DNA from: an uncultured Acidimicrobiales bacterium | GTDB taxonomy: Bacteria > Actinomycetota > Acidimicrobiia > Acidimicrobiales > Bin134 | DNA: 64,000 bases | Assembly (NCBI GenBank): GCA_951813555.1 | Contig: OX638344.1 | Location: 3,473,076 to 3,537,075 of the forward strand | Reading direction: 5' to 3' | In this document: positions 1 through 64,000 of the stretch, piece by piece | How positions within the stretch are numbered: the stretch's first letter is position 1 | Layout of the letters: each line of letters opens with the position of its first letter | Translations under genes and position numbers: made by a program | Notes under the pieces: generated by a model | Databases searched by the model: none | Told to the model about the DNA's origin: nothing | Seen by the model: only the letters and a program-made list of their open reading frames with translations

Positions 1-789
1 GAGATCGATTCGGGGATCGTCGACCACCGAGGCGGCAAGGGGCGAGAGGTCCGCAGGCCGAGCGACCGGCTGGCCTCCGGCCGAAGCGAGCTCCTCGAAC
101 TCCCATGAGCCCGAAGCGCCCCTCACAAGGCGCACGTCCATCGTCCGGGTCTCGGCTCGCTCGGCATCCGCTGTGCCCTCCCCACCCAGCTCCTGGTGGA
201 CAACGACCATTATCGAGATCCGGTCGTCACGGTGACCGCCGAGTTGGGCGTACTCGATCGTGCCGCGTGACCACATCCCGGGGTGATGCACGGTCGCCGC
301 CTCACTCGCGAGCGCTTCGGCGCGGGCAGGATCGGCTGTCACTCCCGCCGCCAATTCAATCTCCGACGAGTCCGGGCCGTAGTTCGTGATCTGGTAGGCC
401 ACCACGGCACCGAGCCGCTTGGCGTCGGCCTGCACCTCATTGGGCGAAGGCTCGAACTGGTCCGGGAATGGAGGAGGTGCAACTGGCGCCGCGGACACGT
501 CCTCTACTGGTTCGGTCGTCGTTGTGACCCCGTCGGCGGAAGGAACCCCGCCTTCCGCGACCTCGACGTCCGCGCCGATGTCAGCGCCGTCCGTCTCGTT
601 CGGAGCCGGCACGTCGACCGCCCCGTCACCTTCGACGGGAATGGCAGGAACATCACTATCGACGGGAATGGCAGGAGCGTCAGCGTCTGCCGTGATCACC
701 CTTTCGTACACCAACAGGACGGAGCTCGCGAAGAACAACGCAGCACCGGCCAGAGCGAGCAACTGCCGGAAGACGGAGGATCTCTTCAT
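1..789 (-). CDS. Partial membrane-anchored or secreted protein, C-terminus off the left edge
   Basis: An open frame runs without a stop from an ATG at 789 to the left edge, giving the first 263 residues. Residues about 5-25 (RQLLALAGAALFFASSVLLV) form a signal anchor. Next comes a low-complexity stretch rich in Asp, Ala, Pro and Val, with a duplicated DxPAIPV motif, then a folded-looking part from about residue 110. The last visible residues (SVVDDPRIDL) recall actinobacterial secreted proteins that continue into an M15/VanY-like domain, but that part lies outside the window, so function is not assigned. It starts 11 bp after the acyltransferase stop on the same strand, so the two are probably co-transcribed. 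Confidence 0.6.
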   Translation of the reverse strand, partial: MKRSSVFRQLLALAGAALFFASSVLLVYERVITADADAPAIPVDSDVPAIPVEGDGAVDVPAPNETDGADIGADVEVAEGGVPSADGVTTTTEPVEDVSAAPVAPPPFPDQFEPSPNEVQADAKRLGAVVAYQITNYGPDSSEIELAAGVTADPARAEALASEAATVHHPGMWSRGTIEYAQLGGHRDDRISIMVVVHQELGGEGTADAERAETRTMDVRLVRGASGSWEFEELASAGGQPVARPADLSPLAASVVDDPRIDL

Positions 790-800
790 GGCGCCGGCCG

Positions 801-1751
801 CTACGCCGATAGCGCTGGAATTGTCCGGGCCTGACCCTTCCGCCTTGCCGCCCAGCGCAGGACCGGCTGTTCAAGGAGATACCACGAGGCGGCGGTCGCC
901 GCGACGGTGAGGACGAGGGCCAGCCAGAGGGCGATGTCAGAGCGGATGAACACGTAATGCCAGAGGTAGAGCCCGAAGGACAATTCGGCGACCCGCAACA
1001 GGACTCGGTTCGCCAACCATACGGGGCCAGTCAGCGCGTACTGGACCGTGAGCGAACTGAGCGCCAGGGCCACGAAACCGCCCCAGAGAACGGTTGTGCC
1101 CGTGTTGCCGAATGCGGGCACCAGCATTAGCGCCAGCAGCGCCGGAACCGACCAACTCGCGAACCGCCACGTGTTGGGCCGAGCGACGGCCAGATAGCAC
1201 CCCACCAGAAGTGCCGCGGCGTTGGTGTCGGTCGCGTTGTACACCCAGCCCGGCGACATGACTTCGATGGCAATTGCTCTCCAGGCGATGGCAGCCAGCG
1301 CCAGGCCTCCGACGATGCGGGTCCGATGCTTGGTTCGTAGTGCAGCGATGGCGAGCGGCCACAGCACGTAAAAGTGGGCGATCACCGCGACGAACCAGGT
1401 GTGCGTCAGCTGCTCCAGGTCGAGACCTTCGATTCGCGCATAGTTGGCGTAGAAGCCGAGCACCGCAATCAAGCGGGACCAGTCGGTCCCCACTGCGAAC
1501 ATTACGAGACAGACAGCCAGAAGGGCAGGAAGCAGCCGGAGCACTCGATTTCGATAGAACGAGCCGAGGTCGACCCGACCGGTCCGGTCCATCTCGGCAC
1601 ACAGCGAGCCGGTGACCACGTAGCCCGACAAGACGAAGAACAGGCAGACGCCGTAGTGCCCTGCAGGCACGACGGCACTGTCGATGTGGTAGCCGACCAC
1701 TACCGCAATTGCTACGGCGCGCAATCCATCGAGCGCGGGGATCCGTCGCAT
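801..1751 (-). CDS. Acyltransferase family 3 (OafA-like) membrane protein
   Basis: This is a 316-residue integral membrane acyltransferase of the type that O-acylates surface glycans or lipids. The N-terminus RRIPALDGLRAVAI followed by a GYH motif is the family signature. FFVLSGYV and about eight to ten hydrophobic helices follow. The ATG at 1751 places the signature at residue 2. The frame stays open upstream to 2384, but only through the antisense of the neighbouring repeat stalk, so that extension is rejected. The gene is divergent from the secreted hydrolase, so a surface-modification role for the locus is plausible. The substrate cannot be read from sequence. Confidence 0.85.
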   Translation of the reverse strand: MRRIPALDGLRAVAIAVVVGYHIDSAVVPAGHYGVCLFFVLSGYVVTGSLCAEMDRTGRVDLGSFYRNRVLRLLPALLAVCLVMFAVGTDWSRLIAVLGFYANYARIEGLDLEQLTHTWFVAVIAHFYVLWPLAIAALRTKHRTRIVGGLALAAIAWRAIAIEVMSPGWVYNATDTNAAALLVGCYLAVARPNTWRFASWSVPALLALMLVPAFGNTGTTVLWGGFVALALSSLTVQYALTGPVWLANRVLLRVAELSFGLYLWHYVFIRSDIALWLALVLTVAATAASWYLLEQPVLRWAARRKGQARTIPALSA

Positions 1752-1866
1752 CGCACCTCCTAGTGCTACTTTCGCAGCGCAGATCAGCTGACGATAACGC
1801 ATCGCCAGCCGGAGCGCAGAGCCTGCGCTGAAAGGACGGAGGGAGATACCTCCGACACCCAACAGC

Positions 1867-3297
1867 ATGGAAACAACCCGACGCATAGGAGTCACAATTG
1901 CGGTCTTCCTGCTGCTGATCCTGCTGTCCGCCAGCGGCCGTGATGCCGTCGAGTCCGCCACTGCCGCCGGAGTCGCGCGCCAAGTTGGGGAGACCACGGC
2001 GGCCCCTCGGATCGTGACCGTCCCCCCCACTGCGGCGGCCCCTCGGATCGTGACCGTCCCTCCCACAGCGGCGGCCCCTCGGATCGTGACCGTCCCCCCT
2101 ACAGCGGCTCCCACTACGGCAACCGTCCCCCCTACAGCGGCTCCCACTACGGCAACCGTCCCCCCTACAGCGGCTCCCACTACGGCAACCGTCCCCCCTA
2201 CAGCGGCTCCCACTACGGCAACCGTCCCCCCTACAGCGGCTCCCACTACGGCGACCGTCGCCCCTACGGCGGAGGCCGCCCCCTCCCCGACCACCACGAC
2301 CACAACAACAACGACTCTGCCGCCACTCGATCCTGTGACATTCGAATCGCTTGACCGGGTTAACTTGATCCGCGACTTCAGCAAATACGTGTCCTCCGGC
2401 CGGTCTCGGTGGGAGCGGTCGGTCCCAGGAATCGAGCAGCTTCGGATTATTTCGACCGCCGACGGCGTCGAACAACCCGTCTTCTGGCTGGCTCCGAGTG
2501 GCGACCGCGATCAGCCCGTGTTGGTGATTTTGCACTCTTGGAGCGCCCCGTACACCCAGCACGCCGGGATTCCCTTTGCAATGTGGGCCCAGGAAAATGG
2601 TTGGGCAGTCATCGTCCCCGAGTTCCGAGGAAAGAACGACGACGCCGACGCGGTCGGATCCGACTTGGCGGTCCAGGACGCGGCAGATGCGATCGACTAT
2701 GCCGTCGCCCAGGCAGGGGTGGATACCAATCGGGTGTACGTCGTCGGCTACTCCGGCGGCGGGATGATGGGGCTCCTCCTTGCTGGGCGACACCCTGACA
2801 AGGTCAGCGCGGTCTCGGTCTGGGGGCCACCGCATGACCTTGTGGAGTTCTACGAGCACGCGAGGAGGGCGGGTCTGGGCTATGCCAACGACATCTGGCG
2901 GGCCTGCGGAGGTGACCCGAGGGACGCCGGCTCGGCGCAGGATGAGTGTCTGACCCGTAGTCCGGCGACGTACCTGGAGTCGGCCCGCGACCAGGCGGTC
3001 CCGATCTTCATCGCTCAGGGCATCCGCGATCAGTTCGTGCCCCCGAGTGTGGGGGCCGAGGTGTTCAATCAGCTAGCCGACCCCGACGACCGCCTCAGCG
3101 CTGAGGAGGTGGACCTTTTCGGTCGGGGGAGGGTTCCCGACCATCTGTCGATCACGACCGAGACCTACTTCGGGGACGGAGACCCCGCCCCCGTATTCGC
3201 CCGACAGTCGGGTCGAGCCTTGCTCGTCTACTTCCAGTCAAGCCACGAAATGGTCTACAACGCGAGTGCACGGTGGTTCGCAAGCGATCCCCGCTAG
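1867..3297 (+). CDS. Secreted alpha/beta hydrolase with Thr/Ala/Pro repeat stalk
   Basis: A 476-residue exported protein. Residues 1-25 are a signal peptide or anchor (VTIAVFLLLILLSA). About residues 45-135 are tandem repeats of the types TAAAPRIVTVPP and TAAPTTATVPP, followed by a poly-Thr linker. This resembles a wall-spanning or O-glycosylated stalk. The C-terminal 320 residues form an alpha/beta hydrolase of the prolyl-oligopeptidase/esterase type with nucleophile elbow GYSGGGMMG. Asp in GIRDQFVPP and His in SSHEMVYN are candidate triad members. The substrate is unknown. It is divergent from the acyltransferase gene, with 115 bp between the starts. Confidence 0.8.
   Translation: METTRRIGVTIAVFLLLILLSASGRDAVESATAAGVARQVGETTAAPRIVTVPPTAAAPRIVTVPPTAAAPRIVTVPPTAAPTTATVPPTAAPTTATVPPTAAPTTATVPPTAAPTTATVPPTAAPTTATVAPTAEAAPSPTTTTTTTTTLPPLDPVTFESLDRVNLIRDFSKYVSSGRSRWERSVPGIEQLRIISTADGVEQPVFWLAPSGDRDQPVLVILHSWSAPYTQHAGIPFAMWAQENGWAVIVPEFRGKNDDADAVGSDLAVQDAADAIDYAVAQAGVDTNRVYVVGYSGGGMMGLLLAGRHPDKVSAVSVWGPPHDLVEFYEHARRAGLGYANDIWRACGGDPRDAGSAQDECLTRSPATYLESARDQAVPIFIAQGIRDQFVPPSVGAEVFNQLADPDDRLSAEEVDLFGRGRVPDHLSITTETYFGDGDPAPVFARQSGRALLVYFQSSHEMVYNASARWFASDPR
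2001..2108 (+). repeat. 36-bp tandem repeat, 3 copies, coding
   Basis: Three near-identical 36-bp units begin at 2001, 2037 and 2073. Each encodes a 12-residue APRIVTVPPTAA-type unit of the hydrolase stalk. Copies differ by one or two bases. Confidence 0.9.
2101..2265 (+). repeat. 33-bp tandem repeat, 5 copies, coding
   Basis: Units begin at 2101, 2134, 2167, 2200 and 2233. Each encodes the 11-residue unit TAAPTTATVPP. The first four are virtually identical and the last is degenerate. Near-identity suggests recent slippage, so stalk length may vary between strains. Confidence 0.9.
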
Positions 3298-3353
3298 CGA
3301 AAGTCGCCCGGTCGAAACTGGTGTGAGCCGCGCCGCAAAGGTAGGTTGGGCCG

Positions 3354-3479
3354 ATGCCCGTTCTGAGGAAGCGACTCGTCGCCGGGTTATTGGCGGCAGC
3401 GATGTTGTTCACCGCCGTCGCGTGCAGCAGTGACGACCCGAGTCCAATCGAGCCCGACACCCCGCAGGTCGGCTCCTAG
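3354..3479 (+). CDS. Very small putative lipoprotein
   Basis: A 41-residue frame begins at ATG 3354. It has a charged N-terminus (RKR), a hydrophobic core (LVAGLLAAAMLFTAVA), then Cys-Ser-Ser-Asp-Asp, which fits a lipoprotein signal peptide with a weak lipobox (A-V-A-C). Only about 17 residues follow the lipidation Cys, rich in Pro, Asp and Glu. It lies 56 bp downstream of the hydrolase in the same orientation. It may be a genuine mini-lipoprotein or the surviving N-terminus of a longer gene truncated when the neighbouring mobile element decayed. Confidence 0.5.
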   Translation: MPVLRKRLVAGLLAAAMLFTAVACSSDDPSPIEPDTPQVGS

Positions 3480-3660
3480 CCCTGAATCCAGTCCTGCGCT
3501 CCAAAGTGGCGTGTCGGAGGGGGGTACGAACGGGGTCTCACGCAGTGATGCCAGAAGTTCCCACATTCTTCACAAAATCCCAGGTTATCGACCGGATTTG
3601 TCAGACCTAGAAGCTAGACTGTGCTCAAACGCTTCCTAGTCATCCCCCACGAATAGGGCA
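3480..3660. other. Non-coding gap between lipoprotein and integrase remnant
   Basis: No convincing gene, RNA or strong hairpin is seen here. It separates the small lipoprotein from the decayed integrase and is probably junk left by element decay. Confidence 0.4.
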
Positions 3661-3669
3661 CGACGCGAA

Positions 3670-4030
3670 CGGGCCGCGATGGCGTAGCGAGCCTCACGAC
3701 ACCCGCTGGTGGGAGTCGCTGGAGAACCATGTCTTCCCGGTTATCGGAGACATGGCCGTGGACCGCATAACTTAGTCCAACGTGCTCCGGTGCGTTGAGC
3801 CGATCTGGACCACCCGCCCCGAGGCTGCCCTCAGGGTCCGCCAGAGAATCCGCACGGTGCTGCGGTGGTGCCAGGCCCTCGGCTTTGTCCAGTTCAACAT
3901 GGCTGGCGAGTAAATCGACTGCGCTTTGCCACCAATGCCGCGAGTGCAGTCCCATTTCGGATCGCTGCCCTATTCCCAGGTTGCAGACGCGCTCGCTTTG
4001 GTGGACCGGTCCGGAGCGTCGCAATCCACA
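3670..4030 (+). pseudogene. Decayed P4-type tyrosine integrase fragment
   Basis: One forward frame reads like the N-terminal and core-binding part of a P4-like phage integrase. It includes RWWESLENHVFPVIGD, then a block resembling SADVLxxLEPIWTTRPE, RVRQRIRTVLRWCQALGF, and LPPMPRVQSHFGSLPYSQV. Two in-frame stops interrupt it: TAG after VDRIT at about 3773 and TAA after NMAGE at about 3911. The catalytic C-terminal domain with the R-H-R-Y residues is absent. The remnant lies on the 3' side of tRNA-Cys, the usual place for an integrase that used that tRNA as attachment site. The stops exclude a functional enzyme. Confidence 0.75.
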
Positions 4031-4165
4031 AAAAGGCCGCCGAGGGCAAGATCCGACGCGAAGCCCGGCGCGCTCACAAACCCCACCACTTGAAGGGACG
4101 CCCCCCGCCTCGCCAACCGAATCATCCGCCGGATGTAGCGCCACGAAACCGCCCGACGACACCCC
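4031..4165 (+). pseudogene. Possible IS110-like transposase tail, frameshifted
   Basis: The forward text reads AAEGKIRREARRAHK and then, after a frame change, LANRIIRRM, a stop, RHETA. Together they resemble the conserved C-terminus of IS110-family transposases (GKxxREAxRxLKRHLANxxxRxM). No terminal repeats or other transposase motifs are seen. The match is by eye and short, so the family name is tentative. Confidence 0.3.
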
Positions 4166-4176
4166 CAACCGCTCGC

Positions 4177-4218
4177 CGCCTGACAAGGGAGCGCCTGACA
4201 AGGGAGCGTCTGACAGGC
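4177..4218 (+). repeat. 15-bp tandem repeat, nearly 3 copies
   Basis: The unit cgcctgacaagggag occurs at 4177 and 4192, with a partial degenerate copy at 4207. It is non-coding and lies between the transposase-like remnant and the 3' end of tRNA-Cys. Confidence 0.7.
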
Positions 4219-4264
4219 CCCAACTGGCCAGACAACAACACCCCAACTGGCGAATTACCCCTAG

Positions 4265-4338
4265 AGCGCCGGACGGGATTTGAACCCGTGAATCATGGCT
4301 TTGCAGGCCACTCCCTTAGTCCACTCGGGCACCGACGC
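4265..4338 (-). tRNA. tRNA-Cys (anticodon GCA)
   Basis: A 74-nt cloverleaf. The acceptor stem GCGTCGG/CCGGCGC has one G-U pair, the D stem is CCC/GGG, and the anticodon stem is GTGGC/GCCAT with loop CTGCAAA, giving anticodon GCA. The T arm is ACGGG-TTCAAAT-CCCGT. The discriminator is U, as expected for tRNA-Cys, and CCA is not encoded. The 3' end faces the decayed integrase, consistent with past use as an integration site. Confidence 0.93.
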
Positions 4339-4420
4339 GTGCCTGGCTGCCGGAGCAGCCAGCCCTGACAGTGTATGGGATCGGCCCGGCAGGACCACAC
4401 AGGGGTTTAGGGTTTCGGGC

Positions 4421-5107
4421 ATGACTGACGGCGGGACCCGCTCTCCACTGGAACTGCTTGACGTGATGGGGATCGTGGAGGCGGAGGCGGGTCCAGAGCT
4501 GCGGCACTTGGAGGTGTACTGCCCGGACGGGCTCTTGACGCTGCTGTGGCACGGGCCTCGGGATGCAACCGATGTGGTGATTTCTCTGGGCGGGGCCATC
4601 GGGGGGCTGCTGGGGCCGGCCCGGGCGCTGTATCTGCGGCTGGGTGAGGGGCTGGCTGCCGACGGGATTGCGGTGATTCGGGTGCACTACCGGCGGCCGG
4701 GGATCATCGAGCGCTGTTTGCTGGATGCGGCCGCGGCGGCCGATTTGGCCGCTCGGGAGCAGGGGCGGCGGTTCATCTTCATGGGGCACTCCTTTGGAGG
4801 GGCGGTAGCGGTGCAGGCCGGGATCGCTCTGGGAGAACACACTGCGGGGGTGGTGGGGCTGGCCACCCAGTCGGCGGGCTGTGAGAACGCGGCGGCGCTG
4901 GGGGGCACTCCCCTGCTGTTGATGCACGGTGGGATGGACCAGATCTTGCCGGTTCACGCCAGCGAGGCGGTACGGGCGCTGGCGGGGGGCGGGGAGCTGA
5001 TCGTGTACCCCGAGGCCGATCACGGCCTGGCCTCGGTGGCCGATGAGATCGCCGCTACGCTCGCCGACTGGATACCGGCCCGGTTCGCCGAGCACGCCAA
5101 CCAATAG
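4421..5107 (+). CDS. Alpha/beta hydrolase (dienelactone-hydrolase-like)
   Basis: A 228-residue cytosolic alpha/beta hydrolase. It has the nucleophile elbow GHSFGGAVA, the late Asp region LLLMHGGMDQILPV, and His in PEADHGLASV, so a Ser-Asp-His triad is complete. The start is ATG 4421. The open frame extends upstream into tRNA-Cys, so longer versions are rejected. It heads a plus-strand cluster with the DUF7064-like and LLM genes and stops 12 bp before the next start, suggesting an operon. The natural substrate is unknown. Confidence 0.8.
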   Translation: MTDGGTRSPLELLDVMGIVEAEAGPELRHLEVYCPDGLLTLLWHGPRDATDVVISLGGAIGGLLGPARALYLRLGEGLAADGIAVIRVHYRRPGIIERCLLDAAAAADLAAREQGRRFIFMGHSFGGAVAVQAGIALGEHTAGVVGLATQSAGCENAAALGGTPLLLMHGGMDQILPVHASEAVRALAGGGELIVYPEADHGLASVADEIAATLADWIPARFAEHANQ

Positions 5108-5119
5108 AGGAGCTACCGC

Positions 5120-6070
5120 ATGGGAGCAGCTGAGGACGCCCTGATCGGGCCGGAGGACGACAACTTCCACCCCCCTTCCGACGATCCGTGGGAGACCGAG
5201 ACCTGCTGGTACGCCTTCTGCGTCCCCAAGCGCAAAATGATGGGCTACCTGTACACCTGGATCCGCCCCAACCTGGGCATCGCCGGGGGTGGGGCCATGG
5301 TGTGGGACGACACTGCGCATTTGCCGTGGGAGGTGCCGTTCTTCGACTACAACCACAGCATCCCGCTGCCCGAAGGCCTCGACCTCCGCGATGCCGTGCT
5401 GCCCACCGGGATGCGGGTGAAGGTGATCGAGCCGCTCACCAGCTACGAGCTCGGCTACCGCTATCGACGGGGCGACATGTTCGAGGCCGAGCTGCGCTTC
5501 GACGCCCTCACCCCGCCCCATGTGTTCACCCGGGGCGAGCCGCCGTTCACCATCGCCAGCCACATCGACCAGCCCGGCCGGGTCACCGGGAGCTTCCGCC
5601 TGCACGGCGAGGAGATCGCCGTGGACTGCTGCGCCATGCGGGACCGGTCGTGGGGGCCGCGCAGCGACCTGCGGGGCTTTCGCATCGGCTACTCCTTCGC
5701 CACCGCGTCGGGCCAGAGCGCCTTTCTGTGCTACTCGCTGCCCCAAGAAGACGGCGAACCGATCAACGCCGGCTACTACCTGCGCGACGGCGTTAGGGCC
5801 GACATCACCAGCGGCCAGCGCCGGGTGGAGCGCGATTCCGAACACGGCTACGCCACCGCCTTCGAGATAGAGGCGACCGACGAGCTGGGCCGGGAGCTTC
5901 GGGCGACCGGCACCCCGGTGAGCCGCATCATCTTCAACCCCTACCCCAAGATGCTCACTTGGATTAGCACCACCGCCTGGGATTTCGACGGCACCACCGC
6001 CTGGGGCGAGGACCAGGACTGCTGGCGCCCCGACCAGTGGTCCCGCTACCGCCGCAGCCTCCGCCAGTAG
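5120..6070 (+). CDS. DUF7064/DUF7065-like (hydroxyneurosporene-synthase-fold) protein
   Basis: A 316-residue protein resembling actinobacterial and proteobacterial DUF7064/7065 proteins, which share the lipocalin-like CrtC/AttH fold. Visible hallmarks are an N-terminal Trp-rich segment (DPWETETCWYAFCVPKRK), a central RDRSWGPR motif with a preceding conserved Cys-Cys, and a C-terminal stretch ending in GEDQDCWRPDQW. Family members often lie in steroid or lipid catabolic clusters with LLM oxidoreductases and SDRs, as here. A start at ATG 5120 is supported by an upstream GAGGAGC. The biochemical role is not established. Confidence 0.65.
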   Translation: MGAAEDALIGPEDDNFHPPSDDPWETETCWYAFCVPKRKMMGYLYTWIRPNLGIAGGGAMVWDDTAHLPWEVPFFDYNHSIPLPEGLDLRDAVLPTGMRVKVIEPLTSYELGYRYRRGDMFEAELRFDALTPPHVFTRGEPPFTIASHIDQPGRVTGSFRLHGEEIAVDCCAMRDRSWGPRSDLRGFRIGYSFATASGQSAFLCYSLPQEDGEPINAGYYLRDGVRADITSGQRRVERDSEHGYATAFEIEATDELGRELRATGTPVSRIIFNPYPKMLTWISTTAWDFDGTTAWGEDQDCWRPDQWSRYRRSLRQ

Positions 6071-6080
6071 TCTCTGCGCC

Positions 6081-7058
6081 ATGTTCACCGCCAGATTCGA
6101 GCTGCGAGTTCCGCCGTTCGCCGATGTGACCCATGCCCAGGTGCACCGCGAATACCTGGACATGGTGTCGTGGTGCGACGACAACGGAATCGGCACCATC
6201 ATCGTTTCGGAGCACCACGGTGCCGACGACGGGTTCATGGCCTCTCCGCTGGTGTTGGCCAGTGCGGCATTGGCCCGCACCGACAACATCATGGTGGCCA
6301 TCTCGGCGCTGCTGCTGCCGTTCCACGACCCCATCCGCATCGCCGAGGACATCGCGGCCATCGACCTGATGGCGCCGGGGCGCCTGTCGGTGACCATGGG
6401 GGTGGCCTACCGCGAGTTCGAGTTCGACATGTTCGGCAAGGACCGCACTCGCCGGGGGCGCGACACCGAGGAGGCCATCAAACTCATCTTGAAGTGCTGG
6501 TCGGGCGAGCCCTTCGAGCATGAGGGCCGCACCATCTGGGTCACCCCCAAGCCGGTGACCGAGCCCCATCCAGTGTTGATGGTGGGCGGCTCAGTGCGGG
6601 CCTCGGCCCTGCGGGCGGCCCGACTTGGCCTCCCCTTCTCCCCCTCTACTCCCGACCAGTCGCTGGCCGACCTCTACTACGAGGAAGCGGCCCGGCTGGG
6701 CTATGAGACCCCCTTCGCCATCGTGCCCGACGGCCCGTCGATGGTGATGGTCACCGAAGACCCTGAGCGCACCTGGGCGGCCATCGAGCGCCATGCCCTG
6801 TACGACGCCGGGCTGTACAACAGCTGGCAATACGACGATCACCACAACCTCACCGCGGTTGATGCTGACGACGTGGCCGGGCTGGCCGCCAGCGGGCAGT
6901 GGGATGTGCTCACCCCCGAGCAGTGCGCCCAACTCGTGCGGGACAAGGGCAGTGCCATGCTGCACCCGTTGGTGGGCGGCATCGACCCGGCCATCGGCTG
7001 GGAGAGCCTGGAGCTGACCAAGAACAAGGTCATGCCCCTGCTGGCTGCCGATGGGTAA
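6081..7058 (+). CDS. LLM-class flavin/F420-dependent oxidoreductase
   Basis: A 325-residue luciferase-like (beta/alpha)8 monooxygenase or F420 reductase. It carries VSEHHGADDGF, ISALLLPFHDPIRIAED and the family signature DLMAPGRLSVTMGVAYR, followed by WVTPKPVTEPHPVLMVGGS. Whether it uses FMNH2 or F420 cannot be decided from sequence. It starts 10 bp after the DUF7064-like gene and belongs to the same apparent operon, so it probably oxidises an intermediate of that pathway. Confidence 0.88.
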   Translation: MFTARFELRVPPFADVTHAQVHREYLDMVSWCDDNGIGTIIVSEHHGADDGFMASPLVLASAALARTDNIMVAISALLLPFHDPIRIAEDIAAIDLMAPGRLSVTMGVAYREFEFDMFGKDRTRRGRDTEEAIKLILKCWSGEPFEHEGRTIWVTPKPVTEPHPVLMVGGSVRASALRAARLGLPFSPSTPDQSLADLYYEEAARLGYETPFAIVPDGPSMVMVTEDPERTWAAIERHALYDAGLYNSWQYDDHHNLTAVDADDVAGLAASGQWDVLTPEQCAQLVRDKGSAMLHPLVGGIDPAIGWESLELTKNKVMPLLAADG

Positions 7059-7082
7059 CAGCGATGACGACTGCTGACAACG

Positions 7083-8018
7083 ATGCCGATGGGTAAAACC
7101 GGCGGGCGCCTGCTGAGCCCGGAAGATCTGGCCAAGCTCAGCCAGCCGCCCCGGGCCGATCTGGTCGACGCGCTGGTCGACGGCCCCGAAGCCGCTATCG
7201 AGGTGTTTCGGCGCATCGACCGGGCCTATCGGAACTTCATCGACGGGTTCGGGGCGTGGATCGCCACTACCCAGCGCTTCGTGGCCGAGCGCTACGGTAT
7301 CGAGGGCTTGGCGCAAGTGGGCTCGTCCGACGACGCCTACCGGTCGGCGCTGTTGCATGGGCTGACCGACGAGGACATCACCGGCCGCCACCAAACCGAC
7401 CGGGCCGACGCTATCGCGCAGCTCATCGAAGCAGGCGATCACGTTGCCTCTATGGCCGCATTCGACGCCTTGGAGGCCAGCTACCGACGGATCCACGACG
7501 TGGAGCGCGACCGGGTGGCCTCGGTGCTGTCGCTGGTGTACCGGGCTTGGGGACCCGATGTGCTAGAGGAGAGCATCCGGTTCTCCGGTGAGCAGACGCT
7601 GCTGGGTTGGATGCCCCACGACGTGACCCGACCGGCCGAGGTGCGGGTGCGGCAGTGGGCCGCCATGCAGAAGGGCAACTTCGCCGACATCACCGTGACC
7701 GAGACCGACGATGCTTTCACAATCACCCTGCACCCGTGCGGCACGTGCGGGCGCCAGGTGTCCGACGGCTGCTACGGGGAGAACCTGGATTTGGCCGTGG
7801 TGGCCGAGGACCACCCCCTCACCTTTGGAAGAGGTCCCGCGCCCATCTATCGCACCCATGTGGCGGTGATGCACTTTCTGGTCCCGATGGAGCGCACCGG
7901 GGTGCCGTGGCCGGTGATCCAGTGCCCGAAGGGGTTGGATGCGGAGCCCTGCCGGGTGATGCTGTTCAAAGACCCTGAGGCCACCCCGCCGGAGGCATAC
8001 GAGTTCGCGACTCCCTGA
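7083..8018 (+). CDS. Conserved hypothetical protein with Cys-rich patch
   Basis: A 311-residue soluble protein not recognised with confidence. The N-terminal 180 residues look all-helical. The C-terminal part contains HPCGTCGRQVSDGC and later IQCPKGLDAEPC, a set of Cys residues that could bind metal. The position after an LLM oxidoreductase (24-bp gap) suggests a role in the same pathway. A second possible start (MGKTGG) lies two codons inside. It resembles, at most loosely, hydrolases annotated around amino-thiazoline or L-2-amino acid metabolism, and no function is claimed. Confidence 0.6.
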   Translation: MPMGKTGGRLLSPEDLAKLSQPPRADLVDALVDGPEAAIEVFRRIDRAYRNFIDGFGAWIATTQRFVAERYGIEGLAQVGSSDDAYRSALLHGLTDEDITGRHQTDRADAIAQLIEAGDHVASMAAFDALEASYRRIHDVERDRVASVLSLVYRAWGPDVLEESIRFSGEQTLLGWMPHDVTRPAEVRVRQWAAMQKGNFADITVTETDDAFTITLHPCGTCGRQVSDGCYGENLDLAVVAEDHPLTFGRGPAPIYRTHVAVMHFLVPMERTGVPWPVIQCPKGLDAEPCRVMLFKDPEATPPEAYEFATP

Positions 8019-8053
8019 CCAGCGCAAACGCTTGACAGGAACCACCAGCCTGG

Positions 8054-8126
8054 AGCGGATGACCGGGCTCGAACCGGCGACCTACACCTTGGCAAGGTGT
8101 CGCTCTACCAACTGAGCTACATCCGC
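8054..8126 (-). tRNA. tRNA-Gly (anticodon GCC)
   Basis: A 73-nt cloverleaf. The acceptor is GCGGATG/CATCCGC and the D arm carries AGCTCAGTTGGTAGAGC. The anticodon stem is ACACC/GGTGT with loop TTGCCAA, giving GCC. The T arm is GCCGG-TTCGAGC-CCGGT. CCA is not encoded. No element remnants are seen beside it. Confidence 0.95.
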
Positions 8127-8187
8127 AGGGCAGCCCAGCATAGCAAGCAGCCAACAAGACACCCATTGCAATAGGCCAATGCCGAAT

Positions 8188-8790
8188 TCAGCCCTCGGCC
8201 GCCTCCAGCAGGGCTGCGGCCCGCTCGCCCAAGTCCAAGTCTTGGGCCATTCGGCGGGCGGCGGAGCTCATCTTGACCAGGGTCTTGGCCAAAACTTCGA
8301 CCATGTGGTCGTCGCCCAGCTTGTCGGCCAAGTCGTCGAGCTGGGTTTGCAGGAACACCAGGCACAGGGCGTCCTCGTGGGTCTGCACCCGGGCGTCGGT
8401 GCTCAGGCCCTTCTTGGCCACGATGGCCGACACATCAGCCGCGAAATCGTCGTCGTAACCCACCGCGGTGACGATGTCGGCCACCTCGGCGGCGTGGCGC
8501 TTTCCTTGGGCCGCCCGCCACCGCAGGTAGCCGGCCCGGCCCTCGGGGTAGTCGGATCGGGGCAGGGCCCAGCGCCGCAGGTGGTGAGCCCGGGCGGCCA
8601 CCAGTTGGGCGTCGTCGGCATCGGGATCGAGGCGCTGCACCCATTCGGTCATCAGCTCGGCGTGGGCCAGCTCCTTGGGCCGAGCCACGCCGTCTACAAC
8701 GATGGTGTGGGGATCGTCGGCGTTGGCCGAGTCGATGGCGGCCAGCGCCGCGCTCAGCCGCTCGCTCGCGGCGGTGGCATCAGCTCCCAT
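8188..8790 (-). CDS. DUF4202 domain protein
   Basis: A 200-residue soluble protein that fits the DUF4202 family in length and motifs. These include HAELMTEWVQRLDP, AARAHHLRRWALPR, YPEGRAGYLRWR, and the C-terminal THEDALCLVFLQTQLDDL. The conserved His residues (AHHLRRW) and acidic positions suggest a metal-dependent hydrolase-like helical bundle, but no activity has been established for the family. It lies 9 bp after the stop of the next small gene upstream and is probably co-transcribed with it. Confidence 0.7.
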   Translation of the reverse strand: MGADATAASERLSAALAAIDSANADDPHTIVVDGVARPKELAHAELMTEWVQRLDPDADDAQLVAARAHHLRRWALPRSDYPEGRAGYLRWRAAQGKRHAAEVADIVTAVGYDDDFAADVSAIVAKKGLSTDARVQTHEDALCLVFLQTQLDDLADKLGDDHMVEVLAKTLVKMSSAARRMAQDLDLGERAAALLEAAEG

Positions 8791-8799
8791 TTCCCAAGA

Positions 8800-9030
8800 T
8801 CAGGAGTCGGCGGGCGGGCGCAGGTCCACCCGCAGGACCAGAAAGCCGTCTTCGATGGCACCGGTGGCGTCGCCGATGATGGCGAAGTCCTGGAAGTCCT
8901 CCTGGGCCCGGCGGATGAACAGCGTCCGCTCCTCGCCGCCCACCGGCGGCAGGGGGCGGCTCCTCACCGCCTCGGCCCGCTCCCGGAACCGGTTGATCAT
9001 CGCCTCCACGTCCAATTCGTCGGCCATCAA
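8800..9030 (-). CDS. Small conserved hypothetical protein
   Basis: A 76-residue frame beginning MMADELD. It has a helical, charged N-terminus (INRFRERAEAV) and a C-terminal beta-like half (EDFQDFAIIGDATGAIEDG). No known domain is recognised. It overlaps the stop of the preceding membrane-protein gene by 4 bp (ATGA-type), which supports real translation as part of an operon with that gene and DUF4202. Confidence 0.6.
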   Translation of the reverse strand: MMADELDVEAMINRFRERAEAVRSRPLPPVGGEERTLFIRRAQEDFQDFAIIGDATGAIEDGFLVLRVDLRPPADS

Positions 9031-9344
9031 CCGAGCGTATCTTCTGGCTCTGGGCTGTCCGGAGAATCGCCGCCACCCAACCGGGGGTTGTCGCCGGTGC
9101 GCACCCAGTAGACCAGCGTGCCCAACAGGGCTATCACCGCCACTGCGATCAACAGGGCCATCACCAGCCGAACCTCGTCGTCGGAATCAGACGGCGACGG
9201 GGGTTCGGCCGGTTGCTCTTGGGCGATCGGATCAGACAATCCAGAGGCCACCGCCGCTGATCCCCATGCCGCAGTCCCCCACAACAGCGCCAGGATCAAG
9301 CCATAGGCCAGCAACCGCTTCTCAGATCGGCCACGAGCACCCAC
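9027..9344 (-). CDS. Small two-helix membrane protein
   Basis: A 105-residue protein from GTG 9344. Transmembrane helix 1 is LLAYGLILALLWGTAAWGSA and helix 2 is VMALLIAVAVIALLGTLVYW. They flank a Pro/Glu/Ser/Asp-rich loop, and the tail is acidic. The frame is open further upstream, but that part has out-of-frame glycosylase-antisense composition, so the shorter start is chosen. Function is unknown. The topology predicts both termini in the cytoplasm with an external acidic loop. Confidence 0.55.
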   Translation of the reverse strand: MGARGRSEKRLLAYGLILALLWGTAAWGSAAVASGLSDPIAQEQPAEPPSPSDSDDEVRLVMALLIAVAVIALLGTLVYWVRTGDNPRLGGGDSPDSPEPEDTLG

Positions 9345-9385
9345 GGTGTCCAGTCTCGCGCGGCATATTGCCGCCGCGGGTCCTC

Positions 9386-10183
9386 TCACCGCTGGTGATG
9401 CGGGCAGGAGTAGGTGGTGCGGCCGCCGATGGTCTGCCGCTCCAGCAGCTCGCCGTCGCGGGGGCACGACCCGCCCCGTACTCGGGCCAGGTGGAGGTCA
9501 CCGGTGTGCGATCCTCCTCGATCGGCCAGTTCGGCAACCGTGGAGCGGATCGCCTTGGCCAGCTCGCCCTGTTCGGCCTCACTCAGCGAGCCCGCCTCCC
9601 GGGCCGGGTCCAGCCCAATGCGCCACAAGATCTCGTCCACCAGCAGGTTGCCCAGCCCGGCTACTCGACGCTGGTCAAGCAACCTTGCTTTCAGCGCGGT
9701 TCGGCTGGCTTCCAGCGCCGAAGCCAATTGATCCGCGGTCAGCCCGAAGGCGTCGGGCCCGAGCCGGGTGTCGTCGGGATCCAACTCCACCCCGCCCAAG
9801 CGCCGGGGATCGATGATGGCCAGGGTCCCCCCGTCGGCGAAGCCCAGTTCGAACCGCCGCCACTCGGGAACTTCTCGGGCGCTGGAATATTCCAGCTTCT
9901 CTATGACCGCGTGGTCGTCCACCACCAGCCTCCCAGTCATGCCGAACCGAAGGCCCAGTACTGCGCCTGTCTGTTCGTCGGGATCGCCGAAGTCCATCAA
10001 CAGGAGCTTTCCGATACGGCGCACTCCGGCGACGGTCCGGCCCTCCAACGCCAGGCTCAGCGCGGCGGCATCAGCGCCCCCTTTGATGAACCAGCCGTCG
10101 GGGGCATCGACGAGAGAGACGATGCGGCCCACGGTGCCCGCGGCGGCCCGGCGGTAGTACTCGACCTCGATGATCTCAGGCAG
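9386..10183 (-). CDS. Fpg/Nei-family DNA glycosylase, apparent CTG start
   Basis: A 265-residue formamidopyrimidine-DNA-glycosylase-like enzyme of base-excision repair. The first residues after initiation would be PEIIEVEYYRR, matching the family PELPEVE start in which Pro is the catalytic N-terminal nucleophile and Glu the acid. Only a CTG codon at 10183 precedes that Pro. The first conventional start (10132) would remove the catalytic residues. DP(A)REAGSLSEAEQGELAKAI is the helix-two-turn-helix region. The C-terminal zinc finger is degenerate: CPRD replaces CPRC and CPHH replaces CPxC. It sits 29 bp downstream of the trans-sulfuration gene. Confidence 0.8.
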   Translation of the reverse strand: MPEIIEVEYYRRAAAGTVGRIVSLVDAPDGWFIKGGADAAALSLALEGRTVAGVRRIGKLLLMDFGDPDEQTGAVLGLRFGMTGRLVVDDHAVIEKLEYSSAREVPEWRRFELGFADGGTLAIIDPRRLGGVELDPDDTRLGPDAFGLTADQLASALEASRTALKARLLDQRRVAGLGNLLVDEILWRIGLDPAREAGSLSEAEQGELAKAIRSTVAELADRGGSHTGDLHLARVRGGSCPRDGELLERQTIGGRTTYSCPHHQR

Positions 10184-10212
10184 TGAAACCGACCTCGGCG
10201 TCCCAGGCGATC

Positions 10213-11448
10213 TCAGGCAGTGGCCTTGTCGGCGGCGTGCAGCAGGTCGGCTACCACATCGTCGCTGTGCTCCAGGCCCACCGAGACCCGGATGGTGCCC
10301 GGCTCGATCCCGGCTGCCGCCAACTCCTGGGGAGTCAACCCGGCATGGGTGGTGGACGCCGAGTGGGTGACCAGGGTCTCCGGGCCACCCAGCGATGTGG
10401 CGACCTGGGCCAGCCTCACCGCCTCGACAAACCGCTCCCCCGCCTCGTGCCCGCCGGCGAGATCGAAGGCCATCAGCCCGCCGAACATGCGCATCTGCCG
10501 CTTGGCCAGCTCGTGTTGGGGGTGGGAGGCCAGGCCGGGATAGCGCACTGTGTCAACTCCAGGGTGGTCCGACAGCGCCTCAGCCAGCTGTTGGGCGGTT
10601 GCACACTGGCGCTCGAGGCGAACCCCGAGGGTGCGCAGGCCCCGCAATCCGTTCATGGCGTCGAACGGGGCGGCGTTGGCCCCCTGCAAGATGGCGAACG
10701 CCCACAGGGAGGCGATCAGATCGGCGCCGCCCGACACCACTCCCAGAGTGGCGTCATTGTGGCCGCCCAGGCCTTTGGTGGCCGAGTGCACGCTGAGGTC
10801 TATTCCGTAGTCCAGCGGCCGGGTGATGCTCGGCGGGGCGAAGGTGGCGTCCACCGCTTTCAGCGGACCCCGAATAGCGCCCAACTCCTCCAAGTCGACC
10901 AAGTCGAGCCGGGGGTTGGCCGGGGTCTCGGCGAACACCAGCATGGTCCGGCCCGGCCGCACCGCGGCTTGGAATGCGCCCGGCTCGGTGCCGTCCACAA
11001 AGGTCACGTCGATCCCGAAGCGGGGGCACACCGCCTGGAGCAGGAACTGGGTGCCGGAATAGAGCTGGCGCTGGGCCACGATGTGGTCGCCCGCCGAGCA
11101 CAGGCCCAGGATCACGCAGCTCACCGCGCCCATCCCCGATGCGAAGGCTCGAGAGGCCTCGGCCCCCTCCAGTTCGGCCATGGCCTCCTCGAAGGCTGCC
11201 ACAGTGGGATTGCCGTTGCGGGTGTAATAGTGGCTCTCGGTGGCATCCAGCGCCATGCGCCGCCCGGCCTCAAGCGACGGTATGCGGAACGTGGTGGTGG
11301 GGTGAAGCGATGGGGCCAGCTCGGCTCCACCCGAGCGCCGGCCGGCCAACACGGCCAGGGTGTCAGGGTGGGTGAACCCTGCAGGATCGGGCGCGGCCAC
11401 GGCTTGTTGGCTGTTGGCCGCCTCGTCCCAACTCGCCTCAGGCGACAC
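10213..11448 (-). CDS. Trans-sulfuration / O-acylhomoserine sulfhydrylase-type PLP enzyme
   Basis: A 411-residue Cys/Met-metabolism PLP enzyme (cystathionine gamma-synthase / O-acetylhomoserine sulfhydrylase family). Motifs are YTRNGNPTVAAFEEAMAELEG, the PLP-contact region FAETPANPRLDLVDLEEL, and SVHSATKGLGGHND with the Schiff-base Lys. GTG 11448 is used as start. It overlaps the metX stop by 11 bp, so translation is coupled. Coming straight after metX it should consume O-acylhomoserine to make homocysteine or cystathionine. Which sulfur donor is used cannot be told from sequence. Confidence 0.85.
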   Translation of the reverse strand: MSPEASWDEAANSQQAVAAPDPAGFTHPDTLAVLAGRRSGGAELAPSLHPTTTFRIPSLEAGRRMALDATESHYYTRNGNPTVAAFEEAMAELEGAEASRAFASGMGAVSCVILGLCSAGDHIVAQRQLYSGTQFLLQAVCPRFGIDVTFVDGTEPGAFQAAVRPGRTMLVFAETPANPRLDLVDLEELGAIRGPLKAVDATFAPPSITRPLDYGIDLSVHSATKGLGGHNDATLGVVSGGADLIASLWAFAILQGANAAPFDAMNGLRGLRTLGVRLERQCATAQQLAEALSDHPGVDTVRYPGLASHPQHELAKRQMRMFGGLMAFDLAGGHEAGERFVEAVRLAQVATSLGGPETLVTHSASTTHAGLTPQELAAAGIEPGTIRVSVGLEHSDDVVADLLHAADKATA

Positions 11449-12694
11449 TGCTGCCCACCTTCTCCAGAAAGTCCTTGATGGCCTGGCCCACCGCCTCGAC
11501 TTCCAACAAGAACCCGTCGTGGCCGTGGGGACTGTCCACCAGGGAGTACACGCACCGCCCGCCAGCCGCCACCACCGCATCGTGGAGCTCGACCTGCTGG
11601 CGGGGCGGGTACAGCGTGTCGCTGGTGATGCTCAGCGACAGCACTGGCGAGGTGATCCGGGAGACCGCCGCGTCGATGCCGCCCCGGTCCCGGCCGATGT
11701 CGTGCAGGTCCATCACCCGATTGAGCACCAGGTAGGTGTTGGCGTCGAACCGCCGGACCAGCTTCTCCCCGTGGTAGTCGAGGTATGACTCCACTTGGAA
11801 CCGGTCCCACGGGCCGTACACCGAGTGGATATCGAACAGCTCCCGGCCGAAGCGGTCTTCGAACACCTCGTCGGACCGGTAGGTGATCTGGGCCAGCGAC
11901 CGGGCGATGGCCAGCCCGGCATGAGGGCCTTGGCCGGGCGGGTTGTCGTAGTAGTCGCCCCCTCGCCAGTTGGGGTCCAGCGCCAAGGCGGTGCGACCCA
12001 CCGCCGACCAGCCGATCTGCTGGGCGCTGGCCGCCATGCAGCCGGCCAGCGAGCACACCGACCCCACTCGGTCGGGGAACATGACCCCCCACTCAAGGGC
12101 CTGCATCGCCCCCATGGAGCCCCCCACCACCGTCAGCCACCGCCTGACGCCGAGATGGTCGGCCAGCCGGCGCTGGGAGCGCACGATGTCGCGCACGGTC
12201 ACCGTGGGAAACGACGAGCCGTAGGGCTGGCCGGTGTCGGGGTTGGGCGATGCCGGTCCGGTGGTGCCCTGGCAGCCGCCCAGCACGTTGGCGCACACCA
12301 CGAACAGCTCATCGGTGTCGAGGGCCTTGCCCGGCCCGACCATCTCTCCCCACCAGCCGGGGGTGGGATGGCCGTGGCCGGCGTCGCCCGACACATGGGA
12401 GTCGCCGGTCAGGGCGTGGCAGATGAGCACGGCGTTGGATCCGTCTGAGGCCAGCTGCCCCCAGGTTTCGTAGGCCACGGTCACCCCGCGCAGCGCTTTG
12501 CCGCCCTCCAGCACGAAGGAATGGGGGCGGTCGAGGGTGAAGAACTGGCGGTTGCCGGGAGGGTCGCCGGACAGCCACGCCCCGGTCACCGGCAAATCGG
12601 CGCTGTAGCCCCGAGGATGGGGCGCAGGGCTCTCGCTATCGGCTGAATCCGCGAAAGGAAGCTGCTCGCGGCTGAGGTTCTCGTCTGCCGGCAT
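11438..12694 (-). CDS. metX: Homoserine O-acetyltransferase (MetX)
   Basis: A 418-residue alpha/beta-hydrolase-fold acyltransferase, first committed step of methionine synthesis. Visible are VAYETWG, NAVLICHALTGDSHVSG, the substrate-loop NVLGGCQGTTGP and the nucleophile elbow VVGGSMGAMQALEW. Asp and His of the triad are in the C-terminal SITSDTLYPPRQQVEL and DSPHGHDGFL segments. Acetyl versus succinyl specificity is not settled by these motifs. AAGGGAGG lies just before ATG 12694. The gene is preceded by a SAM-riboswitch-like leader and followed by an overlapping trans-sulfuration gene. Confidence 0.93.
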   Translation of the reverse strand: MPADENLSREQLPFADSADSESPAPHPRGYSADLPVTGAWLSGDPPGNRQFFTLDRPHSFVLEGGKALRGVTVAYETWGQLASDGSNAVLICHALTGDSHVSGDAGHGHPTPGWWGEMVGPGKALDTDELFVVCANVLGGCQGTTGPASPNPDTGQPYGSSFPTVTVRDIVRSQRRLADHLGVRRWLTVVGGSMGAMQALEWGVMFPDRVGSVCSLAGCMAASAQQIGWSAVGRTALALDPNWRGGDYYDNPPGQGPHAGLAIARSLAQITYRSDEVFEDRFGRELFDIHSVYGPWDRFQVESYLDYHGEKLVRRFDANTYLVLNRVMDLHDIGRDRGGIDAAVSRITSPVLSLSITSDTLYPPRQQVELHDAVVAAGGRCVYSLVDSPHGHDGFLLEVEAVGQAIKDFLEKVGSSVA

Positions 12695-12697
12695 AGT

Positions 12698-12722
12698 CCT
12701 CCCTTCGTCTGTCTATGGGAGG
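12698..12722 (-). promoter_or_regulatory. RBS-sequestering hairpin before metX
   Basis: In the metX leader RNA, CCTCCC (12717-12722) can pair with the Shine-Dalgarno GGGAGG (12698-12703) across a 13-nt loop. This would hide the ribosome site. Together with the upstream aptamer it suggests translational control. Confidence 0.5.
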
Positions 12723-12759
12723 GCCACTTTTGCCGTAGCGGATAAGCACGGACACTTGG

Positions 12760-12779
12760 TTGCCTCCGGATTGGCCGGA
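12760..12779 (-). promoter_or_regulatory. Hairpin in expression platform of metX leader
   Basis: CTCCGG-CCAAT-CCGGAG lies directly after the P1 helix of the aptamer. There is no U-tract, so it is not an obvious terminator. It may be part of the switch between the aptamer and the RBS hairpin. Confidence 0.4.
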
Positions 12780-12782
12780 GAC

Positions 12783-12885
12783 CACATCTCCCGCTGACGC
12801 GGGCGAGCACCTTGGGTGTCCCTCCCAGGTTGCTGGACCAACCATCCGAGCACGGTGGCTCGGGCGGAAAGCCGCTCTCGATGTA
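12783..12885 (-). ncRNA. SAM-I / SAM-I-IV-like riboswitch aptamer
   Basis: The leader of metX on the minus strand starts ACATCGAGAGCGG and ends GGGAGATGT, so ACATC and GATGT close a P1 helix, as in the ATCaAGAG...GAT arrangement of SAM-I RNAs. Inside are hairpin CCGAGC-CACCGT-GCTCGG, the conserved GCAACC, and AAGGTGCTC, followed by hairpin GCCCGC-GTCA-GCGGG. The classic GAGGGA...GGCCC element is replaced, so a SAM-I/IV or variant class is likelier than textbook SAM-I. The position upstream of a methionine operon fits. Identification is by eye. Confidence 0.6.
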
Positions 12886-12892
12886 CTCCTAC

Positions 12893-12922
12893 AGGGTAGC
12901 GGGGCACAGAACTCAGGCTCAA
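12893..12922 (-). promoter_or_regulatory. Putative sigma70-type promoter for metX operon
   Basis: TTGAGC (12917-12922) and TACCCT (12893-12898) are separated by 18 bp. The predicted start of transcription would fall at the beginning of the riboswitch-like RNA. Confidence 0.5.
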
Positions 12923-12941
12923 CCTTTTATGGATTGAGGGG

Positions 12942-14108
12942 TCAGACGGCCTCGGCCACCGGATCCCATCGGTCGAGGGCGTCCAGCCGATCGTCGTTGG
13001 AGAACATCTCCACGATGGGGACGTCCAGCGACAGCCGGCGCTGGAGCCGCTTGACCACCAACTCCTCATTCCACAGCGACAAGGTGACGGCCATGCCCGA
13101 CTCCCCGGCCCGGGCGGTGCGGCCCGAGCGGTGCAGATAGGTCTTGTGGTCGGGCGGTGGGTCGTAGTGGATCACCACGTCCACATCGTCGATATGCAGG
13201 CCCCGAGCGGCCACATCGGTGGCCACCAGCGCCTGGATATCGCCGGTCGCGAAGCGGGCCAGTGAGCGTTCCCGGGCCTGCTGGCGGAGGTCGCCGTGGA
13301 TGGGCTCGGCCCGCACGCCCTCGTCTTGGAGTTTGCGGGCTAGGCGGTCGCACCCGTGGCGGGTGGCGGAGAAGACCAGGGTGCGGTTGGAAGCCCGGAT
13401 GATGGCTGCGGCCACATTGACCTTGTCCATTTGATGGACGGCCACGAACCGGTGCTGCATCTCATCCACCGTGACCTGACGGGACTGGACTTCGTGACGG
13501 GCCGGGTCGTGCTGGTAGCGACGGACCAGGGCGTCTACCGCCCCGTCGAGGGTGGCCGAGAACAGCAGGGTCTGGTGGCGGCTCTCCACGTGGCGCAGGA
13601 TCCACTCCACCTGGGGCAAAAAGCCCATGTCGGCCATGCGATCGGCCTCGTCCACCACCACGATCTCCAGCTTGGCCATCGATACTGCTTTGCGGTCGAT
13701 CAGGTCGATGAGCCGTCCGGGAGTGGCCACGATGATGTCGAGGCCGTCGTCGATCTTCTTGATCTGGGCCTCGATGGGGGCCCCGCCGTATACCGGATCC
13801 AGGGTCAAATCCCGGCACCGGGCCAGCGGGCGCAGTTCCTTGGCCACCTGCACGGCCAGCTCCCGGGTGGGGACCAAGACCAGACCACGCACCCAATGGG
13901 AGTCGGCATGGGAGAGGTTCTCCACCATGGGCAGGCCGAAGGCCAGGGTCTTGCCCGACCCGGTCTTGGCCTTGCCGCACACGTCCCGGCCGGCAAGCGC
14001 GTCGGGGATGGTGAGAGTTTGGATGGGGAACGGGGTGTGGATTCCCCGTTCCTTGAGCGAGGCCACCAAGTCTGAGGCCACGCCCAAAAAGCGGAATTCT
14101 TCTGTCAT
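12942..14108 (-). CDS. DEAD-box ATP-dependent RNA helicase
   Basis: A 388-residue DEAD-box helicase core. It has the Q-motif region (HTPFPIQTLTIPDALAG), motif I AKTGSGKT, Ia PTRELAVQ, motif II DEADRMADMGF, motif III SAT, and motif VI HRSGRTARAGESG. It lacks the long C-terminal RNA-binding tail of DeaD/CsdA, so it resembles a minimal RhlE-type enzyme for ribosome assembly or mRNA turnover. It stands as a single gene between lgt and the metX leader. The stop at 12942 lies about 20 bp from the metX promoter. Confidence 0.9.
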   Translation of the reverse strand: MTEEFRFLGVASDLVASLKERGIHTPFPIQTLTIPDALAGRDVCGKAKTGSGKTLAFGLPMVENLSHADSHWVRGLVLVPTRELAVQVAKELRPLARCRDLTLDPVYGGAPIEAQIKKIDDGLDIIVATPGRLIDLIDRKAVSMAKLEIVVVDEADRMADMGFLPQVEWILRHVESRHQTLLFSATLDGAVDALVRRYQHDPARHEVQSRQVTVDEMQHRFVAVHQMDKVNVAAAIIRASNRTLVFSATRHGCDRLARKLQDEGVRAEPIHGDLRQQARERSLARFATGDIQALVATDVAARGLHIDDVDVVIHYDPPPDHKTYLHRSGRTARAGESGMAVTLSLWNEELVVKRLQRRLSLDVPIVEMFSNDDRLDALDRWDPVAEAV

Positions 14109-14172
14109 CTATGGTGCGGGCTGCGGAAGGAAGCGGAATGTATCGTCAGCCCGTTCTACAAGGATACCGGGT

Positions 14173-15012
14173 TTAGGGCTCCAAAGAGATGTTTTCAGCC
14201 TCTGGATCGTCGGACGCGGGTTCGCCGTCGTCGCCTCGTCCCCAGAGCAGGTAGGCCACCGAGCCGATGATCAGAGCCAGCATCACCCAAATATTGACCC
14301 GCACTCCGGCCAGCTCGCTGGCGAAGTCCACCCGAATGGTCTCGATCCACAGCCGACCCAGCGCATACCCCAGCACGTACAGCCCGAACAGGCGGCCGGG
14401 CTTCAGCGTGAAGCGCTTGCTGGCCCACAGCAGAGCCCCGACCAGCGCCAGGTTCCAGATGCACTCGTACAAGAACGTGGGGTGAAAGGTGTCGTCGTTT
14501 GGATAGCCAGCTCGTGAAGCAGGACCAGGATCGATCTCCAGCGCCCACGGCAGGTCGGTGGGCCGCCCGAACAGCTCCTGGTTGAACCAGTTCCCCCACC
14601 GTCCGATGGCCTGGCCCAGCGGGAGGGCGGGGGCCACCGCATCAGCGAAGTCGGACAGCGGGATGCCCTTTTGCCGGGCGAACACCCACATGACCGCGGC
14701 GGCGAAGATGACCGCGCCGGGGATGCCCAGGCCCCCCTCCCAGATCTGCCACGCCTCGCCCCAGTCCCCCTTGTAGGTCTTCCAATCGGTGACCACGTGG
14801 TAGACCCGGGCGCCGATCAGCCCGGCGACCACCGCCCACACGGTGGCCGAGCTGGCCAGCTCGGGGGAATGGCCCCGCTGGGTGAGCCGGCGGGAGAACA
14901 ACCACCAGGCGGCCAATACGCCGAGGGCAATCATCAGGCCGTAGGCCCGCAGATCCAGAGAGCCGATCTCCAGGCTGTCGGAGCCCGGACTGGGAATCGA
15001 GTTCAGTATCAC
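14173..15012 (-). CDS. lgt: Prolipoprotein diacylglyceryl transferase
   Basis: A 279-residue membrane enzyme that moves diacylglycerol onto the lipobox Cys of prelipoproteins. Seven hydrophobic helices are visible. The Lgt signature covers GQAIGRWGNWFNQELFGRPTD, with the essential Arg-Asn and the earlier H/Y-containing GARVYHV region. GTG 15012, preceded by AGGG, is chosen because it gives the family-typical N-terminus ILNSIPSP. The frame stays open 13 codons further up without family similarity. Confidence 0.92.
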   Translation of the reverse strand: MILNSIPSPGSDSLEIGSLDLRAYGLMIALGVLAAWWLFSRRLTQRGHSPELASSATVWAVVAGLIGARVYHVVTDWKTYKGDWGEAWQIWEGGLGIPGAVIFAAAVMWVFARQKGIPLSDFADAVAPALPLGQAIGRWGNWFNQELFGRPTDLPWALEIDPGPASRAGYPNDDTFHPTFLYECIWNLALVGALLWASKRFTLKPGRLFGLYVLGYALGRLWIETIRVDFASELAGVRVNIWVMLALIIGSVAYLLWGRGDDGEPASDDPEAENISLEP

Positions 15013-15101
15013 TGCCCTACTCTGCCATGCCCGGCCACAAAAGCGGCCCATCTAAGTCCATCTCGCACTCTGGGTGGCCCGGTCTGATTAGATTTCAAAC
15101 C

Positions 15102-15551
15102 ATGAGCGACAGCGCGCGACAGATTGAGAACCTCATGTACACCTACGCCGAGCGGATCGACGCCGGCAACCTAGAGGGTGTGGCCGAGCTGTTCACCCAC
15201 GGTCGCATCGTGGCCTCCCCTGAGGCGCCGGTGGAAACGACGGTGGCCGGACGTGACGAGGTGCTGGGCATGTACCAGGGCTCCACCCGCCTCTACCCCT
15301 GCGGCACCCCTCGGACCAAGCACGTCACCACCAACGCCATCATCGAGACCGACGACGACGCCGGATCGGCCCGCTCCTACTACACCGTCTTCCAGCAGCT
15401 CGACGACTTCCCGCTCCAGCCCATCATCACCGGCCGCTACCACGACACCTTCCACCGCATCGACGGCGAGTGGTGGTTCGACACCCGGATCATGCTGGTA
15501 GACCAGCTAGGCGACCTCAGCCGCCACCTGCTGTTCGAGCTTGAGCTGTAA
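15102..15551 (+). CDS. SnoaL/NTF2-like protein
   Basis: A 149-residue protein of the NTF2-like cone fold (SnoaL-like). Characteristic are RQIENLMYTYAERIDAGNLEGVAELF at the N-terminus, TKHVTTNAIIE in the middle, and GRYHDTFHRIDGEWWFDTR near the end. Actinobacterial members include isomerases, dehydratases and small-ligand binders in catabolic clusters. It precedes an SDR and a beta-keto-acid cleavage enzyme on the same strand, so it may act on the same metabolite. The start at ATG 15102 matches family length. Confidence 0.82.
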   Translation: MSDSARQIENLMYTYAERIDAGNLEGVAELFTHGRIVASPEAPVETTVAGRDEVLGMYQGSTRLYPCGTPRTKHVTTNAIIETDDDAGSARSYYTVFQQLDDFPLQPIITGRYHDTFHRIDGEWWFDTRIMLVDQLGDLSRHLLFELEL

Positions 15552-15588
15552 GGCTGACGGCCAGCTCGATTGACAACATGGAAAGCCA

Positions 15589-16374
15589 ATGACCGACCTC
15601 ACCCCGACCAACCTGTTCGGCCTCGACGGCAAGATCGCCCTGGTAACGGGAGGCGGACGGGGGATCGGAGCCATGATCACCGAGGGTCTTCTGGGTGCCG
15701 GGGCCCGGGTGATCATCTCCTCCCGCCGCCAAGACCAGCTCGACGAGGCGGTGGCAGAGCTGTCGGGAATCGGCTCCGTAGAGGCCATCGCCGCCGACTG
15801 CTCCACCGAGCAGGGCTGCAAGAGCCTGGCCCAAGCTGTTGGCGAGCGCACTGAGCGGCTGGACATCCTGGTCAACAACGCTGGGGCCACCTGGGGGGCA
15901 CCTTTGCAGGAGTTCCCCGACTCGGCCTGGGACAAAGTGCTGAACCTGAACGTGAAGGGGGTATTCCAGCTGACCGTGGCTCTGCTCCCCCTGCTGGAAT
16001 CCGCGGCCACCTCTGACGACCCTGCCCGGGTGATAAATCTGGGCTCGATTCAGGGGCTCCAAGCCCCCGACATCGAGAACTACTCGTATTCGGCCAGCAA
16101 GGCCGCGGTCCACCACATGACCCGGGTCTTGGCCAAGAAGCTGGGGTCAAGCCATATCACGGTCAACGCCATCGCCCCGGGGGCGTTCTACACCAAGATG
16201 ATGGCCTACACCCTGGACAATTTCGGCGATGAGATCGCGGCGGCCACCGCCTTGGGACGGCTGGGGCAACCAGAGGACATGGCCGGAGTGGCCGTATTCC
16301 TCTCGGGGCGGGGCGGGTCGTATCTCACCGGGGCGGTCATTCCGGTGGACGGCGGATACTCCACCACCCTTTAG
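15589..16374 (+). CDS. SDR-family oxidoreductase
   Basis: A 261-residue short-chain dehydrogenase/reductase. It has the nucleotide-binding TGGGRGIGA, the NNAG motif (LVNNAGATWG), catalytic Ser in INLGSIQG and YSYSASKAAVHH with the Tyr-x3-Lys pair, then IAPGAFYTKM. The C-terminal SYLTGAVIPVDGGYS is typical of classical SDRs using NAD(P)H. It lies between the NTF2-like gene and the BKACE gene and stops 14 bp before the latter, so the three probably form a short catabolic operon. Confidence 0.9.
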   Translation: MTDLTPTNLFGLDGKIALVTGGGRGIGAMITEGLLGAGARVIISSRRQDQLDEAVAELSGIGSVEAIAADCSTEQGCKSLAQAVGERTERLDILVNNAGATWGAPLQEFPDSAWDKVLNLNVKGVFQLTVALLPLLESAATSDDPARVINLGSIQGLQAPDIENYSYSASKAAVHHMTRVLAKKLGSSHITVNAIAPGAFYTKMMAYTLDNFGDEIAAATALGRLGQPEDMAGVAVFLSGRGGSYLTGAVIPVDGGYSTTL

Positions 16375-16388
16375 AGAGGTTTTCGCTC

Positions 16389-17273
16389 ATGTCACCTGTG
16401 TTCATCGAGGTCCGGGCCAACGAGTACACCGGCCGAGACGCCAACCCCAACGTGCCCTGGTCGATCGAGGAGCTGATCGCCGATGCGGTGGCCTGTGCCG
16501 AGGCCGGGGCGTCGGTGTACCACTTTCACGGGCGGGACTCCGAGACCGGGGCACCGGTGTGGGATGCCAACACGCTGGGGTCGGTCATAACCGGGGTACG
16601 CGAGGCCTGCGACTTGATACTCATGCCCACCCTGGGGGCCTCCACGGTGCCCGATCCCCACGCCCGGCTGGCCCCGGTGCTGGAATTGGCCGCCGAGGAG
16701 GCCACCCGGCCCGAGCTGGCCCCCATCGATCTGGGCAGCTTCAACATCGACCCCTACGACCCGGCGACCGGGGCGTTCGGCAACCCCGACATCGTGTATG
16801 TCACCCCGCTTCGGGCGCTTCGGGAGATGGTGGCCGCGACGGCTAACGCCGGGATGAAGCCGATGGGCGCGCTGTGGACGGTGGGATCGGCCCGGCTGCT
16901 GGCGGCGTTTCTGGACACCGGAGACTTGGCCGCGCCGGCCTATGGCGAGGTGACGCTGTCGGACTCGTGGCTGTCGGGCCACCCGGCCACGGTGGACGGG
17001 CTGGAATCCATGACCCGCTTTTTGCCCGACGACGGGCGGGCGGTGTGGGGCTGTTTGGCCTACGGCGCCGATCTGCGGCCCCTTGCCCCCGAGGTGATCG
17101 CCCGGGGCGGCCATCTCATCGCCGGGCTGGGCGACTATCCGTACCTGGAGCTGGGCACTCCCACCAACGCCGACATCGTGGCCGCGCTGGCCAGCAGCAT
17201 CGCTGACGCTGGGGCTGAGCTGGCCACCGTCGGGCAGACCCGGGCGATGCTGGGCCTGGCGCCAGCTTGCTGA
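16389..17273 (+). CDS. Beta-keto acid cleavage enzyme (BKACE, DUF849)
   Basis: A 294-residue TIM-barrel enzyme that cleaves a beta-keto acid with acetyl-CoA. Visible are the N-terminal VRANEYTGRDANPNVPWS, YHFHGRDSETG with the metal-binding His pair region, MPTLGAS, LGSFNID and the late RGGHLIAGLGDYPY. Specificity within BKACE (for example 3-keto-5-aminohexanoate or dehydrocarnitine) cannot be read. With the upstream SDR it fits a pathway oxidising a beta-hydroxy acid and cleaving the resulting keto acid. Confidence 0.85.
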   Translation: MSPVFIEVRANEYTGRDANPNVPWSIEELIADAVACAEAGASVYHFHGRDSETGAPVWDANTLGSVITGVREACDLILMPTLGASTVPDPHARLAPVLELAAEEATRPELAPIDLGSFNIDPYDPATGAFGNPDIVYVTPLRALREMVAATANAGMKPMGALWTVGSARLLAAFLDTGDLAAPAYGEVTLSDSWLSGHPATVDGLESMTRFLPDDGRAVWGCLAYGADLRPLAPEVIARGGHLIAGLGDYPYLELGTPTNADIVAALASSIADAGAELATVGQTRAMLGLAPAC

Positions 17274-17285
17274 GTCCGGACCCTG

Positions 17286-18905
17286 TCAGGGCGCTTCCGG
17301 CACGCGGACCAGCACCACGCCTTCGGGCGCATCGAGACTGATGGCCAACTCGGCCACCGCCCCGGCAGGCCGCTGGGAGGAGAACGCCAGCCGCCACCTT
17401 CCCGGAGGCAGCTGGAAGTCGGTGGCAACCTCGGCCACGTTGAGGGCGCAAACGCAGTCGCCCCGCCGAAAGCCGATCACCGGCGCCGAGCGGTCGGTCA
17501 GCCACTCCAGTTCGCCGGCATGGAGGTCGCCGAGCTCATGGCGCACGGCCAAGAGCTCCCGATACTTGTAGAGCACCGAGTTGGGGTCATCTCGCTGGAC
17601 CGACACGGTGTCGGCGTCGGCTCTGTCGACGGGCAGCCACGGCTCCGCCCCATCGGTGAACCCTCCCGTCGGCCCCGGCGACCACGGCATGGGGGTGCGA
17701 CATCCATCCCGGCCGTCGGCGGGGTTCTGGTTCCGGACGGCCACTGGATCCTGTCGCTGCTCTAGGGGCACGTCCACCTCCTCCAGGCCCAGTTCATCGC
17801 CCTGGTAGAGGAATGGCAGCCCGGGCAGGGTAAACAGCAGCACGCAGTAGGCCAGCGACCGTGACTGGCCCACCTCGCCGCCACCGAACCGGGTGGGAGC
17901 CCGGGGATCGTCGTGGCTGCTGATGGCCCAGGACAAGTCCCGGGGCGCAGCGTCCAGCGCATCGCGGAACGTGGACCACATGGCCGCCGGATCCCAGGGA
18001 GTGTGCATGGGGGCGAAGTACAAGGCCCGGTGCAGCCCGTCCTGGTTGGCCACATACCGGCTCACCTGATTGGGATTGTTGTCCCTCAGATAGACCTCCC
18101 CCAACAGAAGCGCGTCATGGCGCTCAGCGATGGCCCTCCAGCGGCGGTAGATGGCGGTGGTACCCGCTTGATCGAGGTCGTAGCGATGGTCGTAGCAGCT
18201 GAACGCCTGACGGGGACTCATGTCCGAGGTGACCGGAAACCGCTGCGGGTTGTCGGGCATGAGCATGTTCTTGACCAGGCCATGGGCCACGTCCACCCGG
18301 AAGCCGTCCACATAGCGATCTAGCCAGAACGCCAGGACATCGTCGAATTCCCGCACCAGTTTGGGGTTGGACCAGTTCAAGTCGGGCTGCTCGGGCAAGA
18401 ACAGATGCAGGTAGTACTGCTCGGAGACCTCGTCGAATGTCCAGGCCGGCCCGCCGAAGTGCGACACCCAGTTGTTGGGGGGCCCACCGCCCAAGGCCGG
18501 GTCCCGCCAGTGGTAATAGCCCCGCATGGGGCTGTCGGGGTCGGACCTTGAGGCTTTGAACCACGGGTGCTGGTCGGAGGAGTGATTGGGAACCAAGTCG
18601 ATCAGCACTCGGAGTCCCAGCCGGTGAGCCTCGGCAATGCAGGCGTCGAAGTCGTCCAGCGTGCCGAACAGGGGGTCGACCCCCGTGTAGTCGGCCACGT
18701 CGTAGCCGAAGTCCCGCATGGGCGACGGATAGAAGGGGGTGATCCACACGATGCCGACCCCGAGCCAGGCCAAGTAGTCCAGCCTTTCGGTGAGGCCGGG
18801 GAAATCGCCCACGCCGTCCCCGTTGCCGTCGGCGAACGACCGGATATAGACCTCATAGCCCACCTCGCGATCCCACCAGCGATGGCTGCTTTGGGCCATG
18901 TTCAT
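17286..18905 (-). CDS. GH13 alpha-glucosidase / alpha-amylase family enzyme
   Basis: A 539-residue glycoside hydrolase of family 13. It begins WWDREVGYEVYIRSFADGNGDG, typical of oligo-1,6-/alpha-glucosidases. Region I is DLVPNHSS, region II GFRVDVAHG (catalytic nucleophile Asp), region III LLGEVYLRD (acid Glu), region IV ISSHDDPR (transition-state Asp). A beta-sandwich C-terminal domain follows. There is no signal peptide, so it should act on intracellular malto- or isomalto-oligosaccharides or related glucosides. It converges on the BKACE gene with 12 bp between stops. Confidence 0.88.
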   Translation of the reverse strand: MNMAQSSHRWWDREVGYEVYIRSFADGNGDGVGDFPGLTERLDYLAWLGVGIVWITPFYPSPMRDFGYDVADYTGVDPLFGTLDDFDACIAEAHRLGLRVLIDLVPNHSSDQHPWFKASRSDPDSPMRGYYHWRDPALGGGPPNNWVSHFGGPAWTFDEVSEQYYLHLFLPEQPDLNWSNPKLVREFDDVLAFWLDRYVDGFRVDVAHGLVKNMLMPDNPQRFPVTSDMSPRQAFSCYDHRYDLDQAGTTAIYRRWRAIAERHDALLLGEVYLRDNNPNQVSRYVANQDGLHRALYFAPMHTPWDPAAMWSTFRDALDAAPRDLSWAISSHDDPRAPTRFGGGEVGQSRSLAYCVLLFTLPGLPFLYQGDELGLEEVDVPLEQRQDPVAVRNQNPADGRDGCRTPMPWSPGPTGGFTDGAEPWLPVDRADADTVSVQRDDPNSVLYKYRELLAVRHELGDLHAGELEWLTDRSAPVIGFRRGDCVCALNVAEVATDFQLPPGRWRLAFSSQRPAGAVAELAISLDAPEGVVLVRVPEAP

Positions 18906-18936
18906 AAATTCTTGTCTATGGGGGAGATAGACGAGC

Positions 18937-20031
18937 TCAGTTGAAGGCGATGACGCTGCGCACCACAGCGCCGGCCTTCATGGCGGCGAAGCCCTCGTTC
19001 ACGTCGTCGAGGCCGATGGTGGCCGACACCATCTCATCGAGCATCAGGCGGCCGTCGAGGTAGAGGTCGACCAGTCGGGGCATGTCCACCCGAAACACGT
19101 TGGAGCCCATAAGCGACCCTTGGAGGCGCTTGTCCGACATGAACAGCTCTTGTCCTTCGATCTCCACCTTGGTTCCCGGGGGAATCATGCCCATCACCGT
19201 GGCCGTTCCCCCCCGGCGGATCATCCCGAAGGCCTGCTGGGCAGTGAGAGCCAAGCCGATGGCCTCGAAGGAATAGTCCACGCCGCCGCCGGTCAGCTCC
19301 AAAACCTGCTCAACCGGGTCGCCGTCGGCGGGATTGACCGCGTGGGTGGCCCCCAGGCGCAGCGCGGTGTCCAGCTTCCGGGGCTCCAGGTCGACGGCGA
19401 TGATCGTGGTCGCCCCGGCAATGCGGGCGGCCTGTAGCGACGACATGCCCACACCGCCGCAGCCGATCACCGCCACCGAGGAGCCGGGCCCCACTCCGGC
19501 GGTGCGGAACACCGCGCCGGTTCCGGTAGTTACCCCGCACCCGATAAGCGCGGCTCGGTCCAGCGGCATGTCGTCGCACACCTTCACAACTGCGTTCTCG
19601 TGCACCAGCATCTGCTCGGCGAACGACGACAGGTTGGCGAACTGGAACACCTCCTGGCCGCCCTGGCTGAGACGGGCGGGCTCATCTTCCGAGCGGACAC
19701 ACTCGACGCGGCTCCGCAGACACAGGTAGGGCCGGCCGCTCAGGCACACCTCGCAGCGCCCGCAGAACACCGAAAGACAGCAGATGACGTGGTCGCCGGG
19801 CTGCACCTCGCGCACATCGGGACCCACCGCCTCCACAACTCCGGCAGCCTCATGTCCGAGCACGATGGGACGGGGCACCACCCAGCCCTCGGTCTCCATG
19901 AAGTGCAGGTCGCTGTGGCAAAGCCCCGAGGCCGCGGTCCGCACCAGCACCTCGTTGCCGATCGGTGTGGCAACATCCACCTCGTCCACCACCAGATCAT
20001 CTTGACCATCCAAGAACAGCGCTGCTCTCAT
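18937..20031 (-). CDS. Zinc-dependent alcohol dehydrogenase
   Basis: A 364-residue medium-chain dehydrogenase. Catalytic zinc ligands are in GLCHSDLH and GHEAAGVVEAVG. The structural zinc loop CGRCEVCLSGRPYLC is complete. The Rossmann motif is VIGCGGVGMSS, followed by a Asp (AVDLEPRK) that favours NAD. It resembles class III / NDMA-dependent-type alcohol dehydrogenases. ATG 20031 has a strong GGGGAGGAAG before it. The longer open frame upstream runs over the divergent promoter region and is rejected. Confidence 0.88.
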   Translation of the reverse strand: MRAALFLDGQDDLVVDEVDVATPIGNEVLVRTAASGLCHSDLHFMETEGWVVPRPIVLGHEAAGVVEAVGPDVREVQPGDHVICCLSVFCGRCEVCLSGRPYLCLRSRVECVRSEDEPARLSQGGQEVFQFANLSSFAEQMLVHENAVVKVCDDMPLDRAALIGCGVTTGTGAVFRTAGVGPGSSVAVIGCGGVGMSSLQAARIAGATTIIAVDLEPRKLDTALRLGATHAVNPADGDPVEQVLELTGGGVDYSFEAIGLALTAQQAFGMIRRGGTATVMGMIPPGTKVEIEGQELFMSDKRLQGSLMGSNVFRVDMPRLVDLYLDGRLMLDEMVSATIGLDDVNEGFAAMKAGAVVRSVIAFN

Positions 20032-20192
20032 CGCTTCCTCCCCTGCCCGAACCCTCAGACTGCCTCTCGGTTTGCCGTGTGGCAACAGCGCCAAGGACAA
20101 AGTGTCACTGACAGTTCCTATTGTGCCCGGTATGGCCGAATATGCACGAACCGAGTTCCGCCATCCAACCCCGCCTAAGAAAGAAGGCACCC
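20032..20192. promoter_or_regulatory. Divergent intergenic region between ADH and GHKL cassette
   Basis: 161 bp between divergent starts. It contains a perfect odd palindrome TGTCA-C-TGACA (20103-20113) overlapping TGACAGTT (20109-20116). That octamer also occurs upstream of recA and of the small membrane gene near 27.7 kb. Clear -10/-35 boxes could not be fixed by eye. Confidence 0.4.
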
Positions 20193-22820
20193 ATGGCTGA
20201 GCGCGCGGCAAGGGCGGCTGCCGACAACAACGTTCAAGATGTCATCAGCGCCATCGACAACTACACCTGTGGACCTATCCGAGCCTTGGCTCAGGACCCG
20301 CCACAGAACTCCGTAGACGCCCGGCGGGATGGGCAGACGGTCCATGTGGCCTACCAGATCTTGGTTCGCTATGCCGACAACGGGGACGAGGTAAAGATCA
20401 TGACCATCACCGACCGGGGCACCACCGGGTTGGACGGTCCCATCCTCACTGCCGGCGACTTAGCAAAGCGGGAGCAGAACCATGGGCAGCTCGTCATCCA
20501 ATCTGGTGAGAACTGGGCCGCCTGGGAAGCGATGCGGTACACCAAGTCGGGGGAAAACAGCCTGGGGAGCAGGGGCCAGGGCAAGTACGCCTATCTCTAC
20601 CACTCGCTACACCACCCTCCCGGTGCCTCTCCTAATCTGCCCAAGCACGCTGGACGAGTGGTCATCCTCTACGACACGCTGCTGCCCTGTGGGGAGTATC
20701 GCCTCGGCATCCGGTACCACAACCCTTCCTCCAAGGTCATCGAGCCGCCATTTCTCGACGAGGAAGCCCGCCAGATTGTCACCACCACCTACGTGGACGA
20801 TCACTTCTTCGTACCGCTCCAATTGGAGCCGCTATCTGAGCCCGGCACCAGGATTATCATCCCCTTCCTCTCCGACGAAACTGCTGAAGCCGTCGAGAGC
20901 GGCGAACTGGCCCATTGGCTGCAAGCGGAGTGGTGGCGTCCAATCCAAAAAGGGGAGTTAGAAATCACTGTCACCGGCGAAGACGGTTTGACCCGCTCAA
21001 TCGGAGTTCCGGACTTCTGGCAAGATCAACCGTGGACCACCGAAGAATCAAGCTGCTACGCCCGAGAGCAGATCCAACTGTCAAGCCACAACCAGGACGA
21101 CCCTCGCATCATCAAGCGCATGGTTCTGTTTCACAACAGTGGCCTGACCAGTGAAGACCTCGAAGGGCCTGCCCAATTCAACGGCGTACAGCTGCTTCGT
21201 GGTGGCCAGTGGATCGTCACGCTAGAGATGAGCGAGTTCTCAGACTGGATCCCGAAAGAACACCGCGGAGGGTTCCGGGGCTTCTTGGAGTTCGATCGCC
21301 TTCTCGACCGAGAGCTACGCGACATCGAAAACCCAGCCCACGATGGCTACAACCGGAGAAGGAAGCTCTACCTAGAGATCGTCCGAGAAATTCGAAACCT
21401 GGTCAAAAGGTTCGCAGTCCAGCAGGGATGGCACGACACCGAGGATGCCGCTCCAGACCCGAAGTTCGACACCCTCGTCCAAGAGTTCGCCCGACTGTTC
21501 GTTGCCCCCAATTCAGGAAGGCACACGCCTTCACCGAGCAAGTGGCGCTGCCAGGTAGACGCCGCCTACCCTGACCCGGCAGTTGCTTCGGCCAACTGGG
21601 GAGAATCCATCCGGGTAGATGCCACCTGCTACCGCCATCCTTCCGCTAATGGCGAACCCATCACATTCGATGCTGAGCTCATAAGGCCGGATGGGTCGGC
21701 AGCGAGCATCTTCACTCGGCGCCGTCAGAACATGCGGAGCCGATCAGATGAGGAATCCACGGCCGGGGTCAACTTCGGCGAGCTGGAAATCAATCACCCC
21801 GGACGGCCGGATTCACCCTTCACCGAACCAGGTCGTCATTCAATCAAGGTGACCTGCACCAGCCGAGGGGAAACCGTCGCCGTGGGGAAGTGCTCGTTCT
21901 ATGTGGCCTGTGAACCTCCTGAGCCAGCAGTCAATCCTGTAACCATCCAGCTTCGAGCCTTCAATCCTGAAGATGGGAGCAAGGTCGTCCCCCAAGGCGG
22001 AGAGTTCCGCTGGGAGGCAACGATCAGAAACCGCGGCCAGACACCGGTAGAAGGAGTCCTAGCCGTAGTGTTGGATGAGCACCTTCTCCTTGAAGAGGCT
22101 GCTGATCTTGACCGGATTGCGGTTGGAGATCAGCCGGAAATTCTGACTCTGGACGGCTGGGCCAAGATCCACCAAGTCGCCCCACGCGATGGGGCCCTCC
22201 CTCTCACTTGGGACAATCCAACCCATGCCCAACATGCGGAAGCAGAACACCTAGAAGAAATCGTCCTTCCGCTCCCCGACGGACGATACACCGTACAAGC
22301 CTCCCTAGAGCAGGAAGGTGAGACTCTGGCAACGGCAAAGGCGACCTTATGGGTGGGCTCGCCGCCCGAAGACGACGAGGCCGGGGATCTTCCCTTCATC
22401 ATTATGCAAGTAGACGATGCCCTAGCACCGCGCTGGCGCCTGGAGTCTCCAAGAAAGCTTGGAGATCCTCATGAACTGGTTTGGTCAGCGGCAAACCCGG
22501 TATACCGCGCTGTCAGCAGCGTGCGCCGACCTCAAGGAGGGTCGTCGCGACCGCCACAAGAAGAGTACCTCGGTGAGATCATTGCGGAAGCTCTTGTTGA
22601 TTGGGCGGTACAAGAGTTGAAGCATTCCGGTGATGAGGGTCGAATTCGCTTGGTGTCAGCTAGAATTGAGGCATTGAACCCCGAGTTGGGGGCGCAGTTT
22701 GAGGACCGGATAGATCGTTTGGTGGCAAAGGAAGCTGAGAATGACCCTCTGGGGTACGGGCAGGCTCAACGGGACATGGCTGCTTTTATGGTGGAGGCCG
22801 CTCGTCTCATGAGGGAGTAA
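20193..22820 (+). CDS. GHKL (Hsp90/MutL-like) ATPase, candidate defence or stress protein
   Basis: An 875-residue protein. The N-terminal ATPase motifs are an N-box QDPPQNSVDAR (about 34-44, with Asp35 where Glu is usual), G1 DRGTTGLDG (74-82) and an ATP lid GSRGQGKYA (125-133), as in Hsp90/MutL/MORC proteins. A middle part (about 200-440) looks like a transducer. About 450-740 are beta-rich Ig-like segments (GRHSIKVTC, GRYTVQASL). The C-terminus is helical and includes YLGEIIAEALVDWAV. No nuclease motif is seen. ATG 20193 follows AAGAAGG. The partner gene starts 11 bp after its stop. Similar GHKL proteins occur in phage-defence loci, but a defence role here is inference. Confidence 0.75.
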   Translation: MAERAARAAADNNVQDVISAIDNYTCGPIRALAQDPPQNSVDARRDGQTVHVAYQILVRYADNGDEVKIMTITDRGTTGLDGPILTAGDLAKREQNHGQLVIQSGENWAAWEAMRYTKSGENSLGSRGQGKYAYLYHSLHHPPGASPNLPKHAGRVVILYDTLLPCGEYRLGIRYHNPSSKVIEPPFLDEEARQIVTTTYVDDHFFVPLQLEPLSEPGTRIIIPFLSDETAEAVESGELAHWLQAEWWRPIQKGELEITVTGEDGLTRSIGVPDFWQDQPWTTEESSCYAREQIQLSSHNQDDPRIIKRMVLFHNSGLTSEDLEGPAQFNGVQLLRGGQWIVTLEMSEFSDWIPKEHRGGFRGFLEFDRLLDRELRDIENPAHDGYNRRRKLYLEIVREIRNLVKRFAVQQGWHDTEDAAPDPKFDTLVQEFARLFVAPNSGRHTPSPSKWRCQVDAAYPDPAVASANWGESIRVDATCYRHPSANGEPITFDAELIRPDGSAASIFTRRRQNMRSRSDEESTAGVNFGELEINHPGRPDSPFTEPGRHSIKVTCTSRGETVAVGKCSFYVACEPPEPAVNPVTIQLRAFNPEDGSKVVPQGGEFRWEATIRNRGQTPVEGVLAVVLDEHLLLEEAADLDRIAVGDQPEILTLDGWAKIHQVAPRDGALPLTWDNPTHAQHAEAEHLEEIVLPLPDGRYTVQASLEQEGETLATAKATLWVGSPPEDDEAGDLPFIIMQVDDALAPRWRLESPRKLGDPHELVWSAANPVYRAVSSVRRPQGGSSRPPQEEYLGEIIAEALVDWAVQELKHSGDEGRIRLVSARIEALNPELGAQFEDRIDRLVAKEAENDPLGYGQAQRDMAAFMVEAARLMRE

Positions 22821-22830
22821 GGAAGGCACT

Positions 22831-23613
22831 ATGCCGGGCACACTGCGGTATCTGTCGCCGGAGGGTGATGTTCTTGCCCAAGTTTTTGCCCGTGGTCGCC
22901 ATTCTGGGTTGCCACACCACTTCGTAGAAGCCGATTCCCTTGACCTGAGAATCGATTCCGTGTTGGACGAAGCTGTCAAGCAAAGTTCCTCGATCTCTCA
23001 CCCCAGCATCCCATCGGCGTTCACAAGGGCATGGGTCATCGGAAGAACGTTCCGAGATTCCGGACTGCTAGAAGACGAAGCTCTCACTGGTGAAGATCCT
23101 GACTTCATTTGGGAAGTCTTGGCCAACAAAGCAGCCATGGCCCTCCGCAACGATGGAAACCCAGAGACCCGCTGGCGTGATCTCCGTCCACGCCTAGAGC
23201 CAGTAGTGTTGTCGCCGGTTCAGTCGCAGAGAACACGAAAAGCGGATCATTGGGCGAGGTGCGCCTGGCTGGCGGAGCAGAGCCATGCCGATGCCGCTGA
23301 GACATTTGGCGGATCAATGGGCAACGTTTGCACCTTGTACGACCGACCTTCCCTACGGCCTCTTGTTCTCCGCCAAGCCCTTTACCACTGGCTGACTCAG
23401 ATCACAACCGAAGACGCAGAGCGAGTTATAAAACCCCGATCATTCGATGAGTTGGTCAGGCAACTGGGTCGGCGTTGGCCGGGGAGAGGGCAGAGGTCAG
23501 CCCTCCAGCCGGTCCACTATCGGCTGGAGGATCTGGTTGACGAGATCAACCAGTGTGTCGACCTGCATTTGATTCTCGTTAAAGGCACCAGAGCACCGAC
23601 AACGGTGGGTTAA
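22831..23613 (+). CDS. Partner protein of the GHKL ATPase, unknown function
   Basis: A 260-residue soluble protein with no domain I recognise. It is largely helical, with Trp/Arg-rich segments (ETRWRDLRPRLEPV, KADHWARCAWLAEQ) and a basic C-terminal part (LVRQLGRRWPGRGQR). An AAGGAAGG ribosome site precedes ATG 22831, only 11 bp after the ATPase stop, so the two are co-expressed. The tight pairing suggests it is a subunit, substrate adaptor or effector of the ATPase. It converges on nrdJ with a 27-bp gap. No catalytic motif is evident. Confidence 0.65.
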   Translation: MPGTLRYLSPEGDVLAQVFARGRHSGLPHHFVEADSLDLRIDSVLDEAVKQSSSISHPSIPSAFTRAWVIGRTFRDSGLLEDEALTGEDPDFIWEVLANKAAMALRNDGNPETRWRDLRPRLEPVVLSPVQSQRTRKADHWARCAWLAEQSHADAAETFGGSMGNVCTLYDRPSLRPLVLRQALYHWLTQITTEDAERVIKPRSFDELVRQLGRRWPGRGQRSALQPVHYRLEDLVDEINQCVDLHLILVKGTRAPTTVG

Positions 23614-23640
23614 CAGGACTCCTCAATCAAATCCGGCCTG

Positions 23641-26364
23641 TCAGGAGCAGCCGGAGGTGGTGCCGCAGTCGGGGCAGGCGTGGCAGCTTCCGGCCCGGAC
23701 CATGAGGACGCCGCAGTCGAAGCAGACCGGGGCGTGGGCATCCAAGGGGATCTGCCGGGTGTAGGGCGACGGTGGGTCGGGCTCAACGATGTCGCCGTGC
23801 ACGGCAACCGGCACCTGTTCCTCCACTCCGGGCAGGGTGGGCTGGATCCGCTCGTCGGTGGTGTAGACCCCCAGCCCGAACCGTTCGTCCTGGTTGAGGT
23901 AATCCACCGCCAAGCGGCGGAACAAGTAGTCGGTGAGGCTGGTGGCGATGCGGATGTCGGAGTCGTCGGTCATCCCAGCCGGCTCGAAGCGCATGCCGGT
24001 GAAGGCATCCACATAGGCCCGCAGCGGCACCCCGTATTGCAGGCCGTGGCTCACCGCCATGGCGAATGAGTCCATGACCCCGGCCAGCGTGGAGCCCTGC
24101 TTGGACACCCGAATGAAGATCTCGCCGGGGCTGCCGTCCTCGTACTCACCTACGGTGGCAAAGCCCTTGCAGTCGGCCACTCGGAACTCGAAGGTGCGGC
24201 TGGTGCGAGATCGGGGCAACCGGCGCCGCTCGGGCAAGACCGTCGCGGCGTTCTCTTCAGATGCCGAGATATCGGCATCTGACTTGGAGCCAGTTACCGA
24301 CAACGGCTGGCCCAGCTTGCAGTTGTCCCGGTAGACGGCCAGAGCCTTGACCCCCATCTGCCAGGCGTCTACGAAGAGCTGCTCTATCTCTGCGGCCGCG
24401 GTGTCCTCGGGGACGTTGACGGTCTTGCTTATGCCCCCCGAGAGCCAGGGCTGCACCGCGGCCATCATGGCGACATGGCCGTTGGGGGAGATCACGTTGT
24501 CGCCCATGGAGCAGGCAAACACCGGCAGATGGGCCGGGTCCAGATGAGGGGCGCCCACCACCGTGCCCCGCTCGTGCACGTGGGCCTCGATGTCGGCGAC
24601 CTGGGCGGGGCTGTAGCCCAGCCGGTGCAGCGCCCGGCCCACCGTTTGGTTGACAATGGGCATGGTTCCGCCGCCCACCAGCTTCTTGGTCTTGACCAAG
24701 CCCAGGTCGGGCTCAATGCCGGTGGTGTCGCAGTCCATCATGAACGAGATGGTTCCGGTGGGAGCCAACACGGTGGCCTGCGAGTTGCGGACACCCACTG
24801 TGTCCCCCCACTCCACCGCGGCGTCCCACGCGGTCCGAGCGGCGTCCAGCACATCCAGTGGCACCGGCTCGCCCTCCAGCCGGCTGAGCGCGTCCCGGTG
24901 CATGTGCAGCACCTGCCGGGTGGACTCCCGGTTCTCGGCGAACCCCTCGAACGGGCCGAGGCGGGCGGCCATGCGGCCCGATGTCTCGTAGGCCACGCCG
25001 GTCATCAGCGCGGTCACCGATGCGGCCACACCCCGGCCCTCATCGGAGTCATAGGCCAAGCCCAGCGCCATGAGCATGGCCCCAAGATTGGCGTAGCCCA
25101 AGCCCAGTTGGCGGAACCGGCGGGTGGTGTCCCCGATCTTCTCGGTTGGATAGTGCGATGGGCCCACCAGGATCTCCTGGGCCACGGTCATCACCCTCAC
25201 CGCCGCGCAGAAGCCTTTCACGTCAAAAGCACCGTCGTCGACGAACGACAGCAGGTTCAAGCTGGACAGATTGCAGGCCGAGTTGTCCAAGTGGAGATAC
25301 TCCGAACAGGGATTGCTGGCGGTGATGCGACCGGTCTTGGCCGCGGTGTTCCAGCGGTTGATGGTGGTCTCGAACTGCACCCCGGGGTCGGCGCACTCCC
25401 AGGCGGCCCCGGCGATCTGAGCCAGCAGATCCCGAGCCGACACCGTCTCCACTACTTCGCCGGTGGTGCGAGCGGTGAGATGCCACTCCCTGTCGTCGAC
25501 CACCGCCGACATGAACTCGTCGCTCAGCCGCACTGAGTTGTTGGCATTCTGGTACTGGATGGAGTGGACGTCGGCGCCGTCCAGATCCATGTCGAACCCG
25601 GCGTCCCGAAGGGCCCGGGCCTTGCGCTCTTCGATGGCTTTGCACCAGATGAACTCGGCCACATCGGGATGGTCTGCGTCGAGCACCACCATTTTGGCCG
25701 CCCGCCGGGTTTTGCCTCCCGACTTGATGGTGCCGGCCGAGGCGTCGGCACCCCGCATGAAGCTCACTGGGCCGCTGGGGGCGCCCCCGCCGCTCATGCG
25801 CTCCTGCCGGGACCGGATCCGGCTCAAGTTGACGCCCGCCCCCGATCCGCCCTTGAAAATGCGTCCCTCCTCCCCGTACCAGTCGAGGATCGACTCCATG
25901 GTGTCGTCTACCGACAGGATGAAACAGGCGGATGATTGCGGTACCGCACCGGCAACCCCGAGGTTGAACCAGACCGGCGAGTTGAACGCCGCCCGCTGGT
26001 GGACCAGCAGCCAGCGGAGCTCGTCGGCAAACGCCGCGGCCTCCCCTGGCTCGGCCAGATGCCCCGACTCGGTGCCCCACACCACCAGCGTGTCCACCAC
26101 CCGGTCTATGACCTGGCGCAAGGAAGTCTCCCGCTCTGGAGTTCCCAACCCGCCCCGGAAGTACTTCTGGGTCACGATATTGCCCGCGTTGACCGACCAT
26201 TCAACCGGGAACTCCACATTCGTCTGCTCGAAGGCGACCTCGCCGTCGGCGCCGGTGATTCGGGCATCGCGGCGATGCCAGGCCACCTCGTCGTAGGGGT
26301 GAGTGCCGACGCGGCTGTGGTAGCGGCCCAGGCCGATCCTGGTGCGGTCAGATGCCAGAGCCAT
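23641..26364 (-). CDS. nrdJ: Adenosylcobalamin-dependent (class II) ribonucleotide reductase
   Basis: A 907-residue class II reductase making dNTPs with vitamin B12 coenzyme and no oxygen requirement. Recognisable are FNSPVWFNLGV, the substrate loop GGSGAGVNLSRIRS, the active-site NPCSEYLHLDNSACNLSSLNL (radical and redox Cys), and PTGTISFMMDCDTTGIEP. The C-terminal Cys-rich tail CFDCGV...CHACPDCGTTSGC probably reduces the active site. ATG 26364 is chosen because GAGGAG lies 5 nt before it. GTG 26370 lacks spacing. No B12 riboswitch was recognised upstream. Confidence 0.93.
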   Translation of the reverse strand: MALASDRTRIGLGRYHSRVGTHPYDEVAWHRRDARITGADGEVAFEQTNVEFPVEWSVNAGNIVTQKYFRGGLGTPERETSLRQVIDRVVDTLVVWGTESGHLAEPGEAAAFADELRWLLVHQRAAFNSPVWFNLGVAGAVPQSSACFILSVDDTMESILDWYGEEGRIFKGGSGAGVNLSRIRSRQERMSGGGAPSGPVSFMRGADASAGTIKSGGKTRRAAKMVVLDADHPDVAEFIWCKAIEERKARALRDAGFDMDLDGADVHSIQYQNANNSVRLSDEFMSAVVDDREWHLTARTTGEVVETVSARDLLAQIAGAAWECADPGVQFETTINRWNTAAKTGRITASNPCSEYLHLDNSACNLSSLNLLSFVDDGAFDVKGFCAAVRVMTVAQEILVGPSHYPTEKIGDTTRRFRQLGLGYANLGAMLMALGLAYDSDEGRGVAASVTALMTGVAYETSGRMAARLGPFEGFAENRESTRQVLHMHRDALSRLEGEPVPLDVLDAARTAWDAAVEWGDTVGVRNSQATVLAPTGTISFMMDCDTTGIEPDLGLVKTKKLVGGGTMPIVNQTVGRALHRLGYSPAQVADIEAHVHERGTVVGAPHLDPAHLPVFACSMGDNVISPNGHVAMMAAVQPWLSGGISKTVNVPEDTAAAEIEQLFVDAWQMGVKALAVYRDNCKLGQPLSVTGSKSDADISASEENAATVLPERRRLPRSRTSRTFEFRVADCKGFATVGEYEDGSPGEIFIRVSKQGSTLAGVMDSFAMAVSHGLQYGVPLRAYVDAFTGMRFEPAGMTDDSDIRIATSLTDYLFRRLAVDYLNQDERFGLGVYTTDERIQPTLPGVEEQVPVAVHGDIVEPDPPSPYTRQIPLDAHAPVCFDCGVLMVRAGSCHACPDCGTTSGCS

Positions 26365-26378
26365 CAGCACTCCTCAAA

Positions 26379-26405
26379 GGAATGCGGCTCTGGTAGGCGC
26401 ATTCC
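26379..26405 (-). promoter_or_regulatory. Hairpin just upstream of nrdJ RBS
   Basis: GGAATGCG-N11-CGCATTCC forms a perfect 8-bp stem ending 3-4 nt before TTTGAGGAG, the nrdJ ribosome site. It could modulate ribosome loading or mRNA stability. Confidence 0.45.
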
Positions 26406-26483
26406 ACCTTCGTATTTTAGCGGCAACACTTGAGGCTGCGGCGTGAGCGGCCAGGTCAAAGGGACCTCATCAAGAGGCATGCC

Positions 26484-26504
26484 AGCCCGCCCAAACGGCG
26501 GGCT
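26484..26504 (-). promoter_or_regulatory. Perfect GC-rich inverted repeat
   Basis: AGCCCGCC-GTTTG-GGCGGGCT, 8-bp arms and a 5-nt loop. It is terminator-shaped but has no U-tract on either strand, so a leader hairpin or operator is equally possible. Confidence 0.4.
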
Positions 26505-26702
26505 GAACCCCCCAAGGAGTCGCCTGAACCCCACTATGGTCGTCGGCGTCAGCCACCATTCCGGCCCCCCACGCCGCAGCAGTAGGTCACCGTAGAACAT
26601 GAAGCCTGTGGACAGTAAGAAGGAGAAAAGGGATTCCCTGTGGATTTCAGGTGAATTTCTGGAGACTCGCCGGACCGGGTCGCCTGCTACGGTCGGCGGC
26701 AG

Positions 26703-27437
26703 GTGGATCAGCTGCTCCCTCGGTTTGTCTCCGACGTCAATCCGGCCGCTCTGTATGCGTCTGACAGCCGCGACCCGCACCCTGACCGCCCGTGGCTGAT
26801 GCTGAACATGGTCACCACCACGGACGGCGCAACGTCGACCGGCGGCGTGTCCGGGGGCTTGTCGAGTGCCGAGGATCGCGAGGTGTTCGCGGCCATCCGA
26901 GCCGTGGCCGACGTGATATTGGTCGGGGCAGAGACCGTGCGGCGCGAGAATTACGGGCCGCCGAAGGCCCGCCCAGAGGTGGCCGAAGGCAGGCCGAGCC
27001 GGAACCAGGCGCCGAGACCGCGCCTGGCCGTGGTGAGCCGCTCGCTGGATCTGGACTTCGCCGCCCCGCTGTTCGACGACCATCCCCCGCCGATGCTGTT
27101 CACCGTGGCCGACCCGCCCGCTGAACGGCTGGCCCGGGCCGAGACGGTGGCCGCAGTCCACCGCCTGGGCGCTGACCGCGTGGACTTGGCCGAGGTCTTG
27201 GGCCAAATAGGCCAAGAGGGCGCCCGGGTGGTGCTGGCCGAAGGCGGGCCCAGCGTCAACGCCCAGCTCCTGGCCACCGGGCTGTTGGACGAGATGTGCT
27301 GGACCATCTCGCCGATGCTGGCCGGCGGCGACACCCCTCGGATGGCCCAGGGCGCCCCTCCCCGGCTCGACCGGCTTCGGCTGGTGCGGGTGCTGGCCCA
27401 TGGCCACACCCTGTTCTTGCGCTATCTCACTCATTGA
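26703..27437 (+). CDS. RibD C-terminal / dihydrofolate-reductase-fold reductase
   Basis: A 244-residue stand-alone reductase of the RibD_C family. Motifs are RPWLMLNMVTTTDGATS, ADVILVGAETVRRENYGP and VVLAEGGPSVNAQLLATGLLDE, the family's NADPH-binding and substrate regions. Such proteins reduce the ribosyl side chain in riboflavin synthesis or act on related pyrimidines and pterins. Without a deaminase domain or other rib genes nearby its substrate is uncertain. GTG 26703 is used because no ATG matches the family N-terminus. Confidence 0.8.
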   Translation: MDQLLPRFVSDVNPAALYASDSRDPHPDRPWLMLNMVTTTDGATSTGGVSGGLSSAEDREVFAAIRAVADVILVGAETVRRENYGPPKARPEVAEGRPSRNQAPRPRLAVVSRSLDLDFAAPLFDDHPPPMLFTVADPPAERLARAETVAAVHRLGADRVDLAEVLGQIGQEGARVVLAEGGPSVNAQLLATGLLDEMCWTISPMLAGGDTPRMAQGAPPRLDRLRLVRVLAHGHTLFLRYLTH

Positions 27438-27467
27438 CCGGGCCTCAATGCCGCCGCGCCCGGCTGA

Positions 27468-27731
27468 TCAGCGGCTGTCGGAGCCGACCGGCAGGGCGGT
27501 GTCGCTCACGATCACATAAGCCGGTTCGGAATGAGACAGTCCCGCGGCCGGAGCCTCAGGGGACAGCGACCAGTGGAGCTTGGCGGCCAGGAACGAGCTA
27601 GCCCACAGCACGAGGAACAGGGCGGACACGGCCAACGCCCTTCGGAACCAGTACACCTTGGCCGGCAATCGCCGGGATACCGGCGGTTCACGGCGGTCGT
27701 CAGACACCAACACCAATGAGGGACGAGCCAT
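27468..27731 (-). CDS. Small single-pass membrane protein, possibly ChiZ/DivS-like
   Basis: An 87-residue protein from ATG 27731 (a start at 27746 is also possible). It has a basic cytoplasmic N-terminus, one transmembrane helix (LAVSALFLVLWASSFLAA), and a short external tail (SEPAYVIVSD) that faintly resembles the start of a LysM motif. Actinobacteria often encode a small LysM/membrane SOS division inhibitor (ChiZ/Rv2719c, DivS) near lexA-nrd genes. The nearby nrdJ, and a 13-bp motif shared with the recA promoter, make this attractive but unproven. It converges on the RibD-like gene. Confidence 0.5.
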   Translation of the reverse strand: MARPSLVLVSDDRREPPVSRRLPAKVYWFRRALAVSALFLVLWASSFLAAKLHWSLSPEAPAAGLSHSEPAYVIVSDTALPVGSDSR

Positions 27732-27779
27732 TGGTTGATCAAACATGGGTAAAGCCATGTGACCATTGTCCAGACCGCG

Positions 27780-27792
27780 GTGACAGTTTGTC
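27780..27792 (-). promoter_or_regulatory. Motif shared with recA promoter (candidate operator)
   Basis: GTGACAGTTTGTC on the plus strand contains the inverted repeat GACA-GTT-TGTC. It lies 49 bp upstream of the small membrane gene. The identical 13-mer occurs upstream of recA in the same orientation relative to the gene. Confidence 0.4.
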
Positions 27793-27850
27793 GGCTGGCA
27801 GCCCAAAAGCGCCTATCAAGCTGGTGTTTTAGAAATGCCAGCGGAGTAAT

Positions 27851-28915
27851 TCAGTCCGCGGTGAGAAGCCTCTCCAGGCAGCGCCGATACGACTCGACCG
27901 CGGCTCGGTCCACCCGCTCTTGAGCAGTGTGGGCCAGCGTCGAGTCGCCGGGGCCGCAATTGGCCGCAGGAATGCCCCGCTCGGCGAAGAAGGCCACATC
28001 GGTCCACCCCAGCTTGGCCTTGATCTCCAGGTTGTTGTCCCTGATCAGCCGTTGTAGCACCGGATGACCCAAGCCCGGCAGAGCGGCCGGCGCATGTTCG
28101 GCCACCTCGAAGTGGTCGTCGTCGCCCAGAACGGGGACCAGCAGCTCTCGCAGGGCGGCTTTGGCGGCAGCACCGTCCTGGTCGGGGGCGTATCGATAGC
28201 CCAGCGTGATCTCGGCGCGGTCAGGCACCACGTTGCCGGCCACTCCACCCTTCACGGCTACTGCCTGAAGCGACTCCCGATATTGGCACCCGTCGATCAC
28301 CGGCATACGAGGTTCGTACCCCTCCACCAACCTCAACAGCGAACCCAACCGGTGAATGGCATTGACCCCCATCCATGGCCGGGCGGTGTGGGCCCGGGCA
28401 CCGATCAACGTCACCACCGCCCGCATCGAGCCCTGGCAACCAGCCTCCACCGCTCCCCCGGTGGGCTCGCCCAGGAGGGCCACGTCGGCAGCCAGCAGGT
28501 CGGGGCGGGCGTCGAAGAGCTCCCGAAGCCCGCTGTCGGCAATACGCACTTCTTCGCGGGCGTAAAACAGCCATGTCACATCGACCGAAGGCTCGGCAAC
28601 TGAGGCGGCCAATTCCAGCATGACCGCGAGAGCCGCCTTCATATCCGCGGCCCCGAGACCCCACACCACGTCGCCGTCGATGCGGGCGACCGCGTTGTTG
28701 TTGGGAGGCACCGTGTCGCTGTGGCCGCCGATCAGCACTCGCCGTGGCCGCCCCAGATCGGTCCGGGCCACCACGTTGTCACCCACGCGATCCACGGTCA
28801 GCCCAGGCACGGCCCGCAGCCGGGCCTCGATGAGGTCGGCGATTGCGCCCTCCTGATAAGACACCGATGCCACATCGATCAACTCAGCCGTCTTGGCCAG
28901 CAGATCAGATGTCAC
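27851..28915 (-). CDS. dapE: Succinyl-diaminopimelate desuccinylase
   Basis: A 354-residue M20 metallopeptidase-family enzyme releasing LL-diaminopimelate from its N-succinyl form. The first metal-binding motif is GGHSDTVPP and the second VVWGLGAADMKAAL. A catalytic Glu-Glu equivalent is in FYAREEVR. The dimerisation domain contains GARAHTARPWMGVNAIH. GTG 28915 overlaps the stop of a 37-residue mini-ORF (GTGA), with GGGAGG inside that mini-ORF as ribosome site. It is the last gene of the dapC-dapD-dapE run. Confidence 0.9.
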   Translation of the reverse strand: MTSDLLAKTAELIDVASVSYQEGAIADLIEARLRAVPGLTVDRVGDNVVARTDLGRPRRVLIGGHSDTVPPNNNAVARIDGDVVWGLGAADMKAALAVMLELAASVAEPSVDVTWLFYAREEVRIADSGLRELFDARPDLLAADVALLGEPTGGAVEAGCQGSMRAVVTLIGARAHTARPWMGVNAIHRLGSLLRLVEGYEPRMPVIDGCQYRESLQAVAVKGGVAGNVVPDRAEITLGYRYAPDQDGAAAKAALRELLVPVLGDDDHFEVAEHAPAALPGLGHPVLQRLIRDNNLEIKAKLGWTDVAFFAERGIPAANCGPGDSTLAHTAQERVDRAAVESYRRCLERLLTAD

Positions 28916-29025
28916 AGTCCCTCCCGTCGGAGTTCATCCAGCAGATCCACTGCCACGGTCGCACCCAACAATGCCGGGCCAACGGGCCACTCGTCGAAAG
29001 GGCCAGCCTGTGGATAAGGCACCAC
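28912..29025 (-). CDS. 37-residue mini-ORF coupling dapD and dapE
   Basis: A GTG at 29025 overlaps the dapD stop (TAGTG). The frame then runs 37 codons and ends in TGA overlapping the dapE GTG start (GTGA). It fills the dapD-dapE gap exactly. The peptide begins VVPYPQAGPFDEWP and ends VAVDLLDELRREGL, so its second half is an amphipathic-helix-like segment. The double overlap and the absence of stops argue for translation. No similarity is recognised, and it could be a true microprotein or a coupling device for dapE. Confidence 0.5.
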   Translation of the reverse strand: MVPYPQAGPFDEWPVGPALLGATVAVDLLDELRREGL

Positions 29026-29849
29026 TATGTCGCTGCTCCGTGGTCGCGTAGCACGGCATTCAGCTGGGCCTTGTCATGGCGCTCGCCGGGCTCAAGATGC
29101 TTAATCACCAACACGCAGGGCATGCCGAAAGTCCCCCCCTCGAATTCCCGAGGCCGGGTGGCCGACACCGCCACCGTCCAGTCGGGAACCGAGCCGCGGC
29201 CCAACTCCTCGCCGGTGGCGGCGTCAATCACGGGGATCGAGCCGGTGAGCACGCACCCCGCGCCCAACACCACCCCATCGCCCAAGCGGGCACCATCGGC
29301 CACGATGCACCGGCTGCCCACCAGGCAATCGTCGCCCACGAAGACGGGCACAGCTTGGGGGGGTTCCAGCACTCCGCCGATGCCCACGCCGCCAGACAGG
29401 TGGACGTTGGCCCCGATTTGGGCGCACGAGCCCACGGTGGCCCAGGTGTCGACCATGGTGTTGGCCCCCACCCGGGCGCCGATGTTCACGTAGCTGGGCA
29501 TCATGATCACGCCCCGGTCCAGAAACGAGCCCCAGCGGGCCGACGCCCCCGGCACCACCCGCACGCCGGCGGCCTGGTAGTCGGACTTGAGGCGAATCTT
29601 GTCGGCGTACTCGAACGGTCCCAGCTCCATGGTCTCCATCTGGGCCATGGAGAACAGCAGAAGGATGGCCTGTTTGAGCCACTGGTGGACCACGACATCG
29701 CCGTCGTCGCCCAACTCGGCCACCCGGACGGCCCCGGTGTCCAGCAAGTCGATAGCCTCGGTCACCGCGGCCCGGGCCTCGGGATCGCCGTCGGTGATCG
29801 GGGCCCGGTCGGCCCACAACGCCTCGATCCGGGCTTGCAGATCGCTCAT
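29025..29849 (-). CDS. dapD: Tetrahydrodipicolinate N-succinyltransferase
   Basis: A 274-residue trimeric left-handed beta-helix acyltransferase that succinylates tetrahydrodipicolinate. It has the hexapeptide-repeat core (IGARVGANTMVDTWATVGSC, GVGIGGVLEPPQAVPVFVGDD) and the conserved PSYVNIGA region. The length matches the E. coli-type enzyme. ATG 29849 overlaps the stop of an 8-residue leader ORF (ATGA) that carries the strong ribosome site. It lies between dapC and dapE in the succinylase branch of lysine/diaminopimelate synthesis. Confidence 0.93.
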   Translation of the reverse strand: MSDLQARIEALWADRAPITDGDPEARAAVTEAIDLLDTGAVRVAELGDDGDVVVHQWLKQAILLLFSMAQMETMELGPFEYADKIRLKSDYQAAGVRVVPGASARWGSFLDRGVIMMPSYVNIGARVGANTMVDTWATVGSCAQIGANVHLSGGVGIGGVLEPPQAVPVFVGDDCLVGSRCIVADGARLGDGVVLGAGCVLTGSIPVIDAATGEELGRGSVPDWTVAVSATRPREFEGGTFGMPCVLVIKHLEPGERHDKAQLNAVLRDHGAAT

Positions 29850-29872
29850 GCGTTCAACCTCGCATTGCTCAT
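29846..29872 (-). CDS. 8-residue leader ORF overlapping dapD start
   Basis: GAGGAG (29879-29884) is spaced 6 nt from ATG 29872. The frame encodes MSNARLNA and stops with TGA overlapping the dapD ATG (ATGA). dapD itself has no comparable ribosome site, so ribosomes probably reach dapD by termination-reinitiation. An in-frame ATG also lies at 29878, directly against the GAGGAG. Confidence 0.45.
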   Translation of the reverse strand: MSNARLNA

Positions 29873-29898
29873 TGTCATCTCCTCACGGTATCCCCGCA

Positions 29899-31008
29899 TC
29901 AGGCCGCCATTCGCAGTTCGAGCAGATCGATCTGGGCGTCGGGGGCCACCGCGGCCACCCTGACCCGGCCAGCGCCTGCCGGGCCGTAGAACTCGCCGAG
30001 GCTGACCAGCGCCCCCATCTCCTTTGCCACCCGGCGGGCCAGGGTCCAGCCGTCGCCGTCGGGAGACGCCACCCACAGGTACAGCCCACCTCCGGGCAGA
30101 GCTACAGCCGGGTCATAGGCCGAAAAGAGCGTCCGCAGGCGGTTCAGGCGAGACGCATAGACGGCCCGCTGGGCATCGACGTGGGCGTCGTCGTCGAATG
30201 CGGCCACCGCAGCAGCCTGCGCGGGGCCGGGAATCATCATCCCGGCATGCTTGCGAACCTCTGACAAATAGCCCACCAGCTCGGGATCGCCGGCATAGAA
30301 CCCGGCCCGGATTCCGGCCATGTTCGACCGCTTCGACAAGGAGTGCACTGCGATCGCTCCCTGGGCACCGTGATGCAGGATGCTGGCAGCGGCATCGGCG
30401 CCCCAGGTGAATTCGATGTAGCACTCATCGCTGAACACCGACACCCGGCGATCCCTCCCCCATTGGGCGATGGCCGCCAGGTCTTCGAGCCCACCAGCGG
30501 GATTGCCCGGCGTATTGACCCATAGGCACAGGGCGCGAGCGGCATCGCTTGAGTCCACCCCATCGAGGTCGAGGCACCACTGGGAGTCCACCGGGACCGG
30601 GACTGCCCGACAGCCAGCCAACGCCGCTCCCATGGCGTACGTCGGATAGGAGATGGCGGGGTACAGCACCGTGTCGCGGCTGGGTTCCCGCAGCTTCAGA
30701 TAATGGGGCACAGACGCCACGAACTCCTTGGTGCCCACACAACCGGCTATGGCGACTTCGGAAGAGTCGATGCCGAATCGGCGGGCCAACCAGCGCTTCG
30801 CCGCCTCCCGATAAGCAGCCGAACCCAGCGACGCCGGGTAGCCCCGCTCGGCGTCGGAAGCCGATAGCGCCCCAACCACCGCAGACGAGGGTGGATCCGT
30901 CGGCGCGCCCACCGACAGGTCGACACACCCGCCGTCGAATGCGTCAGCAGTCGCTCGCAGCTCGTCGAGGCGGTCGTAGGGATAGGGCGGGGGAACGAAA
31001 CCGGCCAT
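29899..31008 (-). CDS. dapC: N-succinyldiaminopimelate aminotransferase (DapC type)
   Basis: A 369-residue class I/II PLP aminotransferase. It shows the N-terminal DLSVGAPTDPP, GCVGTKEFVASVPHYL, PAISYPTYAMGA, the substrate/PLP Asn in WVNTPGNPAGG, the Asp-x-x-Tyr SDECYIEF, and SLSKRSNMAGIRAGF with the Schiff-base Lys. The actinobacterial DapC subfamily has this pattern. Its place directly before dapD and dapE supports transamination of N-succinyl-2-amino-6-ketopimelate. ATG 31008 is 6 bp after the stop of a 21-residue mini-ORF. Confidence 0.88.
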   Translation of the reverse strand: MAGFVPPPYPYDRLDELRATADAFDGGCVDLSVGAPTDPPSSAVVGALSASDAERGYPASLGSAAYREAAKRWLARRFGIDSSEVAIAGCVGTKEFVASVPHYLKLREPSRDTVLYPAISYPTYAMGAALAGCRAVPVPVDSQWCLDLDGVDSSDAARALCLWVNTPGNPAGGLEDLAAIAQWGRDRRVSVFSDECYIEFTWGADAAASILHHGAQGAIAVHSLSKRSNMAGIRAGFYAGDPELVGYLSEVRKHAGMMIPGPAQAAAVAAFDDDAHVDAQRAVYASRLNRLRTLFSAYDPAVALPGGGLYLWVASPDGDGWTLARRVAKEMGALVSLGEFYGPAGAGRVRVAAVAPDAQIDLLELRMAA

Positions 31009-31014
31009 CGACTG

Positions 31015-31080
31015 TTATCCCACCACCCATTCGGAGAGCCGGAATTCCGCCTGGCGCAGCAGCAGTCGTAACGGCGTCAT
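31015..31080 (-). CDS. 21-residue mini-ORF echoing the HflX C-terminus
   Basis: ATG 31080 overlaps the hflX stop (ATGA). The 21-codon frame ends TAA 6 bp before dapC. Its last eight residues RLSEWVVG match the hflX C-terminal RLSEWVIG, but most codons differ at synonymous positions. That pattern hints at an old partial duplication kept at protein level, or at a decayed hflX tail. No ribosome site beyond coupling is seen. Confidence 0.4.
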   Translation of the reverse strand: MTPLRLLLRQAEFRLSEWVVG

Positions 31081-32429
31081 CCAATCACCCACTCAGACAA
31101 TCGAGAGACCGAGGCCGCATCTAGGCGGGCCTGCAACCGGTATCCGTCGTCCTCGTTCTCGGTGGTCAGCACGTGTCCCGCCCGCTGCACTGCGGCTAGC
31201 ACCTCACCCCGGGCATAGGGCACGAGCAGCTCTACGACCACCGCGGAGGAGCGAAGCTCGTCGGCCATGGCGGCCAGCAGCTTGTCGGTCCCCTCGCCGG
31301 TGGCGGCCGAGATCATGATGGCGTCCTTGTTGGCTCCCAAGGGGATCTCGTTGCCGGCCAGCAGGTCGCATTTGTTGTACACCAGCAGCTCGGGCACGTC
31401 TCCGGCGCCGATCTCCCGCAGCACTTGGCGCACCGCGGCGATGTGGGCATCGGGGTCGGGGCCGGCGGCGTCCACCACATGCAGCAGCAGGTCGGCATCG
31501 GTCACCACGTCGAGGGTGGAGCGGAAAGCCTCCACCAACTGGTGGGGCAGCTTCTGGATGAACCCGACAGTGTCGGTGAGCAGCACCCGCTCCCCGCCGG
31601 GCAACTCCAATCGCCGGGTGGCGGCGTCAAGGGTGGCGAACAACCGGTTCTGCACCAAAACACCCGAGTCAGTGAGCCGGTTGAGCAGCCGGGACTTGCC
31701 CGCGTTGGTGTAGCCCACAATGGTGACCGCACTCTGGGCCGACCTCTGACGGCTCCGGCTCTGCACGCTGCGGTTCTTCTTGATGTCGCGGAGCTGGGCC
31801 TCAAGTTTGTGGATGCGCCGCTGGATGCGTCGGCGGTCCACCTCCAGCTGGGTCTCCCCCGGCCCGCGGGTGCCGATCCCCCCAGCCTGCTGGCTGAATC
31901 CCCGGCCGCGGCGCAGTCGGGGCAGCCGATAGCGGAGCTGGGCCAGCTCCACCTGGGCTTGGCCCTCTTGGCTGCTGGCGTTCTGGGCGAAGATGTCGAG
32001 GATCACCGCGGTGCGGTCAATGGCGGTGCGGCCGAGGATCTTCTCCAGGTTGAACTGCTGGGCGGGGCTCAACTCGTCGTCGAACACCACGGTGTCGGCA
32101 TCGACCTGCTCGCTCACCTCCAAGATCTCGTCGACCTTGCCCTTTCCGATAAAGGTAGCCGGATCGGGGGCGCGGCGGCGCTGGACCACCCGGCCTACCT
32201 CATCGGCCCCCGCGGTGTCGATGAGCTGGGCTAGCTCGTCCAGGTCGGCGTCGGTGCGGTCCACATCGCCGCCGTCCAGCGTGACGCCCACTAACACGAT
32301 CTTCTCTCGGAAGGCCCGATCGATGAACGCGCCCGACTCCCCGCCATGGGTGCCGAATCCGCCTCGGTGAGTGTCCGCTTCGCCGCCAGGGTCGGAGCGT
32401 CTCCTGGAACGGTGGCCGCTGTCAGCCAC
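31077..32429 (-). CDS. hflX: Ribosome-splitting GTPase HflX
   Basis: A 450-residue HflX-family GTPase. It has the N-terminal HflX domain (PATFIGKGKVDEI, FDDELSPAQQFNLEK, DIFAQNASSQEGQAQVELA), the glycine-rich GIGTRGPGETQLEVDRRRI, and a G domain with P-loop GYTNAGKS, G3 DTVGF and G4 NKCD. It rescues or recycles stalled 70S ribosomes in other bacteria. GTG 32429 overlaps the dapF stop by 8 bp. Coupling dapF-hflX is common in actinobacteria. Confidence 0.92.
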   Translation of the reverse strand: MADSGHRSRRRSDPGGEADTHRGGFGTHGGESGAFIDRAFREKIVLVGVTLDGGDVDRTDADLDELAQLIDTAGADEVGRVVQRRRAPDPATFIGKGKVDEILEVSEQVDADTVVFDDELSPAQQFNLEKILGRTAIDRTAVILDIFAQNASSQEGQAQVELAQLRYRLPRLRRGRGFSQQAGGIGTRGPGETQLEVDRRRIQRRIHKLEAQLRDIKKNRSVQSRSRQRSAQSAVTIVGYTNAGKSRLLNRLTDSGVLVQNRLFATLDAATRRLELPGGERVLLTDTVGFIQKLPHQLVEAFRSTLDVVTDADLLLHVVDAAGPDPDAHIAAVRQVLREIGAGDVPELLVYNKCDLLAGNEIPLGANKDAIMISAATGEGTDKLLAAMADELRSSAVVVELLVPYARGEVLAAVQRAGHVLTTENEDDGYRLQARLDAASVSRLSEWVIG

Positions 32430-33219
32430 AGTCCACCGTCGCGATGTATTCCGCCGGACCGACCAGCACTGCGGTGTCGCCCAGTTCCACCACCACATCG
32501 CCGCCGGGCATGGACACCTCAACCACCGGACCGACCAGTCCCCAGTTGCGGGCCGCCTGGGCGGCGGCGCACGCCCCGGTTCCGCACGCCTCGGTCACCC
32601 CCACGCCCCGCTCCCAGACGCGCAGGTCGATGCCGCGGCCGTCGGTATGCGGGCTGATGAACTCCACGTTGACGCCGCCGGCCCGCTTCGACAGCTCGGC
32701 ACCATCGAGAGCTACGTCCACGCCCTGGGCATCGGGTACTTGGATCACCAGATGGGGATTGCCCACATTGGCGGTCGCGAACCCCAGGCCATCGGGATAG
32801 TCGATGCTCTCCAGCTCGGGACCAGCACTCACCGGCCCCATGTCTACCCGAGCCAGGATCGTTGCGGGGTCATCGGTGGTTTCAACCTGAACCGTGCGAA
32901 CTCCGGCATCGGTGCCGATCCGCAGCTCCAGGCCGCGGCCGGCATGGCCCAGGGCGCCCCGCCGGGCAAACGCCTGGGCTAGACAGCGGATGCCATTGCC
33001 GCTCATCTCGGCCCGGCTTCCGTCGGCGTTGAACAACACCATGGTGACATCGGTGCCTGCGGCAGGATCGCCGGGCAAACCGAGAATCAGGCCGTCGGCA
33101 CCCACGCCCCGAGTGCGATGGCACACCGCCTGGGCCATAGCGGGGACGTCAGCGGGCAACGCGTCGGCCAGCGCAATCAGAAAGTCGTTCCCCAAGCCGT
33201 GATGCTTGGTCAGCTGCAT
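32422..33219 (-). CDS. dapF: Diaminopimelate epimerase
   Basis: A 265-residue PLP-independent epimerase converting LL- to meso-diaminopimelate for lysine and peptidoglycan. The N-terminus MQLTKHHGLGNDFL fixes ATG 33219. The two catalytic Cys lie in GNGIRCLAQ and EACGTGACAAA. It is flanked by miaA upstream and hflX downstream (overlapping), the usual actinobacterial order. A 53-bp gap separates it from miaA. Confidence 0.93.
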   Translation of the reverse strand: MQLTKHHGLGNDFLIALADALPADVPAMAQAVCHRTRGVGADGLILGLPGDPAAGTDVTMVLFNADGSRAEMSGNGIRCLAQAFARRGALGHAGRGLELRIGTDAGVRTVQVETTDDPATILARVDMGPVSAGPELESIDYPDGLGFATANVGNPHLVIQVPDAQGVDVALDGAELSKRAGGVNVEFISPHTDGRGIDLRVWERGVGVTEACGTGACAAAQAARNWGLVGPVVEVSMPGGDVVVELGDTAVLVGPAEYIATVDCG

Positions 33220-33272
33220 GGGCTCCAGTCTGGCAACTCCCGACCCTCGGGCCGCGCACCTATTTCCAATAC

Positions 33273-34193
33273 TCATGTTCCAGAGAATTGTGAGGAGCAG
33301 CGGGAGAGGACCGGCCCGACCAGCGCATCGACTTCGGCGTCGGCGTCCAGCCAGATGATGCGGGGGTCGCGGCGGAACCACCGCTCTTGGCGGCGGGCGA
33401 ACCTCCGGGTGCGGGTGACGGCCAGCGCCACTGCCTCGGCCAGCGACATCTGGCCGTTGAGATGGGCCAAGAGCTCCTTGTACCCCAAGGCCTGCGACGC
33501 AGTGCGCGACAGCGGCGGCTGGCGACTGGCCAGCGCCTCGGCCTCGGCCAAGAACCCTTCGGCCATCTGCTGGTGGTAGCGCTGCTCGATGCGAAGGTCG
33601 ATCTCGGCCCGGGACAGCAACAGGCCGATTTGGACGACGTCGCGGGGCGGGTAGGTGCTCAGCCCCGGCCCGTACGATGAGAACGGGCGGCCGCTGCCCA
33701 TCGTCACCTCCAAGGCCCGCACGATCCGCCGCCTGTTGGTGGGCTCCATGCGGGCCGCAGCCACCGGGTCGAGCTCGGCCAGCCGGCGGTGCAGGGCCTC
33801 ATTGTCGGGCTCTCCTTCTAGGGTGGCTGCCGCCTCGGGATAGCGACCGGGGATTTCCAGATCGTCGATCACCGCCCGGTGGTAGAGCCCGGTACCCCCC
33901 ACCAGCACCGCCACCCGGCCCCGGTCGGCAATCTCAGACCGAGCTTGGCGGGCCGCTTGTTGGAACATGGTCAGCGAGTAGTCCTCCGACGGATCGGCCA
34001 CATCGATGAGGTGATGGCGCACTTCGGCCCGCACTGCCGCGGTGGGCTTGTCGGTGCCGATGTCCATCTCCCGGTACACCTGCATGGAGTCCACCGAGAT
34101 AATCTCTGCTTCGCCCAGCCGACGGGCGACGGCCAGCGCCAGCGCCGACTTGCCGCTGGCGGTAACCCCGACGATGGCCAGCGCGCGCGACAT
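33273..34193 (-). CDS. miaA: tRNA dimethylallyltransferase
   Basis: A 306-residue prenyltransferase adding the isopentenyl group to A37 of tRNAs reading UNN codons. The P-loop GVTASGKS is at residues 9-16, DSMQVYREMDIGTDKP contains the catalytic Asp, and VGGTGLYHRAVIDDL is family-specific. ATG 34193 places the P-loop correctly. The longer open frame reaches into miaB and is not used. It pairs with miaB upstream, which methylthiolates the same base. Confidence 0.94.
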   Translation of the reverse strand: MSRALAIVGVTASGKSALALAVARRLGEAEIISVDSMQVYREMDIGTDKPTAAVRAEVRHHLIDVADPSEDYSLTMFQQAARQARSEIADRGRVAVLVGGTGLYHRAVIDDLEIPGRYPEAAATLEGEPDNEALHRRLAELDPVAAARMEPTNRRRIVRALEVTMGSGRPFSSYGPGLSTYPPRDVVQIGLLLSRAEIDLRIEQRYHQQMAEGFLAEAEALASRQPPLSRTASQALGYKELLAHLNGQMSLAEAVALAVTRTRRFARRQERWFRRDPRIIWLDADAEVDALVGPVLSRCSSQFSGT

Positions 34194-34222
34194 GTCGCCA
34201 AGGTCGGTGCCCGACGAGCTGC

Positions 34223-35635
34223 TCAGAGCGCGGCCACCGGGATGCGGGTGCGCCACCGGGGAGGCGCGGTGACTTCGGCCAGGACTCCCCGCAGATGGTG
34301 GGCCCCGGCCGCGGTCACATCCACCGCGGCAAACGTTCCCGGCTTCAGCCTCTGCGGGGAGGGGAAGTGGACCAAGCGGTTCTGGCGGGTCCGACCGGTG
34401 AGCACATCGGGATCTCGTTTGGACGGGCCTTCCACCACCACCTCTTCGCGGCGGCCGATGCGGGCCTGGTTGCCCCGGCGGCTAGAGCGTTCGACCACTG
34501 CCCGGAGCCGCTCGAAGCGATCCCCGACCTCGTCGGGGTCGCAGAACCGGTCGGCCATCTCGGCGGCCTCGGTCCCCGGGCGGGGTGAGAAGATGAAAGT
34601 GAACGCCGAGTCGTACTCGGCTTCGGCGGCAACCAGCAGGGTCTGCTCGAAGTCGTCTTCGGTTTCGCCGGGGAAGCCCACGATGATGTCGGTGGACACC
34701 GCCAGATCGTCCACCGCGCCCCGAGCCGCCCGCAGCCGCTCCAGGTATCGCTCGGCGGTGTAGCCCCGGTGCATGGCGGCCAGCACCCGGTCGCTGCCCG
34801 ATTGCAGGGGCAGGTGCAGGTGCTCGCAGACCGCGGGAACCTCGGCCATCGCCTCGATGGTCTCAGGGCGCAGGTCTTTGGGATGGGGGCTGGTGAACCG
34901 GATCCGCTCGATGCCGTCCACCAAGCCGATAGCCCGCAGCACGTCGGCGAACAGCGGGCGCAGCGGCACATGCTCGCCAGCCTGACGGCGGTCCCGCTGG
35001 AGATCGCGTCCGTAAGAGTTGACGTTCTGGCCCAAGAGGGTGATCTCGGTGACTCCGCCGGCCACAAGATCGGCGGCCTCAGCCGCCAGCATCTCCAGAG
35101 GGCGGCTGATCTCTGCTCCCCGCACTGAGGGCACGATGCAGAAGGCGCACGAGTTGTCGCAACCCACCTGGATGGTCATCCACGCGGCGTACGGGGCTTC
35201 CCGGCGCACCGGCAGCGCGGAGGGAAAGCTGTCGCGATCTTGTTCGACGGCTTCTTCCAGGATCTCCACGATGGGACCGTCGGCTGCGGCACCGATCAGC
35301 TCGGCGGCCCGATGCACGTTGTGGGTGCCGAACACCACGTCCACATGGCCGGCCCGCTCCCGGATCAGCTCCCGGTCCTTTTGGGCCAGGCAGCCGGCCA
35401 CCGCAATCTGCATGTCGGGGCGGTCCTGTTTGAGCCGTTTGAGGTGGCCGAGCTGCCCGTAGAGCTTGTTGTCGGCGTTCTCCCGGATGCAGCAGGTGTT
35501 GAGCACGATGATGTCGGCCGACTCCATGGCGTCGGCCGATGTCATCCCGTCGGCCTCCAGGAGCCCGGCGATGCGCTCGGTGTCGTGCTCGTTCATCTGG
35601 CACCCGTAGGTGCGGATGAAATAGCTGCGGCTCAC
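34223..35635 (-). CDS. miaB: tRNA-2-methylthio-N6-dimethylallyladenosine synthase
   Basis: A 470-residue radical-SAM methylthiotransferase. The N-terminal UPF0004 domain supplies Cys12, Cys48 and Cys82 for the auxiliary 4Fe-4S cluster. The radical-SAM triad is C159-x3-C163-x2-C166 (CDNSCAFC). A C-terminal TRAM domain follows (RIGRREEVVVEGPSKRD). It acts on i6A37 made by MiaA, encoded next downstream. It follows recA by 34 bp, a conserved arrangement. Confidence 0.94.
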   Translation of the reverse strand: MSRSYFIRTYGCQMNEHDTERIAGLLEADGMTSADAMESADIIVLNTCCIRENADNKLYGQLGHLKRLKQDRPDMQIAVAGCLAQKDRELIRERAGHVDVVFGTHNVHRAAELIGAAADGPIVEILEEAVEQDRDSFPSALPVRREAPYAAWMTIQVGCDNSCAFCIVPSVRGAEISRPLEMLAAEAADLVAGGVTEITLLGQNVNSYGRDLQRDRRQAGEHVPLRPLFADVLRAIGLVDGIERIRFTSPHPKDLRPETIEAMAEVPAVCEHLHLPLQSGSDRVLAAMHRGYTAERYLERLRAARGAVDDLAVSTDIIVGFPGETEDDFEQTLLVAAEAEYDSAFTFIFSPRPGTEAAEMADRFCDPDEVGDRFERLRAVVERSSRRGNQARIGRREEVVVEGPSKRDPDVLTGRTRQNRLVHFPSPQRLKPGTFAAVDVTAAGAHHLRGVLAEVTAPPRWRTRIPVAAL

Positions 35636-35669
35636 CCCGCCAGGCTACCTGTCGGCTGCCAACAGCCTC

Positions 35670-36701
35670 CTAGCCGGTTTGTGCGGCCGGTTCCTCGGCT
35701 TCTGCCGCTTCCTCCTCGGCTGGAGGGTTGACGGCGTTCCACACCCGGTCGGTGATCTCCACCATGATCTCGGGATGCTCGGCCAAGAACGCCTTGGCCT
35801 TCTCCCGGCCCTGTCCGAGGTGCTCGCCCTCGTAGGTGAACCAGGCCCCAGACTTCTCGACGATGTCCAGGTCGACGCCCACGTCGAGCAGCGAGCCCTC
35901 CCGGCTGATGCCCTTGGAGTACATGATGTCGAACTCGGCCTGCCGGAACGGCGGGGCCACCTTGTTCTTGACCACCTTCACCCGGGTGCGGTTGCCGATC
36001 ACATCCACTCCCTGCTTGAGGGACTCGATGCGGCGGATGTCGAGGCGGACCGACGAGTAGAACTTCAGCGCCCGGCCGCCCGGCGTGGTCTCGGGCGATC
36101 CGAACATCACGCCGATCTTCTCCCGCAGCTGGTTGATGAAGATGCACACCGTCTTGGATTTGTTGAGGTTGGCGGTGAGCTTGCGCAGGGCCTGTGACAT
36201 GAGGCGGGCTTGCAGGCCCACGTGGGTGTCGCCCATGTCTCCCTCAATCTCGGCCCGGGGAGTGAGGGCGGCCACCGAGTCGATGACGATCACGTCGAGC
36301 GCACTCGACCGGATCAACATGTCGGTGATCTCCAGGGCCTGCTCGCCGGTGTCGGGCTGCGAAATGAGCAGCTCGTCCACGTCCACGCCGATGGCCTTGG
36401 CGTATACCGGGTCCAAGGCGTGCTCGGCGTCGACGAACGCGCAGATCCCCCCGTTCCGCTGGGCCTCGGCCACCGCGTGCAGCGCCAGGGTGGTCTTGCC
36501 CGAGGACTCAGGCCCGAAGATCTCCACCACCCGGCCCCGGGGAAGCCCCCCGACGCCCAGCGCCAAGTCGAGGGCGAGCGCCCCGGTAGGGGTGGTCTCG
36601 ATGGCCATGGCGCCCTTCTCGCCCATCTTCATGACGGCACCTTGGCCGAATTGCTTCTCGATCTGGCCGAGGGCCATCTCCAGTGCTTGTTCTCGTTCCA
36701 C
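35670..36701 (-). CDS. recA: Recombinase RecA
   Basis: A 343-residue RecA with Walker A GPESSGKT (63-70), Walker B region [10 protein letters not shown], the L1/L2 DNA-binding loops (region [20 protein letters not shown] and [15 protein letters not shown]), and an acidic Glu-rich C-terminus. No intein is present. AGGAGGAGAAG precedes ATG 36701. The stop lies in a nested hairpin (35643-35675: GGCTA...TAGCC around GGCTG-TTGG-CAGCC), possibly an attenuator before miaB. The canonical actinobacterial SOS box was not found in the upstream region. Confidence 0.97.
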
Positions 36702-36891
36702 TTCTCCTCCTCTAGGTGGTGTGTCTTGCGGCTACGAGTTTGTAGGGGGAATGTCGAGCCACACTCTAAAGACGACCAGTGACAGTTTGTCCCCGATGAA
36801 TGACATCAGCGTAGTTACGACACCCGAATTTCACAAGTATCCCCCTACCCCACCTGCCTGTTTCTCCCTCAAATCGGATACGGTGAGCACC
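36702..36891. promoter_or_regulatory. Divergent recA-msrB promoter region
   Basis: 190 bp. It contains GTGACAGTTTGTC (36779-36791) with inverted repeat GACA-GTT-TGTC, 78 bp upstream of recA. A possible recA -10 is TAGAGT at about 36765. The standard CGAAC-N4-GTTCG LexA box is absent. Confidence 0.45.
36779..36791 (-). promoter_or_regulatory. Candidate damage-response operator upstream of recA
   Basis: 13 bp identical to 27780-27792, upstream of a small membrane protein. It contains an inverted repeat with 4-bp arms and a 3-bp centre. It could be a lineage-specific LexA site. This is inference only. Confidence 0.35.
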
Positions 36892-37302
36892 ATGGCTGAG
36901 CAAACCTTCACCGATGAGGAACTGCGCCAGCGGCTGACCGCTGAGCAGTACCACATAACCCAGCAAGCCGGCACCGAGCGGGCCTTCACCGGCGAGTACT
37001 GGGATTGCAAAGACGATGGCATGTACCGCTGCCGGGTGTGCGACGAGGTGCTGTTCTCATCCGACACGAAATACGACTCGGGCACCGGCTGGCCGTCGTT
37101 CTACGAGGAGGTGGCCGAGGGCAAGGTGGATCGCCAATCCGACATGGGCCACGGCATGGTCCGCACCGAGGCGGTGTGCGGATCGTGCGGGGCCCACCTG
37201 GGCCACATATTCCCCGACGGCCCCCACCCCACCGGCGAGCGCTACTGCATGAACTCGGCATCGCTGCGGCTCGACCGCGATACAACAGGCGAGGAGAACT
37301 GA
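36892..37302 (+). CDS. msrB: Peptide-methionine (R)-S-oxide reductase
   Basis: A 136-residue MsrB repairing oxidised methionine. Zinc Cys pairs are C47/C50 (CRVC) and C96/C99 (CGSC). The catalytic Cys119 is in [19 protein letters not shown] is conserved. ATG 36892 gives family length; GTG 36883 is an alternative. The frame is open far upstream only as antisense of recA. It is followed 1 bp later by an SDR, so both are co-transcribed away from recA. Confidence 0.95.
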
Positions 37303-37303
37303 C

Positions 37304-38080
37304 ATGGGCAGGCTGGACGGAAAGGTAGCCATCGTCACCGGCGGCGCCCGGGGCCAGGGCGAGGCCGAGGTGCGGCTGTTCGCCGCCGAGGGCGCCAAGG
37401 TGGTGTTCGGCGACGTGCTCCACGACTTGGGCAAGGCAGTGGCCGACGATGTTGGCCCCAATGCCCACTACCTGCCCTTGGACGTGACCGACCCCGAGGC
37501 GTGGCAGAAGGCGGTGGCCGAGACCACGAGCCGCTTTGGCCCGCCCAATGTACTGGTGAACAACGCCGGGGTGCTCATGTTCGGCGTGTCCATGGTGGAC
37601 ACCTCGCTAGAGGACTACATGCGGGTCATCAACATCAACCAGGTGGGCGTGTTTCTTGGCATGAAGTACACCGCGCCCGCCATGATCGAGGCCGGCGGCG
37701 GGTCGATCGTGAACATCAGCTCCACCAACGGCATGGCCGGCTACGGCGGCACGGTGGCCTATACCGCCTCCAAGTTCGCGGTGCGGGGTATGACCAAGAA
37801 CGCCGCCCTGGAGTTGGGCCAACACGGCATCCGGGTCAACTCCATCCACCCCGGCGGCGTGGAGACCCCGATGACCGCCCGGGACAACCTGGGAGACGCC
37901 ATAACCGAGGAAGACCAGGACGCCGCCTACGCCATGATCCCCCTGGGCCGGCCCGCCCAACCCCCCGAAATCGCCCACCTCGCGCTCTACCTGGCCTCCG
38001 ACGACTCCTCCTACAGCACCGGCGCCGAGTTCATCGCCGACGGCGGAATGCTGGCGGGAGTGGTCAACCCCGAGGTCTAG
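37304..38080 (+). CDS. SDR-family oxidoreductase
   Basis: A 258-residue classical short-chain dehydrogenase. It has TGGARGQGEAE for nucleotide binding, Asp in VVFGDVLHDLG favouring NAD, NNAGVLMFG, catalytic Ser in NISSTNG, YTASKFAVRGMTKN with Tyr and Lys, and INxHPGGVETPM-like NSIHPGGVETPMT. It resembles 3-alpha-hydroxysteroid/cyclohexanol-type SDRs. The substrate is unknown. It follows msrB immediately. Confidence 0.9.
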   Translation: MGRLDGKVAIVTGGARGQGEAEVRLFAAEGAKVVFGDVLHDLGKAVADDVGPNAHYLPLDVTDPEAWQKAVAETTSRFGPPNVLVNNAGVLMFGVSMVDTSLEDYMRVININQVGVFLGMKYTAPAMIEAGGGSIVNISSTNGMAGYGGTVAYTASKFAVRGMTKNAALELGQHGIRVNSIHPGGVETPMTARDNLGDAITEEDQDAAYAMIPLGRPAQPPEIAHLALYLASDDSSYSTGAEFIADGGMLAGVVNPEV

Positions 38081-38115
38081 TCTGAGTATCTGCCCTTTCT
38101 GCTTCGGAATGGGGT

Positions 38116-39354
38116 CTACTGCCCGGCCAGAACCCTCATGCGGAGGTTGTTGAGGATGGAAACGGTGGTGAATTGGCGGGTGCGTTCGCGGTCGAAGGGG
38201 AATTTGACCCGGGTGGCCTCGACTTCGCCGTTCACCAGGGTGGCCATCCATACGGTGCCGGGGTCTTGGCCTTCGAGGGGGTCGGGGCCGGCTACGCCGG
38301 TAACGGCGATGGCGCAGTCGGCACCCAATAGCTTGGCGGCGCCGTGGGCCATGGCGGCCACTGCTTCTTCGCTCACCACCGGACCTTCGGGCACATCCAG
38401 CAGGTCGAACTTCACGTCGCTGGCGTAGGACACCAGCCCGCCCCGGAACACGTCGCTGGCTCCGGGCACGGCGGTGAGCCGGGAGCCGATCAGCCCGCCA
38501 GTGAGCGACTCGGCCAGGGCCAGCGTCCACCCCCGGCTGCGCAGGGCGTCGAGCACGGCCGATTCCATGGTCTCGTCGTCCACCCCGAACACGATGTCGC
38601 CGATGATGCCCCGCACGATGTGCTCCTCGTTGGACAGCATCTCGTCGGCGGCGGCCTCGCTGGGGGCCTTGGCGGTGAGCCGGACTTTGAGGCCCTCCAT
38701 GCCCGAGGCCAGAAAAGCGATAGTGCACCCGCCGACTTCGTCGAGCCGCTCGATCTCTTCGTGCAGCTTCTCAGCCAGGCCCGACTCGGAGTCGCCCCAG
38801 GTGCGCAGCGTGAGGCTCTTGATGACTGCGGTGATCCCGGCCCGCTGCTTGAGGTCGGGCAGCACGCACTCTCCCACCATCTGCTGCATCTCCCAGGGCA
38901 CGCCGGGCACGGCGTACACCGCCTTGTCGCCGCTCTCGATCTTGAATCCGGCGGCGGTGCCGGGCATAACCGGCAGCACCTCGGCTCCGTCGGGAATGTC
39001 GGCTTGGCGCAGGTTGTTCTCGGGCATCGGCCGCCCCCGACCCCCGAAGACGGTCGAGATGCGTTCCACGATGTCGTCGCGCCGCACCAGCTCCACCCCT
39101 AAGGCAGCAGCGATCACGTCTCGGGTGATGTCGTCTTGGGTGGGGCCCAGCCCGCCGCACATGATGACCGAGTCGCTGCGCTCCAGGGACTGTTCCAACA
39201 CGGTCCGCATCCGCTCGAAGTTGTCGCCCACCTTGACCTGATGGTGCGAGTCGATGCCGGCCAGCGCCAACTGCTCGCCGATCCACGACGAGTTGGTGTC
39301 CACAATCTGGCCGAGCAGCAGTTCGGTTCCAACGGCGATTACTTCACAGTTCAC
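38116..39354 (-). CDS. cinA: CinA-family protein (NMN amidohydrolase / ADP-ribose pyrophosphatase)
   Basis: A 412-residue two-domain CinA. The N-terminal MoaB-like domain has AVGTELLLGQIVDTNSSWIG and GGLGPTQDDITRD. The C-terminal amidohydrolase domain has LALAESLTGGLIGSRLTAVPG and a TGVAGPDPLEG motif. It recycles nicotinamide mononucleotide formed by DNA ligase. Its position upstream of recA, separated by the plus-strand msrB-SDR pair, preserves the common cinA-recA linkage. Confidence 0.93.
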   Translation of the reverse strand: MNCEVIAVGTELLLGQIVDTNSSWIGEQLALAGIDSHHQVKVGDNFERMRTVLEQSLERSDSVIMCGGLGPTQDDITRDVIAAALGVELVRRDDIVERISTVFGGRGRPMPENNLRQADIPDGAEVLPVMPGTAAGFKIESGDKAVYAVPGVPWEMQQMVGECVLPDLKQRAGITAVIKSLTLRTWGDSESGLAEKLHEEIERLDEVGGCTIAFLASGMEGLKVRLTAKAPSEAAADEMLSNEEHIVRGIIGDIVFGVDDETMESAVLDALRSRGWTLALAESLTGGLIGSRLTAVPGASDVFRGGLVSYASDVKFDLLDVPEGPVVSEEAVAAMAHGAAKLLGADCAIAVTGVAGPDPLEGQDPGTVWMATLVNGEVEATRVKFPFDRERTRQFTTVSILNNLRMRVLAGQ

Positions 39355-39391
39355 GCAGGGAGGCTATAACCCCGGCAGTCGAGGACAGCAG

Positions 39392-39973
39392 CTAGCGGCC
39401 AGTTGCGGCAACTGCACCGACGCGGCCGTCGACCAGATAGCGCCAGCCGGTGTAGAGGGTCAGGGCCACCGCCAGCCAGATGGCCAGCGACGGCGCCCAG
39501 TCGTGCTCTTCCAATGGCGGGAGCGCCGCCACAATGAGGGCCGCACCCTGCAACAGCGTCTTGTACTTGGCCAAGAGGCGGGCGGGAAGCGACAGACCCT
39601 CCCGAGCCCATCGGGTCCGGGCTGCGCTCACCAGCAGTTCTCGCACCGAGATGATCAGCACCGGAACCCAGAACAGCCGGTCCACCGCGACAAAGCACCA
39701 GGAGGCCCCAAGGATCATCACCTTGTCGGCCAACGGATCCAAAAAAGCACCCCAGCGGCTGACGCTGCCGGACGACCGGGCGACCCAGCCGTCGTAGTAG
39801 TCGCTGGCCCCCAACACCAGCCCCACCGTCAAGACCGACCACGACGTTCCCCGGCTGTCGGAGGCGGCCAGGATCAGCACGAACAGCAGTGGTGATGCCA
39901 CGATCCGCCCGAGCGTGATCAGGTTGGCCGTCAACCGCAGATCAGCCCAGGAATACGCCTCCACCTGGCTCAT
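39392..39973 (-). CDS. pgsA: CDP-diacylglycerol-glycerol-3-phosphate 3-phosphatidyltransferase
   Basis: A 193-residue membrane enzyme of phosphatidylglycerol synthesis. The CDP-alcohol phosphotransferase signature D-x2-D-G-x2-A-R-x8-G-x3-D-x3-D is present: DYYDGWVARSSG...GAFLDPLADK. About five hydrophobic segments are seen. The start at 39973 overlaps the rimO stop by 4 bp. It lies between rimO and cinA as in many actinobacteria. Confidence 0.92.
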   Translation of the reverse strand: MSQVEAYSWADLRLTANLITLGRIVASPLLFVLILAASDSRGTSWSVLTVGLVLGASDYYDGWVARSSGSVSRWGAFLDPLADKVMILGASWCFVAVDRLFWVPVLIISVRELLVSAARTRWAREGLSLPARLLAKYKTLLQGAALIVAALPPLEEHDWAPSLAIWLAVALTLYTGWRYLVDGRVGAVAATGR

Positions 39974-41235
39974 GACGGCACCGACTCGGCCACCAGGTCG
40001 GGACCCAGGGCATCGGCCACCCGCACGGTGTGGAACTGGCCGACGGCCAAGTGGTCGGGCACCGAGACAACGCCGTCGATCTCGGGGGCCTCTCGATAGC
40101 TGCGGGCAATGCCGGGGGCGTCCACCAGTACTTCGACCTCGCGGCCGATGAGTTGGTCACGCTTTGCCGCGGTGATCTCGTCTTGGACTTCCCCCAGCTC
40201 CCGGCGGCGCTCAGCGGCCAACTCAGCGGGAACCTCTCCGTCCAATGTGGTGGCATAGGTGCCCGCCTCCGCGGAGTAGGTGAAGAACCCACACCAATCC
40301 AGGCCCACCTCGGCCACAAAATCGAGCAGGGCGTCGTGGTCGGCTTCGGTCTCTCCCGGATAGCCCACGATGAAGTTCGACCGGAAGACCGCTTCGGGCT
40401 GGCGCTGGCGGATCTCTGCAATACGGGCGGCGAAGCGGTTTCCATCGCCCCATCGGCGCATTCGGGCCAAGAGCGGCCGGGACACGTGCTGCAACGACAG
40501 GTCGAAGTAGGGCACGCCCGTGGCGCAGATGGCGTCGATCAGCGGGTCGGTGAGGTCGGACGGATACAGGTAAAGCAGGCGCACCCAGTCGACCTGCTGG
40601 CCAAGCGACTCCACCAGCGGGATGATCCCCCGCTCCCCCTGGCCCTGGTCGCGCCCGTAGGAGGCCAGGTCTTGGGCCACCAGCACCGCCTCCCGCACCC
40701 CGAGGCTCTCCACCTCGGCCGCGATGGCCTCGGCCGAACGGGAGCGCTGCGGCCCCCGGAAGCTGGGGATGGCGCAATAACCGCAGCGGCGGTCGCAGCC
40801 CTCGGCGATCTTCACATAGGCCCACGGCGCGTCGGCCGGCGGCCGGGGCAGGTTCAACAGGTCAAAGGAGGGGAGCTCGCCCGCTGATGAGGAAGCAGCC
40901 GAGAGCTTGGACCCGATGCTGACCGGCACGCCGAATCCGGCCACCCGATCGACCTCGGGCAGGGCCTCGGCCAGCTCGGTGCCGTAGCGCTCGGCCATAC
41001 ACCCGGTGACCACCAGCTCGGCGTCGGCCGCCGTGGAGCGCAGGGCCAGCACCGTGTCCACCGACTCCTGGCGGGCCTCCTCGATGAAGGCGCACGTGTT
41101 CACCACCACGAGATCGGCCTCTTCGGGAGCCCCAGCGGCGGCCATCCCGTCACGAACCAGCAGACCGGTGATCTTGTCGGAGTCCACCTGATTCTTGGGA
41201 CATCCCAGCGTCTCGACCCAAAACCGGTGCACCAT
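39970..41235 (-). CDS. rimO: Ribosomal protein S12 methylthiotransferase
   Basis: A 421-residue radical-SAM methylthiotransferase for Asp of ribosomal protein S12. The N-terminal cluster Cys are C12, C48 and C79. The radical-SAM motif is C147-x3-C151-x2-C154 (CDRRCGYC), with the family-specific AIPSFRG after it. The C-terminal TRAM domain is present (LIGREVEVLVDAPG). ATG 41235 gives the signature VETLGCPKNQVDSD. It is paralogous to miaB 5 kb away and separated into RimO by ETLGCPKN. Confidence 0.92.
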   Translation of the reverse strand: MVHRFWVETLGCPKNQVDSDKITGLLVRDGMAAAGAPEEADLVVVNTCAFIEEARQESVDTVLALRSTAADAELVVTGCMAERYGTELAEALPEVDRVAGFGVPVSIGSKLSAASSSAGELPSFDLLNLPRPPADAPWAYVKIAEGCDRRCGYCAIPSFRGPQRSRSAEAIAAEVESLGVREAVLVAQDLASYGRDQGQGERGIIPLVESLGQQVDWVRLLYLYPSDLTDPLIDAICATGVPYFDLSLQHVSRPLLARMRRWGDGNRFAARIAEIRQRQPEAVFRSNFIVGYPGETEADHDALLDFVAEVGLDWCGFFTYSAEAGTYATTLDGEVPAELAAERRRELGEVQDEITAAKRDQLIGREVEVLVDAPGIARSYREAPEIDGVVSVPDHLAVGQFHTVRVADALGPDLVAESVPS

Positions 41236-41242
41236 GGCGAGA

Positions 41243-42298
41243 CTATGCGGAGTCGAGGCCGAAGCCATCAGCGTCCGGGGCCAGCACCACCACTTCGGTC
41301 GCGGGGGCACTCGGTGCGCCCTGTTCGGCTTCATCGGGATCGTCGGAGATCAAGAACGGCAGCGAGACCAGGTAGACAGCCAGCAAGAACGCCCCCTCCC
41401 ACCATCGCTCCAAGCCGTCTCCCCGGAACATGAGCAGCCATGCGCTGACGGAGATGCCCACCATGATCCACACCGCCAGCCCCGAGAGGTTTCCGTCTAC
41501 CAGCGGCCCAGGGCCGACCAGCGCCACCACCGCGCTCACCAACAGGCTGTTGAATGTGTTGGAGCCCAAGAGGTTGCCCACCAGCAGATCAGCCTCTCCC
41601 CGACGGGCCGCCTGCACCCCGGTGATCAGCTCGGGCAGCGAGGTGCCGAATGCCACCAGCGACAGCCCGACGAATCCCGAGCCCAGGCCAACCTCGCGGG
41701 CGATGTCCACCGCGCCTTCCACCGCCAGCTGAGCGCCGACCACCGTGGCCGCCAACCCCAATACGGTGCGAACCAACTCGGTGGACTGGTTGATCGGCCT
41801 ATTGGTCTGGACAAGATCGGCCGCGCGGGCGACATGGGCCGGTCGCCACAAGATGGCGGTCATAGCCAGCACGAAGGCAGCCAGCAAGACGACACCCTCC
41901 CAGCGCTCCAATCCGTCCTGAACCAGCAGCCAGAACAACAGGGCAGCGGCAATCGACACGACGCCCTCTCGCCACAGGGTGCTGTTGGCCACCCTGATGT
42001 AGCGGCCTCCGACAGCCAAGGCCGCCACCAGCGCGGAGATGCCCAAGACCAGACTCAGATTGGCCACGTTGGAGCCGACGATGTTGCCCACTCCCAAATC
42101 GACGTCGCCATCGGCGGCGGCCAAGCCGGACACCAGCATCTCCGGAGCGCTGGTGCCGAAGCCGATGACCAGCGCCCCGATCACGATCGGCGAGATGCCC
42201 CGGGCGAAGGCCAGCCGGGAAGCCCCGATCACCAGCTGGTCGGCACCCACCGCCAGCACGAGGAGCCCCCCCGCCAAAAGGACTGCCGCTAACGCCAC
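41243..42298 (-). CDS. CaCA-family calcium/sodium antiporter
   Basis: A 351-residue inner-membrane exchanger of the YrbG type. Two inverted alpha-repeats are visible: GFGTSAPEMLVSGLAA...NIVGSN and AFGTSLPELITGVQAA...NLLGSN, which contain the ion-binding Glu residues. About ten transmembrane helices are predicted by hydrophobicity. The GTG start at 42298 is used. It lies between ftsK and rimO on the same strand, 7 bp from the latter. Confidence 0.9.
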   Translation of the reverse strand: MALAAVLLAGGLLVLAVGADQLVIGASRLAFARGISPIVIGALVIGFGTSAPEMLVSGLAAADGDVDLGVGNIVGSNVANLSLVLGISALVAALAVGGRYIRVANSTLWREGVVSIAAALLFWLLVQDGLERWEGVVLLAAFVLAMTAILWRPAHVARAADLVQTNRPINQSTELVRTVLGLAATVVGAQLAVEGAVDIAREVGLGSGFVGLSLVAFGTSLPELITGVQAARRGEADLLVGNLLGSNTFNSLLVSAVVALVGPGPLVDGNLSGLAVWIMVGISVSAWLLMFRGDGLERWWEGAFLLAVYLVSLPFLISDDPDEAEQGAPSAPATEVVVLAPDADGFGLDSA

Positions 42299-42331
42299 GA
42301 ACCGAGACTACCGATGCTTCAGCAGTTTGAA

Positions 42332-44791
42332 TCAGGAAAGCTCGTCGGGGGCCATCAGCACTTCTCGGGCCTTGGACCCCTCGGAAGGGCCGACCACGCC
42401 CCGCTGCTCCAGCAGGTCCATCAGCCGACCGGCCCGGGCGAACCCCACCCGAAGTTTGCGCTGGAGCATTGACGTGGAGCCCAGCTGGCTATCAACCACC
42501 AGCCTCATGGCTTGAGCTAAGAGCTCGTCATCATCATCGCCACCACCGGCAGAGGCAGTCGACGGGGCGGGGGCCAATGGATCGTCGTCGCCGTCTCCCC
42601 CATCGGAGGTCACCGCTGTCGGTGAGCTGCTGTGCCCCATGGCCGCGGCCTGGCGCCGCCAGGCGGCCACCACGCCGCGGACCTCCGCCTCGGTCACCCA
42701 TGCGCCCTGGATACGCTGGGCTGAGGTGGAAGTGGGGCTGAGCAGCAGCATGTCGCCCCGGCCCACCAGGCGCTCGGCACCCTGCTGGTCGAGGATCACC
42801 CGGCTGTCGGTCTGGCTGGACACCGCGAAGGCCAGCCGGGCCGGGATGTTGGCCTTGATCACGCCGGTGATCACGTTGATGGACGGCCGCTGGGTGGCGA
42901 TCACCAGGTGGATGCCCACCGCCCGGGCCTTCTGGGCGATCCGGCAGATGGAGTCCTCCACGTCGCGGGGAGCCACCATCATCAGATCGGACAACTCGTC
43001 CACCACCACCAGGATGAGCGGCATACGCTCTTTGGGCTCGGAATCGTCGATTCCCAATCGGCGGTCGTTCTCGAAGACACCCCGGTCGCAAGCCTCGTTG
43101 TAGCCATCGATATCGCGGACGCCCACCGAGGCCAGGATCTCATAGCGGCGGTCCATCTCCCGGCACGCCCAGGCCAAGGAGTTGGCCGCCTTCTTGGCAT
43201 CGGTGACCGGCTGGGTGAGCAGGTGGGGCACATGCTCGTACTGGGCCATCTCCACCATCTTGGGGTCGACCAGGATCATGCGCACCTGGTCGGGGGTGGA
43301 GCGCATGAGCACTGAGGTGATCATGGAGTTGATGCACGATGACTTGCCCGCCCCGGTGGCCCCGGCGATGAGAATGTGGGGCATACGGGACAGATCCATC
43401 ATCACCGGCTTGGCGTTGATGTCCCTCCCAATGGCCACCTCCAGGGGATGGGTGGCTTTGCCAGCCTCGGCCGACGAGAGAATCCCGCCCAGCGATACCA
43501 CTTGGCGGTCGCGGTTGGGCACCTCCACACCGATGGCCTGACGCCCAGGGATCGGGGCCAGAATGCGGACATCAGGCGAGGCCATGGCATAGGCGATGTC
43601 CTTGCTGAGGCTGGTGATCCGGCTGACCTTGACCCCAGGGGCCAGTTCCAGCTCATAGCGGGTCACGGTGGGACCGATCACCATCCCCACCAGCTTGGTG
43701 TCCACGTCGTGGGCGGCCAGCGCCTGCTCTAAGGCGGCACCCTTCCGAGATGCCTCCTCCTGGTTGATCTGCCGGGGATCGGAACCAGTTAGAAGATCAA
43801 GCGAGGGGAGCTTCCATTTCGACGACTTGGGCCTCGACGGACGGGGAGCCTTGTCGGAAACGATGGTCGGCGCCTGCCACTCGGGCTCGGAATCGGAGGG
43901 GGACTGACTGGGTGTTGGCTCGGGGTCCGGCGGCAAAGGCGCAGCACTTGACTCCGGCTCAGCTTCGGGGAGCGGGGCGGGGACCACCACCACCTCGGCG
44001 GCAGACGGTTCGGACTCCTCGGGGCCGGGATCCAGAACGACAGGCGCATTCGGCGCTGGCCCATTGGCCGTAAATGAGCAGATTATCCGGTTCAAGCCGG
44101 CTTTGAGCTTGGCGCCGTCCACCCGGCGGGCCCAGGCCCGCAATGACACCCGGGTGAGCACCACCGCGCCCAGCAGCCCGAACGCGCTCATCACCAAGCT
44201 GGCACCCCACCCGCCCATCGCGGCAGCCAAGGAGCCCCCGACGGCTAGGCCCAGCGCCCCGCCCGCGCCGGCCAAATCGTCGAAGTCAGCGATGCCGGGG
44301 CGGCCCAGGGTGATGTGCAGAAGACTGGTGGCCGATAGCAGCATCAGGGCAGTGCCGATGCCCAAGCGCACGGCCAGCACCAACTCAGACCGGGCGGGAT
44401 TGCCTTCGGCATCGAAGATCGCGCCGCCTTGAGCGTCTTCGGCGGGGGCATTTCCAGGCCGGGGGCCCCGCAGCAGCATGACCCCGATCCCCACCAATGC
44501 AATGGGCGCCACCGCTCGCATCGAGCCGATCAGCGCTCCGGCGGAAATTCGCAGCCCCGCGCCGAACGGGCCGGCCACATCGGCCCAGATCCCGCAGGCG
44601 GCCACCAGTCCGGCTAGGACGAAGCCCACCGCGATGATATCGCCGCGGTGGCTGGCCCAGACTGCGGCCGACGCCTGCCTCAGCTTGCTGTCAGACTTGG
44701 ACTCGGTCTTCGAACGAGCAGTGGTCTTGGCCTTGGCACCGTTCTTCGTTCTGGGTTTGGAAGCGGGTTTGCGAGCGGTTCGAGTAGCCAC
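42332..44791 (-). CDS. ftsK: DNA translocase FtsK
   Basis: An about 819-residue FtsK/SpoIIIE translocase for chromosome segregation at septation. It has a basic Lys/Arg-rich N-terminus, four transmembrane helices (about residues 45-200), a Pro/Glu/Ser linker, an alpha/beta motor with Walker A GATGAGKS and Walker B LILVVVDELSDLMM, and a C-terminal winged-helix gamma domain (STSMLQRKLRVGFARAGRLMD) that reads KOPS. The start is uncertain: GTG 44791 or 44800 both give the basic N-terminus. Confidence 0.93.
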   Translation of the reverse strand: MATRTARKPASKPRTKNGAKAKTTARSKTESKSDSKLRQASAAVWASHRGDIIAVGFVLAGLVAACGIWADVAGPFGAGLRISAGALIGSMRAVAPIALVGIGVMLLRGPRPGNAPAEDAQGGAIFDAEGNPARSELVLAVRLGIGTALMLLSATSLLHITLGRPGIADFDDLAGAGGALGLAVGGSLAAAMGGWGASLVMSAFGLLGAVVLTRVSLRAWARRVDGAKLKAGLNRIICSFTANGPAPNAPVVLDPGPEESEPSAAEVVVVPAPLPEAEPESSAAPLPPDPEPTPSQSPSDSEPEWQAPTIVSDKAPRPSRPKSSKWKLPSLDLLTGSDPRQINQEEASRKGAALEQALAAHDVDTKLVGMVIGPTVTRYELELAPGVKVSRITSLSKDIAYAMASPDVRILAPIPGRQAIGVEVPNRDRQVVSLGGILSSAEAGKATHPLEVAIGRDINAKPVMMDLSRMPHILIAGATGAGKSSCINSMITSVLMRSTPDQVRMILVDPKMVEMAQYEHVPHLLTQPVTDAKKAANSLAWACREMDRRYEILASVGVRDIDGYNEACDRGVFENDRRLGIDDSEPKERMPLILVVVDELSDLMMVAPRDVEDSICRIAQKARAVGIHLVIATQRPSINVITGVIKANIPARLAFAVSSQTDSRVILDQQGAERLVGRGDMLLLSPTSTSAQRIQGAWVTEAEVRGVVAAWRRQAAAMGHSSSPTAVTSDGGDGDDDPLAPAPSTASAGGGDDDDELLAQAMRLVVDSQLGSTSMLQRKLRVGFARAGRLMDLLEQRGVVGPSEGSKAREVLMAPDELS

Positions 44792-44870
44792 AACAACCAC
44801 AAACGTACCACTGGCAACACCAGCAACCAACGGTTTGCGCTTTTGGGATATACGGACAAGCCGCGGCCAC

Positions 44871-46529
44871 TCAGACCTTGATTACAACGGGAACGATCAT
44901 CGGGCGGCGGCCAGTGTTGTGGTTGACAAACTGGCCTGCGGCCCGCCGCACCACCCGCTCCAACCCATCCCATTCTCCTGAGGCCAAGTGCTCCTCCACC
45001 GCAGCCGCCACCTCGTCGGCTCCGTCCAGCTCCAGATCCTGGACTTTGTCGGCCCCGACCCAACCCTTGCTCTCGAAACGGGGACGAGCCAGCAAACGGC
45101 CCTCGGCGCGGCTCAACACCACCACCACATTGACCACACCTTGGCCTCCAAGGATGGACCGCTCGCGAAACAGCTCTTGTCCGCTCTCGATCAGCCGCCC
45201 GTTCACGTAGTAGTAGTCACCTGAGGTGACCTGCCCCCGATTGGCCAGGCCGTGGTCGCTCAACTCCACCTGCTCGCCGTCGCGGGCCAGAACCACCCGA
45301 TCTGGGGGCATGCCCATTTCGGTGGCCAGCGCGGCGTGGGCCGCGAGGTGGCGGCTCTCGCCGTGGACCGGCACGAAGTACTCGGGATCGGCCACCGTGT
45401 GCAGGGTGCGCAGCTCGTCCTGCTTGCCGTGGCCGGTGGTGTGAACCTCCAACTGGCCGCTGTGCACTACATCAGCTCCCCGGCGGACCAGATTGTTGAT
45501 CATGCGGGCGACCCGGGCCTCGTTGCCGGGGATCGGGCTGGAACTCAACACCACGGTGTCGTCGGGGCCGATGTCAATCCAGCGGCTGTCGCCGGTGGCG
45601 GCCATGGCCAGGGCCGAGCGGGTCTCCCCCTGAGAGCCGGTGGCCACCACGCACATCTGCCCCGGTGGATGGCGCTCGGATTCGGACACGTCGACCACTG
45701 CATGGTCGGGCAGTCGCAGCAGGCCCAACTCCCGGGCCAGGGCGAAGTTGCGCTTCATAGACAGCCCCAGCGTGGCCACCTTGCGCCCCGACTCCACTGC
45801 CGCGTCCGCCACCTGCTGGACCCGGTGGATGTGACTGGCGAAGGCGGCCACCACTAGACGCCGGTCGAGATGGGCGGCGAACACCCCCCGCAGCACCTCT
45901 CCCACCTCGGTCTCCGAGCGGGAACTGCCGGGGATCTCCGAATTGGTGGAGTCGCACAGCAGCAGCCGCACCCCCTCGTCGCGGGCAATGGCCCCGATGC
46001 GGGCCAAGTCAGTGCGCCGGCCGTCAACCGGGTTCAGGTCCAGCTTGAAGTCACTGGAATGCAGAATCACTCCCTGAGGAGTTCGGATGGCGGAGATCAG
46101 CCCGGAGGGAACCGAGTGGGTGACGGGTATGAACTCGCAGTCAAACGATCCGATCCGGAAGCGCTCGTGATCGCCGATGGGGATGAGGGTCGTGCGGTCG
46201 ATTGCCCCCCGCTCCTCGAGGCGGTGGCGGATCAACCCCAGGGTGAACGGCGAGGCGTATACCGGGAATGACAGCCAGTCCAGCGCGTGGGACAGCGCGC
46301 CGATGTGATCCTCATGACCGTGGGTGCAGATGCAGCCCACAATGCGATCGACCCGGTCGCGCAGATACTCCAAGTCGGGCAGCACGAAATCGGCGCCGGG
46401 CATGTCCTCGTCGGGGAACAGCACCCCGCAGTCCAACAGGAGCACCTCGCCACCGAATTCGATGGCCGCGCAGTTCCTGCCGATGTCGCCCAACCCACCC
46501 AGAAAGGTGATCTGCACTGCCTGAGCCAT
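44871..46529 (-). CDS. rnj: Ribonuclease J
   Basis: A 552-residue metallo-beta-lactamase/beta-CASP RNase with 5'-3' exo- and endonuclease activity. The start MAQAVQITFLGGLGDIGRN is typical. The metal-binding motif HGHEDH is at 70-75. The beta-CASP part has VVATGSQGETRSALA and SSSPIPGNE, and the C-terminal region HTTGHGKQDEL and PVHGESRHL. It follows dapA on the same strand, a common actinobacterial pairing. Confidence 0.94.
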   Translation of the reverse strand: MAQAVQITFLGGLGDIGRNCAAIEFGGEVLLLDCGVLFPDEDMPGADFVLPDLEYLRDRVDRIVGCICTHGHEDHIGALSHALDWLSFPVYASPFTLGLIRHRLEERGAIDRTTLIPIGDHERFRIGSFDCEFIPVTHSVPSGLISAIRTPQGVILHSSDFKLDLNPVDGRRTDLARIGAIARDEGVRLLLCDSTNSEIPGSSRSETEVGEVLRGVFAAHLDRRLVVAAFASHIHRVQQVADAAVESGRKVATLGLSMKRNFALARELGLLRLPDHAVVDVSESERHPPGQMCVVATGSQGETRSALAMAATGDSRWIDIGPDDTVVLSSSPIPGNEARVARMINNLVRRGADVVHSGQLEVHTTGHGKQDELRTLHTVADPEYFVPVHGESRHLAAHAALATEMGMPPDRVVLARDGEQVELSDHGLANRGQVTSGDYYYVNGRLIESGQELFRERSILGGQGVVNVVVVLSRAEGRLLARPRFESKGWVGADKVQDLELDGADEVAAAVEEHLASGEWDGLERVVRRAAGQFVNHNTGRRPMIVPVVIKV

Positions 46530-46582
46530 AGTCTCAGATCCCCTGCATTCTCGCCGGGGATCCGCTGGCGATCCGGACCGGC

Positions 46583-47476
46583 TCAGGCATGGGCCCCCAG
46601 TCGGGTGCCGGCCAACACGCTGGCCGCGGCCGCGGCCAGGCCCTCGGGCTCGACGTCCAGCGGCGGGCGGCACCGGCCGACGGGCAGCCCGATGAGTCGC
46701 ATCATGGCTTTGGCCGGAATGGGATTGGGCGCGGCCTGCCCGGTCTCATAGTTATACGACGGGATGAGGCCGGCGTTGATCCGACGAGCCGTCGGGATAT
46801 CGCCGCCCTCGAAGGCCGCGACCATCTCGGCGTGCTCGGCACCGCTCCAGTGGGCGGCCACGCTGATGAACCCCACGGCACCCACCGCCAACAACGCCAG
46901 GTTGAGGCTGTCGTCGCCGCTGTACACCTCGAAGCCATCGGGGGCCTGGGCGATGAGCTTGGCCGTCTCCGCCGGGTCGCCAGCTGCGTCTTTGAGTCCG
47001 ACGATGTTGTCCACCCCATGGGCGAGCTCCAGCAGCGTGGCGGTGTCCACCTTGCGGCCAGTGCGAACGGGTATGTCGTAGATGACCACCGGAAGGCTGG
47101 TGGCCGCGGCCACCGTCTGGAAGTGCCGGGCCAGACCAGCTTGAGAGGGTCGGTTGTAGTACGGAGCCACCAGCAAGATGCCGTCGGCCCCGGCCTCAGA
47201 GGCCCGTTCGGTGAGCTCAACTGCTGCAACGGTGTCGTTGCTGCCCGTCCCGGCCACCACTGGGATGTCCACTGCCGAGGCGACTGCGCCGATGAGCTCG
47301 ATCTGCTCGTCGTGGGTAAGCGTCGGCGCCTCCCCGGTTGTCCCCGCCACAACGAGGCCGTCGTTTCCGTTGTCCGCCAGCCACCGGGCCAACTGGGCGG
47401 CAGCGTCCAAGTCGAGCGAGCCGTCGTCGCGAAATGGGGTGACCATGGCGGTCAGCACCCTGCCGAATCGAGCCAT
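46583..47476 (-). CDS. dapA: 4-Hydroxy-tetrahydrodipicolinate synthase
   Basis: A 297-residue class I aldolase-type enzyme and first dedicated step of lysine/DAP synthesis. T46-T47 (AGTTGEA), Y133 (VIYDIPVRTG) and Schiff-base K162 (GLKDAAGD) are all present. It lies between a winged-helix protein and rnj on the minus strand, 9 bp after the former. dapB, dapC-F and dapE are elsewhere in this window. Confidence 0.95.
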   Translation of the reverse strand: MARFGRVLTAMVTPFRDDGSLDLDAAAQLARWLADNGNDGLVVAGTTGEAPTLTHDEQIELIGAVASAVDIPVVAGTGSNDTVAAVELTERASEAGADGILLVAPYYNRPSQAGLARHFQTVAAATSLPVVIYDIPVRTGRKVDTATLLELAHGVDNIVGLKDAAGDPAETAKLIAQAPDGFEVYSGDDSLNLALLAVGAVGFISVAAHWSGAEHAEMVAAFEGGDIPTARRINAGLIPSYNYETGQAAPNPIPAKAMMRLIGLPVGRCRPPLDVEPEGLAAAAASVLAGTRLGAHA

Positions 47477-47485
47477 GGACCCTCC

Positions 47486-48130
47486 CTAGGCTTCCGCGGC
47501 CATCTCGGCTGCCCGGTCGATCCCCAGAGTCGCCAGGAGATCCTCGTGCAGCTCGAACCACACCTCATGGTAGGAATCCAAAGACGGCTTGGTAAACCAG
47601 TCGATGTCGCCGCTCAACACCCGATTCAGGGCGTAGTCGAGTCGCCCTCCGTAGTGGCCGAATCGGCCGAGGGCCTCGGACAGCTGGGCGACGACGGGCT
47701 GGACGCGCCGATTGACCTCGGCCAGGCGGCTGACGACCTCGTTGTCGTAGTCCGGGTCGGTGTGGTCGTTCAGCGTCTGGTCACCCCGCACTTGGAAGTC
47801 GGTGCAGACCGCCTTCAATTCGGGATCCAACCCCAAGAACGACCGGTACAGCTCATGGATCTGGGATCGCACCCCGGATGCCTCCACCGCCGCGGCTACC
47901 AGCCGCTCGCCCTCGGCCCGGCCAGCGCCCAGCAGCATCCACCCCTTGGCCCGGCTGCCGTCCCGATAGCGCACCCTCCCCTGCTCGGCCAGCTCCTCCA
48001 GCACCTCTCCAGCCTGCTCAGTCGACACCCCTGCCGCCTGGGCAACTGCCTCCTCGTCGGCCATGCCCTTGGTCCGCAGAGCATGGAGCGCCCGCATCAC
48101 CAGATCATCTGCCCCCGGCAAACGGCTCAC
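47486..48130 (-). CDS. Winged-helix domain protein of unknown function
   Basis: A 214-residue protein. Residues about 8-60 look like a winged helix (VMRALHALRTKGMADEEAVAQAAGVS...VLEELAEQGRVRYRDGS), followed by a helical domain with HELYRSFLGLDPELKAVCTDFQVR and YDNEVVSRLAEVNRRV. It might be a regulator or a PEP/PPDK-associated accessory protein, and I do not recognise a specific family. GTG 48130 is preferred over TTG 48133. It sits just upstream of dapA and could be co-transcribed. Confidence 0.65.
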   Translation of the reverse strand: MSRLPGADDLVMRALHALRTKGMADEEAVAQAAGVSTEQAGEVLEELAEQGRVRYRDGSRAKGWMLLGAGRAEGERLVAAAVEASGVRSQIHELYRSFLGLDPELKAVCTDFQVRGDQTLNDHTDPDYDNEVVSRLAEVNRRVQPVVAQLSEALGRFGHYGGRLDYALNRVLSGDIDWFTKPSLDSYHEVWFELHEDLLATLGIDRAAEMAAEA

Positions 48131-48296
48131 CAACCCACCCTACCCCAGCCCTCCCCGGCACCTTGTTGCAGTATTCGCCGGTAGCTTCATGCTTGGGGAT
48201 CGCATAGGCAAGCGGGCGACGTCGCCGGACCCTGCCGCAATCGGCAGCCCTACGGGCCGCAAGCGCTACCTCCGACTAGCGTGCCCGTGACAAGAA

Positions 48297-49214
48297 ATGG
48301 GCCAGCGCAGCATGATGAGAATGACAAGGGGCGCGAAGTTCGTGCTGGCTGTCGTGGCGGCTTGCCTATTGGCGATGGGCCTGGGCACGACAACCGCTGC
48401 ACAGGCCGTGGCGCAGCCGGTGAGCAACGCGGCGGACTGCGCCGCGTTGCTTCAGTTTGCTCAGGAGCCGGTCCCGGTAGTCAAATCAGCCGACGGCCAA
48501 AACGTCCCGGCCACCGTCCGATGGGGCTACAACGCCGACCACAACATCTGCTACCTCGTCCTCGACGACTCAGCCATCGCCGTGCTCCGAACCGCCGCCA
48601 CTCCCCCACCACCGGATTCTGAGGACCAGGGCGACAGCAACACAGAAGAAACCGACGACGACAAGGGCAGCAACGGGAACGACGGCGGTGAAACCCCACT
48701 ACCGACCCCACAGCCCAGCCCCGTCTCCGCCGGCGATAGTCACACGTGCTGGCTGAAGGCTGACGCCACCGTCTTTTGCTGGGGCAGCAACTGGAACGGG
48801 CAGCTCAACGCCCCCGACGGCCAGTTCACCGAGGTCTCCGCCGGGTGGGCCCACACCTGCGCCCTACAAACCGACCAGACCATCGCCTGCTGGGGCAGCA
48901 ACCAGGACCTTGAGGGAATCCACACCGCAGCGCTGGACGCACCGGAGGGCCGCTTCGCAGCCGTCTCCGCCTCCATTGAAAGCTGGTTCACCTGTGGCCT
49001 GCACGAAGACGGCATCATCCAATGCTGGGGCAGCGACGAGAATCCCTACGGGAGCAGTTCCGGGGTGTTCAATATCCCCGGCGGCAGATTCACTTCGGTC
49101 TCCACTCTGGGCAACCACGTATGCGGCCTGCGAGAGAGCGGCCAAGCCGAATGCTGGGGTTGGTCGTCCTTGCGGCCCAGCGAAGATGTCGGCCCTGCGA
49201 CCGGGCAGGGCTAG
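48297..49214 (+). CDS. Secreted RCC1-repeat protein (short paralogue)
   Basis: A 305-residue exported protein with signal peptide (VLAVVAACLLAMGLGTTTAAQA). An N-terminal module contains CAALLQFAQEPVPVVKSADG...WGY...CYLVLD. An acidic Ser/Thr/Asp/Pro linker follows, then four RCC1-like repeats (AGWAHTCALQTDQTIACWG type), each with two Cys. It ends abruptly after AECWGWS with a short unrelated tail, so it may be truncated relative to its neighbour. A 27-bp direct repeat follows its stop. It is probably extracellular or cell-surface. Confidence 0.75.
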   Translation: MGQRSMMRMTRGAKFVLAVVAACLLAMGLGTTTAAQAVAQPVSNAADCAALLQFAQEPVPVVKSADGQNVPATVRWGYNADHNICYLVLDDSAIAVLRTAATPPPPDSEDQGDSNTEETDDDKGSNGNDGGETPLPTPQPSPVSAGDSHTCWLKADATVFCWGSNWNGQLNAPDGQFTEVSAGWAHTCALQTDQTIACWGSNQDLEGIHTAALDAPEGRFAAVSASIESWFTCGLHEDGIIQCWGSDENPYGSSSGVFNIPGGRFTSVSTLGNHVCGLRESGQAECWGWSSLRPSEDVGPATGQG

Positions 49215-49253
49215 TCTGCAACCTACTTTCTGACCGGCTGACGGGTCGGTAGC

Positions 49254-49339
49254 GTTGTGAAGATGATGGCGGGGCCCCACAGGGGTCCAGGCAGGATTCG
49301 GGGACTGATCCAGTTGTGAAGATGATGGCGGGGGCCCCA
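49254..49339 (+). repeat. Direct repeat pair between the RCC1 genes
   Basis: gttgtgaagatgatggcggg begins at 49254 and again at 49313 (about 26 bp each, followed by GGGCCCC variants), spaced 59 bp. It lies in the 163-bp gap between the two RCC1 genes. It could be a recombination scar or a duplicated promoter element. Confidence 0.75.
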
Positions 49340-49377
49340 AGCTGGGCCGACAATTGACTGGGCGTGCGCTGGGCGTG

Positions 49378-52300
49378 ATGCAGAAGCTGCTGGCCGCAGT
49401 CCTCGCGGTGCTGATGGCGTCCTCTGGAGTGGCCGCTTTGTCAGCCAGCCCGGCGGCCGCCAACCCAACGGCCGATAGATGCTCAGCGATCCACCAGTTC
49501 GGGGCGACCCCAGTCCCGGTGGCCAAAACCGCCGACGGAACCACCGTGCTGGCCCATGTCGAGTGGGGTTACGACTCGTCTATCGGCTGCTATCTGACCC
49601 TCGATCAAGACTCAGTCAAAACGCTTAGAGCCGAAGCCATTGCCTTCACACTCCCGACTGGAACCGCCGATCCCATATCCCAGCGGTGCTCGGCAGTCCA
49701 CCATTTCGGGGCGACCCCGGTCCCGGTGGCCAAGACTGCCGACGGAACCGGCATATTGGCCTATATCAGATGGCTGCCCAACGACACCGGGGCCTGCTAT
49801 CTCGTTCTCGACAACCAGGCAACAACCGTGCTGCGAGCCAGCATTGCCGATTCGCTGCCCGAGCCCGAGCTTCAAGTCCAGCAGAACCCCTTGTCTGTCG
49901 GCACCTGGCACTCGTGCTCCATCCGGGAAAACGGCAACGTCGACTGCTGGGGCAACAACTGGGCCGGTCAACTCAACGCCCCCAGCAGCCGAATCACCGC
50001 CGTCGCCGCCGGCAGCGCCCACACCTGCGGCCTACAAGCCGACGGCACCATCACCTGCTGGGGCAACAACACAAGCTGGACGAATGCCCCCAGCGGCCAG
50101 GCCGACGCCCCCCGGGGCCGTTTCACTGCCGTCACCGCCGGCGCCTGGCACTCCTGCGCCATCCGGGAAAACGGCACCGCCCAATGCTGGGGCAACAACG
50201 ACGACAACCAAACCGACACCCCCGCTGGCCGATTTACCGCCATCACCGCCGGCAGCGCCCACACCTGCGGCCTGCAAGCCGACGGCACCATCACCTGCTG
50301 GGGTTCTGACTTCTACGGGCAAGCCACCGCGCCCGCTGGCCGATTTACCGCCATCACCGCCGGTTGGGCCCACACCTGCGGCCTGCGAATCGACGGCACC
50401 GCCAGATGCTGGGGCCTCAATTGGGCCAGACAACTCACCTCCCCCGACGGCCGATTTACCGCAATCACCGCGGGCTGGGCCCACACCTGCGGCCTGCGAA
50501 CCGACGGCACCATCACATGCTGGGGCTACAACAACGACGGGCAGACTTACGCACCCAGCGGCCAATTCACCGCCATCGGCGCCGGCGGCTACCACAGCTG
50601 CGGACTCCGCCTAAACGGCACCATCCAATGCTGGGGCAACAATTTCTACCGCCAGCTGGACGCGCCGGTGAATCCTGAGAGCCAGTACAGCCCAATCGCC
50701 GTTGGCACCGAACACTCGTGCCGCATCCAAAACATCGGCAGCATCACATGTTGGGGCAGCAACAACTTTGGGCAGGCGAGCGCTCCCAGCGGCCAGTTCA
50801 CTGCCATCGCCGCCGGCAGTTGGCATACCTGCGGACTCCGCCAAAACGGCGCCGCCCAATGCTGGGGCAACAACGACGACAACCAAACCGACACCCCCGA
50901 CGGCCGATTCACCGCCATCGCCGCCGGCAGCGCCCACACCTGCGGACTCCGAGACGACAACACCGCCCAATGCTGGGGTTCTGACTACTACGGACAAGCC
51001 ACCGCGCCCGACGACCGATTCACCGCCATCGCCGCCGGCAGTTGGCATACCTGCGGACTCCGCCAAAACGGCGCCGCCCAATGCTGGGGCAACAACGACG
51101 ACAACCAAACCGACACCCCCGACGGCCGATTCACCGCCATCGCCGCCGGCAGCGCCCACACCTGCGGACTCCGAGACGACAACACCGCCCAATGCTGGGG
51201 TTCTGACTACTACGGACAAGCCACCGCGCCCGACGACCGATTCACCGCCATCGCCGCCGGCAGTTGGCATACCTGCGGACTCCGCCAAAACGGCGCCGCC
51301 CAATGCTGGGGCAACAACGACGACAACCAAACCGACACCCCCGACGGCCGATTCACCGCCATCGCCGCCGGCAGCGCCCACACCTGCGGACTCCGAGACG
51401 ACAACACCGCCCAATGCTGGGGCGAGATCACGCCCCAGACCGAAGCCGAGCCCAAGACCCAGCTCATCCCTGTTTCGGCCGGACAAACCCATTCATGCCA
51501 TCTGCGGGCCGACCAGACCGTCTTGTGCTGGGGATCTGATTTCTACGGACAGCTCCAAGTTCCTGACGGCCCGATCCTGGCCATATCTGCCGGCGGCTAC
51601 CACTCCTGCGCACTCCGAGGCGATGGCACGGCCGTGTGCTGGGGCAACGACAGCGACGGGCAGTCGACCGCACCCGAGGGCCAGTTCACCGCGGTGGCCG
51701 CCGGCACCTGGCATTCTTGCGGACTCCGCAGCAACGGCACTATCGAATGCTGGGGCAGAGACGACGATGGGCAAGCGGACCCGCCCGGCGGGAAGTTCAC
51801 CGGGGTATCGGCGGGCTGGGCCCATTCTTGCGGCATCCGAGAAAACCGCGCCGTCGAATGCTGGGGCAACGGCTGGGCTGGCCAGCTCGACACACCCGAC
51901 GGCCAGTTCACCGCGGTATCGGCGGGCTGGGCCCATTCTTGCGGCATCCGAGAAAACCGCGCCGTCGAATGCTGGGGCGATCGGCGTGGCGACCGGCTGA
52001 GCGCGCCGAGAGGACCCTTCTTGGCCGTTTCCGCGGGTGAGTTGCATTCCTGTGGCATCCGAGAAAACGGCGCAGTGGAATGCTGGGGCAACAACAACGA
52101 CAACCAAGCCGACGCCCCCGAGGGCCAATTCACGGCTGTATCTGCCGGAACCTGGCATTCATGCGGGTTGAGAACCAATCTGAATGTGGAATGCTGGGGA
52201 AGGTATGAGAGGCCGATCAAGGGGAATATAGATGTGCATGTACACTATTGCGCCTCACAAAATGCGAACTACACAGAAGCAGATTTGCTCTACGAAATAG

Positions 52301-52890
52301 ACAGACTCAATAGAGTTGTGGCCACATTTTATGCTGAACAGTCATCCGACATGTTAAAGCTTAACTTTGTATTGGGCGATATTGTTTCCCCAAATATTGA
52401 TTGGGAACATCTATTCATAGGAGACTGGTATAAGGAAGATAGGAACCTATGCTGGCCTGAAATTCAAAATTCTAACCACAAACATAATCTGATTTTGGCA
52501 AATATATCTCCGGGCAATGGAGCATACGGCCTCGCACCGATACTCGGCGACTGGGCGATCTCAGCTACAGTCGAAAAATATTTTTCCTCCTTGTCTGACT
52601 GCACATTTGAGGAATCCACCGACCGTGTACGTGAACAGACAAGGGATAACAGTTGTCGTACTACGGCATATGTCCAATATTTCTCTATCATCGCGCATGA
52701 ACTAGGTCACTCCCTATTTGGTTTTGGACATCCTCGAGACTGCTCAATTATGGACAATATACGTAAGCCTTCATGCGAAAACGAACAAACTATCGAAACA
52801 AGCGGAATAGGGTGCATGGACCGTCGGCAGTTGGGCTGGCCGGAAGCTGACCAATGCCCGAGCGCACTGGTCAGCGCTTCCGAAGGCTGA
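49378..52890 (+). CDS. Secreted RCC1-repeat protein with C-terminal zinc metallopeptidase domain
   Basis: A 1170-residue exported protein. It has a signal peptide (LLAAVLAVLMASSGVAAL) and two tandem N-terminal modules with the pattern C-x4-QFGATPVPVAKTADG...CYL-LD. About 21 RCC1-like repeats of about 37 residues follow (AAGSWHTCGLRQNGAAQCWG type), likely folding into three propellers, with paired Cys. The last about 210 residues are a different domain with HELGHSLFGFGH and SIMDN, as in metzincins but with one extra residue between the second and third His. That last part is AT-rich and codon-shifted. ATG 49378 is used. The protein may bind a surface target and cleave it; that function is inference. 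Confidence 0.8.
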   Translation: MQKLLAAVLAVLMASSGVAALSASPAAANPTADRCSAIHQFGATPVPVAKTADGTTVLAHVEWGYDSSIGCYLTLDQDSVKTLRAEAIAFTLPTGTADPISQRCSAVHHFGATPVPVAKTADGTGILAYIRWLPNDTGACYLVLDNQATTVLRASIADSLPEPELQVQQNPLSVGTWHSCSIRENGNVDCWGNNWAGQLNAPSSRITAVAAGSAHTCGLQADGTITCWGNNTSWTNAPSGQADAPRGRFTAVTAGAWHSCAIRENGTAQCWGNNDDNQTDTPAGRFTAITAGSAHTCGLQADGTITCWGSDFYGQATAPAGRFTAITAGWAHTCGLRIDGTARCWGLNWARQLTSPDGRFTAITAGWAHTCGLRTDGTITCWGYNNDGQTYAPSGQFTAIGAGGYHSCGLRLNGTIQCWGNNFYRQLDAPVNPESQYSPIAVGTEHSCRIQNIGSITCWGSNNFGQASAPSGQFTAIAAGSWHTCGLRQNGAAQCWGNNDDNQTDTPDGRFTAIAAGSAHTCGLRDDNTAQCWGSDYYGQATAPDDRFTAIAAGSWHTCGLRQNGAAQCWGNNDDNQTDTPDGRFTAIAAGSAHTCGLRDDNTAQCWGSDYYGQATAPDDRFTAIAAGSWHTCGLRQNGAAQCWGNNDDNQTDTPDGRFTAIAAGSAHTCGLRDDNTAQCWGEITPQTEAEPKTQLIPVSAGQTHSCHLRADQTVLCWGSDFYGQLQVPDGPILAISAGGYHSCALRGDGTAVCWGNDSDGQSTAPEGQFTAVAAGTWHSCGLRSNGTIECWGRDDDGQADPPGGKFTGVSAGWAHSCGIRENRAVECWGNGWAGQLDTPDGQFTAVSAGWAHSCGIRENRAVECWGDRRGDRLSAPRGPFLAVSAGELHSCGIRENGAVECWGNNNDNQADAPEGQFTAVSAGTWHSCGLRTNLNVECWGRYERPIKGNIDVHVHYCASQNANYTEADLLYEIDRLNRVVATFYAEQSSDMLKLNFVLGDIVSPNIDWEHLFIGDWYKEDRNLCWPEIQNSNHKHNLILANISPGNGAYGLAPILGDWAISATVEKYFSSLSDCTFEESTDRVREQTRDNSCRTTAYVQYFSIIAHELGHSLFGFGHPRDCSIMDNIRKPSCENEQTIETSGIGCMDRRQLGWPEADQCPSALVSASEG
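50803..51421 (+). repeat. 222-bp tandem amplification inside RCC1 gene
   Basis: Identical blocks recur with period 222 bp (copies start at about 50803, 51025 and 51247; the third is cut short). Each encodes two 37-residue repeats. No synonymous differences were seen between copies. Confidence 0.93.
51805..52000 (+). repeat. 111-bp single-unit duplication in RCC1 gene
   Basis: The block starting gtatcggcgggctgggccca at 51805 is repeated at 51916 with near identity, equal to one 37-residue unit. Confidence 0.85.
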
Positions 52891-52914
52891 ATGCCTCCAC
52901 GAGCTTCCCCACTG

Positions 52915-53658
52915 TCAGCCCCGCGACGTGTTGCGACGCAAGATCAAGGGGTAGCCGATGGCAGCAATGGTTGCAAACACAAACCACTGCACGGCATAGG
53001 CCAAATGCGACCCCTCGCCGAGGTCGGGAGGCGGGATGGGAATGGGCAGGTCGCCAGTCGGAGGACTCTGGGTTTGGAGCTGTACGTAGACCGGGAGCAA
53101 GTCGGCGTCGAGCTGCTGGGCTAGACGGGCCAGATCGGGGCGGGCCATTTCAGCCAGCACGCCGCCAGGAGGATCGGCCTGTTGGAGCCCAGCGGCGGTA
53201 ACCGTGGCCCGCAGCATTCCGATCACCTCCACCTCCCCAGAAGGAGGTGCGAAATCCACCGGGGAGGCACCCGTTCCTGCCCCATGGGGAATCCAACCCC
53301 GATTGACCGCCACTGCGTCGCCGGAATCAAGCCACAGCGGGGTGAGAACCCAGTACCCGGCCGAGCCCTGGTGGGTGCGGTTGCGAATCAGCACCTGATC
53401 CGCCGGCAAGTAGGCGCCGGTGGCCCGGACCGGGCGGAACTCAATCTCTCCTCCCCGATCGTAGGAGTCGTCGGCGACCACCAAGTCCTGGATCTCGGCA
53501 TTGGGCATCTCACCGCGACTGGCGACGACGCTGTTGCGATCCCGGCGTTCCGACAGCCGGTGGAGCTGCCAGAACCCCGCGGTCACCATGGCGGCCACCG
53601 CCAGCAATACCGCGACGTTCAACAGCAGGCGCCGGAGCGACACGACCGGACTCGGCAA
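52915..53658 (-). CDS. SURF1-family protein
   Basis: A 247-residue membrane protein of cytochrome c oxidase assembly. It has an N-terminal helix (LLLNVAVLLAVAAMVTAGFWQLHR, with the conserved GxWQ-like motif) and a C-terminal helix (WFVFATIAAIGYPLILRR). Between them are family motifs RPVRATGAYLP, NRTHQGSAGYWVLTPL and VNRGWIPHG. The start TTG 53658 abuts the dapB stop. GTG 53643 is an alternative. It converges on the RCC1 gene with 24 bp between stops. Confidence 0.88.
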   Translation of the reverse strand: MPSPVVSLRRLLLNVAVLLAVAAMVTAGFWQLHRLSERRDRNSVVASRGEMPNAEIQDLVVADDSYDRGGEIEFRPVRATGAYLPADQVLIRNRTHQGSAGYWVLTPLWLDSGDAVAVNRGWIPHGAGTGASPVDFAPPSGEVEVIGMLRATVTAAGLQQADPPGGVLAEMARPDLARLAQQLDADLLPVYVQLQTQSPPTGDLPIPIPPPDLGEGSHLAYAVQWFVFATIAAIGYPLILRRNTSRG

Positions 53659-54429
53659 CTAGATGTCCAGCAGGGCATCGAGGCCGACGATGAGCCCAGA
53701 GCGATCTGAGGCGGCCTTCACCGCGGCCAGCACTCCGGGCATGAACGAGAACCGGTCGGTGGAGTCCTGACGGATGGTGAGCGTCTGCCCCTCAGCGCCG
53801 AGGATCACCTCATGATGGGCCACCAATCCTCTCATCCGCACCGCATGCACTCGGATTCCGGCGGGACCCTCTGCCCCCCGCACACCAGCCAGCATCTCGT
53901 GCTCAGTGGGATCAGGGGCCCAGGTGTCCGACGCAGCCGCCATCTTCTCCACGGTGAGCCGGGCCGTCCCCGAGGGAGCGTCGATTTTGGCGTCGTGGTG
54001 CAGTTCGATCACCTCAGCGGTGTCAAAGTAAGGGGCGGCCAGTTCGGCGAACCTCATCATCAGCACCGCGCTAATGGCGAAATTGGGGGCAATGATGCAG
54101 GCCCGTTCAGCACTGTTGAACGCGTCATCGAACCGCACAAGGTCTTCCTCGGTGAACCCGGTCGTACCCACAACGGCGTGGATTCGCTGCTCGGCCAGCC
54201 AGATCAGGTTGTCGCGGGCTGCTTGGGCAATGGTGAAATCCACCACCACCTCAGCCCGGGCATCGGCCACAGCCTCACGGTCGGCAACCGCGACAGCACC
54301 TCCTGCGGCAGCACCCACCCGATTGGGGTCGACGGCGGCCACCAGCTCCAGATCAGGGTCTGCTGCCACCGCCTCGCAAACGGTGGCGCCCATCCTGCCC
54401 CCCGCCCCGAACACCCCTACCTGTAGCAT
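53659..54429 (-). CDS. dapB: 4-Hydroxy-tetrahydrodipicolinate reductase
   Basis: A 256-residue dinucleotide-binding reductase for the second DAP step. The Rossmann motif VFGAGGRMGA is at residues 5-14. The substrate region ELHHDAKIDAPSGTA carries the catalytic His-His-x2-Lys. Ten more residues match the family pattern VVGTTGF. It follows pnp by 65 bp. The order pnp-dapB is common in actinobacteria, though dapA is 6 kb further on here. Confidence 0.94.
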   Translation of the reverse strand: MLQVGVFGAGGRMGATVCEAVAADPDLELVAAVDPNRVGAAAGGAVAVADREAVADARAEVVVDFTIAQAARDNLIWLAEQRIHAVVGTTGFTEEDLVRFDDAFNSAERACIIAPNFAISAVLMMRFAELAAPYFDTAEVIELHHDAKIDAPSGTARLTVEKMAAASDTWAPDPTEHEMLAGVRGAEGPAGIRVHAVRMRGLVAHHEVILGAEGQTLTIRQDSTDRFSFMPGVLAAVKAASDRSGLIVGLDALLDI

Positions 54430-54494
54430 GAACGAGACGATATAGGCCCGGTCGCAGCAATACGGCTTCGGAATTGTGCCGGCAGAGGGCTGAA

Positions 54495-57113
54495 TTAACG
54501 CGGTGTGCGATCCCGGTCGCGGCCGCGTCCCCCTCCACCTCGACGGTGAGAACCACCGCCCGGTCCGAGATCGCCGAACTCATCGCGCAGCTGGGCTTCG
54601 AAATCAGCCTCAAAGGAAGCCGCCTGCGCAGGCACTCCCCAGTCGCCACGGTCTCGACTGCCCCGATCCTCAGAACGGCGGTTGTCCCGGTCCCGCCGAT
54701 CATCCCGGCGATCCCGACTGCCCCGATCCTCAGAACGGCGGTTGTCCCGATCCCGGCGATCATCCCGGCGATCTCGACTGCCCCGATCCTCAGAACGGCG
54801 GTTGTCCCGGTCCCGCCGATCATCCCGGCGATCCCGACTGCCCCGATCCTCAGAACGGCGGTTGTCCCGATCCCGACGCTCGTCACGGTCCCGACTGCCC
54901 CGATCCTCAGAACGGCGCTCCGAGCCGCTGTCGCGACCGCTGTCGTCACCGGTCAGCTTGAGGCTGATCTTGCCGTTGGGGTCGATGTCCTCCACGACAA
55001 CATCGAGGTCATCGCCCAACGATACGACGTCTTCGACCCGATCGATCCGACGGCCTCGTCCGAGCTTGGAGATGTGCACCAAACCGTCGCGGCCCGGAAG
55101 GATGTTCACAAAGGCCCCAAACGAAGTGATGTTCACCACTTTCCCGCTATACACCTCGCCCACCTCGGCGGTGGGCGGATCCAAGATCAAGCGGATTTGA
55201 CGCTCGGCCTCATCTACGCAGTCTCGGTCGGGCGAGGAGATGGTGACGATGCCTGAGTCCTGGGCGTCGTCCACGTTGACCTCGGCACCGGTTTCAGCCT
55301 GAATGGAGTTGATGACCTTGCCCTTGGGCCCAATGACCTCGCCGATCTTGTCCAGCGGGATCTCGAACTTGATGATCTTGGGAGCGGTGGGCCGGACGTC
55401 GTCCCGGGGGGCGTCAATGGCCCCCGCCATCACCTCCAAGATCTTGAGCCGGGCATCGCGGGCCTGATTCAACGCATCAGCCAAGACATCGGCGGGTAGA
55501 CCGTCGATCTTGGTGTCGAGCTGGAGGGCGGTCACAAAGTCGGCCGTGCCCGCCACTTTGAAATCCATGTCGCCGAACGCGTCCTCGGCGCCCAAGATGT
55601 CGGTGAGCGTGGTGTAGCGACCCTCGTGAAACACCAACCCCATGGCGATGCCGGCCACCGGCGCCTTGATGGGCACGCCCGCGTCCATCAGCGACAGGGT
55701 TGAAGAGCACACAGAGCCCATCGACGTTGATCCGTTTGAGGAGAGCACCTCCGAGACCAAGCGCAACGTGTAAGGGAACTCGTCCATGGAGGGGATCACC
55801 GGAACCAAGGCCTTCTCGGCCAGAGCCCCGTGCCCGATCTCGCGGCGCTTCGGACCCCGCATGAAGCCGGTCTCGCCCGTGGAGTACGGCGGGAAGTTGT
55901 AGTGGTGGATGTAGCGCTTCTTGTCGATGGGGTCGATCCCGTCGATCATCTGGTCCATCCGAGCCGTGCCCAGCGTGGTGATGTTCAGCACCTGGGTCTC
56001 TCCCCGCTCGAACAGCCCGGAGCCATGAGCGGTGTCCACCACCCCAACCTCAGATCCGAGTGGCCGGAGATCTGCCGCGCCCCGCCCGTCTATGCGCGCG
56101 CCGTCTTGCACAATTCGGGTGCGAACAATGCCCTTGGTGAGCGAGCGGACGGCAGCCGAGATCTGCTTGTCAACCCCCTCGACCTCGGCGTAACGCTCGG
56201 CCAGCGCCTCGGCGATCTCCTCTTTTGCCCTCGTCTCGGCCTCCTGGCGCTCAGCCTTGTCGGCGATGGACATGGCCGCAGCCAGCTTGTCGGCACCCAG
56301 CTCGGCCACCGCGGCCTCGACCTCAGGGGTGTAGTCCACTTGGAGCTCGTACTCCATGGGGGGCTGGACCCCGGCGGTGGCGATCAGCCTGCGCTGGAGG
56401 CCCACCGCTTCTTTGATCCACTCCTTGGACCGCTCCAGTCCCTCAGCGAGGGCGGCTTCGTCCACTTTCGGGGTTCCGTTGCTGTAGAGTTCCCAGCCTG
56501 CCTCGGTGCCGTTGGCCTCTACCATCATGATGGCCACATCGCCGTCATCCAGAACGCGACCGGCCACCACCATTTCGAAGGTGGATTCGGCGCCCTCGGC
56601 ATAGGTGGGGTGGGGAATCCACTCCCCGTCGGCACTGTGCGCCACTCGCACCGCGCCGATCGGACCGGCGAACGGTATGCCCGAGATGCTGAGTGCTGCC
56701 GATGCCCCGTTGATGGCGATCACGTCATAGGGGTTCTCCTGGTCGGCACCCAAGACGGTTCCGACGACATGTATCTCGTTGCGGAACCCGTCGGGAAACG
56801 AGGGCCGCAGCGGCCGGTCGATCAGTCGACAGGTCAAGATGGCCGACTCGGGGGCCCGACCTTCCCGCCGGAAGAACGAGCCGGGGATCTTGCCCGCGGC
56901 ATACATCCGCTCTTCGATGTCGACAGTGAGGGGGAAGAAGTCTGCCCCCTCACGCACACGACGGGCCGCTGTTGCGGTCACCAAGATGGTGGTATCGCCC
57001 ATGCGGGCCACAACGGCACCGTCGGCCTGTCCGGCCAGACGACCTGTCTCAAAGGACAGGGTTTTGGTTTCCGCGCCGCTTACGGCGGCTGAAACGGTGA
57101 TGGCTTCCGCCAT
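54495..57113 (-). CDS. pnp: Polyribonucleotide nucleotidyltransferase (PNPase)
   Basis: An 872-residue 3'-5' phosphorolytic RNase. It has two RNase PH-like domains (FFPLTVDIEERMYAAGKIPGSFFRREGR in the first and TSMGSVCSSTLSLMDAGVPI in the second), a KH domain (EVIGPKGKVINSIQAETGA), an S1 domain (GEVYSGKVVNITSFGAFV) and an unusually long C-terminal tail of Arg/Asp/Ser 20-residue repeats. GAGGAGC precedes ATG 57113. It lies downstream of rpsO as in most bacteria. Confidence 0.95.
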   Translation of the reverse strand: MAEAITVSAAVSGAETKTLSFETGRLAGQADGAVVARMGDTTILVTATAARRVREGADFFPLTVDIEERMYAAGKIPGSFFRREGRAPESAILTCRLIDRPLRPSFPDGFRNEIHVVGTVLGADQENPYDVIAINGASAALSISGIPFAGPIGAVRVAHSADGEWIPHPTYAEGAESTFEMVVAGRVLDDGDVAIMMVEANGTEAGWELYSNGTPKVDEAALAEGLERSKEWIKEAVGLQRRLIATAGVQPPMEYELQVDYTPEVEAAVAELGADKLAAAMSIADKAERQEAETRAKEEIAEALAERYAEVEGVDKQISAAVRSLTKGIVRTRIVQDGARIDGRGAADLRPLGSEVGVVDTAHGSGLFERGETQVLNITTLGTARMDQMIDGIDPIDKKRYIHHYNFPPYSTGETGFMRGPKRREIGHGALAEKALVPVIPSMDEFPYTLRLVSEVLSSNGSTSMGSVCSSTLSLMDAGVPIKAPVAGIAMGLVFHEGRYTTLTDILGAEDAFGDMDFKVAGTADFVTALQLDTKIDGLPADVLADALNQARDARLKILEVMAGAIDAPRDDVRPTAPKIIKFEIPLDKIGEVIGPKGKVINSIQAETGAEVNVDDAQDSGIVTISSPDRDCVDEAERQIRLILDPPTAEVGEVYSGKVVNITSFGAFVNILPGRDGLVHISKLGRGRRIDRVEDVVSLGDDLDVVVEDIDPNGKISLKLTGDDSGRDSGSERRSEDRGSRDRDERRDRDNRRSEDRGSRDRRDDRRDRDNRRSEDRGSRDRRDDRRDRDNRRSEDRGSRDRRDDRRDRDNRRSEDRGSRDRGDWGVPAQAASFEADFEAQLRDEFGDLGPGGGSHRRGGGGRGRDRDRTPR
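54655..54915 (-). repeat. 60-bp tandem repeat in pnp 3' end
   Basis: Four 60-bp units plus a shorter fifth. Each encodes a 20-residue unit of the type NRRSEDRGSRDR. Copies differ at a few positions. They encode a charged disordered tail. Confidence 0.92.
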
Positions 57114-57169
57114 TTTTTGCTCCTCTCCGGACCATGCGAGGTCCGAGCGGGCCGGAACGGAGCCAGTTC

Positions 57170-57210
57170 CCAGTTGGAGAGGCCCATCACCACTAGGCCC
57201 CTTCAACTGG
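57170..57210 (-). promoter_or_regulatory. Long stem-loop in pnp leader
   Basis: CCAGTTG-A-AGGGGCC and GGCCTCT-C-CAACTGG pair as a 14-bp stem with one mismatch around an 11-nt loop, about 57 nt upstream of the pnp start. It resembles the processed leader hairpin used for PNPase autoregulation elsewhere, or it could end rpsO transcription. Confidence 0.55.
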
Positions 57211-57274
57211 CAGCTGGCCTCTCTTATGGCCCGCTTATTTGTTATCCATGTATCGCCAGGGCGATGCCCACTTC

Positions 57275-57544
57275 TCAGCGGCGAAGTCCAAGTTCGGCGA
57301 TGATGCCTCGGTAGCGCTCCACATCGTTGTCCTTGACGTAGTCGAGCAGGCGTCGCCGACGGCCCACCATCATCAGCAGGCCTCGCCTGCTGTGGTGGTC
57401 CTTGACATGCACCTTCAAATGCTCGGTGAGGTGGTTGATCCGCTCAGTAAGCAGAGCAATCTGGACCTCGGGTGAGCCTGTATCGGTGTCATGCAGGCTG
57501 TGCTTCTCGATCGTCGCGGTCTTGGACGCTAGTTTCTCGGCCAT
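57275..57544 (-). CDS. rpsO: 30S ribosomal protein S15
   Basis: An 89-residue four-helix ribosomal protein binding 16S rRNA early in 30S assembly. It shows the family motifs [23 protein letters not shown] and [23 protein letters not shown]. The C-terminus [12 protein letters not shown] is complete. It lies 161 bp upstream of pnp and is divergent from the PfkB kinase gene. Confidence 0.97.
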
Positions 57545-57683
57545 CCCTACTCAGTGTGTCCGTCGGTCAGAAAACGGGCGATTTCACGGCACCTTGCCGT
57601 ACTTGTGCCCTGGGGACCCCTTCAAACTACCACCCCGAAGGCCAGAACACCTACCTGAGAGGTTTTAGGAGATACTGGTAGGG

Positions 57684-58562
57684 ATGCAGGTTGTGTCCTT
57701 CGGGAGCCTCAACTACGACCTTTCCATCTGGTTGGATCGGCTTCCCGGCCCCGACGAGACACTGGGAGCCCAGCGAATGGAAGCATTCCCAGGGGGCAAG
57801 GGGGCCAATCAGGCTACGGCTGCGGCCCGGCTCGGGGCCGACGTGCACATGGTGGGCTGTGTGGGCAACGACGATCGGGGCCGCTGGCTGCTGGAAGTGC
57901 TCAACGGCAGCGGTGTGGACACCCGCCTTGTCCGGATTTCCGAAGAACCCACCGGCACCGCAGTTCCGCTCATCACCCCTGAGGATGTCTCAATCATCAT
58001 CGTTGCCGGAGCCAACGCCAGTACGGGGGTCGCCGACGCCGATGCCGCCGCCGAGGTCATCGCCACCGCTGATGTGCTGCTGCTGCAAGGCGAGGTGGGG
58101 GCGGGGGGCGCCAGGCGAGCCGCCCAGGCCGCCCACTCGGGTGGGACCACGGTGGTGTTCAACCCCGCACCCGTCGACCCGTTTCTGGTGGAAGCGGTGG
58201 CGCCGCTGACCGACATCTTGGTGATGAACCGGGCCGAGCAGGCCCAGGTGGCAGCGATCGGCCCGGAGACGAGCCAATGCGAGACAGTGATCACCCTGGG
58301 CAGCCGCGGAGCCCAAGTCGGCGAGGTGGTGGTTCCTCCCCTCCCCGCCGAGGTGGTCGACCCCACCGGCGCAGGCGATGCCTTCTGCGGTGCTATCGGT
58401 GTCGCTCTAGCTGAGGGACTTACCTTGATCGAAGCTGTGCGCTTTGCCAATGCCGCCGGCTCCCTCGCGGTGGCCACGCCCGGTGCCCAGCCCTCCATGC
58501 CCACTCGGGCCGAAGTCGAATCCCTGCTCGACGGCCGCCGTGAGAGGAGGGTCAACGGGTAA
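57684..58562 (+). CDS. PfkB-family carbohydrate kinase (ribokinase-like)
   Basis: A 292-residue sugar kinase. It has PfkB signature 1 (GGKGANQATAAARLGADVHMVG) and signature 2 (VDPTGAGDAFCGAIGVAL) with catalytic Asp in GAGDAF. GxGxN motifs and length suit ribokinase, but no rbs transporter is nearby, so the substrate is open. The coding region overlaps the LLM oxidoreductase stop by 11 bp tail-to-tail. It is plus-strand cargo within the minus-strand core. Confidence 0.88.
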   Translation: MQVVSFGSLNYDLSIWLDRLPGPDETLGAQRMEAFPGGKGANQATAAARLGADVHMVGCVGNDDRGRWLLEVLNGSGVDTRLVRISEEPTGTAVPLITPEDVSIIIVAGANASTGVADADAAAEVIATADVLLLQGEVGAGGARRAAQAAHSGGTTVVFNPAPVDPFLVEAVAPLTDILVMNRAEQAQVAAIGPETSQCETVITLGSRGAQVGEVVVPPLPAEVVDPTGAGDAFCGAIGVALAEGLTLIEAVRFANAAGSLAVATPGAQPSMPTRAEVESLLDGRRERRVNG

Positions 58563-59661
58563 GGGCGGGCATGACGTGGGTGGCAGTGAGGCGGATGCTC
58601 TCCATGACCTTGTCGTGGGGGATGGAGTAGGGGTTCATCATGCACAACAGCAGGTCGACCCCTAGATCGGCGAAGCCCCGGCATAGCTCGATGCACCGAT
58701 CAGGGTCGCCTGCGATGGCCACGCCCTGGTCCACCAGGCCCTCGATGCTGAACGCAGTGTCCCAGTCGGCCTCCGCGGTCATGCCGGGCAGATACCGCAG
58801 ATAGTTCCAGTCGCCGAGATCGGCACCCTCTTCTTGGAGCATCTCCGCCACACTGCCCACCAGCTTGAATGCCACCGTGGGGTACCACCAGAACGACTCC
58901 CGAGCGTTCTCGTAGGCCTCGGCCGTGGTGGGCGCGCAGTGAAACATGGCGAAGGTGGCCACCCGGTCGTTCACAAAGCCGCCCACCGGGTTCTGACACG
59001 CTGCTACCGCGTCTCGGTACAAGCCGATTCGCATTTCCAACTCTTCGAGCGATACCCCGGCGCTGAATGACAGCAGGCCCATCCCCATCTCCCCCACCAG
59101 TTGATGAGTTTCCCGGCTGCCGGTAGCCGCCCAAAGCGGAGGATGGGGTTTCTGCACCGGCTTGGGCAGGACCTGGCGGCGGGGCATAGACCAGTATTGG
59201 CCTTGAAACTCGTACTCATCGTTCATCCAGCAACCCGCGATGTGGTCTACCGCCTCGGCCCACATCGCCCGGGTCTCCCGGGGATCGATTCCAAACCCCT
59301 CGAGCTCGGCACGGGTGGTGGAGCGCCCAGTGCCGAACTCCACCCGTCCCCCGCTTATCACATCTAGCGTGGCGGCCGATTCAGCGCTGCGGACGGGATG
59401 GTTGTAGGGCTTGGGCGTCAGGCGCACGCCATATCCCAGTCGAATCCGCTCGGTGAGCGCGGCCACTGCCCCATAGAGCACCTCCGGGTTGGAGCTGTGC
59501 GACATCTCTTCGAGGAAGTGGTGCTCCACCGTCCAGAAGCTGTGGTATCCGAGCTGATCGGCCAGCACCGCCTGCTGGATCAGCTCTTCATAGCGAAGCT
59601 GCTCACTGTTGTGGTGCCACGGTCGAGGCACTGGGACCTCGGAGAAAAGGGCCAGCTCCAT
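58552..59661 (-). CDS. LLM-class flavin/F420-dependent oxidoreductase
   Basis: A 369-residue luciferase-like oxidoreductase. It begins MELALFSEVPVPRPW and carries YHSFWTVEHHFLEEMSHSSNPEV, GVRLTPKPYNHPVR, and the signature DVISGGRVEFGTGRSTT, with PVQKPHPPLWAATGS after it. The substrate is not deducible. It starts 5 bp after the ribF stop in the same direction, so it may be transcribed with the ribF group. That is functionally neat, since RibF makes FMN. Confidence 0.88.
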   Translation of the reverse strand: MELALFSEVPVPRPWHHNSEQLRYEELIQQAVLADQLGYHSFWTVEHHFLEEMSHSSNPEVLYGAVAALTERIRLGYGVRLTPKPYNHPVRSAESAATLDVISGGRVEFGTGRSTTRAELEGFGIDPRETRAMWAEAVDHIAGCWMNDEYEFQGQYWSMPRRQVLPKPVQKPHPPLWAATGSRETHQLVGEMGMGLLSFSAGVSLEELEMRIGLYRDAVAACQNPVGGFVNDRVATFAMFHCAPTTAEAYENARESFWWYPTVAFKLVGSVAEMLQEEGADLGDWNYLRYLPGMTAEADWDTAFSIEGLVDQGVAIAGDPDRCIELCRGFADLGVDLLLCMMNPYSIPHDKVMESIRLTATHVMPALTR

Positions 59662-59666
59662 ACCGG

Positions 59667-60620
59667 CTACCGGGAGGGTTCCGCGCTCAAGATCTCCCGT
59701 GAGAGGGCAACGTCGATGCGCAGTTGCTTCACCAGAGAGTCGATGCCGTCGAAGCGATGCTCGCTTCTCAACAGCTCCACAAACTCCACTCTGGCCTCCT
59801 CGCCGTACAGATCGCCCTCGAAGTCGAGGAGATGCGCCTCCAACAGGGATTGCTGGGCATGCTCATAGAACGTGGGGCGACGGCCGATGTTGATGGCCGC
59901 CATGTGCCGGGACCCGTCGGGACGGGTGTACCAGCCGGCGTACACCGCGTCGGCTGGCCAGGCCATGACCATGGAAACCGGGATGTTTGCGGTAGGGAAT
60001 CCGATGGTCATCCCCCGCCGATCGCCCAATACCACCTTGCCCCTGATCTCGTGGTAGCGCCCCAGCATGGCCGCGGCAGTACGAACATCCCCGCCGGCCA
60101 GCGCCCGGCGCACCGCGGTGGAGGAAACCGGCTCAGGCCACTTCTCGTCATGGTGCAGGAGCGTCACAGCCCGGACTTCGAAGCCCATCTCCTGCCCGAA
60201 CTCCCGCAATGTCTCGATATTTCCCAGCCGAGCCCGACCGAAGTGGAAGTCCTCCCCTACTATCACGCTCCGCACTCGCATCTTGTCCACGAAAACCTCG
60301 CGCACGAAGTCCTCCGGCATAGTGTGGGCCCGATCAGGAGAGAACTCGATCAGGTACACGTATTCGATGCCAGCCTCCTCGAGCAGCTCCAGCTTCTGAT
60401 CGAGCGAGTTGAGCAGCTTGGGCGCGTTCTCCGGCCGCAAGACCAGCGCCGGGTGGCGGTCGAACGTGACCACTGCGGGCGCCACGCCCAGCCGTTTCGC
60501 CTCCGAAAGAAGCTGATGGATCACAGCCTGATGCCCGACATGCACACCGTCGTACACCCCGATACTGGCTGCGGTCTCCTCACTGCCTCCTAGACGGCCA
60601 AAATCTTCGATGACCTGCAC
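59667..60620 (-). CDS. ribF: Bifunctional riboflavin kinase / FAD synthetase
   Basis: A 317-residue enzyme making FMN and FAD. The N-terminal nucleotidyltransferase half has SIGVYDGVHVGHQAVI, TFDRHPA, and EFSPDRAHTMPEDFV. The C-terminal kinase half has GRYHEIRGKVVLGDRRGMTIGFPTAN and INIGRRPTF. GTG 60620 gives the family N-terminus. It lies between truB and the LLM gene; truB-ribF is a common linkage. Confidence 0.93.
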   Translation of the reverse strand: MQVIEDFGRLGGSEETAASIGVYDGVHVGHQAVIHQLLSEAKRLGVAPAVVTFDRHPALVLRPENAPKLLNSLDQKLELLEEAGIEYVYLIEFSPDRAHTMPEDFVREVFVDKMRVRSVIVGEDFHFGRARLGNIETLREFGQEMGFEVRAVTLLHHDEKWPEPVSSTAVRRALAGGDVRTAAAMLGRYHEIRGKVVLGDRRGMTIGFPTANIPVSMVMAWPADAVYAGWYTRPDGSRHMAAINIGRRPTFYEHAQQSLLEAHLLDFEGDLYGEEARVEFVELLRSEHRFDGIDSLVKQLRIDVALSREILSAEPSR

Positions 60621-60692
60621 CGCGCTGCACGGTAGCGGCCTCAGCCCCGAACTGGACAATCTCGCCCGCCTCAATGGCATCCGGAGTGGCGC

Positions 60693-61559
60693 TCACCAAG
60701 GAATAACCACCACCGGCTTGGCCAGGCCTGGAGCATGGGACTGATAGACAGCCAAAAGCTGGCCTTGCGACCCGATCACGGCCCAAGGGCCTTCACCCTG
60801 CGCTGACAGTTCGTCGATCGCAATCGCCTGTCCGCTGCCCACCCTCTGGCCGAGAGGCTCGTCGACCAACAACTCGGGGTAGTCGCGCAGGGCCTCGGTC
60901 ATCGACAACAACGCGGGTGTACTGACCGGCCGAGCCTCATCAACCGCAAACGAGCCGATGGCCATGCGCCGCAGAGCCCGCAGGTGCCCTCCTCCCCCCA
61001 AGGCGGTGCCAATGTCAGCGGCCAGCGAGCGGATATAGGTGCCCGAGGAGCAGCTCACTTCAATCCGGTAGACGCCGGCACCGGGGTCTACCGGCGAAAC
61101 CGCCAGTTCATGGACGGTCACCGGGCGGGCTTCCCGCTCCACCTCCACTCCCTCGCGGGCCAATTTGTAGAGACGACGGCCTCCCACCTTGACCGCCGAC
61201 ACCATCGGTGGCACCTGCATAATGTCGCCCACGAATTCGGAGGCAGCTTCAGACACCTGGTCCGGAGTGACCCTGGACATGTCATGGACCGCAGTGACCT
61301 CGCCCGCCGCATCCAGCGTGGTTGTCTCCGCGCCTAGGACCAGCTCGCCCACGTATTGCTTGGGAAGTGGGGTGAGAAACCGCAGCAGCCGGGTGGCACG
61401 GCCCACCCCCAGCAGCAGCACGCCGGTGGCATCGGGGTCCAGCGTCCCGGCGTGCCCTACTTTGCGGGTGCCGAAGACTCCCCGGGCCTTGGCCACCACA
61501 TCGTGGGAGGTCCACCCTGCCTCCTTGTCGATGACCGCCAGCCCGTCGGCCTGGCTCAC
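60693..61559 (-). CDS. truB: tRNA pseudouridine(55) synthase
   Basis: A 288-residue pseudouridine synthase modifying U55 of the T loop. The catalytic Asp41 is in GHAGTLDPDATGVL. AVIDKEAGWTSHDVV, VSAVKVGGRRLYKLAREG and CSSGTYIRSLAADIG are family motifs. A C-terminal PUA-like extension is present. The start overlaps the rbfA stop by 4 bp, indicating translational coupling. Confidence 0.94.
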   Translation of the reverse strand: MSQADGLAVIDKEAGWTSHDVVAKARGVFGTRKVGHAGTLDPDATGVLLLGVGRATRLLRFLTPLPKQYVGELVLGAETTTLDAAGEVTAVHDMSRVTPDQVSEAASEFVGDIMQVPPMVSAVKVGGRRLYKLAREGVEVEREARPVTVHELAVSPVDPGAGVYRIEVSCSSGTYIRSLAADIGTALGGGGHLRALRRMAIGSFAVDEARPVSTPALLSMTEALRDYPELLVDEPLGQRVGSGQAIAIDELSAQGEGPWAVIGSQGQLLAVYQSHAPGLAKPVVVIPW

Positions 61560-61930
61560 TTTTCGGCCTCGTCAGCCAGATCGCGCAAGATCTGGTCGAC
61601 CCGTTCTCCGGCTGAGATAGAAGGATCGAGGGCGAATGCCAGATCGGGGACCTTGCGGATAGAAGCCGACCGGGCCACCCCCTGTTTGAGCTGGAGGCGA
61701 TGCTCCTCCAAGGCCTCAAGGGCCGAAGAGGCCGCCTCGTCGTCCAGGACGCTTATGTACACCGTGGCCCGGCTCAATTCGACGCTGGTCTCCACCCCGG
61801 TGATGCTGGCCAGCTCCAGGCGGTCGTCGTCCAAACGGGCCAACTCGGAGGCCACGATCTCTCGCAGCAGCTCCCCAAGCCGAGCTGACCGTGAATAGTG
61901 GGAGGGGCGCGACGGCCGATTGCGAGACAC
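61556..61930 (-). CDS. rbfA: Ribosome-binding factor A
   Basis: A 124-residue KH-fold factor for 16S rRNA 5'-end maturation. It has RSARLGELLREIVASELARL, VETSVELSRATVYISVL and KGVARS-type LKQGVARSASIRKVPDLAF. It overlaps truB downstream and is 2 bp from the DUF503 gene upstream, all within the infB operon. Confidence 0.93.
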   Translation of the reverse strand: MSRNRPSRPSHYSRSARLGELLREIVASELARLDDDRLELASITGVETSVELSRATVYISVLDDEAASSALEALEEHRLQLKQGVARSASIRKVPDLAFALDPSISAGERVDQILRDLADEAEK

Positions 61931-61932
61931 GC

Positions 61933-62226
61933 CTATTCTTCAGTGTTGAACCAGTGCGACGAGGAGCCCACCACCTCGATCTCGGGTATCGACCACATAA
62001 ACCGATCCACCTCATCGGCCAGCGTCCGACACTGGCCAGGCTGGCCCGACACCACCGCCACACCCAGCTCGGCTCTCTGCCACAGATCGTTGTGGCCGGT
62101 CTCTGCCACCGAAACTCCGAATCGATGGGCTACGCCCGACAGTACCGGGCGCAGCGCCGAGCGGCGCTCCTTCAGCGACCGACAACCCGGAATGTGCAAG
62201 TCATAGACCACGGCGAGAACGTGCAT
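61933..62226 (-). CDS. DUF503 (YlxP-like) protein
   Basis: A 97-residue ferredoxin-like small protein. It begins MHVLAVVYDLHIPGCRSLKERRS and contains VSVAETGHNDLWQRAELGVAVVS, the family signature. YlxP homologues sit between infB and rbfA in many Gram-positive genomes and have been tied to ribosome maturation. The exact role is unsettled. The spacing to infB is 8 bp. Confidence 0.88.
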   Translation of the reverse strand: MHVLAVVYDLHIPGCRSLKERRSALRPVLSGVAHRFGVSVAETGHNDLWQRAELGVAVVSGQPGQCRTLADEVDRFMWSIPEIEVVGSSSHWFNTEE

Positions 62227-62234
62227 CAGCCTGA

Positions 62235-64000
62235 TCAGACTCGAGCGACTTCCCGCTCCTCGAAGGTCTCGATCACGTCACCCTGTTTGAGATCTTGGAA
62301 GTCGGACAGACCGATGCCGCACTCGTAGCCAGATTGCACTTCGCGCACATCTTCTTTGAAGCGCTTGAGGGACGACACCGTGCCCCGCCAGATGACGGTG
62401 CCATCCCGCAAGAACCGGACCTTGGAGCCCCGGGTGATGGCCCCATTGAGCACATAGCAGCCGGCCACTGCCCCCACTCGGGGGATCCGGAATATCTCCC
62501 GCACTTCGGCGTCGCCGGTAACGACTTCGGTGAACTCCGGAGCAAGCATTCCCACCATGGCGTTCTCCACGTCCTCGATCAGGTTGTAGATGATCTCATA
62601 GGTGCGGATTTCAACCTTCTCGAGTTCGGCCAACTCTCGGGCCTTGCGATCAGGTCGGACGTTGAAGCCGATGATGGTGGCATTGGACGCCGCGGCCAGC
62701 TGGATATCGTTGGCGGTCACGCCGCCCACTCCTCGATGAACGAAGGCCAGTTTCACCTCTTCGCGCCCCAAGCGCTGGAGGCTGTCCACCACTGCCTCGA
62801 GTGACCCGTTGACGTCCGCCTTGACGATGAGATTCAACGTCGCGGTCTGGCCGGCCTGGATCTGGCTGAAGATGTCTTCCAAGCGCGCCCCGCCCGCGGT
62901 GGCCGCGGCATCCCGGCCCAGGCTGGCAATCCGCTGGGAGTGCTCACGTGTTTGGGCAACCTTGGCTGCCACCTTCTCGTTGGGGGCCACAACGAAGGCG
63001 TCACCGGCATTGGCCACCTCGGATAGCCCCAGTACTTGCACCGGTTTCGATGGCTGGGCCTCCAGGATCTGGTTGCCCCGATCATCGAGCAATGCCCTGA
63101 CTCGGCCCCAAGAGGCCCCGGCTACCACCGGATCCCCTCGCTTGAGGGTGCCGTTTTGAACCAAGAGGGTGGCCACCGGGCCCCGGCCAATGTCCAGATT
63201 GGACTCTAGAACCACACCCCGGGCCCGACCCTGCGAGTCGGCCCGCAGATCCTCCACTTCGGCCACCACCGCCAGCTGTTCGAGCAAGTCGTCGATACCC
63301 AGGTTCTGAAGGGCCGAGATCTCCACCATGATGGTGTCGCCACCCCACTGCTCAGGCACAAGTTCATGCTCGGCAAGCTGCTGCATGGCTCGATTGGGAT
63401 CGGCATTGTTGCGGTCGATCTTGTTGACCGCGACCAAAATGGGCACTTCGGCAGCCCGGGCGTGGTTGATGGCCTCCAGGGTCTGGGGCATCACCCCGTC
63501 ATCCGCCGCCACCACCAGAATCACAATGTCGGTGGCATCGGCACCCCGAGCTCGCATCGCAGTAAACGCCGCGTGGCCTGGCGTATCGATAAAGGTCAGG
63601 AGCCGACCATCCTTCTCAACCTGGTAGGCCCCAATGTGCTGGGTGATGCCTCCAGCCTCGCCCTCAGCCACATTGGCGCTGCGGATCTGATCCAACAACT
63701 TGGTCTTGCCGTGGTCGACATGGCCCATAACGGTGATGACCGGTGGCCGAACCGGGTAGTCCTCTTCGAATTCATCTTCTTCGAAGTCGGCCTCAAGCAG
63801 CTTGAGCAGCTCGTTCTCCTGCTCTTCACCAGGATCCACCAAACGGATCTCGGCACCGATCTCTGCCGCGAAAAGCTCAATCATATCGTCAGTAAGCGAT
63901 TGGGTGGCAGTGACCATCTCGCCCTGCTGCATGAGAAACCGGACCACATCAGCGGCCGTCTGGTTCAACTTGGGCCCCACCTCCAGCGGCGTGGAGGATC
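62235..64000 (-). CDS. infB: Translation initiation factor IF-2 (partial, N-terminus off right edge)
   Basis: The visible 588 codons cover the end of the N-terminal part ([20 protein letters not shown]), the G domain ([21 protein letters not shown]), and domains II-IV to the C-terminus [17 protein letters not shown]. The frame is open to the window edge, so the N-terminal low-complexity region and start are missing. It delivers fMet-tRNA to the 30S subunit and heads the DUF503-rbfA-truB-ribF group. Confidence 0.96.

What the first reader, a model, noticed from the sequence alone, without database searches (positions are those of the whole stretch)
48297..52890. Paired secreted RCC1-repeat proteins inserted in the dap/rnj core
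Two adjacent exported proteins share an N-terminal module and 4 or about 21 Cys-paired RCC1-like repeats. They interrupt an otherwise minus-strand housekeeping run between SURF1/dapB and the winged-helix/dapA group. The large one carries a metallopeptidase domain, which suggests a modular toxin-like or adhesin-protease system; the short one could be a regulator, decoy or truncated copy.
Basis: partly seen in the sequence, partly recalled or inferred. Interest (0 to 1): 0.72.

Follow-up and report, generated by a model that had tools for sequence, protein, structure and literature searches.

The report
Secreted protease on recognition propellers
A sponge-symbiont bacterium carries, between ordinary housekeeping genes, a gene for an exported protein with three seven-bladed "RCC1/BLIP-II" binding propellers and an unclassified zinc-protease domain at its end; the small gene next to it is a lineage-specific partial relative with an incomplete propeller, not a conserved partner.

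Summary
48297-49214 (305 aa) and 49354/49378-52890 (1170 aa from ATG) are two exported proteins with 4 and exactly 21 (3 x 7) Cys-paired 37-aa RCC1-type repeats. The long one ends in a HELGHSLFGFGH zinc-protease-like domain. The host genus is Candidatus Poriferisocius (sponge Acidimicrobiia). The long gene is orthologous at the same site in two congeners and absent from 13, where the flanking genes adjoin. The short gene is absent from both orthologous loci, has one N-module instead of the usual pair, and 4 blades instead of 7n. The "pair" is therefore not a conserved system. Repeats come in sevens because each seven closes a propeller (pLDDT 91.6). The nearest solved relative is BLIP-II, a secreted actinobacterial protein that binds enzymes picomolar-tight; the Cys-stapled form matches plant CRINKLY4. 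The most variable, aromatic-rich positions of the repeat are those with which BLIP-II grips its target. The protease domain is under strong purifying selection, matches no family above cut-off, and is confined to this genus among genomes searched. Best reading: a surface-displayed or secreted protease aimed by propeller arrays, one of many modular exported proteins built on paired N-modules. Target unknown.

The parts
48297..49214 (+). Short gene, 305 aa: signal peptide, one N-module (NA), acidic low-complexity linker, 4 RCC1/BLIP-II blades, then a short unrelated tail
   Evidence: absent at the orthologous loci of G201 and G213; model shows an open 4-blade arc
49254..49337 (+). Two 25-bp copies, 59 bp apart, upstream of the long gene; also two-copy in G201 and single in G213, so an older leader duplication and not a target-site duplication of the short gene
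49378..52890 (+). Long gene, 1170 aa from ATG (TTG at 49354 also open): signal peptide, NA-NA, 3 x 7 blades, zinc-protease-like domain
49457..49845 (+). Tandem N-modules NA-NA (about 50 aa each, two Cys each); NA found only in this genus among 118 genomes of the order
49882..50672 (+). Propeller 1 (7 blades)
50692..51435 (+). Propeller 2 (7 blades); contains a two-blade 222-bp unit repeated with 222/222 identity (50818-51039 = 51040-51261) and a third partial copy
51457..52207 (+). Propeller 3 (7 blades of 3 strands each in the model), nearest the protease
52222..52887 (+). Zinc-protease-like domain, HELGHSLFGFGH (about 52696-52731) and CSIM Met-turn; GC 0.44 against 0.66 around it

Best explanation
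The long gene makes an exported, probably wall-associated zinc endopeptidase whose targets are chosen by three disulfide-stapled, seven-bladed RCC1/BLIP-II-type propellers. Export by signal peptide follows from sequence. The paired N-modules probably hold the protein at the cell surface; this is inferred from the company they keep. Each set of seven 37-aa repeats closes one propeller. The propeller face is a recognition surface: its variable, aromatic-rich positions are the ones with which BLIP-II grips beta-lactamase. The C-terminal adamalysin-like domain cuts what the propellers hold, for instance sponge matrix or surface proteins, or proteins of neighbouring microbes. The target is not known. 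The short gene is a young, lineage-specific, probably truncated paralog with an incomplete propeller; at most an accessory or decoy. Shown: architecture, orthology and site, purifying selection on the protease, predicted folds, variable positions. Inferred: disulfides, proteolysis, surface anchoring, target choice, symbiosis role.
For: Export signals and Cys-paired repeats. Repeat number is a multiple of 7 in 10 of 12 RCC1 proteins of this closed chromosome, with 7 and 14 dominating in congeners. Model of propeller 3 plus protease: mean pLDDT 91.6, seven three-stranded blades. Closest solved structures: BLIP-II, Foldseek E 3.2e-22 and 32% identity, VIA Z 31.1, rmsd 1.5, 227 aligned, phmmer E 7.7e-33; UVR8 and CR4 also match. 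BLIP-II binds class A beta-lactamases with picomolar affinity (PMC6121496). The five most variable positions of 107 own-genome units (7, 8, 24, 26, 27) are BLIP-II contact positions: 18 of 21 listed contacts fall on W-14, W-13, W+2, W+4 or W+5 of the conserved Trp-Gly (PMC10817188). In 253 units from other genomes four of them are the four most variable and position 24 ranks seventh; aromatic residues make up 20% there against 0.4-1.2% elsewhere. Protease: zinc ligands invariant in ten relatives, dN/dS 0.07-0.09, model residues 252-461 match snake-venom P-I metalloproteinases, Z 13, 167 aligned, rmsd 3.3. N-module pairs also head an amidase, a transglycosylase-like protein, a fn3 array and an LRR protein. 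Host genus from named records.
Against: No activity, localisation or target is shown. The zinc motif has six residues between the second and third His instead of the metzincin five, and the Gly is not invariant, so catalysis is inferred. Loops generally vary, so coincidence with BLIP-II contacts could partly reflect loop position; positions 15 and 34 also vary, and in the 15 units of the long gene alone the ranking is unclear. Between orthologs these positions do not change faster than the rest (p = 0.22), so there is no sign of an arms race. The link of the N-modules to the wall is by association only.
Confidence: 0.58

Rival explanations
1. The propellers are enzyme inhibitors in the manner of BLIP-II: they capture and block foreign enzymes, and the protease domain is a secondary clearing device or only structural.
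For: BLIP-II is the nearest solved relative and an inhibitor from Actinobacteria; most RCC1 proteins in this genome have no protease.
Against: Zinc ligands are invariant and the domain is under strong purifying selection; inhibition rests on specific contacts that cannot be read from the fold.
Confidence: 0.17
2. Eukaryote-like mimicry: the propellers imitate host proteins so that sponge cells tolerate the symbiont, with Ran GTPase or phagocytosis as target, as for Legionella RCC1 effectors.
For: Sponge host genus; sponge symbiont metagenomes are enriched in eukaryotic-like proteins (PMC9531527); Legionella RCC1 effectors act on the Ran cycle (PMC7157520).
Against: The repeats are the short, Cys-paired BLIP-II/CRINKLY4 kind suited to the outside of the cell, not the long RCC1 kind; RCC1 proteins are frequent across the order (59 of 148 genomes, 48 of 114 genera), so they are not a mark of this symbiosis.
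Confidence: 0.13
3. Short and long gene form a functional pair in which the short protein regulates or inhibits the protease, like the Listeria Mtz-Tim pair.
For: Adjacent, same strand, shared N-module; the short gene keeps coding-like third-position GC of 0.80; protease-partner pairs exist (PMC8235301).
Against: Orthologous loci in G201 and G213 lack the short gene; its best full-length relatives are 40-43% identical pieces of larger proteins; the model is an open arc of 4 blades.
Confidence: 0.07
4. About the short gene alone: it is debris or a drifting fragment without function.
For: One N-module instead of two, 4 of 7 blades, unrelated C-terminal tail, no ortholog.
Against: Intact 305-codon frame with signal peptide and normal codon-position GC; one other gene with a single N-module exists (143-aa frame L210:5579-6007).
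Confidence: 0.5

Closest known systems
BLIP-II (beta-lactamase inhibitory protein II, Streptomyces; PDB 1jtd, 3qhy)
   Same: Secreted actinobacterial seven-bladed RCC1-like propeller with three strands per blade and repeats of similar length (38-39 residues between Trp-Gly motifs); the contact positions of BLIP-II are the variable positions here
   Different: BLIP-II is one propeller without the Cys pairs, N-modules or protease; target of the present protein unknown
CRINKLY4/ACR4 ectodomain of plants (PDB 7a0j, 7a0k)
   Same: Seven repeats of about 39 aa with a C(X about 10)CWG motif and predicted disulfide in every blade (PMC4617170)
   Different: Plant receptor kinase with one propeller, TNFR-like domain and kinase; no protease
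Adamalysin/reprolysin (M12B) and matrixin (M10) metallopeptidases
   Same: Fold match Z 13 to snake-venom P-I enzymes, sub-threshold Pfam matches, HExxH helix, Met-turn
   Different: Third His one residue later, Gly not invariant, all Pfam scores below cut-off, no PDB sequence relative
Legionella RCC1 effectors LegG1/PieG/PpgA
   Same: Bacterial RCC1-repeat proteins of a host-associated organism; one of them is known as a split gene
   Different: 2-3 RCC1 repeats, type IV injected, no protease, no Cys-paired blades
Eukaryotic-like repeat proteins of sponge symbionts (ankyrin, WD40, LRR, fn3)
   Same: Multi-gene exported repeat families in sponge-associated bacteria
   Different: RCC1/BLIP-II propellers joined to a protease and to paired genus-specific N-modules

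Membership tests
RCC1/BLIP-II seven-bladed propellers | RCC1 repeats recognised by sequence | tested here: met
   PF13540, 4 and 21 repeats, E 4.8e-21 and 1.4e-157; BLIP-II phmmer E 7.7e-33
RCC1/BLIP-II seven-bladed propellers | Seven blades closing one toroid, three strands per blade in BLIP-II | tested here: met
   Long protein: 7 x 3 strands in the model of propeller 3, pLDDT 91.6; inferred for propellers 1 and 2. The short protein has 4 blades and does not meet it
RCC1 Ran exchange factors | Residues needed for Ran GEF activity | not tested
   Exported protein of the BLIP-II kind; catalytic residues of RCC1 were not mapped
BLIP-II (beta-lactamase inhibitor) | Inhibits class A beta-lactamases | not testable with these tools
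   Needs an enzyme assay
Metzincins | Zinc motif HEXXHXXGXXH/D | tested here: not met
   All ten aligned relatives have six residues between His 2 and His 3 and no invariant Gly. In the model the active-site helix ends at F421, just before G422
Metzincins | Met-turn after the zinc motif | tested here: met
   CSIM/CSVM/CSFM/CSLM/SIM in the relatives; by sequence only
Adamalysin/reprolysin M12B | Profile score above the curated cut-off | tested here: not met
   Best Pfam score for the window domain 19.3 against a cut-off of 27
Adamalysin/reprolysin M12B | Fold | tested here: inconclusive
   Z 13.1, 167 aligned, rmsd 3.3, 14% identity; zinc geometry not inspected, no coordinates at hand
Polymorphic toxin system | Immunity gene next to the toxin gene | tested here: not met
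   Orthologous loci have no other gene between the long gene and its neighbours
CRINKLY4-type repeats | C(X about 10)CWG in each of seven repeats | tested here: met
   C-x9-CWG in the repeats; CR4 ectodomain among the top fold matches. Receptor-kinase context is absent, so not filed as CR4

The most novel reading that the evidence does not exclude
Ca. Poriferisocius carries a genus-specific, wall-displayed recognition repertoire: a common paired N-module chassis, Cys-stapled BLIP-II-type propellers whose aromatic contact positions encode target choice, and interchangeable payloads, one of them a new metallopeptidase family with a HExGHxxF/YxxxH motif.
Probability: 0.33. Interest if true: 0.72.

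Novelty: new variant of a known kind. Interest (0 to 1): 0.55.

Why it matters
Bacterial RCC1-repeat proteins are numerous but rarely assigned a function. Here the repeats fall in sevens, match a secreted high-affinity binder, and vary at its contact positions, which turns 'RCC1-like repeat' into a testable statement about target recognition. The fused protease family has no curated name and is confined to one sponge-symbiont genus among the genomes searched, a plausible handle on how such bacteria act on their host or neighbours.

Tried and rejected
Short gene as the broken 5' end of the long gene: rejected (different frame, own signal peptide, low identity, G201 and G213 lack it). Short gene as a mobile insert with target-site duplication: the 59-bp duplication is also in G201. 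Viral origin of the protease domain: no relative in IMG/VR. Solved-structure relatives of the protease by sequence: none credible. Anti-phage defence: no PADLOC match. NCBIfam: no match. RNA families between 46000 and 55000: none. Promoters and terminators: no more than chance. Fast evolution of contact positions between orthologs: not found. The RNase J identity values printed came from a wrong reading frame and are not used. The codon-position GC values of the sub-segment short_R are out of frame and not used. Fold of the N-module: no statement, its match list was filled by the propeller.

Full report
WHAT IS THERE. The window lies at 3473076-3537075 of a 3.81-Mb single-contig genome. Between SURF1/dapB and a 215-aa gene, dapA and rnj, all on the minus strand, two plus-strand genes encode exported proteins. 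The short one (48297-49214) is 305 aa. The long one is 1170 aa from ATG 49378. Pfam finds 4 and 21 RCC1_2 repeats. The 21 repeats are three blocks of seven with short linkers. The last domain (52222-52887) has HELGHSLFGFGH followed by CSIM, and a GC content of 0.44 against 0.66 around it.

WHO CARRIES IT. A scan of 84,980 species genomes with the protease alignment returned 17 loci. The two nearest are 85% and 78% identical. Several records are named Acidimicrobiia or Candidatus Poriferisocius anaerobius; that the bin names belong to sponge microbiome projects is from general knowledge. NCBI places the genus in Acidimicrobiales. In a sample of 198 genomes of the order the domain occurs only in this genus; within the genus in 16 of 22. 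One locus (L164, unnamed 'bacterium') could not be placed.

THE SITE. Thirteen congeners have the 215-aa gene and SURF1 directly adjoining. G201 and G213 carry the long gene there, with the same NA-NA, first and third propeller, and protease; the middle is lost in contig ends or gaps. Neither has the short gene. For the remaining congeners the contig does not cover the site or the order differs. Protease dN/dS between orthologs is 0.07-0.09, propeller 3 0.12-0.19, N-modules plus propeller 1 0.31. Synonymous divergence of the protease domain from G201, 1.04, is well above that of SURF1 (0.38) and propeller 3 (0.40); together with the low GC this points to an unusual history of this segment, not resolved here.

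THE FAMILY. Twelve RCC1 proteins in this genome hold 21, 4, 14, 14, 21, 14, 18, 7, 7, 7, 14 and 7 repeats (the last with one extra 1-bit unit). Ten of twelve are multiples of seven; congeners peak at 7 and 14. Propeller 2 of the long protein was recently rebuilt from a two-blade unit, 222 of 222 bases identical, yet still counts seven. The exceptions (4, 18, and other counts in some congeners) show that the rule is strong, not absolute. N-terminal modules come in two kinds (NA, NB), nearly always in tandem pairs. The same pairs head other exported proteins: a fn3 array, an LRR protein, an N-acetylmuramoyl-L-alanine amidase and a transglycosylase-like protein. The payload joined to the propellers varies: this protease, CAP domain, SGNH/DUF459, LRR; other carriers of the protease have Calx-beta or fn3. 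The NA module was found in no other genus in a sample of 118 genomes. RCC1 repeats as such are common in the order (59 of 148 genomes).

STRUCTURE. Best matches are BLIP-II, plant CR4, UVR8 and RCC1. BLIP-II is described as a seven-bladed propeller with three strands per blade that inhibits TEM-1 at picomolar Ki (PMC6121496). CR4 repeats have C(X about 10)CWG and predicted disulfides (PMC4617170); the window repeats have C-x9-CWG. Model residues 252-461 match snake-venom P-I metalloproteinases at Z 13. The short protein gives an open arc of four blades, pLDDT 78.7.

THE BINDING FACE. Listed BLIP-II contacts (PMC10817188) were placed on the repeat by their distance from the conserved Trp-Gly. 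18 of 21 lie at W-14, W-13, W+2, W+4 or W+5, which are unit positions 7, 8, 24, 26 and 27. These are the five most variable positions among 107 units of this genome; in 253 units from other genomes four of them lead and the fifth ranks seventh. In the 15 units of the long gene alone the ranking is less clear. Aromatic residues occupy them 20% of the time, elsewhere 0.4-1.2%. Between orthologous blades they are mostly conserved (p = 0.22), so each propeller seems to keep its own fixed face. This supports stable, distinct targets and not an arms race.

HOW IT PROBABLY WORKS. Export, then retention at or release from the cell surface, recognition by propellers, cleavage by the zinc domain. What is shown is limited to sequence, conservation and predicted fold. 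Activity, anchoring and target are inferred. The metzincin consensus is not met (six residues between His 2 and His 3), so the domain is described as metzincin-like, not filed as a member.

THE SHORT GENE. It has one N-module where relatives have two, an acidic linker, four blades and a short unrelated tail. No ortholog was found in 21 congeners; the best full-length matches are 40-43% identical parts of larger proteins. It is not a frameshift remnant of the long gene. Its reading frame and codon-position composition are normal, so function cannot be excluded, but a conserved regulator or decoy role is unlikely.

VERDICT. Observation confirmed. Interpretation partly supported: modular exported protease with binding propellers, yes; paired toxin-like system, no evidence. 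New variant of a known kind.

Noticed in passing
window 52222-52860: Protease domain has third-position GC 0.43 against 0.61 and 0.58 in its two orthologs, and dS 1.04 against 0.38 for neighbouring SURF1: unusual history of this segment.
   Followed up: partly
window 50818-51483: Two-blade 222-bp unit in propeller 2 duplicated with 222/222 identity plus a third partial copy: recent blade amplification that keeps the total at seven.
   Followed up: partly
L212:854-2197, L214:1577-2959, L206, L208, L210: Unnamed N-modules (NA, NB), mostly paired, head an amidase, a transglycosylase-like protein, a fn3 array and an LRR protein: candidate cell-wall attachment modules without a Pfam entry.
   Followed up: partly
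L115:619-4605: In G205 a RCC1-protease gene is split by one in-frame TAG at 3295-3297; a near-identical contig in G212 also shows an in-frame TAG.
   Followed up: no
L067:10467-15398: G213 locus is mixed: SURF1 84% identical to the window but the 215-aa gene only 66%, as in distant congeners; suggests recombination at this site.
   Followed up: no
L025:1733-10087: 2785-aa frame with long LRR arrays, Ig-like and fn3 domains and one seven-blade block at its end.
   Followed up: no
L178:2830-6162: G119 RCC1 protein with 13 repeats and a weak match to another reprolysin-type family at residues 815-891.
   Followed up: no
window 54500-54950: C-terminal end of polynucleotide phosphorylase carries a tandem Arg/Asp-rich repeat (NRRSEDRGSRDRRDDRRDRD).
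   Followed up: no
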